A stretch of DNA of 38,903 nucleotides, taken from positions 1-38,903 of the IMG/VR virus record IMGVR_UViG_3300046463_000397. One strand, given 5' to 3'. This document shows, piece by piece, positions 1-38,903 of this stretch. Origin of the DNA: a virus. Positions within the stretch are counted from its first letter, which is position 1, and the number at the start of each line of letters is the position of its first letter. The notes beneath the pieces were generated by a model that worked only from the letters and a program-made list of their open reading frames with translations, searched no databases and had not been told where the DNA came from. The position numbers and the translations under genes were made by a program.

Positions 1-127
1 ACGCCTCGCCATCATGTCCGAATAGGCTGGGCTGCATTTCGGGAGAGAACGAGAACTCCAGGCTCGACACCTTACGACCACCAAGCCTGACGGCCTTCCA
101 CTCAATGTCCATCGGCACACGCTCACG
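1..127. repeat. 127-bp terminal direct repeat, left copy (assembly overlap)
   Basis: These bases are identical to 38777-38903. An exact 127-base end overlap is what a de Bruijn assembler with k=127 leaves on a circular molecule, so the true molecule is 38,776 bp and circular. The repeat lies inside the rep coding sequence and the reading frame continues across the join, which supports circularity. Confidence 0.95.
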
Positions 128-778
128 CAGAGCGGCAACGGCAGGCTCGATGACGCGCACACGAAGCGCCTTGAAGTCCTTTCGGTAGGCTTCAGGGACC
201 TCCATAGCCTCCCAGAACTCAAAGATGGTAGGACGCCACGCTCCGGTGTCCGCCCAGCTGCGCAGGCATTCGAAAAGCCGCCACTGGTACGCGGTATCGA
301 GCCGCGCGACATGCCGTAGTTTGTAGGTCGTGAAGTGCTTGCGCAGGCCCAGCAGGTGCTCAGCCACGTCGCGGTGAAACTCGAGCTCGACGTATCCGTC
401 GCCGCTGGCATAGTCAGCTCTCGTCACCCATCGGTACTTGCGGTCGATTGGCCCGCGGTTGCCCGCCACGCTGAAGCGTATGTCGCGCTGCCACAGCTTC
501 TCTGAGCCCTCCTTCATCTGCAGGTACGCGGCGCTGGGTGACAGGCCGTATTCGTTGGCATAGTCCTTCGCTGTCACGAGCAACGTCCATCCCGCCCGCT
601 TCAGCGCCGCGGCCTTCGCTGAGTACGAGTCGACCTTGACCAGCCCCAGGGCGATGAGACGCTTCTCGTACAGGTTCAGCCCCTGGGCGGCACGTGCCAA
701 GCTGTTCGACATGCTCACGGAGCGCTCAGCCAGCACTGTTGACGCCTCCTGCTGTTCTTCGTTGGTTTCGGTTTGCAT
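1..778 (-). CDS. rep: Plasmid replication initiator protein (Rep_3 / RepB-like), main part
   Basis: Reading leftward from the ATG at 778-776, the frame stays open to position 1. Across the circular join it ends at the TGA at 38771-38769, giving 261 aa. The protein begins MQTETNEEQQEAS. Segments such as NLYEKRLIALGLVKV near the N-terminus, tandem winged-helix-like regions and the central YKLRHVARLDTAYQWRLFE match the Initiator Replication (Rep_3, Pfam PF01051) pattern. Such proteins bind iterons and open the origin with host DnaA. Iterons and DnaA boxes lie directly upstream and further iterons lie just downstream, as expected for an iteron plasmid. A start at the internal Met of VSMSNSL is possible but gives an unusually short N-terminus. 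Family assignment is from recognisable motifs, not a search. Confidence 0.88.
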   Translation of the reverse strand, partial: MQTETNEEQQEASTVLAERSVSMSNSLARAAQGLNLYEKRLIALGLVKVDSYSAKAAALKRAGWTLLVTAKDYANEYGLSPSAAYLQMKEGSEKLWQRDIRFSVAGNRGPIDRKYRWVTRADYASGDGYVELEFHRDVAEHLLGLRKHFTTYKLRHVARLDTAYQWRLFECLRSWADTGAWRPTIFEFWEAMEVPEAYRKDFKALRVRVIEPAVAALRERVPMDIEWKAVRLGGRKVSSLEFSFSPEMQPSLFGHDGEA

Positions 779-784
779 GCGAGC

Positions 785-973
785 CCCGTTCGGACAAAAA
801 ATACGTTAGTCGGACGCGAGTTTATCATGTCCGAGTACATGTCCGAAACAGCGTCCGCCTGTGGATAAGTTGCCTGTGGATAAGTCGTGTTAACGTTGCA
901 TCTGTCCGACTAACGTTGCATCTGTACCTCTTGCACGTTGTATCTGTCCGAATAGACCAAAAAGTTATCCACA
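785..973. other. oriV: Plasmid origin of replication (iterons plus DnaA boxes)
   Basis: Three direct iterons with core ACGTTG(C/T)ATCTGT start at 893, 913 and 935, spaced 20 and 22 bp. Three perfect DnaA boxes flank them: TGTGGATAA at 860-868 and 875-883 (reverse orientation) and TTATCCACA at 965-973. Half-iterons (GTCCGA or TCGGAC) cluster at 790-850 beside the rep start and are probable autoregulatory sites. An alternating CG tract at about 1023-1038 and AT-rich sequence at 1047-1063 follow. The arrangement is that of an iteron-controlled theta origin. Confidence 0.88.
935..952 (+). repeat. Rep iteron, third upstream copy
   Basis: ACGTTGTATCTGTCCGAA. This exact 18-mer recurs inverted at 38752-38769 on the other side of rep. 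The two neighbouring copies at 893 and 913 read ACGTTGCATCTGT followed by CCGAC or ACCTC. Confidence 0.85.
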
Positions 974-1063
974 AGCCAGACCCTTGACAGGTAAGGGTTT
1001 GAGGTCTATTTTGTTACACTTCTCGCGCGCGCGCGCGGAAAAGAAGAACTTTTATATAAGAAA

Positions 1064-1083
1064 GAAGGCGCCGCAGCGCCTTC
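1064..1083 (-). terminator. Bidirectional hairpin terminator after the partition operon
   Basis: Perfect 8-bp stem GAAGGCGC/GCGCCTTC with a 4-base loop. T-rich sequence follows on the minus strand (TTTCTT) and on the plus strand (GATTTTTAT). It closes the leftward parA operon and insulates the origin. Confidence 0.7.
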
Positions 1084-1133
1084 GATTTTTATAAAAATAA
1101 GTTCTCTCTGAACACCAAACCAATCCCGAGGCC

Positions 1134-1625
1134 CTACTTCAGGCCGTGCTTTTTCTTGAGCTCCGCGACGTGCGCGCGCGTGCCGGCGACGACCATCGCA
1201 GAGAACTCGTATCCGAGCGCCTGCAGGGTATCCATGTCGGCAAGTAGGCTCACTGGCATGCGGTAGTTACGCTGGAGCGTATGTTCCTTCGCGTTTGCCT
1301 TCCGGATGGCCAGGATTTCCTGCAGGGTCAGCTGCGGGGGCTCCTCAGGCGTCTCAGGCGGTTGTTGCGCAGGCTGCTGCTGCGTATCGGGCTTCGTCTC
1401 CGCGGCCGGCGCTGCGGGCTGCTCTGGAGCGGCCTGAGCCGGCGGCTCGTTCGATGCAGCGGGCTGGCCCTGCGAAATCACGTCGCTTGCCTTCTCCAGG
1501 TTATCGAGAACGTCCTGGGTGTTCTTCGGCAGCGGCTTCGCGTCTGCGTCATTCCCGATTGGGCCGCCAGCCTTCTCGAGCGATGATTGTCTTTTGCGCC
1601 GGGGCGCCGGGTTCGTTGCGTTCAT
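1134..1625 (-). CDS. parB: Probable centromere-binding partner of ParA (small ParB-type)
   Basis: 163 aa. The start ATG overlaps the TGA of the upstream ParA gene (ATGA), so the two are translationally coupled. Three parts are visible: a basic N-terminus (PRRKRQSS), a long Pro/Ala/Gln-rich linker (about residues 55-100) and a compact C-terminal segment of about 45 residues (YRMPVSLLADM ... FSAMVVAGTRAHVAELKKKH) that could form a ribbon-helix-helix DNA-binding fold. Type Ib partition cassettes encode a short ParA followed by an unrelated small DNA-binding protein, which fits. The call rests on context and predicted fold. The disordered linker between a basic tail and the DNA-binding end resembles ParA-stimulating adaptors but is unusually long. 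Confidence 0.6.
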   Translation of the reverse strand: MNATNPAPRRKRQSSLEKAGGPIGNDADAKPLPKNTQDVLDNLEKASDVISQGQPAASNEPPAQAAPEQPAAPAAETKPDTQQQPAQQPPETPEEPPQLTLQEILAIRKANAKEHTLQRNYRMPVSLLADMDTLQALGYEFSAMVVAGTRAHVAELKKKHGLK

Positions 1626-2305
1626 TTAAACACCTCCATGTACACGTCCTTTACCTCGTTCGCCGCGACCGGGTCGAACTCCGAGCCCTTCAGCTCATGC
1701 ACGCCACGGCCCAGCGCGTAGCCGAGCTTGAATGACTCTCGGAAGCCGACCATCTTCGGGAGCAGCGGCAGCGCCTCGCTGAAGGCTTTCATCTGGCCCA
1801 GGATGTACTTCGTCATGCGTTTCCGCGGGTCTGACTGGTTCAGAACCGCGCTGAGCGCAAGGCTCTCGCCCGTGCTGTCCTCGATTCCCTGCACCACGTC
1901 CAGTAGCCCTGGAACGGTGTCAAGGTCCTGCATCGACGGCGTCAGAGGGACAATCACCTTGTCTGCGAACAGGAGTGCCGCGCGGAACAGGTCGGTGTCT
2001 TGACCGCCAATGTCCAAGAACACTACGTCGAAGCCTTTGGCGAAGTCCATCACGTCGCGTGTAAAGACCTCTTTCTCCACGCGCCCCTTTCCCGGCGGCA
2101 ACAGGTCATCAATGTGGCGCAGGTGGATTTCAGCCAACCCTTCTTGACCGCGACGCCGCGCGATAAACTTCTTGCTAGACCCCTGTCTGTCAGCGTCATA
2201 AATGGCGACACGGAACCCCAAAGACGCGCGGATAGCCGCCATGTTTTGGTTCAATGTGGACTTACCTACGCCTCCCTTTTCTGCGCCCACCATGACTATG
2301 GTCAT
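1622..2305 (-). CDS. parA: ParA-family partition ATPase
   Basis: 227 aa, the length of short type Ib ParA/MinD-like ATPases lacking an N-terminal HTH. The deviant Walker A motif KGGVGKS lies at residues 10-16 with the signature first lysine. YDADRQGS near residue 36 and VVFLDIGGQ near residue 95 are the A' and B motifs. It would bind the nucleoid in its ATP form and move plasmid copies apart with its partner encoded immediately downstream. The RBS TAGGAG sits just before the ATG. A promoter-like TTGCCC-N17-TATTAT lies about 60-90 bp upstream. Confidence 0.93.
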   Translation of the reverse strand: MTIVMVGAEKGGVGKSTLNQNMAAIRASLGFRVAIYDADRQGSSKKFIARRRGQEGLAEIHLRHIDDLLPPGKGRVEKEVFTRDVMDFAKGFDVVFLDIGGQDTDLFRAALLFADKVIVPLTPSMQDLDTVPGLLDVVQGIEDSTGESLALSAVLNQSDPRKRMTKYILGQMKAFSEALPLLPKMVGFRESFKLGYALGRGVHELKGSEFDPVAANEVKDVYMEVFK

Positions 2306-2365
2306 GTCTTTCTCCTACGGTGCGGTTACATTCTGTTATCGGGACACTACATAAGACGCATCGGG

Positions 2366-2394
2366 ATAATAGAACAGGACAGTAAATAGGGCAA
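2366..2394 (-). promoter_or_regulatory. Predicted parA promoter
   Basis: Minus strand TTGCCC, 17-base spacer, TATTAT. It sits between the palindrome at 2408-2444 and the parA start. Confidence 0.55.
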
Positions 2395-2407
2395 TTATTT
2401 ATGTTTG

Positions 2408-2444
2408 GGCGATGTATAGCTTTACACGTGTATAGCTATACGCC
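2408..2444. promoter_or_regulatory. Imperfect palindrome upstream of parA, candidate centromere or operator
   Basis: GGCGATGTATAGCTTTACAC faces GTGTATAGCTATACGCC around a central CACGTG. The arms match except for a 3-base gap and one mismatch. Its place just upstream of a type Ib partition operon fits parS or an autoregulatory operator. The 2306-2492 gap otherwise holds only the promoter and short ATCGGGA repeats. Confidence 0.5.
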
Positions 2445-2492
2445 TTACAGCGCTGTTCAAGTAATACAACGTAATACGTAGGATTTCTTGAG

Positions 2493-2669
2493 TCATGCGT
2501 CGCCGGGCGGTAGCGGGTGACGCGCCACGACGGCGCGCAGGAGGGCCTCCAGCGAGATGAGGCGGAGCTCCAGGTCGGCGAGCTGGGCTCGTGTCCATTC
2601 GTCGGGCGTCGCGGCCTGCAGGTAGGCGATGGTGCGCTTCAGGTCGTCGAGTTGATGCGCGAGGTCCAC
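2493..2669 (-). CDS. Small hypothetical protein (GTG start)
   Basis: 58 aa beginning (V/M)DLAHQLDDL and ending RHPLPPGDA. The start is GTG at 2669 with a strong Shine-Dalgarno GGGAGG seven bases upstream. The body is mostly helical with heptad-like leucines (DDLKRTIAYL, LADLELRLISLEALLRAVV), suggesting a short coiled coil or dimerising helix pair. No family recognised. It lies downstream of the 78-aa gene and the tRNA on the same strand. Confidence 0.6.
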   Translation of the reverse strand: MDLAHQLDDLKRTIAYLQAATPDEWTRAQLADLELRLISLEALLRAVVARHPLPPGDA

Positions 2670-2713
2670 GCAGGCCTCCCGTGAAAAATCCGACGATTAT
2701 ACTGGCACCAAAT

Positions 2714-2950
2714 TCAGCTTAGCGCATCGAGCCTGCGCATCGCGGCCAGCACGGAGTCGGCGACGTTGAGCAGCTGGTGTGTCGTGTAAGGCCCGTCCGA
2801 GAACCTGACTGAGGCGTGGTTGTCGTCGTCCAGCTCGACATCGACCTGTAGCGGCGCCATGCCGTCGAACGTCGCCACGGCCTTCGCCTGGAGGCCGCCG
2901 GCATCGGGCGGGCGGTAAATTTCGATGCTCAGCTTGCGGAATTGCTCCAT
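2714..2950 (-). CDS. Hypothetical protein, 78 aa
   Basis: Begins MEQFRKLSIEIYRPPDAGG. An alternating polar/hydrophobic N-terminal part (LQAKAVATFDG, LQVDVELDD) suggests a small beta-sheet, followed by a C-terminal helix (HQLLNVADSVLAAMRRLDALS). A GAGGTTGTC leader precedes the ATG. In layout (beta part, then a helix ending in a basic, Leu/Ala-rich stretch) it resembles the 75-aa protein at 3690-3917, which may be a distant relative. Function unknown. Confidence 0.6.
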   Translation of the reverse strand: MEQFRKLSIEIYRPPDAGGLQAKAVATFDGMAPLQVDVELDDDNHASVRFSDGPYTTHQLLNVADSVLAAMRRLDALS

Positions 2951-3024
2951 GACAACCTCTCACTATGTGGGCTGCATTCTATGTGAGTTGACCGAATGGT
3001 CAGGTTTCATGTTGTAAGCAAATG

Positions 3025-3045
3025 AAAACCCCGCGCGAGGCGGGG
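3025..3045 (-). terminator. Rho-independent terminator after tRNA-Tyr
   Basis: Minus strand stem CCCCGC/GCGGGG with a 5-base loop, followed by TTTT. It starts six bases after the CCA end of the tRNA. Confidence 0.85.
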
Positions 3046-3051
3046 TGTGTT

Positions 3052-3139
3052 TGGTGGGTCGCCATGGATTCGAACCACGTGTGCTCTGTTGAGCGCCGGA
3101 TTTACAGTCCGGGGCAGTCGCCTATGCTGCGCGCGACCC
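3052..3139 (-). tRNA. tRNA-Tyr (anticodon GTA)
   Basis: 88 nt with encoded CCA. The acceptor stem GGGTCGC/GCGACCC is perfect. The D stem is GCAG/CTGC with GG in the loop. The anticodon stem CCGGA/TCCGG holds loop CTGTAAA (anticodon GTA). There is a long variable arm with stem GCTC/GAGC, as in bacterial class II tRNA-Tyr, and a T stem with loop TTCGAAT. Its 5' end directly abuts the stop codon of the 157-aa gene (stop 3142-3140, tRNA from 3139), so it is cut from that mRNA. No integrase or att duplication is visible, so it is phage cargo rather than an attachment-site remnant. Confidence 0.95.
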
Positions 3140-3613
3140 TCAGATATGTATAGGTGCGTCAGATGCGAGTGCGTCAACAACCTGCCGAACGAGCGCCATC
3201 AGGTGCTTCACTTGCGAGAGTCTGGTGCCATAGCCGCGGCAAGTGACGGTCTCGTCTCCGGTGCTGCAGGTCAAGGTACTTTTGACCGAAAACACTGCAG
3301 TTTCATTATCGAGACCGGACACGTAAGCATAGCCAGACATATCAACGGTGACCGCGATTCCGGGGGCTGATGTCAGGTCGAGACGCAGCTCCTTGATAAG
3401 CAACAGCGAAGACAGCTTTTCGAAGAGCCACTTTAGCGATTCGAAATGCTCGCGCTCGACGGGATTGCTGCAGTACACGTATGTGCGGTCGCCGTCGCTC
3501 TCAAACCGGCAGCAATCCTGCGGTTCGCCTCCAGCGATGATGCCCTCGAGGGTGACCGTTCCGTGTTCGCGGTTGACGGCCGCGACGAGGGTGGAGAAGT
3601 GATTCAGACTCAT
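3140..3613 (-). CDS. Hypothetical protein co-transcribed with tRNA-Tyr
   Basis: 157 aa, starting MSLNHFSTLVAAVNREHGTV and ending DALASDAPIHI. It has no signal peptide or membrane segment. The composition is mixed alpha/beta with several Cys (QDCCRFE, YVYCSNP, TLTCSTGDETVTC) that do not form an obvious zinc ribbon. The TGA is immediately followed by the first base of the tRNA. A promoter TCGACA-N16-TATACT lies at 3678-3651, about 40 bases upstream of the ATG. No family recognised. Confidence 0.72.
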   Translation of the reverse strand: MSLNHFSTLVAAVNREHGTVTLEGIIAGGEPQDCCRFESDGDRTYVYCSNPVEREHFESLKWLFEKLSSLLLIKELRLDLTSAPGIAVTVDMSGYAYVSGLDNETAVFSVKSTLTCSTGDETVTCRGYGTRLSQVKHLMALVRQVVDALASDAPIHI

Positions 3614-3650
3614 TTGATTCCAGTAGTTTGTGGTTCGGTGGTTGATTAAT

Positions 3651-3678
3651 AGTATAGCGTGAAATGGCGTTATGTCGA
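3651..3678 (-). promoter_or_regulatory. Early promoter for the 157-aa gene and tRNA-Tyr
   Basis: Minus strand TCGACA, 16-base spacer ending ATTTCACGC, TATACT. It belongs to the recurrent promoter class also seen at 5338, 8365, 26648 and 36770. Confidence 0.7.
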
Positions 3679-3689
3679 GTGATGCGGCG

Positions 3690-3917
3690 CTACGACGCCA
3701 GCGCGCGCACCAGGTCGGCGATGCGGGTCAGGGCCTCCTGGCCGGGGTTCTCATGCTCGTAGTCAGAGTAGGTCTCGAAGCCGCCGGACTTCAGCACGTT
3801 CACGAAGCAGCGCACGACAGGATTCTCTGCGCGGTCGAACGCGACGCGGGCGGTCACGAAGGTGTCGCCGTTGCGCTCACGGCGCACGACTTTGATTTCG
3901 ATGCTGCGGAATGTCAT
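3690..3917 (-). CDS. Hypothetical protein, 75 aa
   Basis: Begins MTFRSIEIKVVRRERNGDTF. Beta-rich first half (IEIKVV, TFVTARVAFD, VVRCFVNVL) and a C-terminal helix (EALTRIADLVRALAS). The start overlaps the stop of the 65-aa upstream gene by four bases (ATGA), so it is translated as part of the operon that starts near 5.1 kb. Similar size and layout to the 78-aa protein at 2714-2950. Function unknown. Confidence 0.65.
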   Translation of the reverse strand: MTFRSIEIKVVRRERNGDTFVTARVAFDRAENPVVRCFVNVLKSGGFETYSDYEHENPGQEALTRIADLVRALAS

Positions 3918-4111
3918 GCTGCTGTCTCCAGTTCTTTGCCGCGCGTGATGAGGATGCCGCCGGGCAGGCTGATGGTTACGGGGCCGCCCATCGTGCGAGA
4001 GAGCTCAGTCGCGAGGGCAGTCGTCAGGTCGTGAATCAGCGTCGTCGTCGGCACGTTGGCCTTGGCGTACGCGTCGAGCGCCTGGGTGAGTGGTCGAACG
4101 CTTGGTCTCAT
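3914..4111 (-). CDS. Hypothetical protein, 65 aa
   Basis: Begins MRPSVRPLTQALDAYAKAN. An N-terminal helix, a second helix (TLIHDLTTALATELSRTM) and a short beta hairpin (GPVTISLPGGILITRG). Its stop overlaps the start of the 75-aa gene. It starts eight bases after the stop of the 42-aa membrane peptide. No family recognised. Confidence 0.62.
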   Translation of the reverse strand: MRPSVRPLTQALDAYAKANVPTTTLIHDLTTALATELSRTMGGPVTISLPGGILITRGKELETAA

Positions 4112-4119
4112 GTGTGTGG

Positions 4120-4248
4120 TCAGTTAGCGGCCGGAGTGTCGTCGTCATCGTCGTCGCTGTCGGCAAAGAACACCAAGGCGGCGAAGCATCCGGTGAACGC
4201 CCATGCTGCGAGCGTCAGGCTTGCGAGGAACTCCGGCCAGGTATGCAT
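4120..4248 (-). CDS. Tiny membrane protein with Asp-rich tail, 42 aa
   Basis: The ATG at 4248 shares its A with the TAA stop of the preceding 285-aa gene (TAATG), which supports translational coupling. The peptide is MHTWPEFLASLTLAAW and onward, with one hydrophobic helix of about 20 residues ending FAALVFFAD, then a run of six aspartates and TPAAN. A single-span protein with a strongly acidic cytoplasmic or periplasmic tail. Small enough to be missed by standard gene callers. Role unknown. Confidence 0.55.
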   Translation of the reverse strand: MHTWPEFLASLTLAAWAFTGCFAALVFFADSDDDDDDTPAAN

Positions 4249-5105
4249 TACTGAGCGCGCTCGTCTTCAGCGATTTCGAGGATGCTGCGCACGAAGCGGC
4301 GCAGGCCGGCCTGGTCGAACTGGTACAGCGCCGGTTCAGCGGGCTCGTTCGCCACCGGCATGTTCAGCACGTTCAGGTCTTCGCACACCGCGGCGAGAAT
4401 CATCGCGTCGTATTCGCACTGGTCGTCAGCGCCGACGTACCAGCCGTCGGGAATCGACTCGCCATCGAGCATCGCGAGCAGGAGCTCGAGCTGCGCGTCG
4501 GCTTCAGCGCTGCCGGCATCGCTTTCCTGCGGGCGGCTGCAGTCGTCTTCCTCAGCTTCGACCACGTTCGCAACGGCCATCGCAGCGTAGACCGATGCGG
4601 CGCGGGCGCACTCGTCGGCGGGCTTCACAGCGCAGGCCATCGCAGCAGCCTGGAGGGCCGAAGAGCACACGCCGGCCGGGCGGTTCGTGAAGTAGTCCGT
4701 CACCGCGTCGAATGCGTCGGCGTCGGCAGCCTTGAGCTCCTCGTCAGTCAGCATGCCCTTCGCATGGCCCTCAGCGACGGCGAGGGCGCGGATTGCACGC
4801 GGGTCGACGAGCTTCTTCTGGACGCGACGAGCGCACTGCACGGCGAACATGCGGGCGAGGGCGGGTGCCGCGATATGGCCGGATGCGCCCAGGGCGAACA
4901 GGCCGGACTCAAGGCCAAAGACCGCAGCGATTTGCGAGACGAGCAGCTCGCCGGTGAAGCCAGGTGCCAGGTACTCCTGGAGCGCGGCGTCCGCGTCCGT
5001 GAAATCTGCGCCCTGTGCGGCGCGAATGATGCGGTTGTAGGCCGTCGCGCCCATGCCGGAATTGAGGAGTGCTTGCGACGTGACGGTGATGATTTGCTTT
5101 GCCAT
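4248..5105 (-). CDS. Hypothetical helical-repeat protein, 285 aa
   Basis: The start is placed at the ATG at 5105 (MAKQIITVTSQALLN), which has TAAGGAT upstream. An upstream in-frame Met at 5171 would add 22 unlikely residues and run through operator sequence. The protein is acidic and Ala-rich with a succession of helices (residues about 60-180), a low-complexity acidic middle (EAEEDDCSRPQESDAGSAEADAQ) and a C-terminal globular part (WYVGADDQCEYDAMILAAVCEDL). No family recognised with confidence. It is the first gene of a leftward operon preceded by tandem early promoters and a cluster of dyad operators, so its expression is probably repressor-controlled. Confidence 0.72.
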   Translation of the reverse strand: MAKQIITVTSQALLNSGMGATAYNRIIRAAQGADFTDADAALQEYLAPGFTGELLVSQIAAVFGLESGLFALGASGHIAAPALARMFAVQCARRVQKKLVDPRAIRALAVAEGHAKGMLTDEELKAADADAFDAVTDYFTNRPAGVCSSALQAAAMACAVKPADECARAASVYAAMAVANVVEAEEDDCSRPQESDAGSAEADAQLELLLAMLDGESIPDGWYVGADDQCEYDAMILAAVCEDLNVLNMPVANEPAEPALYQFDQAGLRRFVRSILEIAEDERAQ

Positions 5106-5160
5106 GATGCTAAAAATCCTTACTAAAAGAGAGAAGTTTTGTGCCGGTCTTTGCCGACGT

Positions 5161-5236
5161 TTCGTTAACACCGCGGCGTCTGTTCGTTAACACACGCTGC
5201 GATGGAATGAATTCTGCCCGATTCGTGAACACGAAT
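5161..5236. promoter_or_regulatory. Operator cluster with TTCGTNAACAC repeats
   Basis: A perfect dyad ATTCGT-GAAC-ACGAAT lies at 5221-5236. Two related sequences, TTCGTTAACACCG (5161-5173) and TTCGTTAACACACG (5183-5196), lie downstream in the leader of the 285-aa gene. The dyad recurs as CATTCGT-N4-ACGAATG at 8833-8850 and 36814-36831. Confidence 0.65.
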
Positions 5237-5337
5237 ACCAATAACAGATTTTCATCATGCGAAACGAAAACAAAACTTTAGGTTATGAAGCGGCACCGAC
5301 CGAGAGAATGCGTAAGGCTTGTTTGCCTTCACGAGCT

Positions 5338-5380
5338 AGTATAACGTGAAATGCAGTTATGTCGAGTGATGCGTAGTATA
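5338..5380 (-). promoter_or_regulatory. Tandem early promoters for the leftward 5.1-3.7 kb operon
   Basis: Proximal promoter: TCGACA at 5365-5360, 16-base spacer ending ATTTCACGT, TATACT at 5343-5338. A second TATACT at 5380-5375 is preceded by ATTTCACGG. Both match the recurrent class. The rest of the 5172-5428 gap holds the operators and no gene. Confidence 0.65.
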
Positions 5381-5428
5381 CCGTGAAATGATATTTGTGC
5401 ATCGTCTAGCGTCAGTGATAGCGCCAGG

Positions 5429-5692
5429 CTATGCGAGTCCGAATTGGGCCTGGCCCTGACGCTTGTGGAGCTCGAGGATGGTCTGCTCCAGGCGCTTCAC
5501 GGCTGCCGGCCCGCGGCGCTGGAGGATGCCGCCTTCGTCTTTGCCGTAGCGCGGGTTGAATGTGCCGTGGAGGTAGTCCAGGCGGTCGCGCTTGCGCGGC
5601 ATATTGAGGATGTGACGCGCTTCACATTCGTGGCGCCAGTCTTCACTGGCGGAATCCACGACGCGGCCATCGAGCAGGGTGACTTGTTTCAT
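5429..5692 (-). CDS. Conserved small phage protein, 87 aa (DUF7696-like)
   Basis: Begins MKQVTLLDGRVVDSASEDW. The pattern of a short beta start (VTLLDGRVVDS), W-x3-CEARHIL, an Arg-rich middle and a C-terminal helix with RRGPAAVKRLEQTI resembles a small protein common next to replication genes in Gram-negative phages. I recall it as a DUF7696-type family but cannot verify. GGAG precedes the ATG. It lies just downstream of the primase-helicase on the same strand and is probably co-transcribed. Confidence 0.7.
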   Translation of the reverse strand: MKQVTLLDGRVVDSASEDWRHECEARHILNMPRKRDRLDYLHGTFNPRYGKDEGGILQRRGPAAVKRLEQTILELHKRQGQAQFGLA

Positions 5693-5743
5693 GGTGAGGG
5701 TCTCCGGGATACGCGCCGGCGGGAACCGGCGCGGGTAGGGGGG

Positions 5744-8053
5744 TTAGATGGGCAGGCCGTTGTCGTAGTCGTCATCGCGGCCGTCGCGCATCGGCGGGAC
5801 GCGGAACACGGTGCCGACTTTCTTGTGCACGCCGTCTTCGCCGGTGAGCTTGCGCAGCACCTTGCCCATGAGAACCTGCTGCGAGCGGGCCGGCTTTTCG
5901 TAGCCGATAGCGACCAGCACTTCGGTTGCCGTCATCTCGCGGCGGATACTGGAATCCCAATCGAGCTTCGAGCGGGTCATTTCCTCTTCCGGCGTCACCT
6001 GTTCGTGCTTCGCGTTGAGGTTGGCCAGCGATTCGTTCTCTTCCGGCGTCAACCACCACTGCTCGCCGGTGCGGTAGTGCGTGAGGAGCTCCGCCCACAC
6101 CTGCTGCATGTCGATGCCGTGGTCGTAGTTGATGTGCACGGCCGGCACCGTCCACCAGCGGCGGTTACCCGTATCGTCGACCAGGTACGTCGGCTCGTTC
6201 ACCGACGCGCAGAACACCGTGCGGCGCTGGTATTCCGACTCGACGCGGTCATACGGGCGGCGCAGCTTGTCGGCGGCCTTCGTCACGAATGCCTTGAGCT
6301 TCGCGATGTCAGCCTTGCGGAACGTTGCGTCCAGTTCGCCCAGCTCGACGAGCCAGTGCGACACGACGTTTACGATGCTGTCTTTGTCAGACGGGTCCAG
6401 CGTCACGCCATCGAGCGTCACACCCATCTCTGCCGGCACCAGCGCCTTGAACCAGCGCGTCTTGCCCAGGCCCTGACGGCCGGTGAACACAATCGCACCA
6501 TGCGACTCAAAGCCGAACGGGTGGTAAATCGAGGCCACGGCCGAAATGAGCCAGCGGTACATCAGCTTGTTCTTCAGCGACGCGTCACCCTTCACGGTGA
6601 TAGTGTCGAGCAGCGCCTGGATGCGTTCCACACCATCCCACGGCTTCGACTCAATCCACTGGCAGACCGGGTTGTAGCTGTGGGCATCGGCCAGCGCCTT
6701 CACGTAGTCTGCAAGCATCGTCTGCGGCATGCGGTTGCGAGCGCAGATGCTGGTGAGCTGGGCGAGCGCGACGTTGCCGCGGTTGTCCATCGTGTTGCCT
6801 TCGCGGCCCGGGATAGTCAGCTCGACGGCCTTGCGCACTTCGTTGTACTTCGCCGTGATGCCGAACGCCTCCATCAGCTTCTCGAGGTTCTCGATGGTGT
6901 TGAGCGGCTGGCCCTTTTCGCTGGCGTCACGTGCCCAGTCGAGCTCGAGCTTCGAGTCGATGGTGGCGTACTTGACGGCAGCCGGAGCAGCGGGCAGCGG
7001 TGCCGACTCCATCTCGTCGAGCGTAGGACCGCCGGCCGCGACGCTTTCCGGGAAGCTCTCGTGCGTCTTCAGGTAGGAGAGGGTGTCTGCGGTCGTCCAT
7101 CCTTCTGCCTGGCCATCAGCGAGGTCCCAGCCGGCGTTGGCGACGTCAGGCTCGTAGTCGACCATGGTGACTGCGTTGCCCTGGGCCTGCAGGTTGGTTG
7201 CGATGGACAGCATTGCTCGTACTCCGGGTTGTTCGTGTTTCGGCAGGATGGCGCCGGTGGTTTTGTCAGTGTGTGCGTCAAAGTCAGGCCAGAGCGTCAC
7301 GTGGCGGCCGGCGAGCGGGCTCACGTCGGCGCGGGCGGCGGTGGCGACACCACCAAGCCAGGCCATGACGATGGCTGCGTTGCCGAAGAGCTCCTGGGCG
7401 GCGTCAGCGGCCTTCTCGCCTTCGACGATGACCACTTGCTTCAGCGGGTCAGCTGCGAGCTTCTCCAGGCCGTAGAGCGGGCGCGGCGTGTCGTTACCCG
7501 TGATGCCGCGGAAGCTCCAGCGTTCCGTGCCGTCCGGATTCTTGACCCAGGTGTACGGCGTGATTTGCTTGCGGCCGTCGGCGGGCTCATAGCGCAGGAT
7601 GTACATCATCAGCTCGCCAGCCTCGTTGCGATACTCCCACTTGCGGGCCGGGGTGCCGTGTTCCGGGTGATAGAACGTCGGCGCCTTTGCGTGGGCCGGG
7701 ACGGGCATAACCAGGACGGGCTTCGGTTCTTCGACGCGCGGCTTCGATGCCGATGCGAGCGCAGCCTTGCGGGCGGTGTCGTCGATGCTGATGCCGTTGT
7801 TCTCTGCCAGCTCTTTTGCCGCTTCGCCTTGCGTCATGCCGTGGAGGTGGGCGTAGAGCGAAATCATGTCGTTTCCGCTAACACCCTCGTCAGCGAAGTC
7901 TTTCCATTTGCCCGTCTTCATGTTGATGGTGAAGCTGCGCTGACCTGCCGGCACCCATTCGTTGCCCTTGCGCTTGCCTTCGGGGAACCACAGCGGAGCC
8001 ATGATTTCCGGGTTGAGGTTGGCTTTGATTACTGCGAAATCTGCTTTTTGCAT
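5744..8053 (-). CDS. VapE-type primase-helicase
   Basis: 769 aa. The N-terminal part (about 1-95) looks like a primase zinc-region replacement (GKWKDFADEGVSGNDMISL) with no complete cysteine set. A Toprim-like region has VIVEGEKAAD at 208-217 and WPDFDAH at 255-261. The C-terminal virulence-associated-E helicase has Walker A GRQGLGKT at 525-532, a Walker B-like segment ending GELD near 575, and the downstream NRRWWTVP signature. Such proteins open and prime phage or satellite origins. The plausible origin is the GGTGACGAA array at 9.0-9.3 kb, about 1 kb upstream. It gives the element a second replication system besides Rep. No clear RBS precedes the ATG. Confidence 0.9.
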   Translation of the reverse strand: MQKADFAVIKANLNPEIMAPLWFPEGKRKGNEWVPAGQRSFTINMKTGKWKDFADEGVSGNDMISLYAHLHGMTQGEAAKELAENNGISIDDTARKAALASASKPRVEEPKPVLVMPVPAHAKAPTFYHPEHGTPARKWEYRNEAGELMMYILRYEPADGRKQITPYTWVKNPDGTERWSFRGITGNDTPRPLYGLEKLAADPLKQVVIVEGEKAADAAQELFGNAAIVMAWLGGVATAARADVSPLAGRHVTLWPDFDAHTDKTTGAILPKHEQPGVRAMLSIATNLQAQGNAVTMVDYEPDVANAGWDLADGQAEGWTTADTLSYLKTHESFPESVAAGGPTLDEMESAPLPAAPAAVKYATIDSKLELDWARDASEKGQPLNTIENLEKLMEAFGITAKYNEVRKAVELTIPGREGNTMDNRGNVALAQLTSICARNRMPQTMLADYVKALADAHSYNPVCQWIESKPWDGVERIQALLDTITVKGDASLKNKLMYRWLISAVASIYHPFGFESHGAIVFTGRQGLGKTRWFKALVPAEMGVTLDGVTLDPSDKDSIVNVVSHWLVELGELDATFRKADIAKLKAFVTKAADKLRRPYDRVESEYQRRTVFCASVNEPTYLVDDTGNRRWWTVPAVHINYDHGIDMQQVWAELLTHYRTGEQWWLTPEENESLANLNAKHEQVTPEEEMTRSKLDWDSSIRREMTATEVLVAIGYEKPARSQQVLMGKVLRKLTGEDGVHKKVGTVFRVPPMRDGRDDDYDNGLPI

Positions 8054-8107
8054 GTTGCGTGATTACGTGAGAGAGAGATTGGGTATAGGTTTTTTGTGGT
8101 GATTCGG

Positions 8108-8302
8108 TTACTGCTTTGCTGCGGCGACGGTGAGCTCGAGCAGGCGGAACGAATGCTCAGGAATCACTTGCTTGCGGGCGTTGTCGCTGCGCCAGATGCG
8201 CACGGTCTGATTGCTGCGGCCGAGCATTTTCGACACGTCGGTGATGCTCAGCTGGTGCTGCTCCATGAAGTCGAGCAGGCGGGTGGTGCGTTCGTGAATC
8301 AT
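8108..8302 (-). CDS. Small HTH DNA-binding protein A (64 aa)
   Basis: The start is set at the ATG at 8302 (MIHERTTRLLDFMEQH), with AGGAG eight bases upstream. A longer frame to 8461 lacks an RBS and runs through a hairpin. The HTH region is LSITDVSKMLGRSNQTVRIWRSD: helix, turn, recognition helix. It is a paralogue of the 60-aa protein at 8593-8775 (shared ERT.RLL..MEQH, QTVRIWRSDN, VIP, LLEL). These are the only repressor-like proteins near the divergent control region, so a Cro/CI-like pair is inferred. It would be a minimal regulator with no oligomerisation domain. Confidence 0.75.
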   Translation of the reverse strand: MIHERTTRLLDFMEQHQLSITDVSKMLGRSNQTVRIWRSDNARKQVIPEHSFRLLELTVAAAKQ

Positions 8303-8364
8303 GAGGATACTCCTGGTGGTGAGGGTTCGTATAGTGTGCAATGCGCTGTTTGCATCGACGAACA

Positions 8365-8392
8365 AGTATAACGTGCAATTCGCTATTGTCGA
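8365..8392 (-). promoter_or_regulatory. Promoter for HTH protein A and the primase-helicase operon
   Basis: Minus strand TCGACA at 8392-8387, 16-base spacer ending ATTGCACGT, TATACT at 8370-8365. A weaker ATTGCACAC-TATACG follows at about 8340-8328. Confidence 0.65.
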
Positions 8393-8420
8393 GTGGTTGA
8401 ACGGGTCACCACGCCAGGAA

Positions 8421-8457
8421 GCGTGAAAACTGCCCAGGCCAATGGCAGCTTTCACGC
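8421..8457. repeat. Strong inverted repeat between the two HTH genes
   Basis: GCGTGAAA pairs with TTTCACGC, then one mismatch, then CTGCC pairs with GGCAG, leaving a 9-base loop. No T tract follows on either strand, so it is not an ordinary terminator. The rest of 8403-8546 shows a smaller hairpin (ATAGCC-GAA-GGCTAT near 8493) and no coding signal. Confidence 0.6.
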
Positions 8458-8546
8458 GCATTGAATGTTTCTATCGGCGGAGCCGGGACTAATAGCCGAA
8501 GGCTATGTGGCGGAGCGGAGCGTAGGAGTGCGAAAGGTAGAGGCGT

Positions 8547-8570
8547 AAAAAAACCCCGCACTGGGCGGGG
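8547..8570 (-). terminator. Terminator after HTH protein B
   Basis: Minus strand stem CCCCGC/GCGGGG with a 5-base loop, then seven T. It separates the two HTH genes into different transcription units. Confidence 0.85.
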
Positions 8571-8592
8571 CTTCTCGTGATTCTAGTGGTGG

Positions 8593-8775
8593 CTACTTGC
8601 CGCGGTTTGCGATGAGCAGCTCGAGGAGCTTCAGCGCGTCGGCGGGTATCACCTGATTGTCGCTGCGCCAGATGCGCACGGTCTGCGGCGCACGGCCCAG
8701 GATTTCGGCTACGTCGGCAACTTCGAGGCGGTGCTGTTCCATCAGTTCGAGCAGGCGCTTCGTGCGTTCGTTCAT
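8593..8775 (-). CDS. Small HTH DNA-binding protein B (60 aa)
   Basis: The start is at the ATG at 8775 (MNERTKRLLELMEQHRLEV). An extended frame to 8835 would cross the promoter. The HTH is VADVAEILGRAPQTVRIWRSDN, followed by VIPADALKLLELLI. It is a paralogue of protein A, with nearly every landmark in the same place but a shorter linker after RSDN. Its own terminator lies at 8570-8547 and a CATTCGT-N4-ACGAATG dyad at 8833-8850 overlaps its promoter region. Repeated TAACTAT/ATAGTTA motifs at 8766-8800 and 8861-8890 could be additional sites. Probably the lysogeny repressor or its antagonist. Confidence 0.75.
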   Translation of the reverse strand: MNERTKRLLELMEQHRLEVADVAEILGRAPQTVRIWRSDNQVIPADALKLLELLIANRGK

Positions 8776-8832
8776 AGTTAACAGTTGTATCAGATAGTTA
8801 AGCAAGTGACGCAAGTATAAACGGTGCCATAC

Positions 8833-8850
8833 CATTCGTAGGCACGAATG
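8833..8850. promoter_or_regulatory. Dyad operator CATTCGT-AGGC-ACGAATG
   Basis: Perfect 7-bp arms around a 4-base spacer. It lies upstream of a minus-strand TATACT (about 8816-8811) that would serve HTH protein B, close to its -35 region. Same dyad as at 36814-36831. Confidence 0.7.
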
Positions 8851-9020
8851 CGATTGTTTTTAACTATGACGCCGATAGCCAAAAACTATTGATAATTGCT
8901 ATTATGTCAAATCGCACACCCATACGCGGTGAGCGTACGGCATTTCCGTGTCCTGGAGGCACTCTCAGCACTGAGCTGAAAGACGGGCCTTCAGGGTGTC
9001 GCAGGCTCGAAATCGCTCCT

Positions 9021-9327
9021 GGTGACGCTTGGTGACGAAGTCGTTCGTCACCGGTGACGAAGTTTTTGAAAAGTTCGTCACCCGATAAAGCCCAGTATTT
9101 ACAGGCTCTTCTCTCGAAAAAAAGGCTCGGTGACGAAGGTGACGAAGAAAACAACATTTATAAGGGGGCTATCTGATTGTTTGTATTTTGCCGATAGCCT
9201 GCCCTTCAGTATGGGAAAAGTTCGTCACCTTCGTCACCAGGGGGTGTTTTTTCGCAAAAAGACACTGCAATAACAAGGTGAAATCGCGGTGACGAAGTCT
9301 GAAAAAGTTCGTCACCACTTCGTCACC
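9021..9327. repeat. GGTGACGAA repeat array, candidate phage replication origin
   Basis: Eleven perfect copies of GGTGACGAA plus one GGTGACGCT in 307 bp. Plus strand: 9021 (variant), 9031, 9053, 9129, 9138, 9288. Minus strand: 9044, 9074, 9221, 9230, 9308, 9319. They form inverted pairs around A/T-rich spacers (9053/9074 and 9288/9308) and a large nested palindrome (9129-9146 against 9221-9238) that encloses GGGCTATC/GATAGCC arms. No credible gene occupies 8776-9444. The array lies between the leftward replication operon and the rightward late operon, where a lytic origin or a multi-operator switch would be expected. Confidence 0.85.
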
Positions 9328-9388
9328 TGAAGGCAAATCCTGCGACTAACAGTCTGGCGCTCGCCGCGCAGGCGTGTTAACGCGCGCG

Positions 9389-9417
9389 TTGGCTGATGAC
9401 GCATTGCACGCTATACT
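9389..9417 (+). promoter_or_regulatory. Rightward promoter for the Mor-like activator
   Basis: TTGGCT, 17-base spacer ending GCATTGCACGC, TATACT at 9412-9417. The ATTGCACGCTATACT block is identical to that at 26661-26675. Confidence 0.7.
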
Positions 9418-9444
9418 AGACGTATTGACAAAACCACTGGAGCT

Positions 9445-9900
9445 GTGTTGACGAACCTGCCCGATTCCGTCCAGGAGATTGCGGACGTCATCGGTCGAGA
9501 GCGCGCGCTGTACCTGATTGGACAGCTGCCGCGGTACACGAGCAAAGACCACCGATGGAGCGCTGCTGCGCCCTCTCGCGTGCTGCTCTATGTGCCGAAA
9601 GCCTCTCGACTGACTGACCGACACAAGCTTGTGCGGATTCTCGGATGGCGCGACGCAGTGAGGCTTTGCGAGGTGTTTGGCGGTGAGATTCTGAAGCCGG
9701 CGAACTGCTCCTGTATCTACAAGCGATACCGGGACACGCAGATTCTGCGGCTGGCAAAAGACGGACTCGATTCATCCCGAATTTCAGCACTCATCGGCGT
9801 CAGCGCTTCGCAGGTGCGGCTCATTCTGCAACGTATCTCGCAGGAGGAACGCAGCTCCGCAACTGACGACAATGAGCCGTATACCACCAAACACACCTGA
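9445..9900 (+). CDS. Mor/C-like transcription activator of late genes
   Basis: 151 aa from a GTG at 9445 (then TTG ACG) with GGAG four bases upstream. The N-terminal LPDSVQEIADVIGRERALYLIGQLP, the YVPK in the middle and the C-terminal RDTQILRLAKDGLDSSRISALIGVSASQVRLIL match the Mor transcription activator family (a dimerisation segment followed by a wing-less HTH). In Mu-type phages such proteins switch on middle or late transcription. Here it is first in the rightward operon ahead of lysis and head genes, replacing the Ogr activator typical of P2. The last codons carry the degenerate copy of the 20-bp late repeat. Confidence 0.8.
   Translation: MLTNLPDSVQEIADVIGRERALYLIGQLPRYTSKDHRWSAAAPSRVLLYVPKASRLTDRHKLVRILGWRDAVRLCEVFGGEILKPANCSCIYKRYRDTQILRLAKDGLDSSRISALIGVSASQVRLILQRISQEERSSATDDNEPYTTKHT
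9833..9848 (+). repeat. Late dispersed repeat, degenerate copy 1
   Basis: GTATCTCGCAGGAGGA, matching the last 16 bases of the 20-bp element GCGCCTATCTCG-YW-GGAGGA except its first base. It is 60 bases ahead of the first lysis gene. Confidence 0.55.
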
Positions 9901-9907
9901 AGCAACA

Positions 9908-10147
9908 ATGGAACAGCAACCCGACAACAGCTGGCTCGTCGCCAAGCTCCTGAGCGTATGGGCTCTCTTTGGCATCCGAGACTGGTCCCAGGCGGCCGGC
10001 TTTTTCGCCAGCGTCTACACGATTCTGCTCACCCTGCACTGGATTTACATCCACGGAGTCAAGCCGCTGCTCATCAAGCGCGGGCTCATGCAGCCCGAAA
10101 CCGCAGCTGAAAAGGCGCGAGACGACAAAGATGAGCTCCCTCTTTAA
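9908..10147 (+). CDS. Putative holin-like membrane protein, 79 aa
   Basis: Start chosen at ATG 9908 (MEQQPDNSWLVAKLL), eight bases after the activator stop. An upstream in-frame ATG at 9872 would add 12 residues and overlap the activator gene. Hydrophobic segments WLVAKLLSVWALFG and AAGFFASVYTILLTLHWIYIH suggest one or two membrane passes with a charged C-terminus (EKARDDKDELPL). Position directly ahead of the lysozyme fits a holin. Sequence family not recognised. Confidence 0.65.
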   Translation: MEQQPDNSWLVAKLLSVWALFGIRDWSQAAGFFASVYTILLTLHWIYIHGVKPLLIKRGLMQPETAAEKARDDKDELPL

Positions 10148-10319
10148 GCACGTTAACGCCTTCTTGATTTTCTGTGTGACGCTCACGGCCGTTCTGAACC
10201 TGGCGCTGGGTGTCGATAGCGGACATCGCCTGCAGATGGCTATTGACGCGTACATCGCGCTTCACGGCGGATGGTACTACTTCTCGTACCTGCGGAGCTT
10301 GAAACATGCTCCGGTTTAA
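10131..10319 (+). CDS. Second small membrane protein of the lysis module, 62 aa
   Basis: Begins MSSLFKHVNAFLIFCVTLTAVLNLALG, one clear transmembrane helix, then a possibly interfacial segment (AIDAYIALHGGWYYFSYL). It overlaps the preceding gene by 17 bases in another frame and the lysozyme gene by 14 bases. A holin/antiholin pair is the likely arrangement. Which one forms the lesion cannot be told from sequence. Confidence 0.65.
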   Translation: MSSLFKHVNAFLIFCVTLTAVLNLALGVDSGHRLQMAIDAYIALHGGWYYFSYLRSLKHAPV

Positions 10320-10788
10320 GCCCAGCGCGCGGCTCATCGCTCTAGTCGGCGCAACGTCCGCCGCAATCCTCACCACGACCGTTCCGGAGCACGAAGGCGT
10401 GAAGCTCCAGGGCTATCGCGACCCGGTTGGCATCGCAACGAGCTGCGTGGGCCACACCGGCCCCGATGCAGTCGTCGGCAAGCGCTATACGGAAGACCAG
10501 TGCCAGACGACGCTCAACGCGGACCTCGAGAAGCATGCGCAAGGCGTTCTCGCTTGCGTGCACAAGCCGATGACCGATGGCGAGAAAGCGGCGTTCACAT
10601 CGTTCGCATTCAACGTCGGCGTGGCGAAGTTCTGCTCGAGCTCGATGGCGCGCAAGGCCAATGCCGGCGACATGAAAGGCGCCTGCGCTGAGCTCTCGAA
10701 ATGGGTCTACGCCGGCGGCAAGCCGCTGCCAGGCCTCGTGAAACGGCGTGCTGATGAGCGCGCCATCTGCGAAGGGAAGTCGCAATGA
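10306..10788 (+). CDS. SAR endolysin, GH24 (T4/R21-type) lysozyme
   Basis: 160 aa. The N-terminal weakly hydrophobic, Ala/Gly/Thr-rich helix (ARLIALVGATSAAILTTTV) has no signal-peptidase site and is typical of signal-arrest-release endolysins. The catalytic triad Glu30 (EHEG), Asp39 (YRD) and Thr45 (GIAT) is in GH24 spacing. It hydrolyses peptidoglycan glycan strands in the periplasm after release from the membrane. Cysteines at about 47, 66 and 83 could control activation by disulfide exchange. Overlaps the Rz gene by four bases (ATGA). Confidence 0.93.
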   Translation: MLRFKPSARLIALVGATSAAILTTTVPEHEGVKLQGYRDPVGIATSCVGHTGPDAVVGKRYTEDQCQTTLNADLEKHAQGVLACVHKPMTDGEKAAFTSFAFNVGVAKFCSSSMARKANAGDMKGACAELSKWVYAGGKPLPGLVKRRADERAICEGKSQ

Positions 10789-11318
10789 ACAAGTACCTCT
10801 ACATCGCGGCCGCAGTCGCTGTAATCGGCGCTGCTGTGGGCTGCTACGAGTTCGGCGTGAGCAACGAACACCAGGCGCGCGTCGCCGAAGTGAACGGGCT
10901 CAAAGCCCAGGCTGCTGAATCGCTCGCAGCTGCGAACAAACAGGCCGCTGATGCACAGCAGGCGGCTCGTGACACTGAAGCCAAGCGCGTCGCTGAAGCG
11001 GCCGCATTGGACGCTCAATACCAGAAGGAGTTGAAGGATGCGCAAGACACTGCTGACCACACTATCGCTGACCTGCGTGCTGGCACTCTCAGCGTGCGCA
11101 AGCGGCTCACCTGCGCTAGCACCGGCCTGTCCGGCACCGGTACCGGCACCACGCCTGGCACCAGTGCCAGCGTCGCTGATGCAGGAGCGGCAGGCGGACT
11201 TCAAGACGCAGATGTTGAGTTTCTGCTGCGAGAAGCCGAGCGCGCCGACGAAGTGACGCTCCAGCTGCAAGCCCTGCAGGCCCTTGTGCGGTCGGAGCGG
11301 GCATCGCAGGGCGAATAG
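10785..11318 (+). CDS. Rz: i-spanin (Rz-like)
   Basis: 177 aa with an N-terminal signal anchor (YLYIAAAVAVIGAAVGCYEFG), then a long Ala/Gln/Glu coiled coil (about residues 30-95) and a Gly/Thr-rich C-terminal part. It would sit in the inner membrane and span the periplasm to its lipoprotein partner to fuse the membranes at lysis. The partner is encoded inside this gene in another frame. Extra length beyond the usual ~150 aa lies in the region overlapping and following Rz1. Confidence 0.88.
   Translation: MNKYLYIAAAVAVIGAAVGCYEFGVSNEHQARVAEVNGLKAQAAESLAAANKQAADAQQAARDTEAKRVAEAAALDAQYQKELKDAQDTADHTIADLRAGTLSVRKRLTCASTGLSGTGTGTTPGTSASVADAGAAGGLQDADVEFLLREAERADEVTLQLQALQALVRSERASQGE
11038..11256 (+). 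CDS. Rz1: o-spanin (Rz1-like lipoprotein) nested inside Rz
   Basis: 72 aa in the +1 frame relative to Rz and wholly contained in it. MRKTLLTTLSLTCVLALSAC ends in a lipobox (LSAC), so the mature protein is acylated at Cys20 and directed to the outer membrane. The mature part is Pro/Ala-rich (SPALAPACPAPVPAPRLAPVP), as in other Rz1 proteins. The RBS AAGGAG/GAAGGATG lies within Rz codons. Confidence 0.88.
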   Translation: MRKTLLTTLSLTCVLALSACASGSPALAPACPAPVPAPRLAPVPASLMQERQADFKTQMLSFCCEKPSAPTK

Positions 11319-11420
11319 CGTGTGTTTCTACAAAACGCGTCGATTTTCGGTAAATGTTACAGGATTTCGTCGCGTTTTCACCAGAATGGTGCACGTTCTG
11401 CTCAAAAAACAGGCAATAGA

Positions 11421-11455
11421 CCCCCCCTATGAGCGGGTCCTTCCCATAGGGGGGG
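11421..11455. other. cos: Perfect 11-bp inverted repeat upstream of terminase, candidate cos/packaging site
   Basis: CCCCCCCTATG (11421-11431) and CATAGGGGGGG (11445-11455) around a 13-base loop. CGGGTGAGG follows instead of a T tract, so it is not a standard terminator. Lambda-type terminases (Nu1/gpA, encoded just downstream) cut cos sites located immediately before the small-subunit gene. The 11319-11551 gap contains no gene. Confidence 0.5.
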
Positions 11456-11551
11456 CGGGTGAGGCCCGGCGACTCGCCAGGACCCATATCTGGGTGAAAT
11501 TTTCAGATTTCAACTTTATTACTACCCCGCCGCACGCATACCACACAATAC

Positions 11552-12058
11552 ATGATTGTCAACCGAACTGAGCTTGCAAAAGCTTTTGGAAAATCGCCTC
11601 CGACCATCGACGCCTGGGTCGCTGACGGCTGCCCTGTCCAGAAGAAGGGAAGTAAAGGCGTGCCTGCTGAGTTCGTGCTGCCTGACGTCATCGCCTGGTA
11701 CACGGCGAAGGCCATTTCGGTCGCAACCGGCAGCGCGCCGGCCGACGAGGCGGAGCTCAAGCTGCGTCGCCTTAAGGCTGAGACGGAAATCTCCGAGCTC
11801 AACCGTGAAAAGACAGAGCTGGAGCTCGCCAAAGCCAAGGGCGAAGTGTCCGCCGTGCGCGATTTCGAGCGCGCGCAGGCCGCGATTTTCGCAACGATTC
11901 GCCAGAACGTGCTCATGGCGCCGGCCAACGTCGCCTCATCGCTGATGGGCTGCACCGACGAATCCGAGTTCAAGCGCGTCATGGTAGCTGCGCTGAAAGA
12001 TGCGCTCGAGTCCGCGGCGAACACCGACCTCGAGCTCGACGAAGACGAAGAAGAATGA
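11552..12058 (+). CDS. Terminase small subunit (Nu1-like)
   Basis: 168 aa. N-terminal winged-helix-like MIVNRTELAKAFGKSPPTIDAWVADGCPV and a surface loop (GSKGVPAEFVLPDVIAWY) are the Nu1 DNA-recognition pattern. Then a long coiled coil (AELKLRRLKAETEISELNREKTELELAKAKGE), and an acidic tail (DLELDEDEEE) likely to contact the large subunit. It would bind the packaging site. Stop overlaps the large-subunit start (ATGA). Confidence 0.9.
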   Translation: MIVNRTELAKAFGKSPPTIDAWVADGCPVQKKGSKGVPAEFVLPDVIAWYTAKAISVATGSAPADEAELKLRRLKAETEISELNREKTELELAKAKGEVSAVRDFERAQAAIFATIRQNVLMAPANVASSLMGCTDESEFKRVMVAALKDALESAANTDLELDEDEEE

Positions 12059-14091
12059 AAGTCACAAGCCAGTTCTCCAATCCGCTCGCCGTTCTCGCCT
12101 CGCTGCGGAACGCGCTGAAGCAACTCAAGCCGCCTCCGGACATCGCGCCGTCGAAGTGGGCGGAAGACAACGTCTGGATTCCTGAAGGCAATGCGAAGCC
12201 CGGCAAGCTGCGCTTCGCAAACGCGCCCTACCAGCGCGGCATGCTCGATGTCATCAAAGAGCCTGGCGTGTACCGCATCACGTACATGACCGGCGCGCAG
12301 CTGGGCAAGACGACCGTGCAGCAGTGCGTGACCGGCTACTTCATCGCGCACGAACCTCGCTCGCAGATGTTCGTGCAGCCGAGCCAGGGCGACGTGCAGA
12401 CGTTCCTCGAGACGAAGCTGCGGCCGATGCTCGAATCGAACCCGGCCATCAGCGAAAAGATGGCGAAGCCGCGCGGGCGCGAAGGCGTGAACAACAGCCG
12501 CATCATCAGTTTCATGGGCGGCTTCCTGATGTTCGCCTGGGCGGGCTCGACGAAGACCCTGCGCGGCCGCTCTGCGCCGATTATCCAGGCCGATGAAATC
12601 AACGGCTTCGAGACGACGGCCGAAGGCGACCCGGGCGAGCTCATCGCGCAGCGCGCGGCATCGTTCGGCGACCAGGCGCTGCGCACGGAAAGCTCCACGC
12701 CGACTGAGAAAGGCGGCCGTATCGACAAGGCGTTCTACGAAGGCGACCAACGCCGGTTCTATGTGCCCTGCCCGCACTGCTCCGCGCCGCAGTATCTGCG
12801 CTGGGAGAACGTGATGTGGACTGGCCGGCAATCGACCGGCATCGACGACTACGCGAAGGACCAGGACCGCGCGGACCAACACAACCCGGCGGACGCGCAG
12901 TACATGTGCGAAGCGTGCGGCGTGGGCTGGAGTGACGCGGAACGCAAGGCTGCGATTCGTGCCGCTGAAGGCCTGGGTCACGGCTGGAAGGCTGCGAAGC
13001 CGTTCAAGGGCCACGCATCGTTCCATGCGCCGGAGCTCCTCTCGACGTTCCGCGACATGAGCAAAATCGTCCAGTCCTACCTGGACAAAATCGCGCTCGA
13101 CGACATGCGCTCGTTCGTGAACGTGTCGCTTGGTGAGCCGTATGAAGTCGAAGGCGACAAAGCCGACCCGAACAAGCTGCTCGCGCGCCGGGAAGTCTAC
13201 AAGGCCCAGGTGCCGATGGGTGGCGTGTACGTCACTGCCGGCATCGACGCGCAGAACGACCGCCTGGAAGTGGAGCGCGTTGCCTGGGGCGTGAACGAAG
13301 AGAGCTGGCGCATCGACTACAAGGTGCTCTGGGGCGACACCCTGCTGCCGGAAGTGTGGCATGAGCTCGAGGACTACCTCAGCGAGGAGCTGGTGCACGA
13401 ATCCGGCGCCGTGATGCGTGTTCGCGCGGCCTGTCTCGACACTGGCGGCCAGGACGGCTACGCACCGGTGGCGTATGACTGGCTCCGCGGGAAGACGGGC
13501 CGGGGTATTTTCGGTATCAAAGGCACGCCGGGCTGGGGCAAGGGCATCCTGGGCTCGATTATGCGCAAGCAACAAGGTAAGAACGCGCGCAAGGTTGACG
13601 TGTACCCGGTGTATGTCGACGAAGGCAAGCTGCTCGTCATGCGCCGGCTCGCGCTCGAAGCGCCTGGGCCGGGCTATTGCCACTTCGGAGAAGACGCCGA
13701 CGAGGAATATTTCGCGCAGCTCACCTCCGAGAAGCTCATTACGCACTATACGAAAGGGTTCCCGGTGCGAAAGTGGTACAAGCCGCCGAAGGCGCGGAAC
13801 GAAGCGCTGGACTGCCGTGTGTACGCCTACGCCGCGCTGAAAATCATGCGTCCGGACCTGAAAAGGCTCGCTGAACGCCTGGTTGGCGCCGACTACGTGC
13901 CGCCGAAGCCGCTCCTGAAGCCCAAAAAGGCCCCAGAAGCCGCTCCAGCGCTGGCCGTAGAGGCTCCGGCAGCCGCGCCTATCTCGCAGGAGGAACAAAC
14001 GGTCCAGGCGCCCGAAAATGTGCCTATTGTCCGGTCCAAGCGTCTGCAAGCCCGTCGTGGCGGTGGCGGAAGCTGGGCCACACGCTGGTAA
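12055..14091 (+). CDS. Terminase large subunit (lambda GpA-like)
   Basis: 678 aa, the normal GpA length (~640) plus a Pro/Ala-rich C-terminal extension. The N-terminal ATPase has a Walker A-like TGAQLGKTT near residues 79-87 and IIQADEING as Walker B. A CPHC...CEAC zinc-binding pair lies in the middle. The nuclease half follows (YVTAGIDAQNDRLEVERVAWG, ACLDTGGQDGYAP). It packages DNA and cuts at cos. The C-terminal tail (about 615-678) contains APISQEE, encoded by a copy of the 20-bp dispersed repeat. Confidence 0.95.
   Translation: MKVTSQFSNPLAVLASLRNALKQLKPPPDIAPSKWAEDNVWIPEGNAKPGKLRFANAPYQRGMLDVIKEPGVYRITYMTGAQLGKTTVQQCVTGYFIAHEPRSQMFVQPSQGDVQTFLETKLRPMLESNPAISEKMAKPRGREGVNNSRIISFMGGFLMFAWAGSTKTLRGRSAPIIQADEINGFETTAEGDPGELIAQRAASFGDQALRTESSTPTEKGGRIDKAFYEGDQRRFYVPCPHCSAPQYLRWENVMWTGRQSTGIDDYAKDQDRADQHNPADAQYMCEACGVGWSDAERKAAIRAAEGLGHGWKAAKPFKGHASFHAPELLSTFRDMSKIVQSYLDKIALDDMRSFVNVSLGEPYEVEGDKADPNKLLARREVYKAQVPMGGVYVTAGIDAQNDRLEVERVAWGVNEESWRIDYKVLWGDTLLPEVWHELEDYLSEELVHESGAVMRVRAACLDTGGQDGYAPVAYDWLRGKTGRGIFGIKGTPGWGKGILGSIMRKQQGKNARKVDVYPVYVDEGKLLVMRRLALEAPGPGYCHFGEDADEEYFAQLTSEKLITHYTKGFPVRKWYKPPKARNEALDCRVYAYAALKIMRPDLKRLAERLVGADYVPPKPLLKPKKAPEAAPALAVEAPAAAPISQEEQTVQAPENVPIVRSKRLQARRGGGGSWATRW
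13975..13994 (+). repeat. Late dispersed repeat, copy 2 (inside terminase gene)
   Basis: GCGCCTATCTCGCAGGAGGA, in frame as APISQEE. It is 101 bases upstream of the next gene start (14095). Confidence 0.75.
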
Positions 14092-14094
14092 ACA

Positions 14095-14640
14095 ATGACG
14101 CATACCACGAAAACGCTTCCTGAAACGTGCACCGCAGGCCTGGATTTCCATGCCGCGGTGCATGCGCGCGACTATCCGGCACCGCAGTGGACGCTTAGCG
14201 CGTTCCTGCGTGGGCCTCGCTCCATCGACCTGACGGCAACGGGTGACGGTGACACGTTCACCTTTGACGTGCCGGCCGCAGAGACCTCGCAATGGGTCGC
14301 TGGTGAGTATTGGTACACGCTGCGTGCGACCAACGGCAGTGCTGTCGTCGAAGTCGTGGGCGGACGCCTCACCGTCAAGCCTGACCTGGCAGCGATGACT
14401 GAGCCGTATGACGGCCGCAGCCTGGCGGAGCTCGCGCTCGAATCCATCGAAGCCGTGCTGGCGAAGCGCGCTACGCAGGACCAACAGCGCTATACGATTA
14501 ACGGGCGTGAGTTGTGGCGCACTCCGATTCCCGAGCTGCTGAAGCTTCGGACGTTCTACGCGGTGCAAGTGAGCCGTGAAAGAGCCCGTAACAGCGGCAA
14601 AAATAGCTTCGGCCGCCCAATTTACGTGAAATTCCAATGA
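14095..14640 (+). CDS. Head-completion (gpW-like) protein with N-terminal beta domain
   Basis: 181 aa. The N-terminal ~100 residues are beta-rich (FHAAVHARDY, WTLSAFLRGP, SIDLTATGDGDTFTFDV, WYTLRATNG), like the small beta-sandwich found in comparable phage proteins. The C-terminal part (RSLAELALESIEAVLAKRATQDQQRYTINGRELWRTPIPELLKLRTFYAVQV) matches the gpW-like head-tail joining pattern. Position between terminase and portal is that of lambda W. Overlaps the portal start (ATGA). Confidence 0.72.
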   Translation: MTHTTKTLPETCTAGLDFHAAVHARDYPAPQWTLSAFLRGPRSIDLTATGDGDTFTFDVPAAETSQWVAGEYWYTLRATNGSAVVEVVGGRLTVKPDLAAMTEPYDGRSLAELALESIEAVLAKRATQDQQRYTINGRELWRTPIPELLKLRTFYAVQVSRERARNSGKNSFGRPIYVKFQ

Positions 14641-16205
14641 AACTGCCATTTTTCAACGGTCGTCGCAACGAACGCGCGAAGCCTCGCGCACAGCGCAACT
14701 TCTTGCCTACGCTGGCGCAGAACATCAAGAATTCGGTCGCTGGCATGTTCAAGTCGTCGTATGCCGACGCGATGGACGGCTGGGGCTCGCTGCCGACCTC
14801 TCCGGACGCCTTCATCACGCTGCGTCAGACCGCGCTTGTAGCTCGCTCGCGTGAGCAGTGGTCGAATAACGACTACGTGCGCGCTTTCGTGCGCCTGTGC
14901 CGCCAGAACATCGTCGGCAGTCACGGCGTCATCGTGCAAGGCAAGGTCATGCTCGCCAATGGCAAGCCCGATTCGAACGCCAACGCAGCGCTTGAGGCCG
15001 CATTCAAGGAATGGGGCGAGGCGTCGAACTGCGATGTGACCGGCGAATCGTCCTGGCGTGAGCTGCAGGCTCTCGCGGTCGAACATGCGGCGCGCGACGG
15101 TGAGTTCATTTTCCGCAAAGTCTATGGCCCGGCGGCCGGCAAGTTCGGCTTCGCGCTGCAAGCCATCGACCCTATCCGGCTGCCGGTGCGCTACGAGTCA
15201 GGCAACTTCAATGATTCTGGCAACTTCATTCGTCACGGCATCGAATTCACGCAGTACGGCAAGCCGATTGCGTATCACTTCGAGTCGCTCGACGAGTGGG
15301 ACAGCTACTACTACAGCGTGAACGGCGCCGGTTACGTGCGCGTGCCCGCCGATGACATCATTCATGGCTTCGTGAAGGAAATGGCTGGCCAGCGTCGCGG
15401 GATTCCGTGGGCCGCCACCTCGCTGTTCCGCCTGCATCACCTGCAGGGCTTCGAAGACGCTGCTGTGCAGAACGCGCGCGCGTCGGCATCGAAGATGGGC
15501 TTCATCCAGTACACCGATAAGGACCTGGCGCCGGCCGGCCTGGATGACGAATACGAAGGCGGCATGAGCATCAATGCTGAGCCGCTGTCGTTCCATGAGC
15601 TGCCGGTGGGCGCCACCATCGCTGAGTGGACACCGAACTACCCGTCTGGAGAGTTCGCGATTTTCCACAAGGCGATGCTTCGTGGCGCGGCGGCCGGCAT
15701 GGGCGTCGGGTACTGGAAGCTCTCGAATGACCAGGAAGGCGTCAACCTCTCGACGGCGCGCGCCGCTGACATCAACGAGCGTGAGACGTGGAAAGACCAC
15801 CAGGCCTGGCTCATCGAAAAGCTGTGCCTGCCGGTGTATCGCGAGTTCCTGAAGCAAGCCCTGCTCCGCGGCCTCATCGTCGCGAAGAACGGCAAGCCGC
15901 TCTCGCCGGCCAAAATCGCCGTATACCAGGACGTGCATTTCCAAGGCCGTCGCTGGAGCTGGATGGACCCGGTGAAGGAAGCAACGGCGAACATCATGGA
16001 AATCCAGGCTGGCATCAAGTCGCCGTCCGCGGTGATTCGTGAGCAAGGTAAGGAACCAGAAGACGTATACCGCGAAATCGCGGAAGACATGCGCATGATG
16101 GCCGACGCCGGCATTCCGGTGAACATCGTCCGCAAGTTCTTCGGCCTGCCGCTGATGCCCATCGACCCCAACCAGCTCGATGACAACGAGCCGAGTGCCG
16201 AATAA
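14637..16205 (+). CDS. Portal protein (lambda gpB family)
   Basis: 522 aa, normal for the family. Early NDYVRAFVRLCRQNIVGSHG, a central SWRELQALAVEHAARDGEFIFRK, and the later EFAIFHKAMLRGAAAGMGVGYWKLSNDQEGVNLSTARAA segment are typical of lambda-type portals. It forms the dodecameric channel at the head vertex and docks terminase. The C-terminal end carries the usual acidic tail (NQLDDNEPSAE). Confidence 0.95.
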   Translation: MKLPFFNGRRNERAKPRAQRNFLPTLAQNIKNSVAGMFKSSYADAMDGWGSLPTSPDAFITLRQTALVARSREQWSNNDYVRAFVRLCRQNIVGSHGVIVQGKVMLANGKPDSNANAALEAAFKEWGEASNCDVTGESSWRELQALAVEHAARDGEFIFRKVYGPAAGKFGFALQAIDPIRLPVRYESGNFNDSGNFIRHGIEFTQYGKPIAYHFESLDEWDSYYYSVNGAGYVRVPADDIIHGFVKEMAGQRRGIPWAATSLFRLHHLQGFEDAAVQNARASASKMGFIQYTDKDLAPAGLDDEYEGGMSINAEPLSFHELPVGATIAEWTPNYPSGEFAIFHKAMLRGAAAGMGVGYWKLSNDQEGVNLSTARAADINERETWKDHQAWLIEKLCLPVYREFLKQALLRGLIVAKNGKPLSPAKIAVYQDVHFQGRRWSWMDPVKEATANIMEIQAGIKSPSAVIREQGKEPEDVYREIAEDMRMMADAGIPVNIVRKFFGLPLMPIDPNQLDDNEPSAE

Positions 16206-16254
16206 TTTCGACCCGAGGATTTAGGAATCCTCACCGTAAATACAAGGAGTTTTT

Positions 16255-18246
16255 GTGAAGCGAGACAAGACGCAGAACCCGGGTGAACACATCGCTCGCA
16301 GCCTGCAGGAAATCAAAGACAAGGGCGGCCTGCAACGCGTCGCCACTGTCGGTGCTATCGACGTCGAGGCGCGCACTGTCGAAGTCTCGTTCTCGAGCGA
16401 GACCGACACCGTCGAGCGCTGGTTCGGCGTCGAAGTGCTGTCGCACGACGCTGGCGCGGTGGACCTGAGCCGCCTGAACAACGCCGCTCCGGTGCTCTGG
16501 ATGCACGACTGGACCGACCAGCGCGGTGTCGTCGTATCGGCGCGCGTCGATGGCGACCGCAAGGGCCGCGCGGTGCTGCGCTTCAGCCAGAACCCGGCCG
16601 GCGAGCAGCTGTTCCGCGACATTCAAGACCAGATTGTCACGAAAATTTCGGTCGGTTATCAGCCGACAGGCATGCGCCTCGTCGAAGAAAAGGCCGATGG
16701 AACCGACGTGTTTTTGGTGACGTCGTGGCAGCCCTACGAAATTTCTTTGGTTTCCGTGCCTGCAGATGATTCTGTGGGCGTTGGACGGAGCTATACCAAT
16801 AAACAGGACGTTGCGCAAGCCGCGCCTATCTCGCTGGAGGAAGTTAACAAGCCTACCAGCGAAACTCGCAGTACCAACTCAACCACCCACACTACAAAGG
16901 GTAATCGAAACATGGAAAAGTTCCTTCGTGATGCGGCCGGCAACCTCGTGCGCGCACTCGTAGACGAGCAAGGCGCTATCACGCAGGTGCTCGAAGTCAT
17001 CGAACGTGCAGGCGAAGGCGAGCGTGTCGCTCAATCGCGCGGTCTCGATGCAGAACGCGCTCGCGTGCGTGACCTGACCGAAATGGGCAAGCAGTACGGC
17101 AAGGCAGACCTGGCTTCGGAGTTCGTTCTCCGCGGCAAGTCGGTTGACGAGTTCCGCGGCGAGCTGCTCGGCGCACTCGCAGCTGAGCGCTCGGCACGCC
17201 CGCTGGCCGACCAAGCCCGCGACGCCGAAATCGGCCTGACGGACAAGGAAGCGAAGCAGTTCTCCATCCTGCGTGCATCGCGCGCTCTGGCGAACCCGCA
17301 CGACAAGCAAGCGCAGAAAGAAGCCGCGTTCGAATTCGAATGCTCGCGCGCCGCGGAAGCGAAGTACGGCAAGACGTCGAAGGGCATCATGCTGCCGGCA
17401 GACGTTCAGAACCGCGCGTTCACGACGACCGGCGGCGGTGCAGCTGGTGTTGCGACGAACCTGCTCGCAAACCACTTCATCGAGGCTCTGCGCCACAAGC
17501 TGAAAGTCGCCAAGCGCGCTACCACGCTCGCTGGCCTCGTCGGCAACGTGGACGTGCCGCGCCAGAACGTCATCGGCCAGGCTTACTGGGTCGGTGAAGG
17601 CGGCGCTCCGACCGCGACGGCTCCTGGCCTGGACCAAATCCAGTTCTCGCCGAAGTCGCTGGCTGCATACACCGACATCACCCGTCGCAGCATGCACCAA
17701 GTGACGCCGGACGCAGAACTCCTGGTTCGCAACGACCTGCTCAAGGCCGTGGCAACCGCGATGGACCTGTCCTGCCTGTACGGCACGGGCGCTGACGGTC
17801 AACCGAAGGGCCTCGTGAACCAGACCGGCCTGTCGGCTATCGAGCTGGCTGGTGCGTTCCCGACGTTCGCTGAGTACGTCGAGCTCGAAACCCTCATCGC
17901 TGCTGCTGATGCGGATGTCGACTCGATGGCGTACATCCTGAACGCGAAGGCTCGTGGCAACGCGAAGACCTCGCAGAAGTTCCCGGGCACGCCGACCGGC
18001 GCGACCATCTGGGAAGCGGGCAACACCATCAACGGCTACAACGCCGACGTGACCAACCAGGTTGCCGACGGTGACGTGTTCTTCGGTGACTTCAGCTCGA
18101 TGGTCATCGCAATGTGGGGCGGTCTGGACCTGATGGTCGACCCGTACTCGCTGAGCACGTCGGGCGGCACCCGCCTGGTGGTGTTCCAAGACGTGGACAT
18201 CAACGTCCGCCACGTCGAATCCTTCGCGTACGCGAAGAAGGCGTAA
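16255..18246 (+). CDS. Prohead protease fused to HK97-fold major capsid protein
   Basis: 663 aa from GTG 16255 with AAGGAG upstream. Residues about 20-180 are an HK97 prohead protease: WMHDWTDQRG (candidate catalytic His84), TKISVGYQP (Ser132) and YEISLVSVPADDSVGVGRS. Residues 220-663 are the capsid: helical delta-like region (220-370), then the HK97 fold with PTATAPGLDQIQFSPKSLAAYTDITR and YGTGADGQPKGLVN. The linker (180-219) is Ser/Thr-rich and contains APISLEE from the dispersed repeat. An internal ATG at 16912 (MEKFLRDAAG), with AAAGGG about 10 bases before it, could give capsid protein alone. Single-chain protease-capsid fusions are known in other phages. Confidence 0.93.
   Translation: MKRDKTQNPGEHIARSLQEIKDKGGLQRVATVGAIDVEARTVEVSFSSETDTVERWFGVEVLSHDAGAVDLSRLNNAAPVLWMHDWTDQRGVVVSARVDGDRKGRAVLRFSQNPAGEQLFRDIQDQIVTKISVGYQPTGMRLVEEKADGTDVFLVTSWQPYEISLVSVPADDSVGVGRSYTNKQDVAQAAPISLEEVNKPTSETRSTNSTTHTTKGNRNMEKFLRDAAGNLVRALVDEQGAITQVLEVIERAGEGERVAQSRGLDAERARVRDLTEMGKQYGKADLASEFVLRGKSVDEFRGELLGALAAERSARPLADQARDAEIGLTDKEAKQFSILRASRALANPHDKQAQKEAAFEFECSRAAEAKYGKTSKGIMLPADVQNRAFTTTGGGAAGVATNLLANHFIEALRHKLKVAKRATTLAGLVGNVDVPRQNVIGQAYWVGEGGAPTATAPGLDQIQFSPKSLAAYTDITRRSMHQVTPDAELLVRNDLLKAVATAMDLSCLYGTGADGQPKGLVNQTGLSAIELAGAFPTFAEYVELETLIAAADADVDSMAYILNAKARGNAKTSQKFPGTPTGATIWEAGNTINGYNADVTNQVADGDVFFGDFSSMVIAMWGGLDLMVDPYSLSTSGGTRLVVFQDVDINVRHVESFAYAKKA
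16822..16841 (+). repeat. Late dispersed repeat, copy 3 (in protease-capsid linker)
   Basis: GCGCCTATCTCGCTGGAGGA, in frame as APISLEE. It is 71 bases upstream of the internal capsid ATG at 16912. Confidence 0.75.
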
Positions 18247-18297
18247 CGAACGTGCAGGAAATCGCCCTGTAAATACGGGGCGAATTTAGCACAACGA

Positions 18298-18324
18298 AAG
18301 GCCGCCAGTCCGGCGGCTTTTTTT
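18298..18324 (+). terminator. Terminator/attenuator after the capsid gene
   Basis: GCCGCC/GGCGGC stem with a 5-base loop and seven T. It is preceded by another hairpin (TCGCCC/GGGCGA, about 18262-18283). It would reduce downstream transcription relative to the capsid gene. Confidence 0.8.
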
Positions 18325-18340
18325 ACTAAGCGAGTCCCAA

Positions 18341-18538
18341 ATGCAATTCTCACTTCCCCGCGTCATGCAACTGAAGGCCAAGGCAGGTTTCCTGCTCGAA
18401 GGCGAGTTCGTGCGCGCCGGCCAGCTCGTCGAAGTCATCGAGAGCGACGCCAAGCAACTCATCCGCGCGGGCGTGGCGGAAGTGCACAAGGTCGTCGACG
18501 AAGTACGCACGGAAGTCTCCAAGCGCAAGGGGGCCTAA
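18341..18538 (+). CDS. Small structural-region protein, 65 aa
   Basis: Begins MQFSLPRVMQLKAKAGFLLEG. Pattern of a short beta barrel (FLLEGEFVRAGQLVEVIESDAKQLIRAGVAEV) and a basic tail (VRTEVSKRKGA). Small proteins with this look often follow the capsid gene and may aid head stability or completion. Stop overlaps the next start by one base (TAATG). Function not established. Confidence 0.7.
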   Translation: MQFSLPRVMQLKAKAGFLLEGEFVRAGQLVEVIESDAKQLIRAGVAEVHKVVDEVRTEVSKRKGA

Positions 18539-18903
18539 TGCCGACTCCAGCCTGGGACAACCCGGCGGATTTTGTCGACCTGGGCGACTTCGCCGTGAAG
18601 GGTGTCATCGAGTTCGTGCCGCAGAGCGGCGCGCGCAATCTCGACGGCACCACGCGCACCGTCACCGGCATTTACGACGGCCCGTACCAGAAGACTCGCC
18701 TGGGCAACGGCGACTTCGAGATGGACGCCACCACGCCGAAGTTCACGTGCGTCGAAGGTTCGTGCGCGGGCGCGCGGCGCGGCGACACGCTCGTCATTTA
18801 CAACGCTGACGGCAAGACGGTGTTCGGCACGTTCGCGGTGATGACGTATCCGCAGCCTGACGGCACCGGCCTCGAGGTTCTCGAGCTTTCGACAGCGGAC
18901 TGA
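18538..18903 (+). CDS. Head-tail joining protein (lambda FII-like)
   Basis: 121 aa, near the 117 aa of lambda gpFII. Beta-rich: FAVKGVIEFVPQSGAR, RTVTGIYDGPYQK, then TTPKFTCVEGSCAGARRGDTLVIYN and FGTFAVMTYPQPDGTGLEVLEL. The sequence RGDTLVIYNADGKTVFGTF is typical of the attachment-protein fold. It would form a ring between the head and the tail connector. Followed immediately by the gpZ-like gene. Confidence 0.75.
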   Translation: MPTPAWDNPADFVDLGDFAVKGVIEFVPQSGARNLDGTTRTVTGIYDGPYQKTRLGNGDFEMDATTPKFTCVEGSCAGARRGDTLVIYNADGKTVFGTFAVMTYPQPDGTGLEVLELSTAD

Positions 18904-18907
18904 CGCG

Positions 18908-19453
18908 ATGAGCAACGAGCTGCTGCACGTAGACATCGACCACACGGCGCTGGAGGACTTGCGCCGTGACCTTGGCGGCACGGCAAAGCAGGTGCAGCTC
19001 GCCTTCAGGCGCGCGTGCACGCGCACGGCCGCGAAGCTGCAGAAGCTCGCGACCAAGGCGCTCGTCTCCGAGCTCGAAATCGAGCAGCTGAAGAAGTTCC
19101 GCCGGCGCCTGCTGTCGTTTCGCATGAAAAAGACCGGCGAAGGCGGCATGAAGCTCTGGTATGGCCTGAATGACCTGCCTCCGAGCTGGCTCACCGGCAA
19201 GCCGACGAAGACGACGAACGGCGTGCAGTTCCGCGACAAGCAATATCCAGGCGCATTCATGAGCCATTCCGGGCTCATTTACAAGCGCCAGGGCAAGTCG
19301 CGCTACCCGATTGAGACGCTCAACTACCCGTTTCAGGAGAAGGCGGAGCGAATCATCGAGCGCGAGGTGTTCGCAAAAGTCACCACGATTTTCTGGGCTG
19401 AGTTCGAACGTGACCTGAAGGCCCGCATCAACTACAACATTGGCGCCAAATGA
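18908..19453 (+). CDS. Minor tail protein Z-like
   Basis: 181 aa. The family pattern of an N-terminal helix pair (ALEDLRRDLGGTAKQVQLAFRRACTRTAAKLQK), then KLWYGLNDLPPSWLTGKP, a loop with GAFM and RQGKSRYPIE, and a C-terminal helix (EREVFAKVTTIFWAEFERDLKARI) matches prophage minor tail protein Z. In lambda-like phages it completes the tail before joining. Stop overlaps the next start (ATGA). Confidence 0.8.
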   Translation: MSNELLHVDIDHTALEDLRRDLGGTAKQVQLAFRRACTRTAAKLQKLATKALVSELEIEQLKKFRRRLLSFRMKKTGEGGMKLWYGLNDLPPSWLTGKPTKTTNGVQFRDKQYPGAFMSHSGLIYKRQGKSRYPIETLNYPFQEKAERIIEREVFAKVTTIFWAEFERDLKARINYNIGAK

Positions 19454-19992
19454 CCGACTTTAACGCTTTTCTCGACCTGGACGCTTTGCACTCCCAAATT
19501 GAGGCTGAGATTAAGGCCCAATATCCGGACCTGAAGGTCGTCGAGTTCTATCGCACCGAAGAACGGCAACAGCTCCCGCTGCCGGCCGTGCTGCTCGATA
19601 TGACTGAGCTCGAAGTGCAAGACGAGAACGACCCTGGCACCGGCCAGCTGGCGGTGAACGCGCGCTTCGAAGCGGAAATCATTTTCGGATTCAACACGCC
19701 GAACGTGAAGCGCGAAATCCGCAAGTTCGCGGCGGCCTTCGCGGCCTGGCTGCGTCTGCGGCGCTGGCAAGGCATCGTCGGACCAGACGCGGTGCACGTC
19801 ACCGGCTGCTACCGCGACGCCTTCCATCCGCAGCTCGACAAATACGAGGTGTGGCGCGTCGAGTTCGCGCAGGTGCTCTACCTGGGCGACAACGTCTGGA
19901 CGAACGACGGAAAGATTCCGACCAACATCTACGTCGGCTTCACGCCTGACGTGGGCCTCGGCTCTGAACCCAAATACACGCAGCTGCAATGA
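19450..19992 (+). CDS. Putative tail terminator/completion protein, 180 aa
   Basis: Begins MTDFNAFLDLDALHSQIEAEI. A helix followed by beta strands (LKVVEFYRTEERQQLPLPAVLLDMTELEVQ), a strand FEAEIIFGF, a helix with basic residues (VKREIRKFAAAFAAWLRL) and C-terminal strands (YEVWRVEFAQVLYLG). This alternation is that of tail terminator proteins, and the place between gpZ and the baseplate spike fits. Name inferred from fold pattern and context. Overlaps gpV by four bases (ATGA). Confidence 0.6.
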   Translation: MTDFNAFLDLDALHSQIEAEIKAQYPDLKVVEFYRTEERQQLPLPAVLLDMTELEVQDENDPGTGQLAVNARFEAEIIFGFNTPNVKREIRKFAAAFAAWLRLRRWQGIVGPDAVHVTGCYRDAFHPQLDKYEVWRVEFAQVLYLGDNVWTNDGKIPTNIYVGFTPDVGLGSEPKYTQLQ

Positions 19993-20651
19993 ACGACCAT
20001 GAATTCGCGCTGAGTGAAGCGCATCGCAAAGTCTCCCAGCTCATCCGCTTCGGCGTGGTGACGGCGGTTGACCTGGCCAACGCCATGGTCCAGTGCAGCT
20101 GCGGCGGGCTCGAAACCGAATGGCTGCCATGGTTCGCCGGCCGCGCGGGCGCCACGCGCAAGTGGTCGCCTCCGAGCGTCGGTGAGCAAGTCATCGTGTT
20201 CGCGCCGTCTGGCGACACGACGACCGGCTTCGTGCTGGCCGGCTTCTACCAGGACGACCACCCTGCTCCGTCGCAGAGCGCCACCGAAGACCGCACCACG
20301 TTCGCGGACGGCAGCGAGGTTATCTACGACGCCGCGGCGCACACGCTAACGGTGAACGTCGGCACCGGCAACGTCATCGTGAACTGCAAGGTCGCCACCG
20401 TAAAGGCCGAAACCAGCGTCACGCTCGACACGCCAGAAGCGACCGTGACGGGCAACCTGACGGTCCAGAAGAACCTGGGTGTCACCGGAGCCATGAACGT
20501 GCAGGGCCAGGGCGCTGACGGGGCTGTATCGACGTTCGCCGGCTCGATTTCCATCAAAAATGGCGACGTCCAGGCCGATGACATCTCGCTGAAGGGCCAC
20601 CACCACACCGCACAGGGCGAAAGCGCTCCGACCACGCCGGCGCAAGCGTAA
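19989..20651 (+). CDS. Baseplate spike protein V (P2 gpV-like)
   Basis: 220 aa. N-terminal OB-fold (FGVVTAVDLANAMVQCSCGGLETEWLPWFAGRAG, WSPPSVGEQVIVFAPSG), then a beta-helix (DGSEVIYDAAAHTLTVNVGTGNVIVNC to ISIKNGDVQADDISLKG). GHHHTAQGE at the end is the histidine motif that binds iron at the P2 spike tip. It is the membrane-puncturing needle of the contractile tail. Begins the P2-type half of the tail module. Confidence 0.93.
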   Translation: MNDHEFALSEAHRKVSQLIRFGVVTAVDLANAMVQCSCGGLETEWLPWFAGRAGATRKWSPPSVGEQVIVFAPSGDTTTGFVLAGFYQDDHPAPSQSATEDRTTFADGSEVIYDAAAHTLTVNVGTGNVIVNCKVATVKAETSVTLDTPEATVTGNLTVQKNLGVTGAMNVQGQGADGAVSTFAGSISIKNGDVQADDISLKGHHHTAQGESAPTTPAQA

Positions 20652-20671
20652 AAGACCGCTAGTTGCATCTC

Positions 20672-20759
20672 TCGCGCGCTATACGGGTTATAGCGTGCAA
20701 TCGCGCACGCGCCTATCTCGTAGGAGGAAGGCGCGCGGCGTATACCACAGAATCAGCAC
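20672..20759. promoter_or_regulatory. Intergenic control region between gpV and gpW
   Basis: Contains CTATACGGGTTATAG (palindrome-like), a minus-oriented ATTGCACGCTATA block (about 20702-20690) and copy 4 of the late repeat, followed by GTATACCAC. No coding signal. The RBS of gpW is not obvious. Confidence 0.5.
20709..20728 (+). repeat. Late dispersed repeat, copy 4 (noncoding)
   Basis: GCGCCTATCTCGTAGGAGGA, 32 bases upstream of the gpW ATG. Here the frame that reads APIS hits TAG, so conservation is at the DNA or RNA level. Confidence 0.75.
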
Positions 20760-21098
20760 ATGAACGGCACCAACGCATCCACCGGCAAGCCGCTGGGCGG
20801 CATCGACCACCTGCGGCAGTCCATCGTCGACATTCTCACGACTCCGATTGGCAGCCGTGTGATGCGTCGCGACTATGGCTCGCTGCTGCCGACGCTGGTT
20901 GACGCGCCTATGAACGCAGAGACCTCGATGGATATGCGCGCGGCCGTGGTCGACGCGCTCGCCAAGTGGGAGCCGCGTTTCAAACTCACTCAAGTCACGC
21001 TCGTGTCCGCAGAGCCCGGTGAAGTCCAGTTCGATTTGACGGGACGATACCTGCCTGACGGTCAAGTCGTGACGCTCGACGGAATCACGATTAACTGA
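20760..21098 (+). CDS. Baseplate protein W (P2 gpW, T4 gp25-like)
   Basis: 112 aa. The GP25-type core is clear: GGIDHLRQSIVDILTTPIGSRVMRRDYGSLLPTLVDAPMN, then AAVVDALAKWEPRFKL. C-terminal strands GEVQFDLTGRYLPDGQVV. It forms part of the baseplate wedge and is a candidate initiator of sheath assembly. One base separates it from gpJ. Confidence 0.93.
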   Translation: MNGTNASTGKPLGGIDHLRQSIVDILTTPIGSRVMRRDYGSLLPTLVDAPMNAETSMDMRAAVVDALAKWEPRFKLTQVTLVSAEPGEVQFDLTGRYLPDGQVVTLDGITIN

Positions 21099-21099
21099 C

Positions 21100-22005
21100 A
21101 TGGCCGGCGCATTCACAACCGTTAACCTTTCGCAACTGGCAGCTCCGAATGCTGTCGAGTCGCTCGATTTCGAGACCATTTTCGCCGCGATGCTGAGCGA
21201 TATGCAGTCGCGCATGGTCGCGGCCGGCGCATCGTTCACGGCCCTGCTCGAATCGGACCCGGTGTACAAAATCCTCGAGGTTTGCGCGTATCGCGAGCTG
21301 CTCGTGCGCCAGCGTGCGAACGAAGCCGTGCGCGCGGTGATGCTCGCCTTCGCAACCGACTCCGACCTGGACCACATCGGAGCGAATTTCAACGTCGCGC
21401 GCAAGGTGATTCGCGCTGCAGACCCGACGACCACGCCTCCGACGGAAGCTGTGTACGAGCTGGACGACGACTACCGCGCGCGCATCCCGCTCTCGCTGGA
21501 GGGCTACACGACGGCCGGCAGCGAAGGCAGCTACGTGTTCCATGCGCTGAGCGCGACCGGCACCATCAAAGACGTGTCCGCAGTGTCGCCGGCTCCCGGC
21601 CAGGTGACCGTGTACGTGCTCTCGACGAACGGCGATGGCACGGCATCCAACGACGAGCTCGCCGCGGTTACGGCCGCCGTGAACGCCGACAGCGTTCGCC
21701 CGATGACTGACCAGGTGACGGTGCAGTCATCGACGCCCCTGCCGTACGTCATCGACGCGGAGCTGGTGCTCTACAGCGGCCCGTCCGCTGACGTCGTTGT
21801 TGCCGCTGCCGTCGCGGCCGCGCAGGCCTACGCGGACTCAGTGCATCGCAATGGCTACGACGTGAGTCTGTCTGGCATTTTCCGCGCGCTGCACCAGCCC
21901 GGCGTTGACCGAGTGAACCTGAACCTGCCGACGGGCAACATCCCCGCGTCGCCGGGCCAGGCTCCGTACTGCACCGCCATCAACGTGACTGTGGTGAGCG
22001 CCTAA
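21100..22005 (+). CDS. Baseplate protein J (P2 gpJ-like)
   Basis: 301 aa, close to P2 gpJ (302). N-terminal FTTVNLSQLAAPNAVESLDFETIFAAM, then LESDPVYKILEVCAYRELLVRQRANEA, and DYRARIPLSLEGYTTAGSEGSYVFHAL, the family signature. C-terminal AVNADSVRPMTDQVTVQS and IPASPGQAPYCTAINVTVV. Wedge component binding gpI and gpW. Confidence 0.95.
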   Translation: MAGAFTTVNLSQLAAPNAVESLDFETIFAAMLSDMQSRMVAAGASFTALLESDPVYKILEVCAYRELLVRQRANEAVRAVMLAFATDSDLDHIGANFNVARKVIRAADPTTTPPTEAVYELDDDYRARIPLSLEGYTTAGSEGSYVFHALSATGTIKDVSAVSPAPGQVTVYVLSTNGDGTASNDELAAVTAAVNADSVRPMTDQVTVQSSTPLPYVIDAELVLYSGPSADVVVAAAVAAAQAYADSVHRNGYDVSLSGIFRALHQPGVDRVNLNLPTGNIPASPGQAPYCTAINVTVVSA

Positions 22006-22677
22006 ATGAGCGACCTCCTGCCACAAAACGCCACGCCGCTCGAGACTGCGCTCGATGAAAGCATCGCGCGCATCGGCGACGTGCCGACGCCTGTCCGCGA
22101 CACCTGGAATCCGGACTCGTGCCCGGCGAACCTGCTGCCCTGGCTCGCCTGGGCCTTCAGCGTGGACGATTGGGACCCCAGCTACACGGAAGCGCAGCAG
22201 CGCGACGCAATCAAGTCAGCTGTGCGAGTGCAGCGCTACAAAGGGACCATCGGCGCCGTGCGCGACGCGATTGCCGTCCTGGGTATCGACGTGCAAGTGC
22301 AGGAATGGTTTAACCAGCTCCCTGCCGGCGCGCCCTATACCTTTAATGTGCTGATGGATACGAGCCAGGTTGGCATTTCGCAGGCCGCTTTCGCGAAGGT
22401 GCTCAAGCTTCTCGAGACGAACAAGAACTTGCGGTCGCACATGAACCTTTTGGTTCCGAGTGTTACCACGAAATCGCAGCTCACGACGGGCGCTGTTTTG
22501 ATGATGGGCAGTGAAACGACCATCTCTGCCGGCACCCCGATGTACTCCGATGGCATGCCAGCTCTCGACCTCCTGACGGACGCAGCATTCAACGGCGAAG
22601 CCAGCACGGTAGCGGCGCTGGACCTTCTCGACAACATTTTGCGGGTTCGCATGCCCGCCAACCGATGGGCTAAGTAA
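22006..22677 (+). CDS. Baseplate/tail protein I (P2 gpI-like)
   Basis: 223 aa. MSDLLPQNATPLETALDESIARIGDVPTPVRDTWNPDSCPANLLPWLAWAFSVDDWD is the classic gpI start. FKGTIGAVRDAI-type segment follows (YKGTIGAVRDAIAVLG). The C-terminal third (about 165-223) extends past the core and may anchor the tailspike. ATG follows the gpJ TAA directly. Confidence 0.95.
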   Translation: MSDLLPQNATPLETALDESIARIGDVPTPVRDTWNPDSCPANLLPWLAWAFSVDDWDPSYTEAQQRDAIKSAVRVQRYKGTIGAVRDAIAVLGIDVQVQEWFNQLPAGAPYTFNVLMDTSQVGISQAAFAKVLKLLETNKNLRSHMNLLVPSVTTKSQLTTGAVLMMGSETTISAGTPMYSDGMPALDLLTDAAFNGEASTVAALDLLDNILRVRMPANRWAK

Positions 22678-22680
22678 TAA

Positions 22681-24486
22681 ATGAGCGATGCACTCAATAG
22701 CCGCGTAGCGCGGTTCGAACAAAACGAAGCGAATGTCGACGCCTGGGTAAAAGGCGACGACAGCACGTCTATCAACTTCGGCGGCCCCGCTACGGTGCGC
22801 ACACCTGCCAAGCTGATTCGTGACCTGGCGGCATACATCATGGGCATCGCTACGCAGACGGTGTCCGACTACGCCGGCCTGCGCGCCTACACGGGCACCG
22901 CGAACACGATTAAAGTCACTGGCTACCTCGCGACGAAGAAGCCGGCCGGCATCGCAGGCTCGTTTACGCGCGACAGTTCCGACACGACGAGCGCCGACAA
23001 CGGCGGCACCGTCATCGTCTCGACTGACGGCACGCGCTGGAAGCGCACGTACTCCGGCGACGTGAACGTGCAGTGGTTCGGCGCAGACGCGACCGGCACG
23101 GTGGATAGCACGGCCGCATTCCAGTCTGCGCTCGCATGGCAGGCCTTGACCTACGCACCCATTTTCATGCCGGCGGGCACGTATATCCTCGCCGGCCAGC
23201 TGACGTACTTCGTCCCGCTCAAGCTGAAGGGCGAAGGAATGGACAAGACCACGCTCAAGTGCCAGTTCGCGGGTGGCGCCACGCTCGTAGCGAGCGGCAC
23301 TAACGCGCACACGCCGGGAACGCTGCTCGAGAAGTTCTACGCCAGCGGCCTGGGCCCGACTGGCACTGGCGAAGTGTTCTACCAGTCGCAGACGTTCGAA
23401 TCGAACCGTAACGCGGTATTCCGCGACCTGCAACTGGCGAACTTTGACCGCGCGGGCTTCGTCATCACCGACAGCTACGACTGCTTCTTCAGCAACCTAC
23501 GTCTGTGGGCGATGGGCGACGGGCGGACGCGCGGCCACGGCATTCTGCTCGACCGGGCTATCTGGCCTGCAAACAACTCGTACGCATCGACCGGTAACCA
23601 CTACGAAGACATCTCGTGCATGAACTCGTACCGTGGCATCGGCGTGACGCCCGGCAACCAGATTTGCTACAGCGATTTCAAGCACATCACGGGCGAGATT
23701 TGCGACGCCAGCATTCAGACGCACAACGGCACCGCGCCGACGAACGGCTGGATTGGGCAGAACACGTTCATCCGCGTCTACTCGGAGTCGAACATCACCG
23801 CCGGCATCATCTCGTCCAAGGGCACCGAAATCGAGTGCCGTGCTGCGACGTACGTGGGCGGCGGCGCAAACCTGTCGAACTACGCGAGCAACTTCGTGCG
23901 GTTCAACGGTGGCGTGATGTACGTCGGCGCCGGTGGCACCGACTCGCCGACTATTCAGTTCCAAGACGGGAACATGAATAACCTGTGCAGCATCATGTAC
24001 CGCCCTTCGCTGTTCCAGCTGCAGTTCCGTAGCCAGAACAACAACCAGATGTTCCTGCTCAACGACGGGCCGGCAGCGGGTGGCGCATCGTACGCGCAGT
24101 TCTCCTGCCCTGAAAACGTCGGCACGGCGAAGATTTTCTTCGGCCTGAGCACTGGCTCGTACCTCGACTACGGCATCTCGCAGCCCAACTGCTTCTCGTT
24201 CGTCGGCGGCGCATCGGCAGGCAAGACGTGGTTCAAGACTGGCATCTCGCTCCAGGCGAACCGATTCATCGGCTCGGCAACGCTGGTGGGCGGCGTCGCG
24301 ACCATCAACACCGCGGGCATCACGGCGAATAGCAAGGTGTTTATCACCATGAACACGCCAGGCGGCACGCCTGGTTACCTGTACGCATCGCCGGCGGACT
24401 TCACTGTCGGCTCGAACTTCAAGATTCGCTCCACGTCGGCTACGGACACGTCCACGGTCAACTGGGTCATCCTCGACGCTCAATAA
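22681..24486 (+). CDS. Tailspike / receptor-binding protein with beta-helix
   Basis: 601 aa. N-terminal attachment part MSDALNSRVARFEQNEANVDAWVKGD and a bridging domain (about 25-125). VQWFGADATGTVDSTAAFQSAL near residue 130 is the pectate-lyase-like start of a right-handed beta-helix, which runs to about 420. The C-terminal part is beta-rich with Asn/Gln-rich stretches. Likely a trimeric spike that binds or degrades surface polysaccharide. It replaces or accompanies the usual P2 H fibre. Catalytic residues cannot be assigned by eye. Confidence 0.85.
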   Translation: MSDALNSRVARFEQNEANVDAWVKGDDSTSINFGGPATVRTPAKLIRDLAAYIMGIATQTVSDYAGLRAYTGTANTIKVTGYLATKKPAGIAGSFTRDSSDTTSADNGGTVIVSTDGTRWKRTYSGDVNVQWFGADATGTVDSTAAFQSALAWQALTYAPIFMPAGTYILAGQLTYFVPLKLKGEGMDKTTLKCQFAGGATLVASGTNAHTPGTLLEKFYASGLGPTGTGEVFYQSQTFESNRNAVFRDLQLANFDRAGFVITDSYDCFFSNLRLWAMGDGRTRGHGILLDRAIWPANNSYASTGNHYEDISCMNSYRGIGVTPGNQICYSDFKHITGEICDASIQTHNGTAPTNGWIGQNTFIRVYSESNITAGIISSKGTEIECRAATYVGGGANLSNYASNFVRFNGGVMYVGAGGTDSPTIQFQDGNMNNLCSIMYRPSLFQLQFRSQNNNQMFLLNDGPAAGGASYAQFSCPENVGTAKIFFGLSTGSYLDYGISQPNCFSFVGGASAGKTWFKTGISLQANRFIGSATLVGGVATINTAGITANSKVFITMNTPGGTPGYLYASPADFTVGSNFKIRSTSATDTSTVNWVILDAQ

Positions 24487-24498
24487 AGGACCAAGAAA

Positions 24499-24786
24499 AT
24501 GGGACTGAAACTCGCAACAAACTTCCGCGGTGTTGACCTGCCGGAAGCCTACTTCCGGGTCACGCAAGTGACTGTGACGAAGGACTCCGCAGTCGCGACC
24601 GTAGGCACGTTCGCGTCTGAGTCGGCGGCCACGCCTGCATCCGGGCCGCGTAACAGCAACGCGCTCGCCTATACCGAGTATCCGCTCAATTACGACCTGG
24701 CGGGCAGCAATCCGATTGAGCAGGCGTACGACTTCGTCAAGACGCTGCCGGAGTTCGAGGGCGCGGTTGACATGCTCGACGACTGA
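24499..24786 (+). CDS. Small protein between spike and fibre, 95 aa
   Basis: Begins MGLKLATNFRGVDLPEAYFRV with GGACCAAG before the ATG. Two beta strands (AYFRVTQVTVTKDSAVATVGTF), a loop, LAYTEYPLNYDLAGSNPIEQAYDFVKTLPEF and an acidic end (DMLDD). Proteins like this are frequent among phage receptor-binding genes. May be a minor fibre or chaperone component. No family name claimed. Confidence 0.65.
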   Translation: MGLKLATNFRGVDLPEAYFRVTQVTVTKDSAVATVGTFASESAATPASGPRNSNALAYTEYPLNYDLAGSNPIEQAYDFVKTLPEFEGAVDMLDD

Positions 24787-24850
24787 GTCGCTTTGCACGT
24801 CCATAACTCATAGCACTCCTAAAAACACACGTTAAATACGGGGCATTTTC

Positions 24851-26335
24851 ATGGCTAACCAGGTCTTCTCGACCATCCACACTGCCTACGGCCTGCAGCG
24901 CATGGCGCAGGCTGAGGCTGCCGGTGTGCGCATCAACCTGACCGCGATGGCGGTCGGTGACGGCGGCGGCAATCCGTACACGCCGGACCAGACGCAGACC
25001 CAGCTCGTGCGCGAAATCGCAGGCACGCGCATCGCTCCGAACCGCATCTATCAGTCCGCGGACAACCCGCAAATGTTCATTGCGGAGATGGTCATTCCCG
25101 CAACGATGGGCGGCTTCGTCATTCGCGAGATTGGCGTGTTCGATGACGCGGGCTCGCTGTTCGCCATCGCGAACGCGCCCGACACGTACAAGCCGGCAAC
25201 GACGGACGGCGCATTCTCGGACACCATCATCCGCATGGAGTTCTTCGTCACGAACGCCACCGTCGTGAGTATTCAGATTGACCCGAACGTAGCCGTCGCG
25301 ACGCAGAGCTGGATTCAGAACACCGTCACGATTCCCGCGCTGCTGCCTGGCGGCACGACGGGCCAGGTGCTGGCGAAGCGCTCCAACGCCGATGGCGACA
25401 CGGTCTGGCAAGACGGAACCGTAGCACATGTCATCGTAGACACGGTCGATGAGCAACAGACCCTCGCGGACGGCCAGCTCGTCGTGATGCTGACGAAGTG
25501 CACGACCATTGGCCTGGCGCTGTACATCGCCGGCGCACGCCTGCTCCCGACGCAATGGACGGCGGACGCAACGGACACCACCAAGCTGACGCTGGCAACT
25601 GCCTACCCTGCCGGCACCCAGGCGTACTTCGTTCAGAACGACCCGGCCGCGTACCAGCCGATGCCGCTGCTGAAGGCCTCGAATCTCGCCGACCTGCCGA
25701 ACACGGCGACGGCGCGCACGAACCTTGGCGTCGACAGCAAGGTGAACACCGACACGCACGCTCCGGCGGGCCTGGTTGGCTTCTTCGCGGGCGGCACGGC
25801 TCCGGCTGGTTGGCTGAAGGCAAACGGTGCTGCGGTGAGCCGCACGGCCTACGCGGCGCTATACGCTCGTATCGGCAATCTGTACGGCGCCGGGGACGGA
25901 TTCAACACGTTCAACCTGCCGGACCTGCGCGGCGAGTTCATCCGCGGCTTCGATGACGGCCGTGGCGTGGACCCGGGCCGTGTGCTGGGCAGCTATCAGC
26001 ACAACGCGCTGGGCAGCCATAACCACACGGCGACGTCAGACACGCAAGGCGGCCACAACCACACCGGCAAAACGTCTGGCGTGGGCGACCACCAACACGT
26101 TTCACCCTGGGGTGAGAACGATGCGAATGGCCCGTGGGGCAACTATGGCGCCAACATGGAAGGCTCGAAGTCTACCGACTACGACAACCAGTGGCGGCTG
26201 ACGAGCCCGGCCGGCGCGCACGACCACACGATTCCGACCGATGGCGCGCACTCGCACAACATCAAAATCACCTCCACCGGAGACAGCGAAACCCGGCCTA
26301 ACAACCTGGCCATGCTGGCTTGCATTCGCTTCTAA
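24851..26335 (+). CDS. Tail fibre protein with phage tail-collar domain (gpH-like)
   Basis: 494 aa. The N-terminal MANQVFSTIHTAYGLQRMAQAEAAGVRINLTAMAVGDGGG with FVIREIGVFDDAGSLFAIAN is the P2 H-type attachment domain (DUF3751-like). The middle (about 150-300) is linker. C-terminal tail-collar domain: PAGLVGFFAGGTAPAGWLKANGAAVSRTAYAALYARIG, then NLPDLRGEFIRGFDDGRGVD and repeated HNH/HDH/HSH pairs typical of metal-stabilised fibre tips. Ends NLAMLACIRF. It likely binds a second receptor. Confidence 0.93.
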   Translation: MANQVFSTIHTAYGLQRMAQAEAAGVRINLTAMAVGDGGGNPYTPDQTQTQLVREIAGTRIAPNRIYQSADNPQMFIAEMVIPATMGGFVIREIGVFDDAGSLFAIANAPDTYKPATTDGAFSDTIIRMEFFVTNATVVSIQIDPNVAVATQSWIQNTVTIPALLPGGTTGQVLAKRSNADGDTVWQDGTVAHVIVDTVDEQQTLADGQLVVMLTKCTTIGLALYIAGARLLPTQWTADATDTTKLTLATAYPAGTQAYFVQNDPAAYQPMPLLKASNLADLPNTATARTNLGVDSKVNTDTHAPAGLVGFFAGGTAPAGWLKANGAAVSRTAYAALYARIGNLYGAGDGFNTFNLPDLRGEFIRGFDDGRGVDPGRVLGSYQHNALGSHNHTATSDTQGGHNHTGKTSGVGDHQHVSPWGENDANGPWGNYGANMEGSKSTDYDNQWRLTSPAGAHDHTIPTDGAHSHNIKITSTGDSETRPNNLAMLACIRF

Positions 26336-26345
26336 AGGAGCAAAC

Positions 26346-26642
26346 ATGAGCAAGACCGTGTACCAAATGAACCGCTACGGCATGTTCTGTGGCGAGACGG
26401 AAGCCGATGAGAGCCCGCTCGAGCCTGGCGTCTATCACCTGCCGGCGGGCACCGTGGAAATCGCGCCTCCGTCGAGCTGGGCGGACAACGTCTGGCCTCG
26501 CTGGAATGGCTCCGGCTGGGAGCTCGTGAACAAGCCGCAGGCGCCCAGCGCAGAGCAGCGCGCAGCAGCGCTCGCCGCGCAATTGACGCGCCTCCAGGAA
26601 CAAATGGCCGCGCTCCAGAAGGAGATTTCCGGCGACGCGTAA
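26346..26642 (+). CDS. Tail fibre assembly-like protein, 98 aa
   Basis: Start at ATG 26346, ten bases after the fibre stop, with AAAGGAG upstream. MSKTVYQMNRYGMFCGETEADESPLEPGVYHLPAGTVEIAPP and WPRWNGSGWELV match the N-terminal (DUF-type) part of fibre assembly chaperones. The end is a coiled coil (AALAAQLTRLQEQMAALQKEI). Probably needed to trimerise the fibre. Confidence 0.8.
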   Translation: MSKTVYQMNRYGMFCGETEADESPLEPGVYHLPAGTVEIAPPSSWADNVWPRWNGSGWELVNKPQAPSAEQRAAALAAQLTRLQEQMAALQKEISGDA

Positions 26643-26647
26643 TTTAC

Positions 26648-26675
26648 TCGACATGCGAGCATTGCACGCTATACT
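26648..26675 (+). promoter_or_regulatory. Promoter of candidate small RNA 1
   Basis: TCGACA (26648-26653), 16-base spacer ending ATTGCACGC, TATACT (26670-26675). Exact fit to the phage's early promoter class although it lies within the late region. Confidence 0.75.
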
Positions 26676-26681
26676 AAGTCA

Positions 26682-26772
26682 TGCAGCCGACGGGGAAACG
26701 GCGGCATAAAAGGCAAAAGTCTCCTGGGGTTTGGAACCGCCACCCGTTGTGTTGACGGATGGCGGTTTTTTT
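26682..26772 (+). ncRNA. Candidate small RNA 1, about 90 nt
   Basis: A strong promoter ends at 26675 and an intrinsic terminator ends at 26772, with no ORF between. The 5' end folds as ATGC-A-GCCG against CGGC-G-GCAT (26681-26707). A single-stranded middle contains AGTCTCCTGGGG, complementary to Shine-Dalgarno-like sequences such as CCAGGAG. The terminator stem makes the 3' end. It could be a regulatory sRNA or a leader that attenuates entry into the sheath operon. Confidence 0.65.
26737..26772 (+). terminator. Intrinsic terminator of small RNA 1
   Basis: CCGCCA/TGGCGG plus CCGT/ACGG around one mismatch, a 7-base loop, then seven T. Confidence 0.88.
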
Positions 26773-26781
26773 ATGGCCAAT

Positions 26782-26801
26782 GCGCCTATCTCGCTGGAGG
26801 A
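26782..26801 (+). repeat. Late dispersed repeat, copy 5 (noncoding leader of sheath operon)
   Basis: GCGCCTATCTCGCTGGAGGA, 80 bases before the sheath ATG. It falls in a 21-codon ORF (26773-26838, MANAPISLEDYAFQ and onward) that has no RBS and is probably not a gene. Confidence 0.75.
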
Positions 26802-26880
26802 TTACGCATTTCAGGCTATACACAATATGCAAGTGTAAGTATCTCCCTGCAACTGTGCCCTCTAAAGGACCCTCGCACAA

Positions 26881-28302
26881 ATGACTGCATCTTTTCTTCA
26901 TGGTGTCGAAGTTCTCGACATCGACGATGGCCCGCGTCCCATTTCGGTGGTCGCGACGTCCGTCATCGGCCTGGTGGGCACTGCTCCCGACGCTGACGCT
27001 TCCGTATTTCCGCTCAACACTCCCGTGCTCATCGCCGGCTCGCGCTCGACTGCCGCGAAGCTCGACCTGACGGGCAACGGCCTCGGCACGCTGCCGGACG
27101 CGATGGACTCGATTTTCGACCAGGCTGGTGCGGTAGTCATCGTCATTCGTGTCGAAGACGGCGCTGACGAAAAGACCACGCTGGCGAACGTCATCGGCGG
27201 CACCGACCCGGTGACCGGCCAGTACAAGGGCGTGCAAGCCCTGCTCGGCGCGGAGAACGCGACGGGTTACGCACCGCGGATTTTCATCGCTCCTGGCTTC
27301 ACGCATCAGCGCGTGACGGGCGGCGTCATCGCTGTCGGCTTCACGGCCGGCGCAGGCCTCGTGGACGGCTCGTACACGATGCAGGCTGACTCTGGCGTCG
27401 CAACGGCTGTCGCGACCGTCAAGGGCGGCTCTGTGACCGCTGTCGCAGTGTCGAAGCCTGGCTCCAACTATCTCGTCGCTCCGACGTTCACGCTGCCTGC
27501 AGCTGCCGGCACGCCGACCGAAGCGCCGACCTTCACCGCCACGATTGGCGCAGCTGGCAACGCTGTTGTCGCTGAAATGGTTGGCATCGCCGACCGCATG
27601 CGCGCCGTCATCATCCAGGACGGCTCCAATACGAACGACGCCGACGCAATCGCGATGGCGGGCGACTTCGGCAGCAAGCGCGTGTACCTCGTCGACCCGC
27701 GCGGCGTGAAGACCGACAGCAACGGCAACCTGGTGACGGCGTACGCCTCCGCCATGGTCGCAGGCCTCATCGCCCAAATCGACAACACGAAGGGCTTCTG
27801 GTGGTCGCCGTCGAACCAGGCAATCAATGGTATCCAGGCTACGAGCCGTGCCATCGACTTCAAACTGGGCGACCCGTCGTGCCGCGCGAACGTGCTCAAC
27901 GGCGCGAACGTGGCAACCATCATCCGCAGCAAGGGCTTCAAGCTCTGGGGCAACCGCACGCTGTCGAGCGACCCGAAGTGGAAGTTCCTCTGCGTGGTTC
28001 GGACTGCCGACATCATCAACGATTCGCTGCTCGCCGCTCACCAGTGGGCCGTGGACCAGGGCATCACGAAGAACTACGTGACGGAAGTCGTCGAAGGCGT
28101 GAACGCGTTCCTGCGCAGCATGGTTACGCAAGGCGCAATCCTGGGCGGCACGTGCTGGGCGGACCCGGACCTCAACTCGGCATCGGCAATCGCTGACGGC
28201 GAAATCTACTTCGATTTCGACTTCACGCCCGCCTACCCGGCTGAGCACATCACGTTCCGTTCGCATCTCGTGAACGACTACGTCGAGACGATTTTCGACT
28301 AA
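26881..28302 (+). CDS. Contractile tail sheath protein (P2 FI-like) with inserted beta domain
   Basis: 473 aa against about 396 in P2. FLHGVEVLDIDDGPRPISVVATSVIGLVGTAPDAD is the classic start. RIFIAPGFTHQ (133-143) and IADRMRAVIIQDG (236 onward) are normally close neighbours, but here about 85 residues (146-229) are inserted, with GGSVTAVAVSKPGSNYLVAPTFTL typical of small surface beta-sandwiches. The remaining sheath core (KRVYLVDPRGVKTDSNG, NLWWSPSN-type segment, LWGNRTLSSDPKWKF) is intact. Contracts to drive the tube. RBS AAAGGA. Confidence 0.95.
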   Translation: MTASFLHGVEVLDIDDGPRPISVVATSVIGLVGTAPDADASVFPLNTPVLIAGSRSTAAKLDLTGNGLGTLPDAMDSIFDQAGAVVIVIRVEDGADEKTTLANVIGGTDPVTGQYKGVQALLGAENATGYAPRIFIAPGFTHQRVTGGVIAVGFTAGAGLVDGSYTMQADSGVATAVATVKGGSVTAVAVSKPGSNYLVAPTFTLPAAAGTPTEAPTFTATIGAAGNAVVAEMVGIADRMRAVIIQDGSNTNDADAIAMAGDFGSKRVYLVDPRGVKTDSNGNLVTAYASAMVAGLIAQIDNTKGFWWSPSNQAINGIQATSRAIDFKLGDPSCRANVLNGANVATIIRSKGFKLWGNRTLSSDPKWKFLCVVRTADIINDSLLAAHQWAVDQGITKNYVTEVVEGVNAFLRSMVTQGAILGGTCWADPDLNSASAIADGEIYFDFDFTPAYPAEHITFRSHLVNDYVETIFD

Positions 28303-28364
28303 CCACGACGCGCGGGGCGCATGAGACCGCCCCGCTCATCAACACTTAAAGAAAGGAGACTGCT

Positions 28365-28871
28365 ATGGCAGCTCGCGACGTCCTTAAGAACCTCAACCTG
28401 TTCGTGGACGGAAAAGGAATGGCTGGTCAAGTGCAGGATGTTGACCCTCCGAAGCTCGCTCAGAAGACCGAAGACTTTCACGGTGGCGGCATGGCTGCTC
28501 CGTTCAAGGTGACGGTCGGCATGGAAGCGCTCGAAGCGAGCTTCTCGCTCCTGGCCTACGACAAAGACGTGCTGGCCCTCTTCGGCCTCACTGAAGGCTC
28601 CAGCACCTCGCTGACCATCCGCGGCGCACTCGAGTCGTCTGACGGCACCGTGACGCCGGTGTGCATGACCATGCGCGGCAAGGTCACGTCGATGGACCCG
28701 GGCTCGTGGAAGCCGGGCGAGCTCCCGTCGCTGAAGTGCCAGATGGCGCTGAACTACTACAAGCTCCAGCACGGCCGGACGACCGTCACGGAAATCGACG
28801 TCGAGAACATGATGTGCAGCATCAACGGCAAAGATGTGCTGGCGGCGTTCCGCAGCGCGCTGGGCCTGTAA
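28365..28871 (+). CDS. Tail tube protein (P2 FII-like)
   Basis: 168 aa, near the P2 tube (172). DVLKNLNLFVDGKGMAGQVQDVDPPKLAQKTEDFHGGGMAAPFKVTVGMEALEASFSL is the family start, and ALNYYKLQHGRTTVTEIDVENMMCSINGKDVLAAFRSALGL the end. Hexamer rings stack to make the tube inside the sheath. GAAAGGAG before the ATG. A GC hairpin (CGGGGCG/CGCCCCG) lies in the gap after the sheath gene. Confidence 0.96.
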   Translation: MAARDVLKNLNLFVDGKGMAGQVQDVDPPKLAQKTEDFHGGGMAAPFKVTVGMEALEASFSLLAYDKDVLALFGLTEGSSTSLTIRGALESSDGTVTPVCMTMRGKVTSMDPGSWKPGELPSLKCQMALNYYKLQHGRTTVTEIDVENMMCSINGKDVLAAFRSALGL

Positions 28872-28941
28872 GCGACACGCAACACAAGGCCGGCTTAGTC
28901 CGGCCATCAATAAACACTCCTAAACACAGAGAGATTTTCAG

Positions 28942-29223
28942 ATGAGCACGAAAAAGGATTACTTCAAAGACAACGGCGACGGCACGATGACCATCACGCT
29001 GTCGCGCGGCTTCAAGGTTAACGGCGCAGTGGTGACCGAAATCACGATGCGCGAGCCGACGGTGGGCGACCAGATTGTTGCCTCCGAGTCGAAGGCCAGC
29101 GAAGCACAGAAGGACCTGGCCATGTTCTCGAACCTGTGCGAAATCGCGCCGGACGACCTGCGCAACCTGCCGCTGCGTGACTACACGCGCCTCGCGGCCG
29201 CCTTCGCAAATTTTATCGACTGA
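28942..29223 (+). CDS. Tail assembly chaperone E (P2 gpE-like)
   Basis: 93 aa. KDYFKDNGDGTMTITLSRGFKVNGAVVTEITMREPTVGDQIVA and FSNLCEIAPDDLRNLPLRDYTRLAAAFANFID match the P2 E / phage tail-assembly family. Last codons contain the heptamer A-AAT-TTT, used for a -1 shift into E'. Normally the short and frameshifted forms together chaperone the tape-measure protein. Confidence 0.92.
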   Translation: MSTKKDYFKDNGDGTMTITLSRGFKVNGAVVTEITMREPTVGDQIVASESKASEAQKDLAMFSNLCEIAPDDLRNLPLRDYTRLAAAFANFID

Positions 29224-29357
29224 CCGCCGATACCGCACGCCAGGGGACGCTCGCGCTGGCGTCCCATACCGGCTGGTCAAAAGCAGAAATTCTAGGCATG
29301 CGCACATCCGAATTCATCGCCTGGGTGGACGCCCTCCCGAAAGTACCTTCGAAGTAA
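28942..29357 (+). CDS. Frameshift product E-E' (tail assembly chaperone, long form)
   Basis: Predicted -1 shift at 29208-29214 (A AAT TTT). After Phe91 the ribosome would continue TAT CGA CTG in the -1 frame: YRLTADTARQGTLALASHTG, then WSKAEILGMRTSEFIAWVDALPKVPSK, stop TAA 29355-29357. The total is about 138 aa, close to the 142 aa of P2 E+E'. The extension has the family signature GWSxAEIxxM..xEFxxWxxAL. The tape measure starts three bases later. Confidence 0.85.
29208..29214 (+). promoter_or_regulatory. Programmed -1 ribosomal frameshift site
   Basis: AAATTTT in the phase A-AAT-TTT of gene E, a canonical X-XXY-YYZ slippery heptamer six bases before the TGA stop. The -1 frame from here is open to 29354. 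Confidence 0.82.
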
Positions 29358-29360
29358 GCC

Positions 29361-31394
29361 ATGGCAAACAAAAAGCTCAGCGCAACAATCACCATCGGCG
29401 GCGTCGTCTCTGGCACGCTGAACAAGGCCATCGGCTCTGCTACGAAGGGCTTGACGGGCCTCAGCAAAGAGGTTGACGCGCTAAAGAAGAAAGAGTCTCT
29501 GCTCACTGCTGCTACCCGGCAGATGGGCAACGAGCTCATGCGCGCTCGCCGGGCAAAGGACGAAGACAAGGCGTCTATCACTCGGCTGACCGACTCGTAC
29601 TCGCGCCTGCAGACGCAGCTCGCGAACACGCGGCGTGCACAGCAACAGCTGATTGCCACGCAAGCGCGCGCTGCGCGTAGCGGCGCCATCGCAACCAAGG
29701 CTATGGGCGCCGGCAAGACGGCCGCGCTCAGCGTAGGTGCCGGCGTGGCGGCATCCGCAGCGGTTGCGAAGCCGCTCATCGGTGCCGCCATCGAGCGCGA
29801 AAACGTCATCAACCTGATTCACAACTCCGGTGTCTCGAAGGAAGACGGCGACTCGATGGTCAAGGCCGCGCAGGATGCGAAGCAGTTCGGCGTCTCGACG
29901 ACGAAGGCCACCGAGACCATCGGCGAGCTGCGCACGGCGCTGGGCGACACGCACCACGCGCTCGAGGCGCTGCCAATCTCGCTGAAGGCTATCTCTGGCC
30001 TCCAGCTGTATGACCGTATGCACAAGACGGAGCTTGCCGGCGGCGACTCCGCGTTCCAGCTCGCGAAAATCGCGGAAGAGCGCGGCGGCGCAGCGAGCCC
30101 TGAGGCTCTCCAGCGCAAATACAACTGGGCGTTCAAGGCGCTCACCGGCTCGAACGGCAAGGTGTCTGTTGATGACCTGCTGACGTCTGTCCGCGGCGGC
30201 AAGGGAGCGGTCGCGGGTATGTCCGACGAGGCGTTCTTCGGCGACACGTTCCTGATGCAAGCGATGGGTGCGCCTGGCTACGCCAAGGCGAGCAGCACGC
30301 TCAACCAGGCGTGGATTGGCGGCCATCAGCAGCACGGTGCGTTCGAACACATGATGCAGCTGGGTCTGCTGAACAAGAGCGGCGTCAAGTTCGATAAGAC
30401 GGGCAAGGTAAAGACCGTCGGCTCAGACGCACTCATCGACTCGAAGCTGCTCATCTCCGACCCGCAAAAGTGGGTTGATAAGAACCTGATTCCTATCCTG
30501 GAGAAGAAGGGCATCAATGTCGACGACGAAGACAGCGTTCCGGCCATCCAACAGTTCGTCAACTCGATTACGTCGAACTCAAACGCGGCCAGCCTGCTGC
30601 TGAACCGTATCCGGTTCCACAAGAACGTCTGGAAGGACCGCAACAACGTCAACATCGCGCACGACGCGGAGCAGTCGGACAAGGCGAACCAGGAATCCTC
30701 TGCAGGCAAAGAAGCCAACGCGCGGGCTCGCCTGGAGGACGCTGAGGCGCGCATGGGTGACGTCCTGCTGCCCAAGTTCGCCAGCGCTATGACGAGCCTC
30801 GCCGACATCCTCGAGAAGCTCAACGACACGGCTGAAGGCTCCCCGCGGCTGTTCAAGGCATTCACCTGGGGGATTATCGGCATCACAGGCGCCGTCGCGG
30901 GCCTCACGGTTGCGGGCGTCGTCGCGGGCGGCGTTACTAGCGTGGCCACCGCACTCGGCATGACAGCACTAGGCCTGGGCGGCACCCTCCTGGCCGTCCT
31001 GGGGCCGATTGGGCTCGTGGTGGGCGCCGTCGGAGCATTGGCCTACGCGTGGCGGGACCTGACTCAGAAAGAAATCGACGCGGTGAAGGACCACGGTGGC
31101 GCGAAGCTGACGGCCGGTGCGCAGGCGCGCGTGAACGCCGGAGAGCTGAATCCGAAAGCACTGCCGGAGTACCAGCTGCCCGCCAACCTGCAACCGTCAG
31201 CACGGTCGCTCATGGCCGGCGGAGGCCGCGGCGGCGACTACGGCGCAAACACGACTATCCACGTCGGCGGCATCACGATTAACGCTCCGGCTGAGACGGA
31301 CCATAACAAGCTCGCTCACGCCGTCGGCGAAGAGTTCTCACGTCGCGTCGCGGTGCAGCGTCGCGGTCAAATGTTCGATGGAGTGTCTCACTAA
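29361..31394 (+). CDS. Tape-measure protein (P2 gpT-like)
   Basis: 677 aa, somewhat short for P2-like T (815). N-terminal KLSATITIGGVVSGTLNKAIGSATKGLTGLSKEVDALKKKESLL and a coiled-coil start typical of the family. TAALSVGAGVAASAAVAKPLIGAAIERENVIN follows. Hydrophobic helices at about 500-570 (GIIGITGAVAGLTVAGVVAGGVTSV, GLGGTLLAVLGPIGLVVGAVGALAYAW) would enter the host membrane. Tail length should scale with it. Start three bases after the E' stop. Its TAATG-like end overlaps U by one base. Confidence 0.95.
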   Translation: MANKKLSATITIGGVVSGTLNKAIGSATKGLTGLSKEVDALKKKESLLTAATRQMGNELMRARRAKDEDKASITRLTDSYSRLQTQLANTRRAQQQLIATQARAARSGAIATKAMGAGKTAALSVGAGVAASAAVAKPLIGAAIERENVINLIHNSGVSKEDGDSMVKAAQDAKQFGVSTTKATETIGELRTALGDTHHALEALPISLKAISGLQLYDRMHKTELAGGDSAFQLAKIAEERGGAASPEALQRKYNWAFKALTGSNGKVSVDDLLTSVRGGKGAVAGMSDEAFFGDTFLMQAMGAPGYAKASSTLNQAWIGGHQQHGAFEHMMQLGLLNKSGVKFDKTGKVKTVGSDALIDSKLLISDPQKWVDKNLIPILEKKGINVDDEDSVPAIQQFVNSITSNSNAASLLLNRIRFHKNVWKDRNNVNIAHDAEQSDKANQESSAGKEANARARLEDAEARMGDVLLPKFASAMTSLADILEKLNDTAEGSPRLFKAFTWGIIGITGAVAGLTVAGVVAGGVTSVATALGMTALGLGGTLLAVLGPIGLVVGAVGALAYAWRDLTQKEIDAVKDHGGAKLTAGAQARVNAGELNPKALPEYQLPANLQPSARSLMAGGGRGGDYGANTTIHVGGITINAPAETDHNKLAHAVGEEFSRRVAVQRRGQMFDGVSH

Positions 31395-31879
31395 TGAGCA
31401 TCGCAAGCCTCGTTTCTGGCTATATCCCGATGCTGCGTCTCGGCAGCATCAACTTCGCACTGAACACCGCCGTATATCAGCAAATGCAGAGAACGGCGGA
31501 GTACCGCTGGCCAGGGCAAGAGCGCTTCGGCCAGCTCGATGCGCTGCAGTTCACCGGCCCAGGCGAAGAAACGATGACGCTTCCGGGCGTCATCTATCCG
31601 GAGTTCAAGGGCAGCGCGAACGCGATTGCCAACTTCCGCACGCTCGCGTCGCTTGGGCAGCCGCAAACGCTTCTGGACTTCACCGGGAAGCTATACGGGA
31701 ACTGGGTCATCGTGCGTGTAGAAGAGACGCGTAGCGAGTTCGCACTGCTCGGCGTGCCGCGCAAAATCGAGTTCTCTATCACGCTCAAGCGCTTCGATAG
31801 CAGCGACGGCAGCCTCCTGCCGAATCTGTCCGGAACGATGGCGGGCACGGCGATTAACGTCATCTCGAACCTGTTCTGA
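31394..31879 (+). CDS. Tail protein U (P2 gpU-like)
   Basis: 161 aa. LVSGYIPMLRLGSINFALNTAVYQQMQRTAEYRWPGQERFGQLDALQFTGPGEETMTLPGVIYPEF is the gpU signature, with the usual DFTGKLYGNWVIVRVEETRSEF at the C-terminal half. Terminates or stabilises the tail tube. Confidence 0.95.
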   Translation: MSIASLVSGYIPMLRLGSINFALNTAVYQQMQRTAEYRWPGQERFGQLDALQFTGPGEETMTLPGVIYPEFKGSANAIANFRTLASLGQPQTLLDFTGKLYGNWVIVRVEETRSEFALLGVPRKIEFSITLKRFDSSDGSLLPNLSGTMAGTAINVISNLF

Positions 31880-31881
31880 AC

Positions 31882-32094
31882 ATGGCAACGCAATACGTCA
31901 CGAAAGACGGCGACACCGCCGACCTCATCGCCTGGTACTACTACGGGACCCGCGCGGGTCGCGTAACGGAGCAGCTGCTCGATGCGAACAAAGGCCTCGC
32001 GGGCTACGGCCCGCTGCTGCCGGCCGGGCTCGTCATCACGTTGCCTGACGTGGTGCAGACGCCTGTCGACAGCACCATCAGCCTGTGGGACTAA
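31882..32094 (+). CDS. Tail protein X (P2 gpX-like, LysM fold)
   Basis: 70 aa with a single LysM-like unit: YVTKDGDTADLIAWYYYGTRAGRVTEQLLDANKGLAGYGPLLPAGLVITLPDV. Located between U and D as in P2. Thought to link the tail hub to spike assembly. Confidence 0.95.
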   Translation: MATQYVTKDGDTADLIAWYYYGTRAGRVTEQLLDANKGLAGYGPLLPAGLVITLPDVVQTPVDSTISLWD

Positions 32095-32097
32095 GCA

Positions 32098-33210
32098 ATG
32101 ACGATGCTCCTGACGAACACCTGGGCACCGAAATTCGAGCTCACGGCCAACGACAAAGACATCACCGCGACCATCCTGGACCGGTTTGTCTCGCTGCGCC
32201 TCACGGATGAAACCGGCGGCACGTCGGACACGCTCGAAATCACGCTGTCGGACCACGACCCGAATAAGCCCATCGGAATTCCGCCGACCGGCGCGATGCT
32301 GAAGCTGTACCTGGGCTACCAGGGCGAGAAGATGCGCTTCATGGGCATGTTCACGGTCGACGAAGTGGAGCTCTCCGGGCCGCCAGGGCTGATGCATATC
32401 CGCGCGCGCTCGGCTACCTTCGACCAGGGCAACCAGGGCCAATACCACCTGCAGACGCAGAAAGTGCGGAGCTGGAAGGTAGGCACGACTATCGGCGCGA
32501 TGGTCGCCACGATGGCGAAGGAACACGGCATGACCGCTGCTGTGTCCAAGTCGCTCGCCACCATCGGCCTGCCGCACATCGACCAGGCGGACGAATCCGA
32601 CCTCAACGTGCTGCTGCGCGTCGTCGCGCGCCAGTATGACGCCATCGTCAAGCCTGTAGGCGACAAGCTCGTCGTGGCTAAGCGCGGCGAGTTCAAGAGC
32701 GTCTCTGGCCAGGACCTGGCCCAGGTGATTCTCAACGCGAAGGACTGCGGCCGCTGGAGCATGACGCAGCAGAAGCGCGACTCCGCCGGCACCATCGTTG
32801 CGTACTATCACGTCACGAAGAAAGCGAAGCGGCACCTCGTCTCTGTAGGCACCGGCTCCCCTACCCTGCGAATCAAGCGGTATTTTCAGACCCAGGCCGA
32901 AGCGCAGGCCGCCGCGACCGCGGAGCTCACGCGCCGCACGCGCGCGATGGTCACCATGAATGTGTCGTGCGTCGGCGACAGCTCCATCATGTCTGAAGCT
33001 CAGGTGAAGCTCGTGGGCTGGCGTACTGGCGTGCCGATTTACTGGCTCGTGAACCGCGTGGAGCATCGCTTGGACGCGCAAGGCTACGCGTGCCACGTCG
33101 AGCTCGAACAGCCGAATCCGACCGGAATGTACGAAGTGGAGGATGTGATTGTGAATCCGAAGGCCACGCAATCGACGACGGCGTTCAACGCGGAAGACAG
33201 CTACGATTGA
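32098..33210 (+). CDS. Tail hub protein D (P2 gpD-like)
   Basis: 370 aa against 387 in P2. Begins WAPKFELTANDKDITATILDRFVSLRLTDETGGTSDTLEITLSDHDPNKPI, then GAMLKLYLGYQGEKMRFMGMFTVDEVELSGPPG, the late-control D / hub pattern. A central LysM-like region (WKVGTTIGAMVATMAKEHGM) and a C-terminal GWRTGVPIYWLVNRVEHRLDAQGYACHVELEQPN. Forms the trimeric hub joined to spike V. Last gene of the late operon. Confidence 0.96.
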   Translation: MTMLLTNTWAPKFELTANDKDITATILDRFVSLRLTDETGGTSDTLEITLSDHDPNKPIGIPPTGAMLKLYLGYQGEKMRFMGMFTVDEVELSGPPGLMHIRARSATFDQGNQGQYHLQTQKVRSWKVGTTIGAMVATMAKEHGMTAAVSKSLATIGLPHIDQADESDLNVLLRVVARQYDAIVKPVGDKLVVAKRGEFKSVSGQDLAQVILNAKDCGRWSMTQQKRDSAGTIVAYYHVTKKAKRHLVSVGTGSPTLRIKRYFQTQAEAQAAATAELTRRTRAMVTMNVSCVGDSSIMSEAQVKLVGWRTGVPIYWLVNRVEHRLDAQGYACHVELEQPNPTGMYEVEDVIVNPKATQSTTAFNAEDSYD

Positions 33211-33227
33211 AAATTTGAGCTGTAAAT

Positions 33228-33256
33228 CCACACAATTCCGGATAGTGTGGTATAGT
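33228..33256 (+). promoter_or_regulatory. Promoter with operator-like dyad for candidate small RNA 2
   Basis: An extended -10 (TGG-TATAGT, 33248-33256) sits next to a perfect dyad CCACAC-N11-GTGTGG (33228-33250). No good -35 box is seen. Confidence 0.5.
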
Positions 33257-33262
33257 GTCTTT

Positions 33263-33337
33263 GTTGTCGCGCTGTTGCGCGATTACTGAAAGAGAGAAAC
33301 TTAAGCCCCGCGGCGTAAACCAGCGGGGCTTTTTTTT
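33263..33337 (+). ncRNA. Candidate small RNA 2, about 75 nt
   Basis: Between the extended -10 box and a strong terminator. It contains the hairpin TCGCGC-TGTT-GCGCGA (33267-33282), a purine-rich single-stranded stretch (GAAAGAGAGAAAC) and the terminator stem. No ORF. Alternatively it is only the 3' untranslated end of the late mRNA. Confidence 0.45.
33303..33337 (+). terminator. Terminator of the late operon
   Basis: Perfect 9-bp stem AAGCCCCGC/GCGGGGCTT with an 11-base loop and eight T. The 33338-33409 gap has a minus-strand TATACT (about 33380) and no gene. Confidence 0.92.
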
Positions 33338-33409
33338 GCCTGGCGTTGCACCAGGCGATTACCTCTCTCTCACCTTAGTATAGGCAGAGTGAGGCAGCAT
33401 GATTTGCGG

Positions 33410-33589
33410 TTATTTGCGCTGCAGCTCGCTGGGCGAAATCCACGCGTCCATCATGGCGCAATAGAACTTGCCGTCCAGATTGATGTCGTGCCGATGCTCG
33501 CCGACCGGCCCCGTATAAATCGGGCACGAATGCCCGCCATCCAGGGTGATGCTGTGCCGGTGCTCTCCGGCCGTGTCATTGGTCGTCAT
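33410..33589 (-). CDS. Small histidine-rich protein with internal repeat, 59 aa
   Basis: Begins MTTNDTAGEHRHSITLDGGH and ends SPSELQRK. Two near-identical units GEHRHSITLDG (8-18) and GEHRHDINLDG (30-40) are separated by GHSCPIYTGPV. The protein has nine His/Cys in all (FYC included), which suggests metal binding. It overlaps the zinc-finger gene upstream by 14 bases and is the last gene of the leftward operon. Not a family I recognise. Confidence 0.65.
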   Translation of the reverse strand: MTTNDTAGEHRHSITLDGGHSCPIYTGPVGEHRHDINLDGKFYCAMMDAWISPSELQRK

Positions 33590-33872
33590 CGTCGCTATCC
33601 CCTTCCGCCGGCATCGTGAGCATCTCCTGCTCGTCGTGTTCGGCGGCCAGGAGCAGCTTCTCGCGCGCGCTCAAACGGCTGTACTCGCCTTCGCACTTCG
33701 GGCCGCAGAACAGGCGCATGGCGTCGGTGAACGGCTCACCACAGCGCGGGTTCAGACACTCGCATCGCGGCGTCAGGCGCGGCGTACGGGCAGCCAGGGA
33801 GCGGACGCGGTCAATCGCATCCTGCGTGTTCTGAGCCTCCAGCTCGGAGGCGTAGTCGAGCTCGTCAGCCAT
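33576..33872 (-). CDS. C4 zinc-finger protein (TraR/DksA-like N-terminus)
   Basis: 98 aa from ATG 33872 (MADELDYASELEAQNTQDAIDRVRS). The N-terminal MADELDxAxxxE helix is that of phage TraR/DksA-type proteins, which bind RNA polymerase. The metal site is CEC-LNPRCGEPF...RLFCGPKCEGEY, in which FCGPKC-x2-EY looks more like a Zn-ribbon with an FCS..C motif than the usual CxxC-CxxC finger. Acidic tail GDSDDDDQ. May tune host transcription. Overlaps both neighbours. Confidence 0.78.
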   Translation of the reverse strand: MADELDYASELEAQNTQDAIDRVRSLAARTPRLTPRCECLNPRCGEPFTDAMRLFCGPKCEGEYSRLSAREKLLLAAEHDEQEMLTMPAEGDSDDDDQ

Positions 33873-34062
33873 TGCTCTGCTCCTGCGTGTGCAGGTTCTC
33901 GGCTTCGAAGGCCATGACGGCTGCGAGCGGATAGCGCACCTTCGCGCCAAGCTTCTGGTACGCGGGGCCGCGGCCCTTCGAGCGCCAGTTCGCCAGCGTG
34001 CCTACGCTGACTGCGCCACCCCATCGGGCGGCAAGTTCTTCGGTTGTGAGATACGTGTTCAT
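33865..34062 (-). CDS. Excisionase/AlpA-like HTH protein, 65 aa
   Basis: From ATG 34062: MNTYLTTEELAARWGGAVSVGTLANWRSKGRGPAYQKLGAKVRYPLAAVMAFEAEN. This is a MerR-type winged HTH (HTH_17): TTEELAARW, TLANWRSKGRGPAY and VRYPLAAVMAFE are the classic sites. With no integrase present it is likely a transcription regulator rather than a recombination directionality factor. An upstream frame extension to 34128 lacks similarity. Overlaps the zinc-finger gene by eight bases. Confidence 0.82.
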   Translation of the reverse strand: MNTYLTTEELAARWGGAVSVGTLANWRSKGRGPAYQKLGAKVRYPLAAVMAFEAENLHTQEQSNG

Positions 34063-34151
34063 GGTGTGGTGTGTGATTCGAGTAGTTGGCGATGATGGGA
34101 GACGTCGGTGAGCCCCGCAGGGCTGCATGACTCTTCTCTAACGTCGGAGGG

Positions 34152-34706
34152 CTAGCGACCCCTACGCAAGTCGGAGTACGCGCCATACCCAGGCCGCGGC
34201 ACTGCAAAGTCGCCGTAGTGGATGTGCGCCAGCAGCGTATCGACGGCCTCCTGCGTTAGCGTCTCCGGCTCGTCGTGCTGGCTGAGAAACAGCTCCGCGT
34301 GTTCCGCCTCGAGCTCTTCCGGGAAGTCCTCACGGCTGACGAACAGCTCGTCGTGCCCGCGATGCATCGCCTTCAGGAGCTCCAGCGGGAAGTTGAACGG
34401 CAGGTCGTAGTGCCGCATCTCGCCGTTGCTATCGACCCAGGCCACGAAGCCCGGGTCCGGCAGAGGGTAGAACTTCAACGGAGCGTCGGCGAACATCGTG
34501 GTGCCGCACCAGTTGGCGGCATCGAACAGCCCCTTGGGCGGCAGGTTGACGTCGTCGAACGACACCGACATGCGCGACGCCCAGTGCCTGGCGTTCGCGA
34601 TGGCCGCGTCGGCCGCCGAATCGGCATCCGCGAACTCCCAGCGACGCTCCGATGCCGGCGGGTGCGGATACTTGCGGCCGAACAGGCGCTTCAGCCATTC
34701 AATCAT
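34152..34706 (-). CDS. Hypothetical protein, 184 aa
   Basis: Begins MIEWLKRLFGRKYPHPPASE, an amphipathic, basic N-terminal helix that could attach to the membrane. Body acidic: NLPPKGLFDAANWCGTTMFADAPLKFYPLPDPGFVAWVDSNGEMRHYDLPFNFPLELLKAMHRGHDELFV. No family recognised. Starts in an ATGA overlap with the 58-aa gene. A 90-base gap without features separates it from the HTH gene. Confidence 0.7.
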   Translation of the reverse strand: MIEWLKRLFGRKYPHPPASERRWEFADADSAADAAIANARHWASRMSVSFDDVNLPPKGLFDAANWCGTTMFADAPLKFYPLPDPGFVAWVDSNGEMRHYDLPFNFPLELLKAMHRGHDELFVSREDFPEELEAEHAELFLSQHDEPETLTQEAVDTLLAHIHYGDFAVPRPGYGAYSDLRRGR

Positions 34707-34879
34707 CGCGTCACCCCTGCCTTTCTGAGCTTACGTAGCTCGATGGTCTCTCTCAAAATCACGCCAAGCTTGACCGAGCGGTCAGCGCGCCAGCTGCTCC
34801 AGCGCTTCACTCTCAGAGTGAATCTCAGATGTGTGAGGCTTTTCACGTGTGCCTTAGCGATACGACGTGCTTTGCTCAT
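34703..34879 (-). CDS. Small very basic protein, 58 aa
   Basis: Begins MSKARRIAKAHVKSLTHLRF and ends ELRKLRKAGVTR. It has about 20 Arg/Lys and probable helices, so nucleic-acid binding is possible. Both ends overlap the neighbouring genes by four bases (ATGA), which is strong support for translation. Its AGVTR-stop end and the RBS within it repeat the arrangement at the end of the upstream 83-aa gene. Confidence 0.68.
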   Translation of the reverse strand: MSKARRIAKAHVKSLTHLRFTLRVKRWSSWRADRSVKLGVILRETIELRKLRKAGVTR

Positions 34880-35127
34880 CGCGTGACTCCTGCGTTGCTC
34901 AGCAGGCGGTCCATCAGGCGCGACGGGATACGCGCGCCCCTCGCCGGTTGTAGCTTGACCTGGGTGAAGGCCGGCAGCAGCTTGCTCACCTCGTCGGCGG
35001 TCATGCGATGCGCCTTGTCAGCGCCGGGCAGCTGAAACTTGGCGTCCGACTCGACGACCTGGTCTTTCGGCGAGTAATCGGGACGGCTCACGTGCTCGTG
35101 CGCCTTGGCTTGTTTTTCGATGTGCAT
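34876..35127 (-). CDS. Hypothetical protein, 83 aa
   Basis: Begins MHIEKQAKAHEHVSRPDYSPKDQVV, polar and probably disordered, followed by a compact C-terminal half (MTADEVSKLLPAFTQVKLQPARGARIPSRLMDRLLSNAGVTR). First gene of the leftward 35.1-33.4 kb operon. RBS AGGAG precedes the ATG. No family recognised. Confidence 0.68.
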   Translation of the reverse strand: MHIEKQAKAHEHVSRPDYSPKDQVVESDAKFQLPGADKAHRMTADEVSKLLPAFTQVKLQPARGARIPSRLMDRLLSNAGVTR

Positions 35128-35154
35128 CTGGGTTACTCCTGGTTGGTGTTAATT

Positions 35155-35220
35155 AGTATAGCGTGTAACGTGACGCATGGTGAAGTGCAGTGAGGCGCAT
35201 GTCGCATTATATGCTATACT
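35155..35220. promoter_or_regulatory. Divergent promoters between small-gene operon and helicase
   Basis: Leftward TATACT at 35160-35155 preceded by TTACACGC; rightward TATACT at 35215-35220 preceded by GCATTATATGC. Both resemble the phage promoter class but lack a good TCGACA -35 box. Confidence 0.55.
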
Positions 35221-35247
35221 ACGTATCACAATCAACCCCTCTCTCGC

Positions 35248-36681
35248 ATGACCCCCATCGTCCTTCGCGACTATCAGCAAGACATGATTGTCGGCTGCCG
35301 GGCCGCGCTCAAGCGCGTCAAGCGCGTTCTCCTCCAGGCCCCTACGGGCGCAGGCAAGACGGTTCTCGCCTCCTACATGATTTCCCGGTGCGCATCGCGC
35401 GGCGACGCGGCTTGGTTCATTTGCCACCGCGCTGAGCTCGTCGCGGGCACCAGCAACACGTTCACGAAGTTCGGCATCCCGCACAGCCAGATTGCGGCCG
35501 GCTATTCCGAGTCGCTCGAGCAGCTTGTGCAAGTGTGCTCCATCGACACGCTGAAGAACCGCCTCAAGAAACTGAAGGCCCCGCGCCTCGCAGTCATCGA
35601 CGAAGCGCACCACAGCGGCGCTGCGGGCTGGTCGAAGGTCATCGACTGGCTGCGTGAGAACGGCACCACCATCGTGGGCCTCAGCGCCACGCCTCAGCGC
35701 CTGGACGGCAAGGGGCTCGACGCGCAGTTCGACGAGATTGTCCTGGGGCCGCAAACGGCCTGGCTCATCGAGAAAGGCAACCTGGCGCCGTACAAGCTCT
35801 ACGCGCCGCACGTGCCCGATATGAAAGGTGTGCGCAAGGCAATGGGCGACTTCAGCAAGGCCGATGCGGCCGCGCGGATGGACAAGCCGACCCTCACTGG
35901 AGATGCAATTGAGCACTGGAAAAAGTACGCGAACGGCATGCGGACGGTCGTGTTCGCCATCAATGTCGACCACTCGAAGCACATCGCAGAGCAGTTCTGC
36001 GCGGCGGGCATCCCTGCTGCTCACCTCGACGGTGACACGCCCAAGGCGGAGCGCAAGGCCATCATCGCGGCCTACGCTGCCGGCGAGCTCCAGGTGCTCA
36101 CGAACGTAGACCTGTTCGGCGAAGGCTTCGACCTGTCGGCAATCGCTCAGACGGACGTGACGATTGATTGCGTAATGCTCATGCGCCCGACGCAGAGCCT
36201 GGCCCTGTTTCTCCAGCAAGTTGGCCGCGCGCTCCGTCCGGCGCTGGGCAAAATCGCCGTCATTCTCGACCACGCTGGCAATGTGATGCGCCACGGCTTC
36301 CCGGATGACGAGCGCGAGTGGTTCCTGGTGGGCAAGAAAGGCAAGTCGAAGGGCGGCGCAGACACGCTCGACGCCGGCCCTCCTCCGCCGATGACTTGCG
36401 GCTGCTGTTTCCAGCAAGTGCGCCGGCCGGCAGTCATCTGCCCGACGTGCGGCACGGAGCTCACCGCGCCCGCGGAAGTGAAGGCAATCACGGTGTCGAA
36501 GGCGGAGCTCATCGAAATCAAAGAGCGCGAGAAGGCGCGCATCCGCGACATGCGCAAGCGCGAGGAAGCTGCGTGCAAGTCGCTCCAGGACTGGATTGCG
36601 CTGGGCAAGCAACGCGGCTATGAATTCCCGGCGGCATGGGCTCTGAAGCGCCACGGCCTGCGTTCCGCCAAGGCAGCCTGA
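35248..36681 (+). CDS. SF2 DNA helicase (DEAH, UvsW/RadD-like) with zinc ribbon
   Basis: 477 aa. Motif I APTGAGKT (31-38), motif II DEAH (118-121), motif III LSATP (145-149), motif V LFGEGFDLS, motif VI QQVGRALRP (323-331). A C-terminal four-cysteine ribbon (CGCC..., CPTCG; 384-402) and a coiled tail follow. Such helicases remodel forks and recombination intermediates, helping replication and repair. It heads the rightward early operon. Ends KRHGLRSAKAA. Confidence 0.93.
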   Translation: MTPIVLRDYQQDMIVGCRAALKRVKRVLLQAPTGAGKTVLASYMISRCASRGDAAWFICHRAELVAGTSNTFTKFGIPHSQIAAGYSESLEQLVQVCSIDTLKNRLKKLKAPRLAVIDEAHHSGAAGWSKVIDWLRENGTTIVGLSATPQRLDGKGLDAQFDEIVLGPQTAWLIEKGNLAPYKLYAPHVPDMKGVRKAMGDFSKADAAARMDKPTLTGDAIEHWKKYANGMRTVVFAINVDHSKHIAEQFCAAGIPAAHLDGDTPKAERKAIIAAYAAGELQVLTNVDLFGEGFDLSAIAQTDVTIDCVMLMRPTQSLALFLQQVGRALRPALGKIAVILDHAGNVMRHGFPDDEREWFLVGKKGKSKGGADTLDAGPPPPMTCGCCFQQVRRPAVICPTCGTELTAPAEVKAITVSKAELIEIKEREKARIRDMRKREEAACKSLQDWIALGKQRGYEFPAAWALKRHGLRSAKAA

Positions 36682-36769
36682 GTCTGGTGCTGCGAACGCG
36701 CTCCGGCGAGATGAGATTGAGCGCCACACTGGCGCCCAATCTCCCGTTCGCCATGGCGCCTGGCTTAAT

Positions 36770-36797
36770 TCGACATCACGCCGTTTAACACTATACT
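36770..36797 (+). promoter_or_regulatory. Promoter for the 36.9-38.5 kb operon
   Basis: TCGACA (36770-36775), 16-base spacer, TATACT (36792-36797). An inverted repeat without T tract (GAGATTG...CAATCTC, about 36711-36743) lies upstream. Confidence 0.75.
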
Positions 36798-36813
36798 ATG
36801 AAACGAAGGTTGA

Positions 36814-36831
36814 CATTCGTAAACACGAATG
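36814..36831. promoter_or_regulatory. Dyad operator CATTCGT-AAAC-ACGAATG
   Basis: Perfect 7-bp arms. Its centre is about 25 bases past the -10 box, so binding would block transcription of the small-membrane-protein/OMP/nuclease operon. Same dyad at 8833-8850 and (6-bp arms) 5221-5236. Confidence 0.75.
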
Positions 36832-36873
36832 CTACCTTTCGAGTTAACTAAACCTCACCCGGAGTTGTATACC

Positions 36874-37035
36874 ATGAAAGACCTCCTCTTTGTCTCGCTG
36901 TTTCTCGGTTTCGTGCTGTCCGCACTCGGCGTCCTCTGCAAGTCGCTGCCGCGCTGGCTGGCCATCCCGGTGCAGGGCTTCGCGTTCGGCGGCGTCGCGC
37001 TGACGGCAGTCTGCGCCGTGGCCCGGTTCTTCTAA
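36874..37035 (+). CDS. Small two-helix membrane protein, 53 aa
   Basis: Start at ATG 36874 (MKDLLFVSLFLGFVLSALGVL) with GGAG 10 bases upstream; the in-frame ATG at 36829 lies in the operator. Two hydrophobic helices joined by KSLPRW, ending AVARFF. First gene behind the repressor-type operator. Could act in exclusion or as a membrane modulator, but nothing in the sequence proves this. Confidence 0.65.
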   Translation: MKDLLFVSLFLGFVLSALGVLCKSLPRWLAIPVQGFAFGGVALTAVCAVARFF

Positions 37036-37038
37036 GCC

Positions 37039-37314
37039 ATGTTCATTAAACCGAACATCCACACGCTCACGGCTGGCAAGGTGCGCGGCTGGGGCATCAA
37101 CGTTCCGCTTGACGCCGCGATTCCTGACGCCGCCACGGTTGAGCCGTGTGAGGTAGCTGTCGCGATGGACATGCAGTCGCGGCGCGCTGAAGGCGTCGTC
37201 GTCGTGCACGCCAATTTCGAAGCGCCGTTCCGCTGGACCGACACCGACGGCAGTCCGTGCGCCTGGTACGTCGGCGCGATTCAGTTCAATGCAAATGAAG
37301 GAGTAGCAGCATGA
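37039..37314 (+). CDS. Hypothetical protein, 91 aa
   Basis: Begins MFIKPNIHTLTAGKVRGWGINV, beta-rich (VEPCEVAVAMDMQSRRAEGVVVVHANFEAPFRWTD). Ends FNANEGVAA; the stop overlaps the start of the outer-membrane protein gene (ATGA). No signal peptide. No family recognised. Confidence 0.65.
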   Translation: MFIKPNIHTLTAGKVRGWGINVPLDAAIPDAATVEPCEVAVAMDMQSRRAEGVVVVHANFEAPFRWTDTDGSPCAWYVGAIQFNANEGVAA

Positions 37315-37757
37315 AGAAAACCATCCTGGCCCTGACGGCCGCCCTCGCCTGCTCCGCTGCTCACGCTGAGTTCCTGGACCGTGTCGACCTGTCGCCGGCG
37401 CTGGTGAGCGGGTTCGTGACGCATCACATCAACGTGCACACGGACAAGTACAACGAATTCAACTACGGCATCGGATACCGGTTCGCGAGCCCAAGCATCA
37501 TCGTGGGCGTGTATCACAACAGCGACTACAAGACGAGCTTCTACGCGGGCTACGAGGCACGGTGGCGCATCGTGAATCACCTGGAGGTCGGCGCGGTCGC
37601 CGGGCTGGTGTCTGGCTACAAGCATCACGTCGTGCTGCCGCTGCTGATGCCTGAAGTGGTTGTGACGGCCGGCAGGTTCGAGCTGGCTGGCGCAGTCTCG
37701 CCGCACATCGCAGACATGCCCGCGCTTGTCACCGCTCAACTTCGTTTCAAGTTCTGA
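37311..37757 (+). CDS. Candidate outer-membrane beta-barrel protein, 148 aa
   Basis: A clear Sec signal (MKKTILALTAALACSAAHA, cut before EFLD). The mature 129 residues alternate hydrophobic/polar strands with aromatic belts (FNYGIGYRFASPSIIVGVYH, YKTSFYAGYEARWRIV, LEVGAVAGLVSGYKHH, FELAGAVSP), and the last residue is Phe (TAQLRFKF), the BAM-recognised end. Eight strands fit the size. Placed behind a repressor operator with other early genes, not in the tail module. Phage-encoded barrels such as lambda Lom change the host surface. Receptor blocking is a reasonable inference but unproven. Confidence 0.75.
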   Translation: MKKTILALTAALACSAAHAEFLDRVDLSPALVSGFVTHHINVHTDKYNEFNYGIGYRFASPSIIVGVYHNSDYKTSFYAGYEARWRIVNHLEVGAVAGLVSGYKHHVVLPLLMPEVVVTAGRFELAGAVSPHIADMPALVTAQLRFKF

Positions 37758-37759
37758 CA

Positions 37760-38089
37760 ATGACCAAAACAATTACCGCTCGCATGGAGTTTTTCAACCC
37801 GCAACTGCCCATCCTGTCGGACAACGCAGAGCACACGTCGTGGGCTAAGCTGCTGAAGTCCGCTGCGGACGACGACGGTGAAGATTTCGACAACCTGATG
37901 GTTTGCACTAGGGACCACGCCTCGCTGAATGAAGTGTTCTATGACGGATATGGAGGCGTGTACGGGACGCCGAACTTCACGGCCTGGGGCGACAAATGGG
38001 TGTACTTTCCGCTCGGCAACGAGGGCGTTCCGGCCATCGGTCGCGCGCCTCGTAATCCGTGCGGCTTCGCGATGGAGCCGCAGGCATGA
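37760..38089 (+). CDS. Hypothetical protein, 109 aa
   Basis: Begins MTKTITARMEFFNPQLPILSD. Body contains WAKLLKSAADDDGEDFDNLMVCTRDHASLNEVFYDGYGGVYGTPNFTAWGDKWVYFPLGNEGVPAIGRAPRNP, rich in Gly, Asp and aromatics, probably compact alpha/beta. No signal. Its stop overlaps the nuclease start (ATGA). Function unknown. Confidence 0.65.
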   Translation: MTKTITARMEFFNPQLPILSDNAEHTSWAKLLKSAADDDGEDFDNLMVCTRDHASLNEVFYDGYGGVYGTPNFTAWGDKWVYFPLGNEGVPAIGRAPRNPCGFAMEPQA

Positions 38090-38532
38090 GCGAGCACCGC
38101 ATACAGTCGGAAATCCGCAACGCCCTTGCGGGCGAGTGCATCCTGTTCCGCGTGAACTCCGGCCGGGCGTGGACTGGCAACGACATTCACAAGCTGCCCG
38201 ACGGCAGCATCCTGATTCGCGACCCGCGGCCTTTCGATTCAGGGGTGCCGACAGGATTCAGCGACACGGTCGGCGTTGTGACGCGCACCATCACGCAAGA
38301 CATGGTTGGCCAGACCATCGGCCAGGCCCTGTTCGGCGAAATCAAGACGGCGACGGGCCGTGTGACGCCGGAGCAGGAGAAGTTCATTGCGGCTATGAAG
38401 CGCGCTGGAGCCGCGGCGGACGTCTGGCGGAGCCCCGAGGATGCGCTCGCTACCGTGCGGGCCGCGAAGGGCTGCAAGACCGCTGTGGCGCCCTCCTCCC
38501 GCGCGTCAAAGCCGAAGCGTTCCTCGCAGTGA
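38086..38532 (+). CDS. VRR-NUC domain nuclease
   Basis: 148 aa from ATG 38086 (MSEHRIQSEIRNALAGECILFRVNSGRAW). PTGFSDTVGVV and FGEIKTATGRVTPEQEKFIAAMKRAGA are the VRR-NUC core: the GxxD-like bend, E-x-K catalytic pair and Q. Such stand-alone nucleases cleave branched DNA such as Holliday junctions. The longer frame from 38059 overlaps too far. The tail (about 128-148) is basic and Ser-rich (SSRASKPKRSSQ). Last gene before the plasmid replicon. Confidence 0.88.
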   Translation: MSEHRIQSEIRNALAGECILFRVNSGRAWTGNDIHKLPDGSILIRDPRPFDSGVPTGFSDTVGVVTRTITQDMVGQTIGQALFGEIKTATGRVTPEQEKFIAAMKRAGAAADVWRSPEDALATVRAAKGCKTAVAPSSRASKPKRSSQ

Positions 38533-38560
38533 GCTGCGAGCACGATTGGGATGGGAGATT

Positions 38561-38586
38561 GGGGCCGAAAGGCCCCTTTCGTTTTT
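38561..38586 (+). terminator. Terminator before the rep iteron region
   Basis: GGGGCC-GAAA-GGCCCC followed by TTTCGTTTTT. It insulates rep and its distal iterons from the rightward operon. The gap 38587-38658 shows no gene. Confidence 0.9.
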
Positions 38587-38658
38587 CAGCGCAGGACCGG
38601 CGCTTCGCGAGCTCTACGCGTCGCGGCGATTCGGACACACTGCCAACCCGTCCGACTG

Positions 38659-38676
38659 ACGTTGCATTTGTCCGAA
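38659..38676 (+). repeat. Distal iteron downstream of rep
   Basis: ACGTTGCATTTGTCCGAA, one or two mismatches from the origin iterons, in direct orientation. It is about 1 kb from the main origin, beyond the 3' end of rep. Confidence 0.75.
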
Positions 38677-38751
38677 TGCCTGAAACGGTTGTCCGGCAAG
38701 GATTCTGGCCAAAACGAGTCCTGAGCTAGTCGTACAAACAGGACGGTTGCA

Positions 38752-38769
38752 TTCGGACAGATACAACGT
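38752..38769 (-). repeat. Distal inverted iteron overlapping the rep stop codon
   Basis: The minus strand reads ACGTTGTATCTGTCCGAA, identical to the iteron at 935-952. It overlaps the first base of the rep TGA. Degenerate copies (CGGTTGTCCG, CGGTTGCATTCGGACA) lie between this site and 38659. Confidence 0.8.
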
Positions 38770-38903
38770 CAGTCGGACGCCTCGCCATCATGTCCGAATA
38801 GGCTGGGCTGCATTTCGGGAGAGAACGAGAACTCCAGGCTCGACACCTTACGACCACCAAGCCTGACGGCCTTCCACTCAATGTCCATCGGCACACGCTC
38901 ACG
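38769..38903 (-). CDS. rep: Replication initiator protein, C-terminal end (continues at position 127 downward)
   Basis: This is the 3' end of the rep gene after the circular join. It contains the final codons ending GHDGEASD and the TGA stop at 38771-38769. The stop codon overlaps by one base an inverted iteron at 38752-38769, so the coding end and a Rep binding site touch. Positions 38777-38903 duplicate window positions 1-127 and are not a second gene copy. Confidence 0.85.
   Translation of the reverse strand, partial: RERVPMDIEWKAVRLGGRKVSSLEFSFSPEMQPSLFGHDGEASD
38777..38903. repeat. 127-bp terminal direct repeat, right copy
   Basis: Exact copy of positions 1-127. It duplicates codons from the 3' part of rep. 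It should be collapsed to one copy when the circle is closed. Confidence 0.95.

Follow-up and report, generated by a model that had tools for sequence, protein, structure and literature searches.

The window analyzed here, i.e., the whole stretch of 38,903 nucleotides, encodes a terminase, portal, capsid, sheath, and baseplate, as well as ParA and an RHH-like partner read from the sequence. A direct repeat of 127 bp was found at its termini (1-127 and 38777-38903), and the gene for a Rep3 initiator spans the record ends. Judging from the terminal repeat, the genome is probably circular, about 38.8 kb long, and presumably that of a phage-plasmid. As such, it appears to belong to the contractile-tailed group around Mano and PPpW-3; no integrase was found among the proteins searched, which covered part of the late proteins. 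Repeats of the ACGTTGCATCTGTCCGA type, possible iterons of the initiator, flank the Rep3 gene (893-954 and 38630-38790). The genes and features dealt with below are as follows.

4248-5105, minus strand: gene for a 285-aa protein of unknown function (phrog_18326), first gene after dyad 3
5161-5171, plus strand: half-site TTCGTTAACAC, degenerate neighbor of dyad 3
5183-5193, plus strand: half-site TTCGTTAACAC, second degenerate neighbor
5220-5237, minus strand: dyad 3, upstream of the gene for the 285-aa protein
5429-5692, minus strand: gene for an 87-aa protein (phrog_11642) between primase and dyad 3, a conserved marker of place
5744-8053, minus strand: primase/helicase gene
8108-8302, minus strand: HTH A, 64 aa, paralogue of HTH B
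8593-8775, minus strand: HTH B, 60 aa, the proposed ligand, phrog_14341 "transcriptional repressor"
8833-8850, minus strand: dyad 2, upstream of HTH B
33865-34128: MerR-like HTH_17 protein
35248-36681, plus strand: DEAD/ResIII helicase gene, directly upstream of dyad 1
36810-36838, plus strand: promoter-like block around dyad 1, conserved in relative L001 with diverging flanks
36814-36831, plus strand: dyad 1, CATTCGT-AAAC-ACGAATG, between the genes for the helicase and the 53-aa membrane protein
36874-37035, plus strand: gene for a 53-aa membrane protein, first gene after dyad 1
37311-37757, plus strand: gene for a 148-aa outer-membrane-type protein (phrog_3600, PagP-like), downstream of dyad 1
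38089-38532, plus strand: gene for a VRR-type nuclease, end of the operon

Analysis of the neighboring genes with PADLOC, including the first genes of the putatively regulated operons, revealed no match to a defense system. In the genome L003 (L numbers are our own handles), another outer-membrane-like gene follows the third site.

The dyad with 7-bp arms, CATTCGT-N4-ACGAATG, occurs without mismatch at 8833-8850 and 36814-36831, and a third copy with perfect 6-bp arms lies at 5221-5236; all of these arms, as described in the initial annotation, were recovered in the sequence. The exact 6-bp form ATTCGT-N4-ACGAAT was counted three times in the window (5221, 8834, and 36815), each time shortly upstream of a gene. 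Two degenerate neighbors had also been proposed at 5161 and 5183; each of them indeed carries the half-site TTCGTTAACAC, but the right arm is lost, leaving single half-sites and not dyads. A scan of the window for further sites detected the exact core TTCGT-N4-ACGAA at the three intergenic places only (three mismatch-free matches, none of them within coding sequences as read here), and not in many unrelated coding regions, while matches with one mismatch at 12403, 14659, and 25241 are situated inside late genes. The hexamer GTTAAC was noticed near all three dyads and elsewhere in the window too (10 copies, with 3.6 expected). The recurrence within the window alone was only weakly significant: of 60 first-order Markov simulations, 8 produced a family of at least three dyads with 6-bp arms and any spacer of 0-12, and 6 contained a dyad with 7-bp arms more than once. 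A chance origin of the dyads, allowed by the window alone, was ruled out by the relatives.

In the close relative L001 (IMGVR 3300047320_000119), which has an HTH B orthologue of 87% identity, all three dyads are kept at orthologous places. At the place of dyad 1, a block of 29 bp (TTGACA...TACCTT) is identical between divergent flanks; at that of dyad 2, both arms are altered symmetrically (ATTCGC-N4-GCGAAT); and at that of dyad 3, which precedes a 280-aa gene there, one arm is altered (ATTCGTATGAGCGAAT). One half-site element of the 5161/5183 type is kept as GTGTTAACGAA. A block of 40 bp upstream of dyad 2 (TTTGACATAATAGnAnTTATCAATAGTTTTnGGCTATCGGC, minus strand, window 8860-8930) is strongly conserved in L001 as well.

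Homologs of HTH B were detected in named phages, a Klebsiella plasmid, and IMG/VR contigs; a scan of genome contigs with HTH B resulted in one distant relative only, and a plasmid search with the 285-aa protein in no match. Dyads of 14 bp with the same 5-N4-5 geometry were present in more than 12 related genomes, among them Mica, ep3, Arya, HeidiAbel, MQ-4, Persinger, Mano, the Klebsiella plasmid, and IMG/VR contigs. In most of the homolog-bearing relatives, a dyad precedes HTH B, with further copies after the DEAD helicase and after the primase, and this three-place layout was found in Mica, L027, L029, ep3, Arya, MQ-4, Persinger, the BASEL phage HeidiAbel, and others. No dyad was found for the distant HTH B homologs L036-L039 and L041, and a third "site" in FoX1 and FoX3 was not counted because it lies inside a gene.

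The window carries the half-site TTCGT, and L001 has TTCGT/TTCGC; the Mica types have TTCAC. The half-site TTTAC is shared by ep3, MQ-4, Persinger, and HeidiAbel, and those of Arya and Mano are TTTAA and TATAC-like, respectively. All three sites are perfect in Arya (TTTAA-N4-TTAAA) and, each in its own half-site class, in MQ-4 and L027, and HeidiAbel carries TTTAC sites at the three places, two perfect and one near-perfect, ahead of genes at 1854, 4443, and 7295 of L048. Perfect matches to the TTCGT class numbered three in the window and none in six relatives, and those to the TTTAA class three in Arya and none in the other genomes. Using one 14-mer per locus from 14 genomes, with some of the sites picked by eye, which favors agreement to some extent, the half-site distance within genomes was 0.525 of 5 compared to 1.505 after shuffling sites among genomes, with none of 20,000 shufflings as low; one genome per lineage gave 0.41 compared to 1.47 (again 0/20,000). 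The perfect sets of the window, Arya, MQ-4, and L027 are independent of the choice by eye, and the N4 spacer, serving as a control, revealed no within-genome agreement. A further test was restricted to the three control regions, with the half-site left free. Here, none of 1000 random triples of stretches was as good as the window, and the same was true for ep3, L027, and Arya; Mica, L029, and MQ-4 (two regions) were equaled by one of 1000, and L001, Mano, PPpW-3, L031, and L014 gave no significant result. The dyad was confirmed as real, with the comparison with the relatives being decisive.

In regard to promoters, dyad 1 is flanked by a -35 hexamer TTGACA (36810-36815) and a -10-like TACCTT (36833-36838) at a spacing of 17 bp. 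Dyad 2 covers the -35 region of a promoter with its -10 TATACT at 8814-8819 on the minus strand, and dyad 3, also read on the minus strand, has TTGGTA (5236-5241) before and CAGAAT (5211-5216) after it. The symmetry of the dyad turns the side away from the gene into a built-in control: a -10-like hexamer (at least 4/6 match within 16 bp of the dyad) was located on the gene side at 36 of 41 sites and on the opposite side at 9 of 41, counts that include some sites chosen by eye. At the HTH B promoters of the relatives, the left arm lies at the -35 position, about 18 bp before TACAAT, which is the place for a putative repressor that would keep the polymerase off. The same layout in relatives supports the earlier assignment of the three sites to the promoters of HTH B, the 285-aa operon, and the membrane/OMP/nuclease operon.

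When regulators were compared across genomes, HTH B was found throughout those with sites; among the DNA-binding proteins checked, it is the factor common to all, with a dyad at its own promoter. The phrog_14341 profile matches over the HTH domain of HTH B (E 4e-10) and of HTH A (E 4e-12). Neither the window nor L001, L029, and ep3 yielded the CI-like HTH protein, whose gene adjoins the helicase, and in the window and L001 a large ParB was not detected either; RHH-ParB was present in the window, L001, and L029 only, HTH A as a separate gene in the window and L001 only, and the Klebsiella plasmid lacks a Mor-type late activator. RHH-ParB, the CI-like HTH protein, and HTH A were rejected as sole ligands, being missing from genomes that retain the sites. 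With a shared factor and half-sites that are concordant within genomes and different between lineages, the initial proposal of a 60-64-aa HTH protein as the best candidate ligand held up.

An AlphaFold2 model of HTH B (20 sequences, mean pLDDT 83) displayed four helices, a single small HTH domain of predicted lambda-repressor-like fold, with helix 3 (30-37) as the recognition helix. Within this helix, Gln31 is nearly invariant, but is replaced by Ser in Arya (TTTAA) and by Thr in Mano (TATAC-like), the genomes with the most deviant half-sites, and by His in FoX1, whose sites are imperfect; these few cases appear to fit a change of specificity. Foldseek and VIA-align 2 placed HTH B among Cro/XRE-type domains, which fill the match list, with Aca10 (Z 9.5), C.EcoT38IS (8.4), Aca2 (8.2), and Aca1 (7.7, in a structure solved on a 14-bp palindrome). 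As Z values of 7-9.5 are common for this fold, they indicate what HTH B works like and not its membership in a family.

HTH A could take the place of HTH B at the dyad or bind there alongside it, the two competing like CI and Cro; the 58% identity of HTH A to HTH B in the alignment and its recognition helix, which retains QTVRIW, would suit this. However, many genomes without HTH A possess the operators, and the promoter of HTH A itself has no dyad but a different motif, so that we regard this reading as unlikely. HTH B is favored over HTH A because the relatives lacking the latter retain the sites. Whether HTH B would rather activate at weak -35 regions is a question raised by the dyad at 8833, which lies over a poor -35 hexamer at a place where a consensus scan gave no promoter for HTH B. 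Activation is nevertheless quite improbable, as the dyad in 36810-36838 sits between a perfect TTGACA and the -10, leaving no room for the polymerase, and most relatives have the end of the dyad 2-10 bp ahead of the -10. It is very improbable that another shared regulator is the ligand, above all the MerR-like HTH_17 protein: though nearly as widespread as HTH B (in nearly all genomes with its region available), it does not have the dyad at its promoter, as HTH B does, and it is the changes in the recognition helix of HTH B that go with the half-site changes in Arya and Mano.

In phage N15, partition sites are located among phage genes, and the window is plasmid-like, too, with ParA, the RHH-like protein, and the Rep3 initiator. 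Still, it is hardly credible that the dyads are dispersed centromere sites of a ParA/RHH-ParB partition system, given that they occur in many genomes without RHH-ParB and without this ParA/ParB altogether. RNA hairpins or terminators can practically be dismissed: 8833-8850 with its T-rich tail appeared terminator-like in a consensus scan, but this reading was ruled out by the lack of the T-tail at the other two sites and the L001 counterpart, by the position of the dyads 2-15 bp ahead of -10 hexamers, and by half-sites concordant between unlinked sites, which hairpins would not require.

Altogether, the dyad is very probably the operator of HTH B, a putative small repressor that would act as a dimer on three early promoters, including its own. 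Beside what was computed, namely the sites, their conserved places, the within-genome concordance, the placement on the promoter side, and the shared factor, we infer dimer binding, repression, and a Cro-like role in early shut-off instead of that of a lysogeny repressor. HTH B would accumulate early, and its dimer would bind the 14-bp core TTCGT-N4-ACGAA with one recognition helix per half-site. The putative operator would lie between -35 and -10 at 36814 and 5220 and over the -35 region at 8833; because of this position inside or across the core promoter, the bound dimer would exclude RNA polymerase. HTH B would then turn down its own synthesis, perhaps also the replication genes behind it, as well as the 285-aa operon and the membrane/OMP/nuclease operon. 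The genes concerned are of early type (nucleases, small membrane proteins, and unknowns), and HTH B persists in genomes that lost the integrase and CI-like genes, which makes a Cro-type shut-off likelier than a lysogeny repressor. Related phages in large number would have retained such a circuit, in which the half-site changed in step with HTH B. As a tentative and somewhat doubtful extension, HTH B and the three operators might constitute a conserved CI-independent circuit for early shut-off and immunity in the whole phage group; the half-site would set the specificity group, and several lineages would have rewritten it jointly at all three loci (TTCGT, TTCAC, TTTAC, TTTAA, TATAC).

Small HTH repressors acting on dyad operators are already known. 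Cro-type repressors recognize a short dyad in early promoters, including their own. Like the 434, lambda, and P22 Cro type, HTH B combines a single small HTH domain with a short dyad in early promoters, and a dyad, its putative operator, lies at its own promoter; it differs in that each of three separate promoters would carry a single operator. In the relatives, the CI-like gene sits elsewhere; the window lacks it, and HTH A might play the CI part at shared operators. The Aca repressors (Aca10, Aca1, and Aca2) are small HTH proteins like HTH B, with Aca10 and Aca2 among the top structural matches; at the sequence level, Aca3 alone was hit with a non-significant E of 0.98, and HTH B apparently acts at three separate promoters instead of one. 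Aca10 itself, a small four-helix dimer, binds to an inverted repeat that obscures the promoter of its own operon (PMC9410881).

According to the portion of PMC11990801 available to us, the cI-like repressor of Iiscvirinae is a phage regulator lost or decayed in several members. Its gene, which adjoins the helicase, comes from the same phage group but is different from HTH B, and HTH B and its sites remain where the cI-like gene is gone, e.g., in ep3 and the window. "Transcriptional repressor" is a computed name of phrog_14341, matched by both HTH B and HTH A, and a literature search revealed no paper describing its operators. Likewise, no published account was found of a regulon with these three sites in this phage group; in that same portion, PMC11990801 discusses only the cI-like gene and calls the lifestyle of the Jilinvirus group enigmatic. 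For Jilinvirus, Micavirus, Manovirus, Foxunavirus, and their relatives, which are thinly characterized, our analysis supplies a candidate regulator and three putative operators, one set of which, in E. coli phage HeidiAbel (Bas97), is directly testable. Furthermore, these phages offer a natural series of joint specificity changes in a small putative repressor and its three unlinked sites, which should be useful for deciphering its recognition code.

A second promoter motif, TTTCACGyTATACTA, was detected before several operons including that of HTH A, often with TCGACA 16 bp ahead. It is kept in L001, had no match in Mica, ep3, Mano, and Persinger, and may have HTH A as its ligand. Its positions in the window are:

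3664, 5351, 5388, 8341, 8378, and 35168, minus strand: second motif
9404, 26662, 35207, and 36784, plus strand: second motif

The non-coding region 9010-9330 harbors many direct and inverted copies of GGTGACGAA, including a perfect inverted pair of 18 bp at 9129/9221; these repeats are possibly an origin or the sites of another regulator. Finally, the circular Klebsiella plasmid record NZ_CP095260 (L042) of 10,895 bp, which has no virion genes annotated, corresponds to the early region of such a phage and carries three perfect TTCAC-N4-GTGAA sites.

Follow-up and report, generated by a model that had tools for sequence, protein, structure and literature searches.

A mirrored iteron array as the probable origin of a VapE-type primase-helicase in an apparent phage-plasmid

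The P4 record annotates type 1 repeats, GGTGAACA, directly downstream of the alpha gene (crr), and at ori, where they separate the alpha operon, which runs leftward, from the rightward sid-delta-psu operon. The origin-binding domain of alpha has been described as a winged helix (PMC10516667). In SaPIs, origins sit directly downstream of rep, and the Rep helicases recognise iterons through their C-terminal domain (PMC7581432). For the related protein Cch2, the isolated C-terminal domain binds its putative origin (PMC7581432).

We analyzed a 38,903-nt stretch of viral DNA (the window), in which an intergenic array of short repeats separates a leftward operon, comprising two small HTH genes and then a VapE-type primase-helicase gene, from a rightward operon headed by a late activator. 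P4 and the window both have short repeats of GGTGA type that occur on either strand and, in tandem, at a pitch of 9–10 bp. They differ in that P4 has two arrays (ori1 and crr) with the unit GGTGAACA, whereas the window has one, with the unit GGTGACGAA. The proposed initiator is also different, VapE (PF05272) rather than alpha, and the activator is phrog_836-like rather than delta. With SaPIs the likeness is one of module: the nearest solved relative of the VapE protein (P0001) is SaPI PriRep1. Unlike a SaPI, the window is a full phage genome that also encodes Rep3, and its array lies upstream of the helicase gene. P1 is a phage-plasmid with two origins, oriR and oriL, the latter using RepL. 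Like P1, the window combines in one genome a probable lytic origin with a plasmid initiator that is separate from it and has iterons, but a VapE primase-helicase would take the place of RepL as lytic initiator. Short repeats in non-coding DNA, an AT-rich core and a primase-helicase of the appropriate family, three features of SF3-type primase-helicase origins, are present. On testable features, then, the array belongs to the broad kind of origin used by P4 alpha and SaPI Rep, and is neither P4 nor SaPI proper.

The repeat array and its neighborhood

Eleven exact copies of GGTGACGAA, five on the plus strand and six on the minus, lie within 9031–9327, against a chance expectation of about 0.002 in 307 bp; there is none elsewhere in the genome. 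A degenerate twelfth copy at 9021, GGTGACGCT, retains only GGTGACG. The original prediction of twelve copies, six per strand, therefore holds for the 7-mer GGTGACG but not for the 9-mer GGTGACGAA. Matches with one mismatch number 30 in the window, compared with a mean of 10 and a maximum of 19 in 100 dinucleotide shuffles. The parts of the array are as follows.

9021–9327, no strand assigned: iteron array, proposed VapE-type origin (11 exact GGTGACGAA and one degenerate copy)
Exact GGTGACGAA starts: 9031+, 9044-, 9053+, 9074-, 9129+, 9138+, 9221-, 9230-, 9288+, 9308-, 9319-
9031–9082, no strand assigned: outer left sites, inverted pairs (+ - + -)
9129–9146, plus: inner left tandem pair, GGTGACGAAGGTGACGAA, 9-bp pitch, a geometry common to relatives
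9147–9220, no strand assigned: AT-rich core, proposed melting region, about 60% AT
9164–9204, no strand assigned: imperfect hairpin in the core (GGGGGCTATC ... GATAGCC), including one GCCGATAGCC
9221–9238, minus: inner right tandem pair, a perfect inverted repeat of 9129–9146 (18 nt, 100%)
9288–9327, no strand assigned: outer right sites (+ - -)

A large symmetric structure had been predicted near 9183, and the computed center, 9183.5, agrees. Center-to-center gaps between sites run 13, 9, 21, 55, 9, 83 (the central gap), 9, 58, 20 and 11 bp. The inner gaps thus read 55-9-83-9-58, with 21 bp (left) and 20 bp (right) next outward, and the four site pairs closest to the center have mirrored orientations. 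Between the inner tandem pairs lie 74 nt; this core, flanked by the two repeat sets, ranks in the bottom 0.5% of the genome's 74-bp windows for stability. The GC skew of the genome gave no clear origin signal, and an Rfam search returned no match. Readings of the array as coding repeats or as parS were rejected on location and sequence. The sequence GCCGATAGCC was found at both positions given for it, 8871–8880, before the HTH operon, and 9190–9199, in the core. The relative L241 nearly retains, at 3479–3487, the copy that precedes the HTH gene.

The array is upstream of VapE, about 1 kb from its start and beyond the two HTH genes, and the sole promoter-like site on its late side is past the array, with no overlap. 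The neighboring features are these.

5744–8053, minus: VapE-type primase-helicase, 769 aa (P0001), proposed initiator; Pfam PF05272, E 6e-55
5798–5992, minus: VapE C-terminal domain, residues 688–752, proposed to bind iterons; winged-helix topology in the AlphaFold2 model
8108–8461, minus: second small HTH protein, just upstream of the primase; phrog_14341
8593–8835, minus: small HTH protein, first gene of the leftward operon; phrog_14341, transcriptional repressor
9389–9417, plus: promoter-like site TTGGCT-17-TATACT between array and activator, a consensus match only
9445–9900, plus: late transcriptional activator, first gene of the rightward operon; phrog_836

The best PDB fold match of P0001 is 7pds (E 2e-20), the dsDNA-bound SaPI helicase PriRep1. 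AlphaFold2 modeled VapE with a mean pLDDT of 85.7, and the winged-helix topology of residues 688–752 was modeled confidently. The isolated domain has no Pfam match and gave structural matches only at E > 0.2, so we infer iteron binding by the VapE C-terminus from the model and from the analogy with SaPI Rep and P4 alpha.

Arrays in relatives and across VapE loci

The nearest relative, L241 (record G012), encodes an activator 69% identical and a primase 52% identical to those of the window, in the same divergent layout. Its array has 13 GGGACAA sites spaced 57-9-69-9-57, versus 55-9-83-9-58 in the window. Array geometry is kept, by this sequence comparison, and the unit is changed. L241 has a ParA match, and no match to an integrase or to Rep3.

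Among annotated phages, the closest is Burkholderia phage Mica, whose primase is 56% identical. Repeats of different units precede the late activator in Mica, ep3, Persinger, PPpW-3, L013, L014, L015, L016, KA2-1 and others; in myophages the array is always before the activator, typically 60–140 bp upstream. In Iiscvirinae and similar myophages (Mica, ep3, Persinger, KA2-1), location and inner geometry are as in the window, while the unit differs in each, and most of the relatives checked bear an integrase. The records consulted for this group show no origin annotation for the arrays. Absence of the array from close relatives with the same primase had been named as evidence against the original prediction; in the closest relatives, arrays are kept and the repeat unit has changed. 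Separately, an ice-nucleation-like protein encoded upstream of the Mica primase operon contains tandem coding repeats (L004, 4961–5074), and similar repeats are found in L013 (5126–5528).

Two further relatives depart from this pattern. L237, represented by one incomplete 20-kb record, keeps the activator (45% identical), but neither a match to P0001 nor, ahead of the activator, a visible array was found there; read by eye, the upstream frame appears to encode a different replication protein. MQ-4, whose primase is of the Toprim type and lacks a VapE-domain match, has a GTAAC array in the corresponding position, so such arrays are not exclusive to VapE.

Across VapE loci, we searched for a motif-agnostic signature: a tandem 6-mer pair, a core, and an inverted tandem pair. 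It was found in 29 of 103 loci versus 2 of 309 shuffles. The exact signature is absent from the other 74, many of them distant, including Stenotrophomonas prophages and FoX2. Three control loci were also positive, two of which adjoin other replication genes: in L153 a D5_N/Pox_D5 helicase gene has the array at its 3' end, and the array of L170 adjoins a gene for a replication-initiator-like protein. In VapE phages and plasmids, the geometry recurs with different units, either at the VapE 3' end, as in many other VapE contigs and plasmid pSCU-121-2, or just upstream of the late activator. These are the two placements of P4 crr and ori. Dense bidirectional clusters (at least 6 sites) were present at 30 loci, not all independent, and 26 of the 30 fell within one of these two placements, against an expectation of 1.65. 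Some of the elements whose array lies at the 3' end of VapE showed neither an activator nor a divergent promoter.

A blind DNA scan for tandem GGTGACGAA gave mostly same-strand repeats among the matches listed, and the only bidirectional arrays among them were those of L153 and L170, beside other replication genes. In L170, whose record has no VapE match, a long duplicated sequence flanks the GGTGACGAA/GGTGACGCA array (8600–8990). Over the 29 loci, similarity of the repeat unit did not correlate with similarity of the C-terminal domain (Mantel p 0.81, with five site sets entered by hand). In a small, post hoc comparison, one residue of the VapE wing was S with GGGAC units (L013, L015, L093, L006, G012) and T or K with GTGAC units (L011, L005, L007, L016, L010, L236).

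Proposed origin function and alternative readings

We propose, with a probability of roughly 0.8, that the phage's VapE-type primase-helicase uses the array as its replication origin, probably for lytic replication. This reading is supported by comparative evidence, namely the array geometry kept in relatives and its recurrence in the same two placements, and the same evidence lends support to the second origin for VapE-type replication originally predicted here. The winged-helix C-terminus of VapE would bind the GGTGACGAA iterons, and helicase assemblies on the two mirrored arms would face each other across the AT-rich core. Melting of the core would then allow two helicases to be loaded head to head. 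The primase-like N-terminal half of VapE may supply primers, from which the host polymerase would copy bidirectionally, away from the core. Assembly is probably stabilized or regulated by the inverted pairs farther out. A mechanism of this sort would match that of P4 and SaPI origins.

An array between divergent operons, with a late activator and two genes for HTH repressor-like proteins close by, might instead be a multi-operator switch, with the small HTH proteins or the activator binding the repeats to choose between leftward early and rightward late transcription. The original prediction offered this as its alternative. That the myophage array always precedes the activator, typically at the 60–140 bp spacing given above, means a regulatory role is conceivable too. 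Yet similar arrays are found at the VapE 3' end in elements with no detectable activator or divergent promoter, and the array of the window stands well clear of the promoter-like site at 9389–9417. Moreover, the repeat unit differs between relatives whose activators remain 45–69% identical, and L237, in its incomplete 20-kb record, has the activator without a visible array. We therefore consider a pure switch improbable. It is less far-fetched, though still on the unlikely side, that the initiator complex of the origin also controls the adjoining late promoter, coupling late transcription to replication. This is compatible with the VapE-origin explanation, and is favored by the fact that the array stays next to the activator in myophages even where the units have diverged, and by the same neighborhood in P4; retention of the array in a VapE-type plasmid (L010) that lacks a late operon argues against it.

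The genome also encodes Rep3 and ParA, and the array might belong to that plasmid module, as a second iteron set, an incompatibility locus or a parS-like partition locus. However, the TTGCATYTGTCCGA-like Rep iterons sit near the rep gene, about 8 kb from the array, and differ from it in sequence, as originally predicted. In addition, the array geometry is kept in integrase-bearing relatives without a Rep3 match. We regard an assignment to the plasmid module as very improbable.

Plasmid module and closed circle

An exact 127-bp terminal repeat (1–127 = 38777–38903) indicates that the window is a closed, probably complete circle of about 38,776 bp, though IMG/VR lists the record as linear. The circle carries the following plasmid features.

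1–778, minus: plasmid replication initiator Rep3, across the circle junction; PF01051, E 2e-27
896–951, plus: Rep iterons upstream of rep (TTGCATCTGTCCGA-like)
1622–2305, minus: ParA-like partition ATPase
38662–38766, no strand assigned: Rep iterons on the opposite side of rep

There is no integrase match in the window, and a search for Rep3 relatives in viral contigs found none. Because the window is circular, encodes Rep3 with iterons of its own as well as ParA, and has no integrase match, it is apparently a two-origin phage-plasmid. Rep3 with its iterons and ParA would form the second system, which probably maintains the prophage as a plasmid. This apparent phage-plasmid stands among myophages whose checked relatives mostly have an integrase.

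A broader model can be put forward tentatively, at somewhat less than even odds. The myophage clade of the window and L241 would consist of two-origin phage-plasmids, and VapE phages generally would keep a fixed mirror geometry while the repeat unit changes together with the C-terminal wing of the initiator, giving each lineage a private initiator–origin code. The lifestyle of this group of small myophages has been described as enigmatic (PMC11990801). If the VapE-origin proposal is true, these phages would have testable replication origins, and origins of VapE elements could be found by geometry instead of sequence. The differing units would also provide a natural series of initiator–iteron pairs for studying how origin specificity changes. 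The proposal also points to plasmid persistence, with a second origin, in some of these phages. The window also carries a tRNA-Tyr gene (anticodon GTA) at 3052–3139 on the minus strand.

Follow-up and report, generated by a model that had tools for sequence, protein, structure and literature searches.

Layout of the locus between the tail fibre assembly and tail sheath genes

The analysed virus record, called the window in the following, comprises 38,903 bases and probably represents a complete genome, because it carries a direct terminal repeat of 127 bases. Judged by its proteins, the phage belongs to the contractile-tailed phages and is near Burkholderia phage Mica and Pseudomonas phage PPpW-3. 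Vibrio phage VHML is further off, and a protein comparison revealed that its sheath is related to the window sheath; phage VP882 is a VHML-like myovirus. The closest relative that was found is G003 (IMGVR_UViG_3300047320_000119), which has a sheath that is 89% identical and is broadly collinear with the window, with a DNA identity of about 82% in the tail region. A ParA-like partition protein is encoded at 1622-2305 on the minus strand, which suggests a plasmid-like prophage, and no protelomerase was seen among the scanned proteins, which were a subset of the open reading frames.

A short unit was found between the tail fibre assembly gene, the stop codon of which is at 26642, and the tail sheath gene, which starts at 26881. 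The following features were assigned to the unit, to its neighbourhood and to the promoter class to which it belongs:

26648..26675, plus strand: early-class promoter TCGACA-N16-TATACT, with exact copies in the window and in G003
26681..26772, plus strand: predicted small RNA of about 92 nt, its start placed by the spacing from the -10 hexamer and its end by the T run
26681..26707, plus strand: predicted 5' hairpin AUGC-A-GCCG / CGGC-G-GCAU with the loop ACGGGGAAA, stem pairing kept in G003
26717..26732, plus strand: invariant segment AAGTCTCCTGGGGTTT, 16/16 identical in G003; a possible seed, or the 3' strand of a pseudoknot with the loop sequence GGGGA
26735..26772, plus strand: intrinsic terminator with a run of seven T, several stem changes in G003 keeping the pairing
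26783..26803, plus strand: late-operon box GCCTATCTCGCTGGAGGATT, one of five copies, adjoining the RNA but outside of it
8392 (minus; primase operon), 5365 and 3678 (minus; before genes) and 36770 (plus; right-end operon): other exact copies of the promoter
9403 (plus; Mor-like gene), 35206 (plus; helicase) and 35169 (minus; leftward gene): related promoter cores

The promoter consists of TCGACA (26648-26653), a 16-nt spacer and TATACT (26670-26675). This exact arrangement occurs five times in the window, including the copy at the small RNA, and not once in 100 shuffles; G003 has four copies, again with the small RNA copy among them. An 18-nt core of the promoter, GCATTGCACGCTATACTA, is found in identical form before the gene for the Mor-like late activator. 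The first-pass annotation had described a perfect early-class promoter. It is indeed perfect for the phage's own class, but it matches the sigma-70 consensus at 10 of 12 positions. The transcription start that had been expected at 26682 fits well, seven bases past the -10 hexamer. The additional label of a prophage-expressed RNA was an assumption that found no support, as the same promoter class precedes the primase, the helicase and the Mor-like activator. In the class as a whole (3678-, 5365-, 5389-, 8392-, 9403+, 26648+, 35169-, 35206+ and 36770+) the spacer bases ATTnCACGC are conserved in addition to the hexamers, which suggests that a phage regulator binds at these promoters.

Two further observations concern genes elsewhere in the window. 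The right-end operon with the early promoter includes a gene at 37311-37757 (plus strand) for a protein of 148 amino acids that matches the PagP family phrog_3600 (lipid A acylation), and at this gene the DNA identity with G003 is 91%, above that of the surroundings. Two similar small helix-turn-helix-like proteins were recognized by eye in tandem at 8108-8378 and 8593-8835 on the minus strand, one of which matches a phage repressor family.

The strong terminator and the non-coding character of the approximately 90-nt unit, both of which had been proposed before, were borne out. The terminator has the form AACCGCCACCCGU-loop-ACGGAUGGCGGUU and is followed by seven T at 26766-26772. No protein-family open reading frame was found between the promoter and the terminator, and no conserved protein is encoded. 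An ATG at 26681, at the expected transcription start and 5-6 nt past the -10 hexamer in both phages, could belong to a leaderless micro-gene for a short basic peptide of 24 codons. This reading is very improbable, because a one-base insertion changes the frame in G003, which stops after 9 codons, so that the peptide is not conserved, and the base changes suit RNA stems better than codons. An own promoter together with an intrinsic terminator and without a conserved open reading frame is the arrangement of trans-acting phage sRNAs, and it is the arrangement that was found here.

The unit is directed towards the sheath operon, from which its end is separated by 108 nt, and with a promoter, a short RNA and a terminator ahead of late genes it resembles the lambda pR'-6S RNA-tR' leader. 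It could thus give rise to a short leader RNA for the late tail operon, with a constant promoter, a stop at the terminator and, late in infection, antitermination by a phage factor into the sheath operon. However, the promoter belongs to the early class, in contrast to the lambda leader, and the sheath operon has a late box of its own just past the terminator. Boxes of the form CCTATCTCGC(A/T)GGAGGAA (CCTATCTCGCnGGAGGAA-like) were found at 9832, 13978, 16825, 20712 and 26785, all on the plus strand (0.06 expected in the window), and all five have counterparts at the corresponding places in G003. The Mor-like late activator probably binds to these boxes, and the box at 26783-26803 would probably be the activator site for the sheath operon. 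Its position at 26785, 12 bases past the small RNA terminator, speaks for a separate start of the sheath operon that is independent of read-through of the unit. A Mor-like late activator is encoded, and the only other transcription-regulation family among the scanned proteins is that of the repressor-like helix-turn-helix protein. A leader function therefore seems quite unlikely.

Conservation in G003 and folding of the predicted RNA

G003 keeps the unit at the same place, directly after its promoter at L003:2771. The two phages agree in 12/12 positions of the promoter hexamers, 12/16 of the spacer, 24/27 of the 5' hairpin, 4/9 of the linker (44%), 16/16 of the segment AAGTCTCCTGGGGTTT, 25/33 of the terminator stem-loop and 7/7 of the T run, and the DNA after the terminator is identical in 83/108 positions (77%). 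In the 5' stem, a C-G pair of the window is replaced by U-G and an A.G mismatch by C-G. In the terminator stem, A-U is replaced by U-G, a C.A mismatch by C-G, and C-G by U-G. These changes mostly keep the pairing, which, in a comparison of two sequences only, is suggestive of a retained RNA structure.

This pattern bears on the possibility that the promoter is functional and the RNA is inert, i.e., that an early-class promoter or regulator site lies before an old fibre-operon terminator and serves as a scattered regulator binding site or as a transcription insulator. The operator-like sharing of spacer bases and hexamers by several promoters of the class would be in line with such a role, and so would the presence of a terminator without a promoter at this spot in relatives. 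In contrast, an inert RNA would hardly explain that the 16-nt segment, which lies apart from promoter and terminator, is unchanged in G003 whereas the adjoining parts have diverged, or that the 5' stem keeps its pairing. This explanation is thus regarded as rather unlikely. A small RNA gene with an early-class promoter is the most likely reading, supported by the exact promoter repeats and by the conservation in G003.

The 5' hairpin that had been noted from the sequence was also obtained in the predicted fold. The RNA as a whole is only modestly more stable than shuffled sequences (z -1.6), and its stability comes mostly from the terminator. The anti-Shine-Dalgarno-like sequence AGTCTCCTGGGG, which contains UCUCC, is present at 26718-26729 as annotated, but it is not necessarily unpaired, as it can pair with the loop of the 5' hairpin. 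In the minimum-energy fold of G003, UCUCC pairs with GGGGA of the hairpin loop, and in the window, for the part before the terminator, the fold with this pairing is within 0.3 kcal/mol. The local 5' hairpin and the long-range GGGGA/UCUCC pairing thus have almost the same energy in the window and in G003, and AGTCTCCTGGGG may therefore be masked. Both pairings could be present together in an H-type pseudoknot, the third loop of which would be A-rich. Covariation is absent at the GGGGA/UCUCC positions, since they are invariant between the window and G003.

Candidate targets in the phage genome

It had been proposed that the RNA pairs with CCAGGAG at the ribosome-binding sites of the early genes at 8302 and 35127 and with a stretch early in the Mor-like gene. 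The complementary sites exist in the window, namely CCAGGAG at 8316-8310 and at 35142-35136 (both minus strand) and TCCAGGAGATT at 9470-9480. Regulation via these sites did not withstand the comparison with G003, which reads CCGGAG at the first site, keeps CAGGAG only, an ordinary ribosome-binding site, at the second, and reads TTCAGGAAATC, with two broken pairs, where the Mor-like gene of the window has its match of 11 nt (near 9473). In total, the window contains 14 copies of CCAGGAG, on both strands and mostly inside genes.

No set of phage targets rose above the controls, neither genome-wide against shuffled seeds nor at gene starts against controls that keep UCUCCU. Over all aligned positions, the best conserved duplex had an energy of -19.4 kcal/mol, which 17 of 31 shuffled seeds equalled or surpassed. 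For duplexes at gene starts, which were called by a simple codon-position rule that admits some false open reading frames, 61 of 200 UCUCCU-keeping controls matched the score of the best target. Among the phage candidates with a plausible ribosome site, the start of the tail-tube gene at 28365 is conserved best, though not significant; here AGGAGACU forms a perfect duplex with AGUCUCCU in the window as well as in G003. The start of the ParA gene at 2305 is also among the best conserved candidates, again without significance. The host may be the main target of the sRNA.

A separate observation was made in G003, which has an extra gene after an early promoter (L105 14366-14405, minus strand) that is seemingly absent from the window. 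The sequence AATCCCAGGAG lies before its ATG and matches the sRNA segment over 11 bases, with one G-U pair.

The antirepressor genes of several phages are controlled by small antisense RNAs (PMC12197685), and a c4/sar-type RNA with a cis antisense or immunity role against a complementary phage mRNA was considered as well. Such an RNA would have extended complementarity to a phage mRNA. Beyond its own complement, the longest match of the searched segment in the window is 12 nt with two G-U pairs and lies inside a gene, and a facing transcript is absent at the locus, which makes this type extremely improbable.

Distribution, known phage sRNAs and proposed function

The unit was found in two phages only, the window and G003. 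Exact patterns of the hairpin, the segment and the promoter retrieved G003 only from 2.9 million viral contigs, apart from unrelated chance matches, and similar DNA in phage and plasmid records amounted to chance matches to the terminator. Among 398 genomes from the family to which the Paraburkholderia genome G010 belongs, none had the hairpin pattern. A covariance model built from the two sequences gave no match in 14 related records and prophage-bearing genomes, and within both phages its other matches were weak and fell on other promoters only. The unit thus appears to be young or narrowly distributed, because neither the pattern scans nor the covariance model yielded a third copy. According to the annotation, absence of the unit from relatives that keep both flanking genes would refute it, and the outcome is divided: G003 keeps the unit, but Mica and other, more distant relatives lack it although their sheath gene and part of the fibre-assembly gene are retained. 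Ahead of the late promoter region, they have either just a terminator or no such element. The early promoter and the hairpin are absent at this locus from the more distant relatives including Mica, while the fibre-operon terminator is at the same place in many relatives, always without a promoter. The terminator may therefore predate any sRNA, and the unit perhaps originated when an early promoter was placed before the old fibre-operon terminator.

Rfam searches of the whole window gave no family at the gathering score for the unit, and nothing credible was obtained at loose thresholds. Burkholderia sRNA 2 (BcKCsr2, RF02883) was regarded as a chance match, with 9.3 and 21.8 bits against a gathering score of 40 bits; it shares a similar terminator hairpin, and the remainder aligns over the promoter of the window. 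A type III antitoxin RNA of the ToxI kind was rejected, as the unit is single, lacks tandem repeats and is followed by a tail sheath gene and not by a toxin gene. The hairpin and CUCCU resemble the fluoride riboswitch, but this likeness was dropped since the unit lacks the second stem and no crcB match was listed at E values up to 10.

Only a limited number of phages are known to encode small RNAs. One of them is PreS (LPR1) of lambda, an sRNA of about 88 nt that acts in trans and Hfq-dependently on the host dnaN and is thought to serve the lytic cycle (PMC12197685). The window RNA is likewise a short phage RNA for which action in trans and Hfq are proposed; the likeness is one of description, and no sequence relation is claimed. 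In contrast to the window unit, the PreS gene lies between ea10 and ral and not in the tail region, and its target and Hfq binding have been shown, whereas those of the window RNA are hypothetical. The temperate phage VP882 encodes VpdS, an sRNA that is listed with about 50 nt and acts with Hfq on phage and host RNAs (PMC12197685), and here, too, the likeness is one of description. The window unit would thus be a new predicted member of a kind of RNA already known from phages.

Taken together, a functional phage sRNA gene that acts most likely by pairing is the reading we favour with some confidence. That a real sRNA is transcribed is judged to be likely from the promoter, the terminator and the conservation, and the chances that it works by pairing in trans are about even. 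The host sigma-70 RNA polymerase would start at about 26681-26682 from the promoter class of the early and replication genes, and the product would be a stand-alone RNA of about 92 nt with the 5' hairpin, the invariant segment containing UCUCC and a terminator hairpin with seven U. This RNA would act in trans by base-pairing via AAGUCUCCUGGGGUUU with Shine-Dalgarno regions of host or phage mRNAs. Binding of Hfq is probable, the U7 tail being the one indication of it, and the GGGGA/UCUCC pairing would keep the segment in a pseudoknot, to be opened by a target or by Hfq.

It is tempting to speculate, though unlikely in this full form, that the early RNA hides its anti-ribosome-site segment in an H-type pseudoknot and exposes it only upon contact with a host target or protein. 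If so, the phage would reprogram host translation when it starts replicating. If there is no transcript or target, the unit would be a plain regulatory site ahead of the tail operon. With its defined promoter class and a sister phage that carries it, the unit offers a cheap test case for the use of RNA early in infection by plasmid-like phages of the Burkholderia type.
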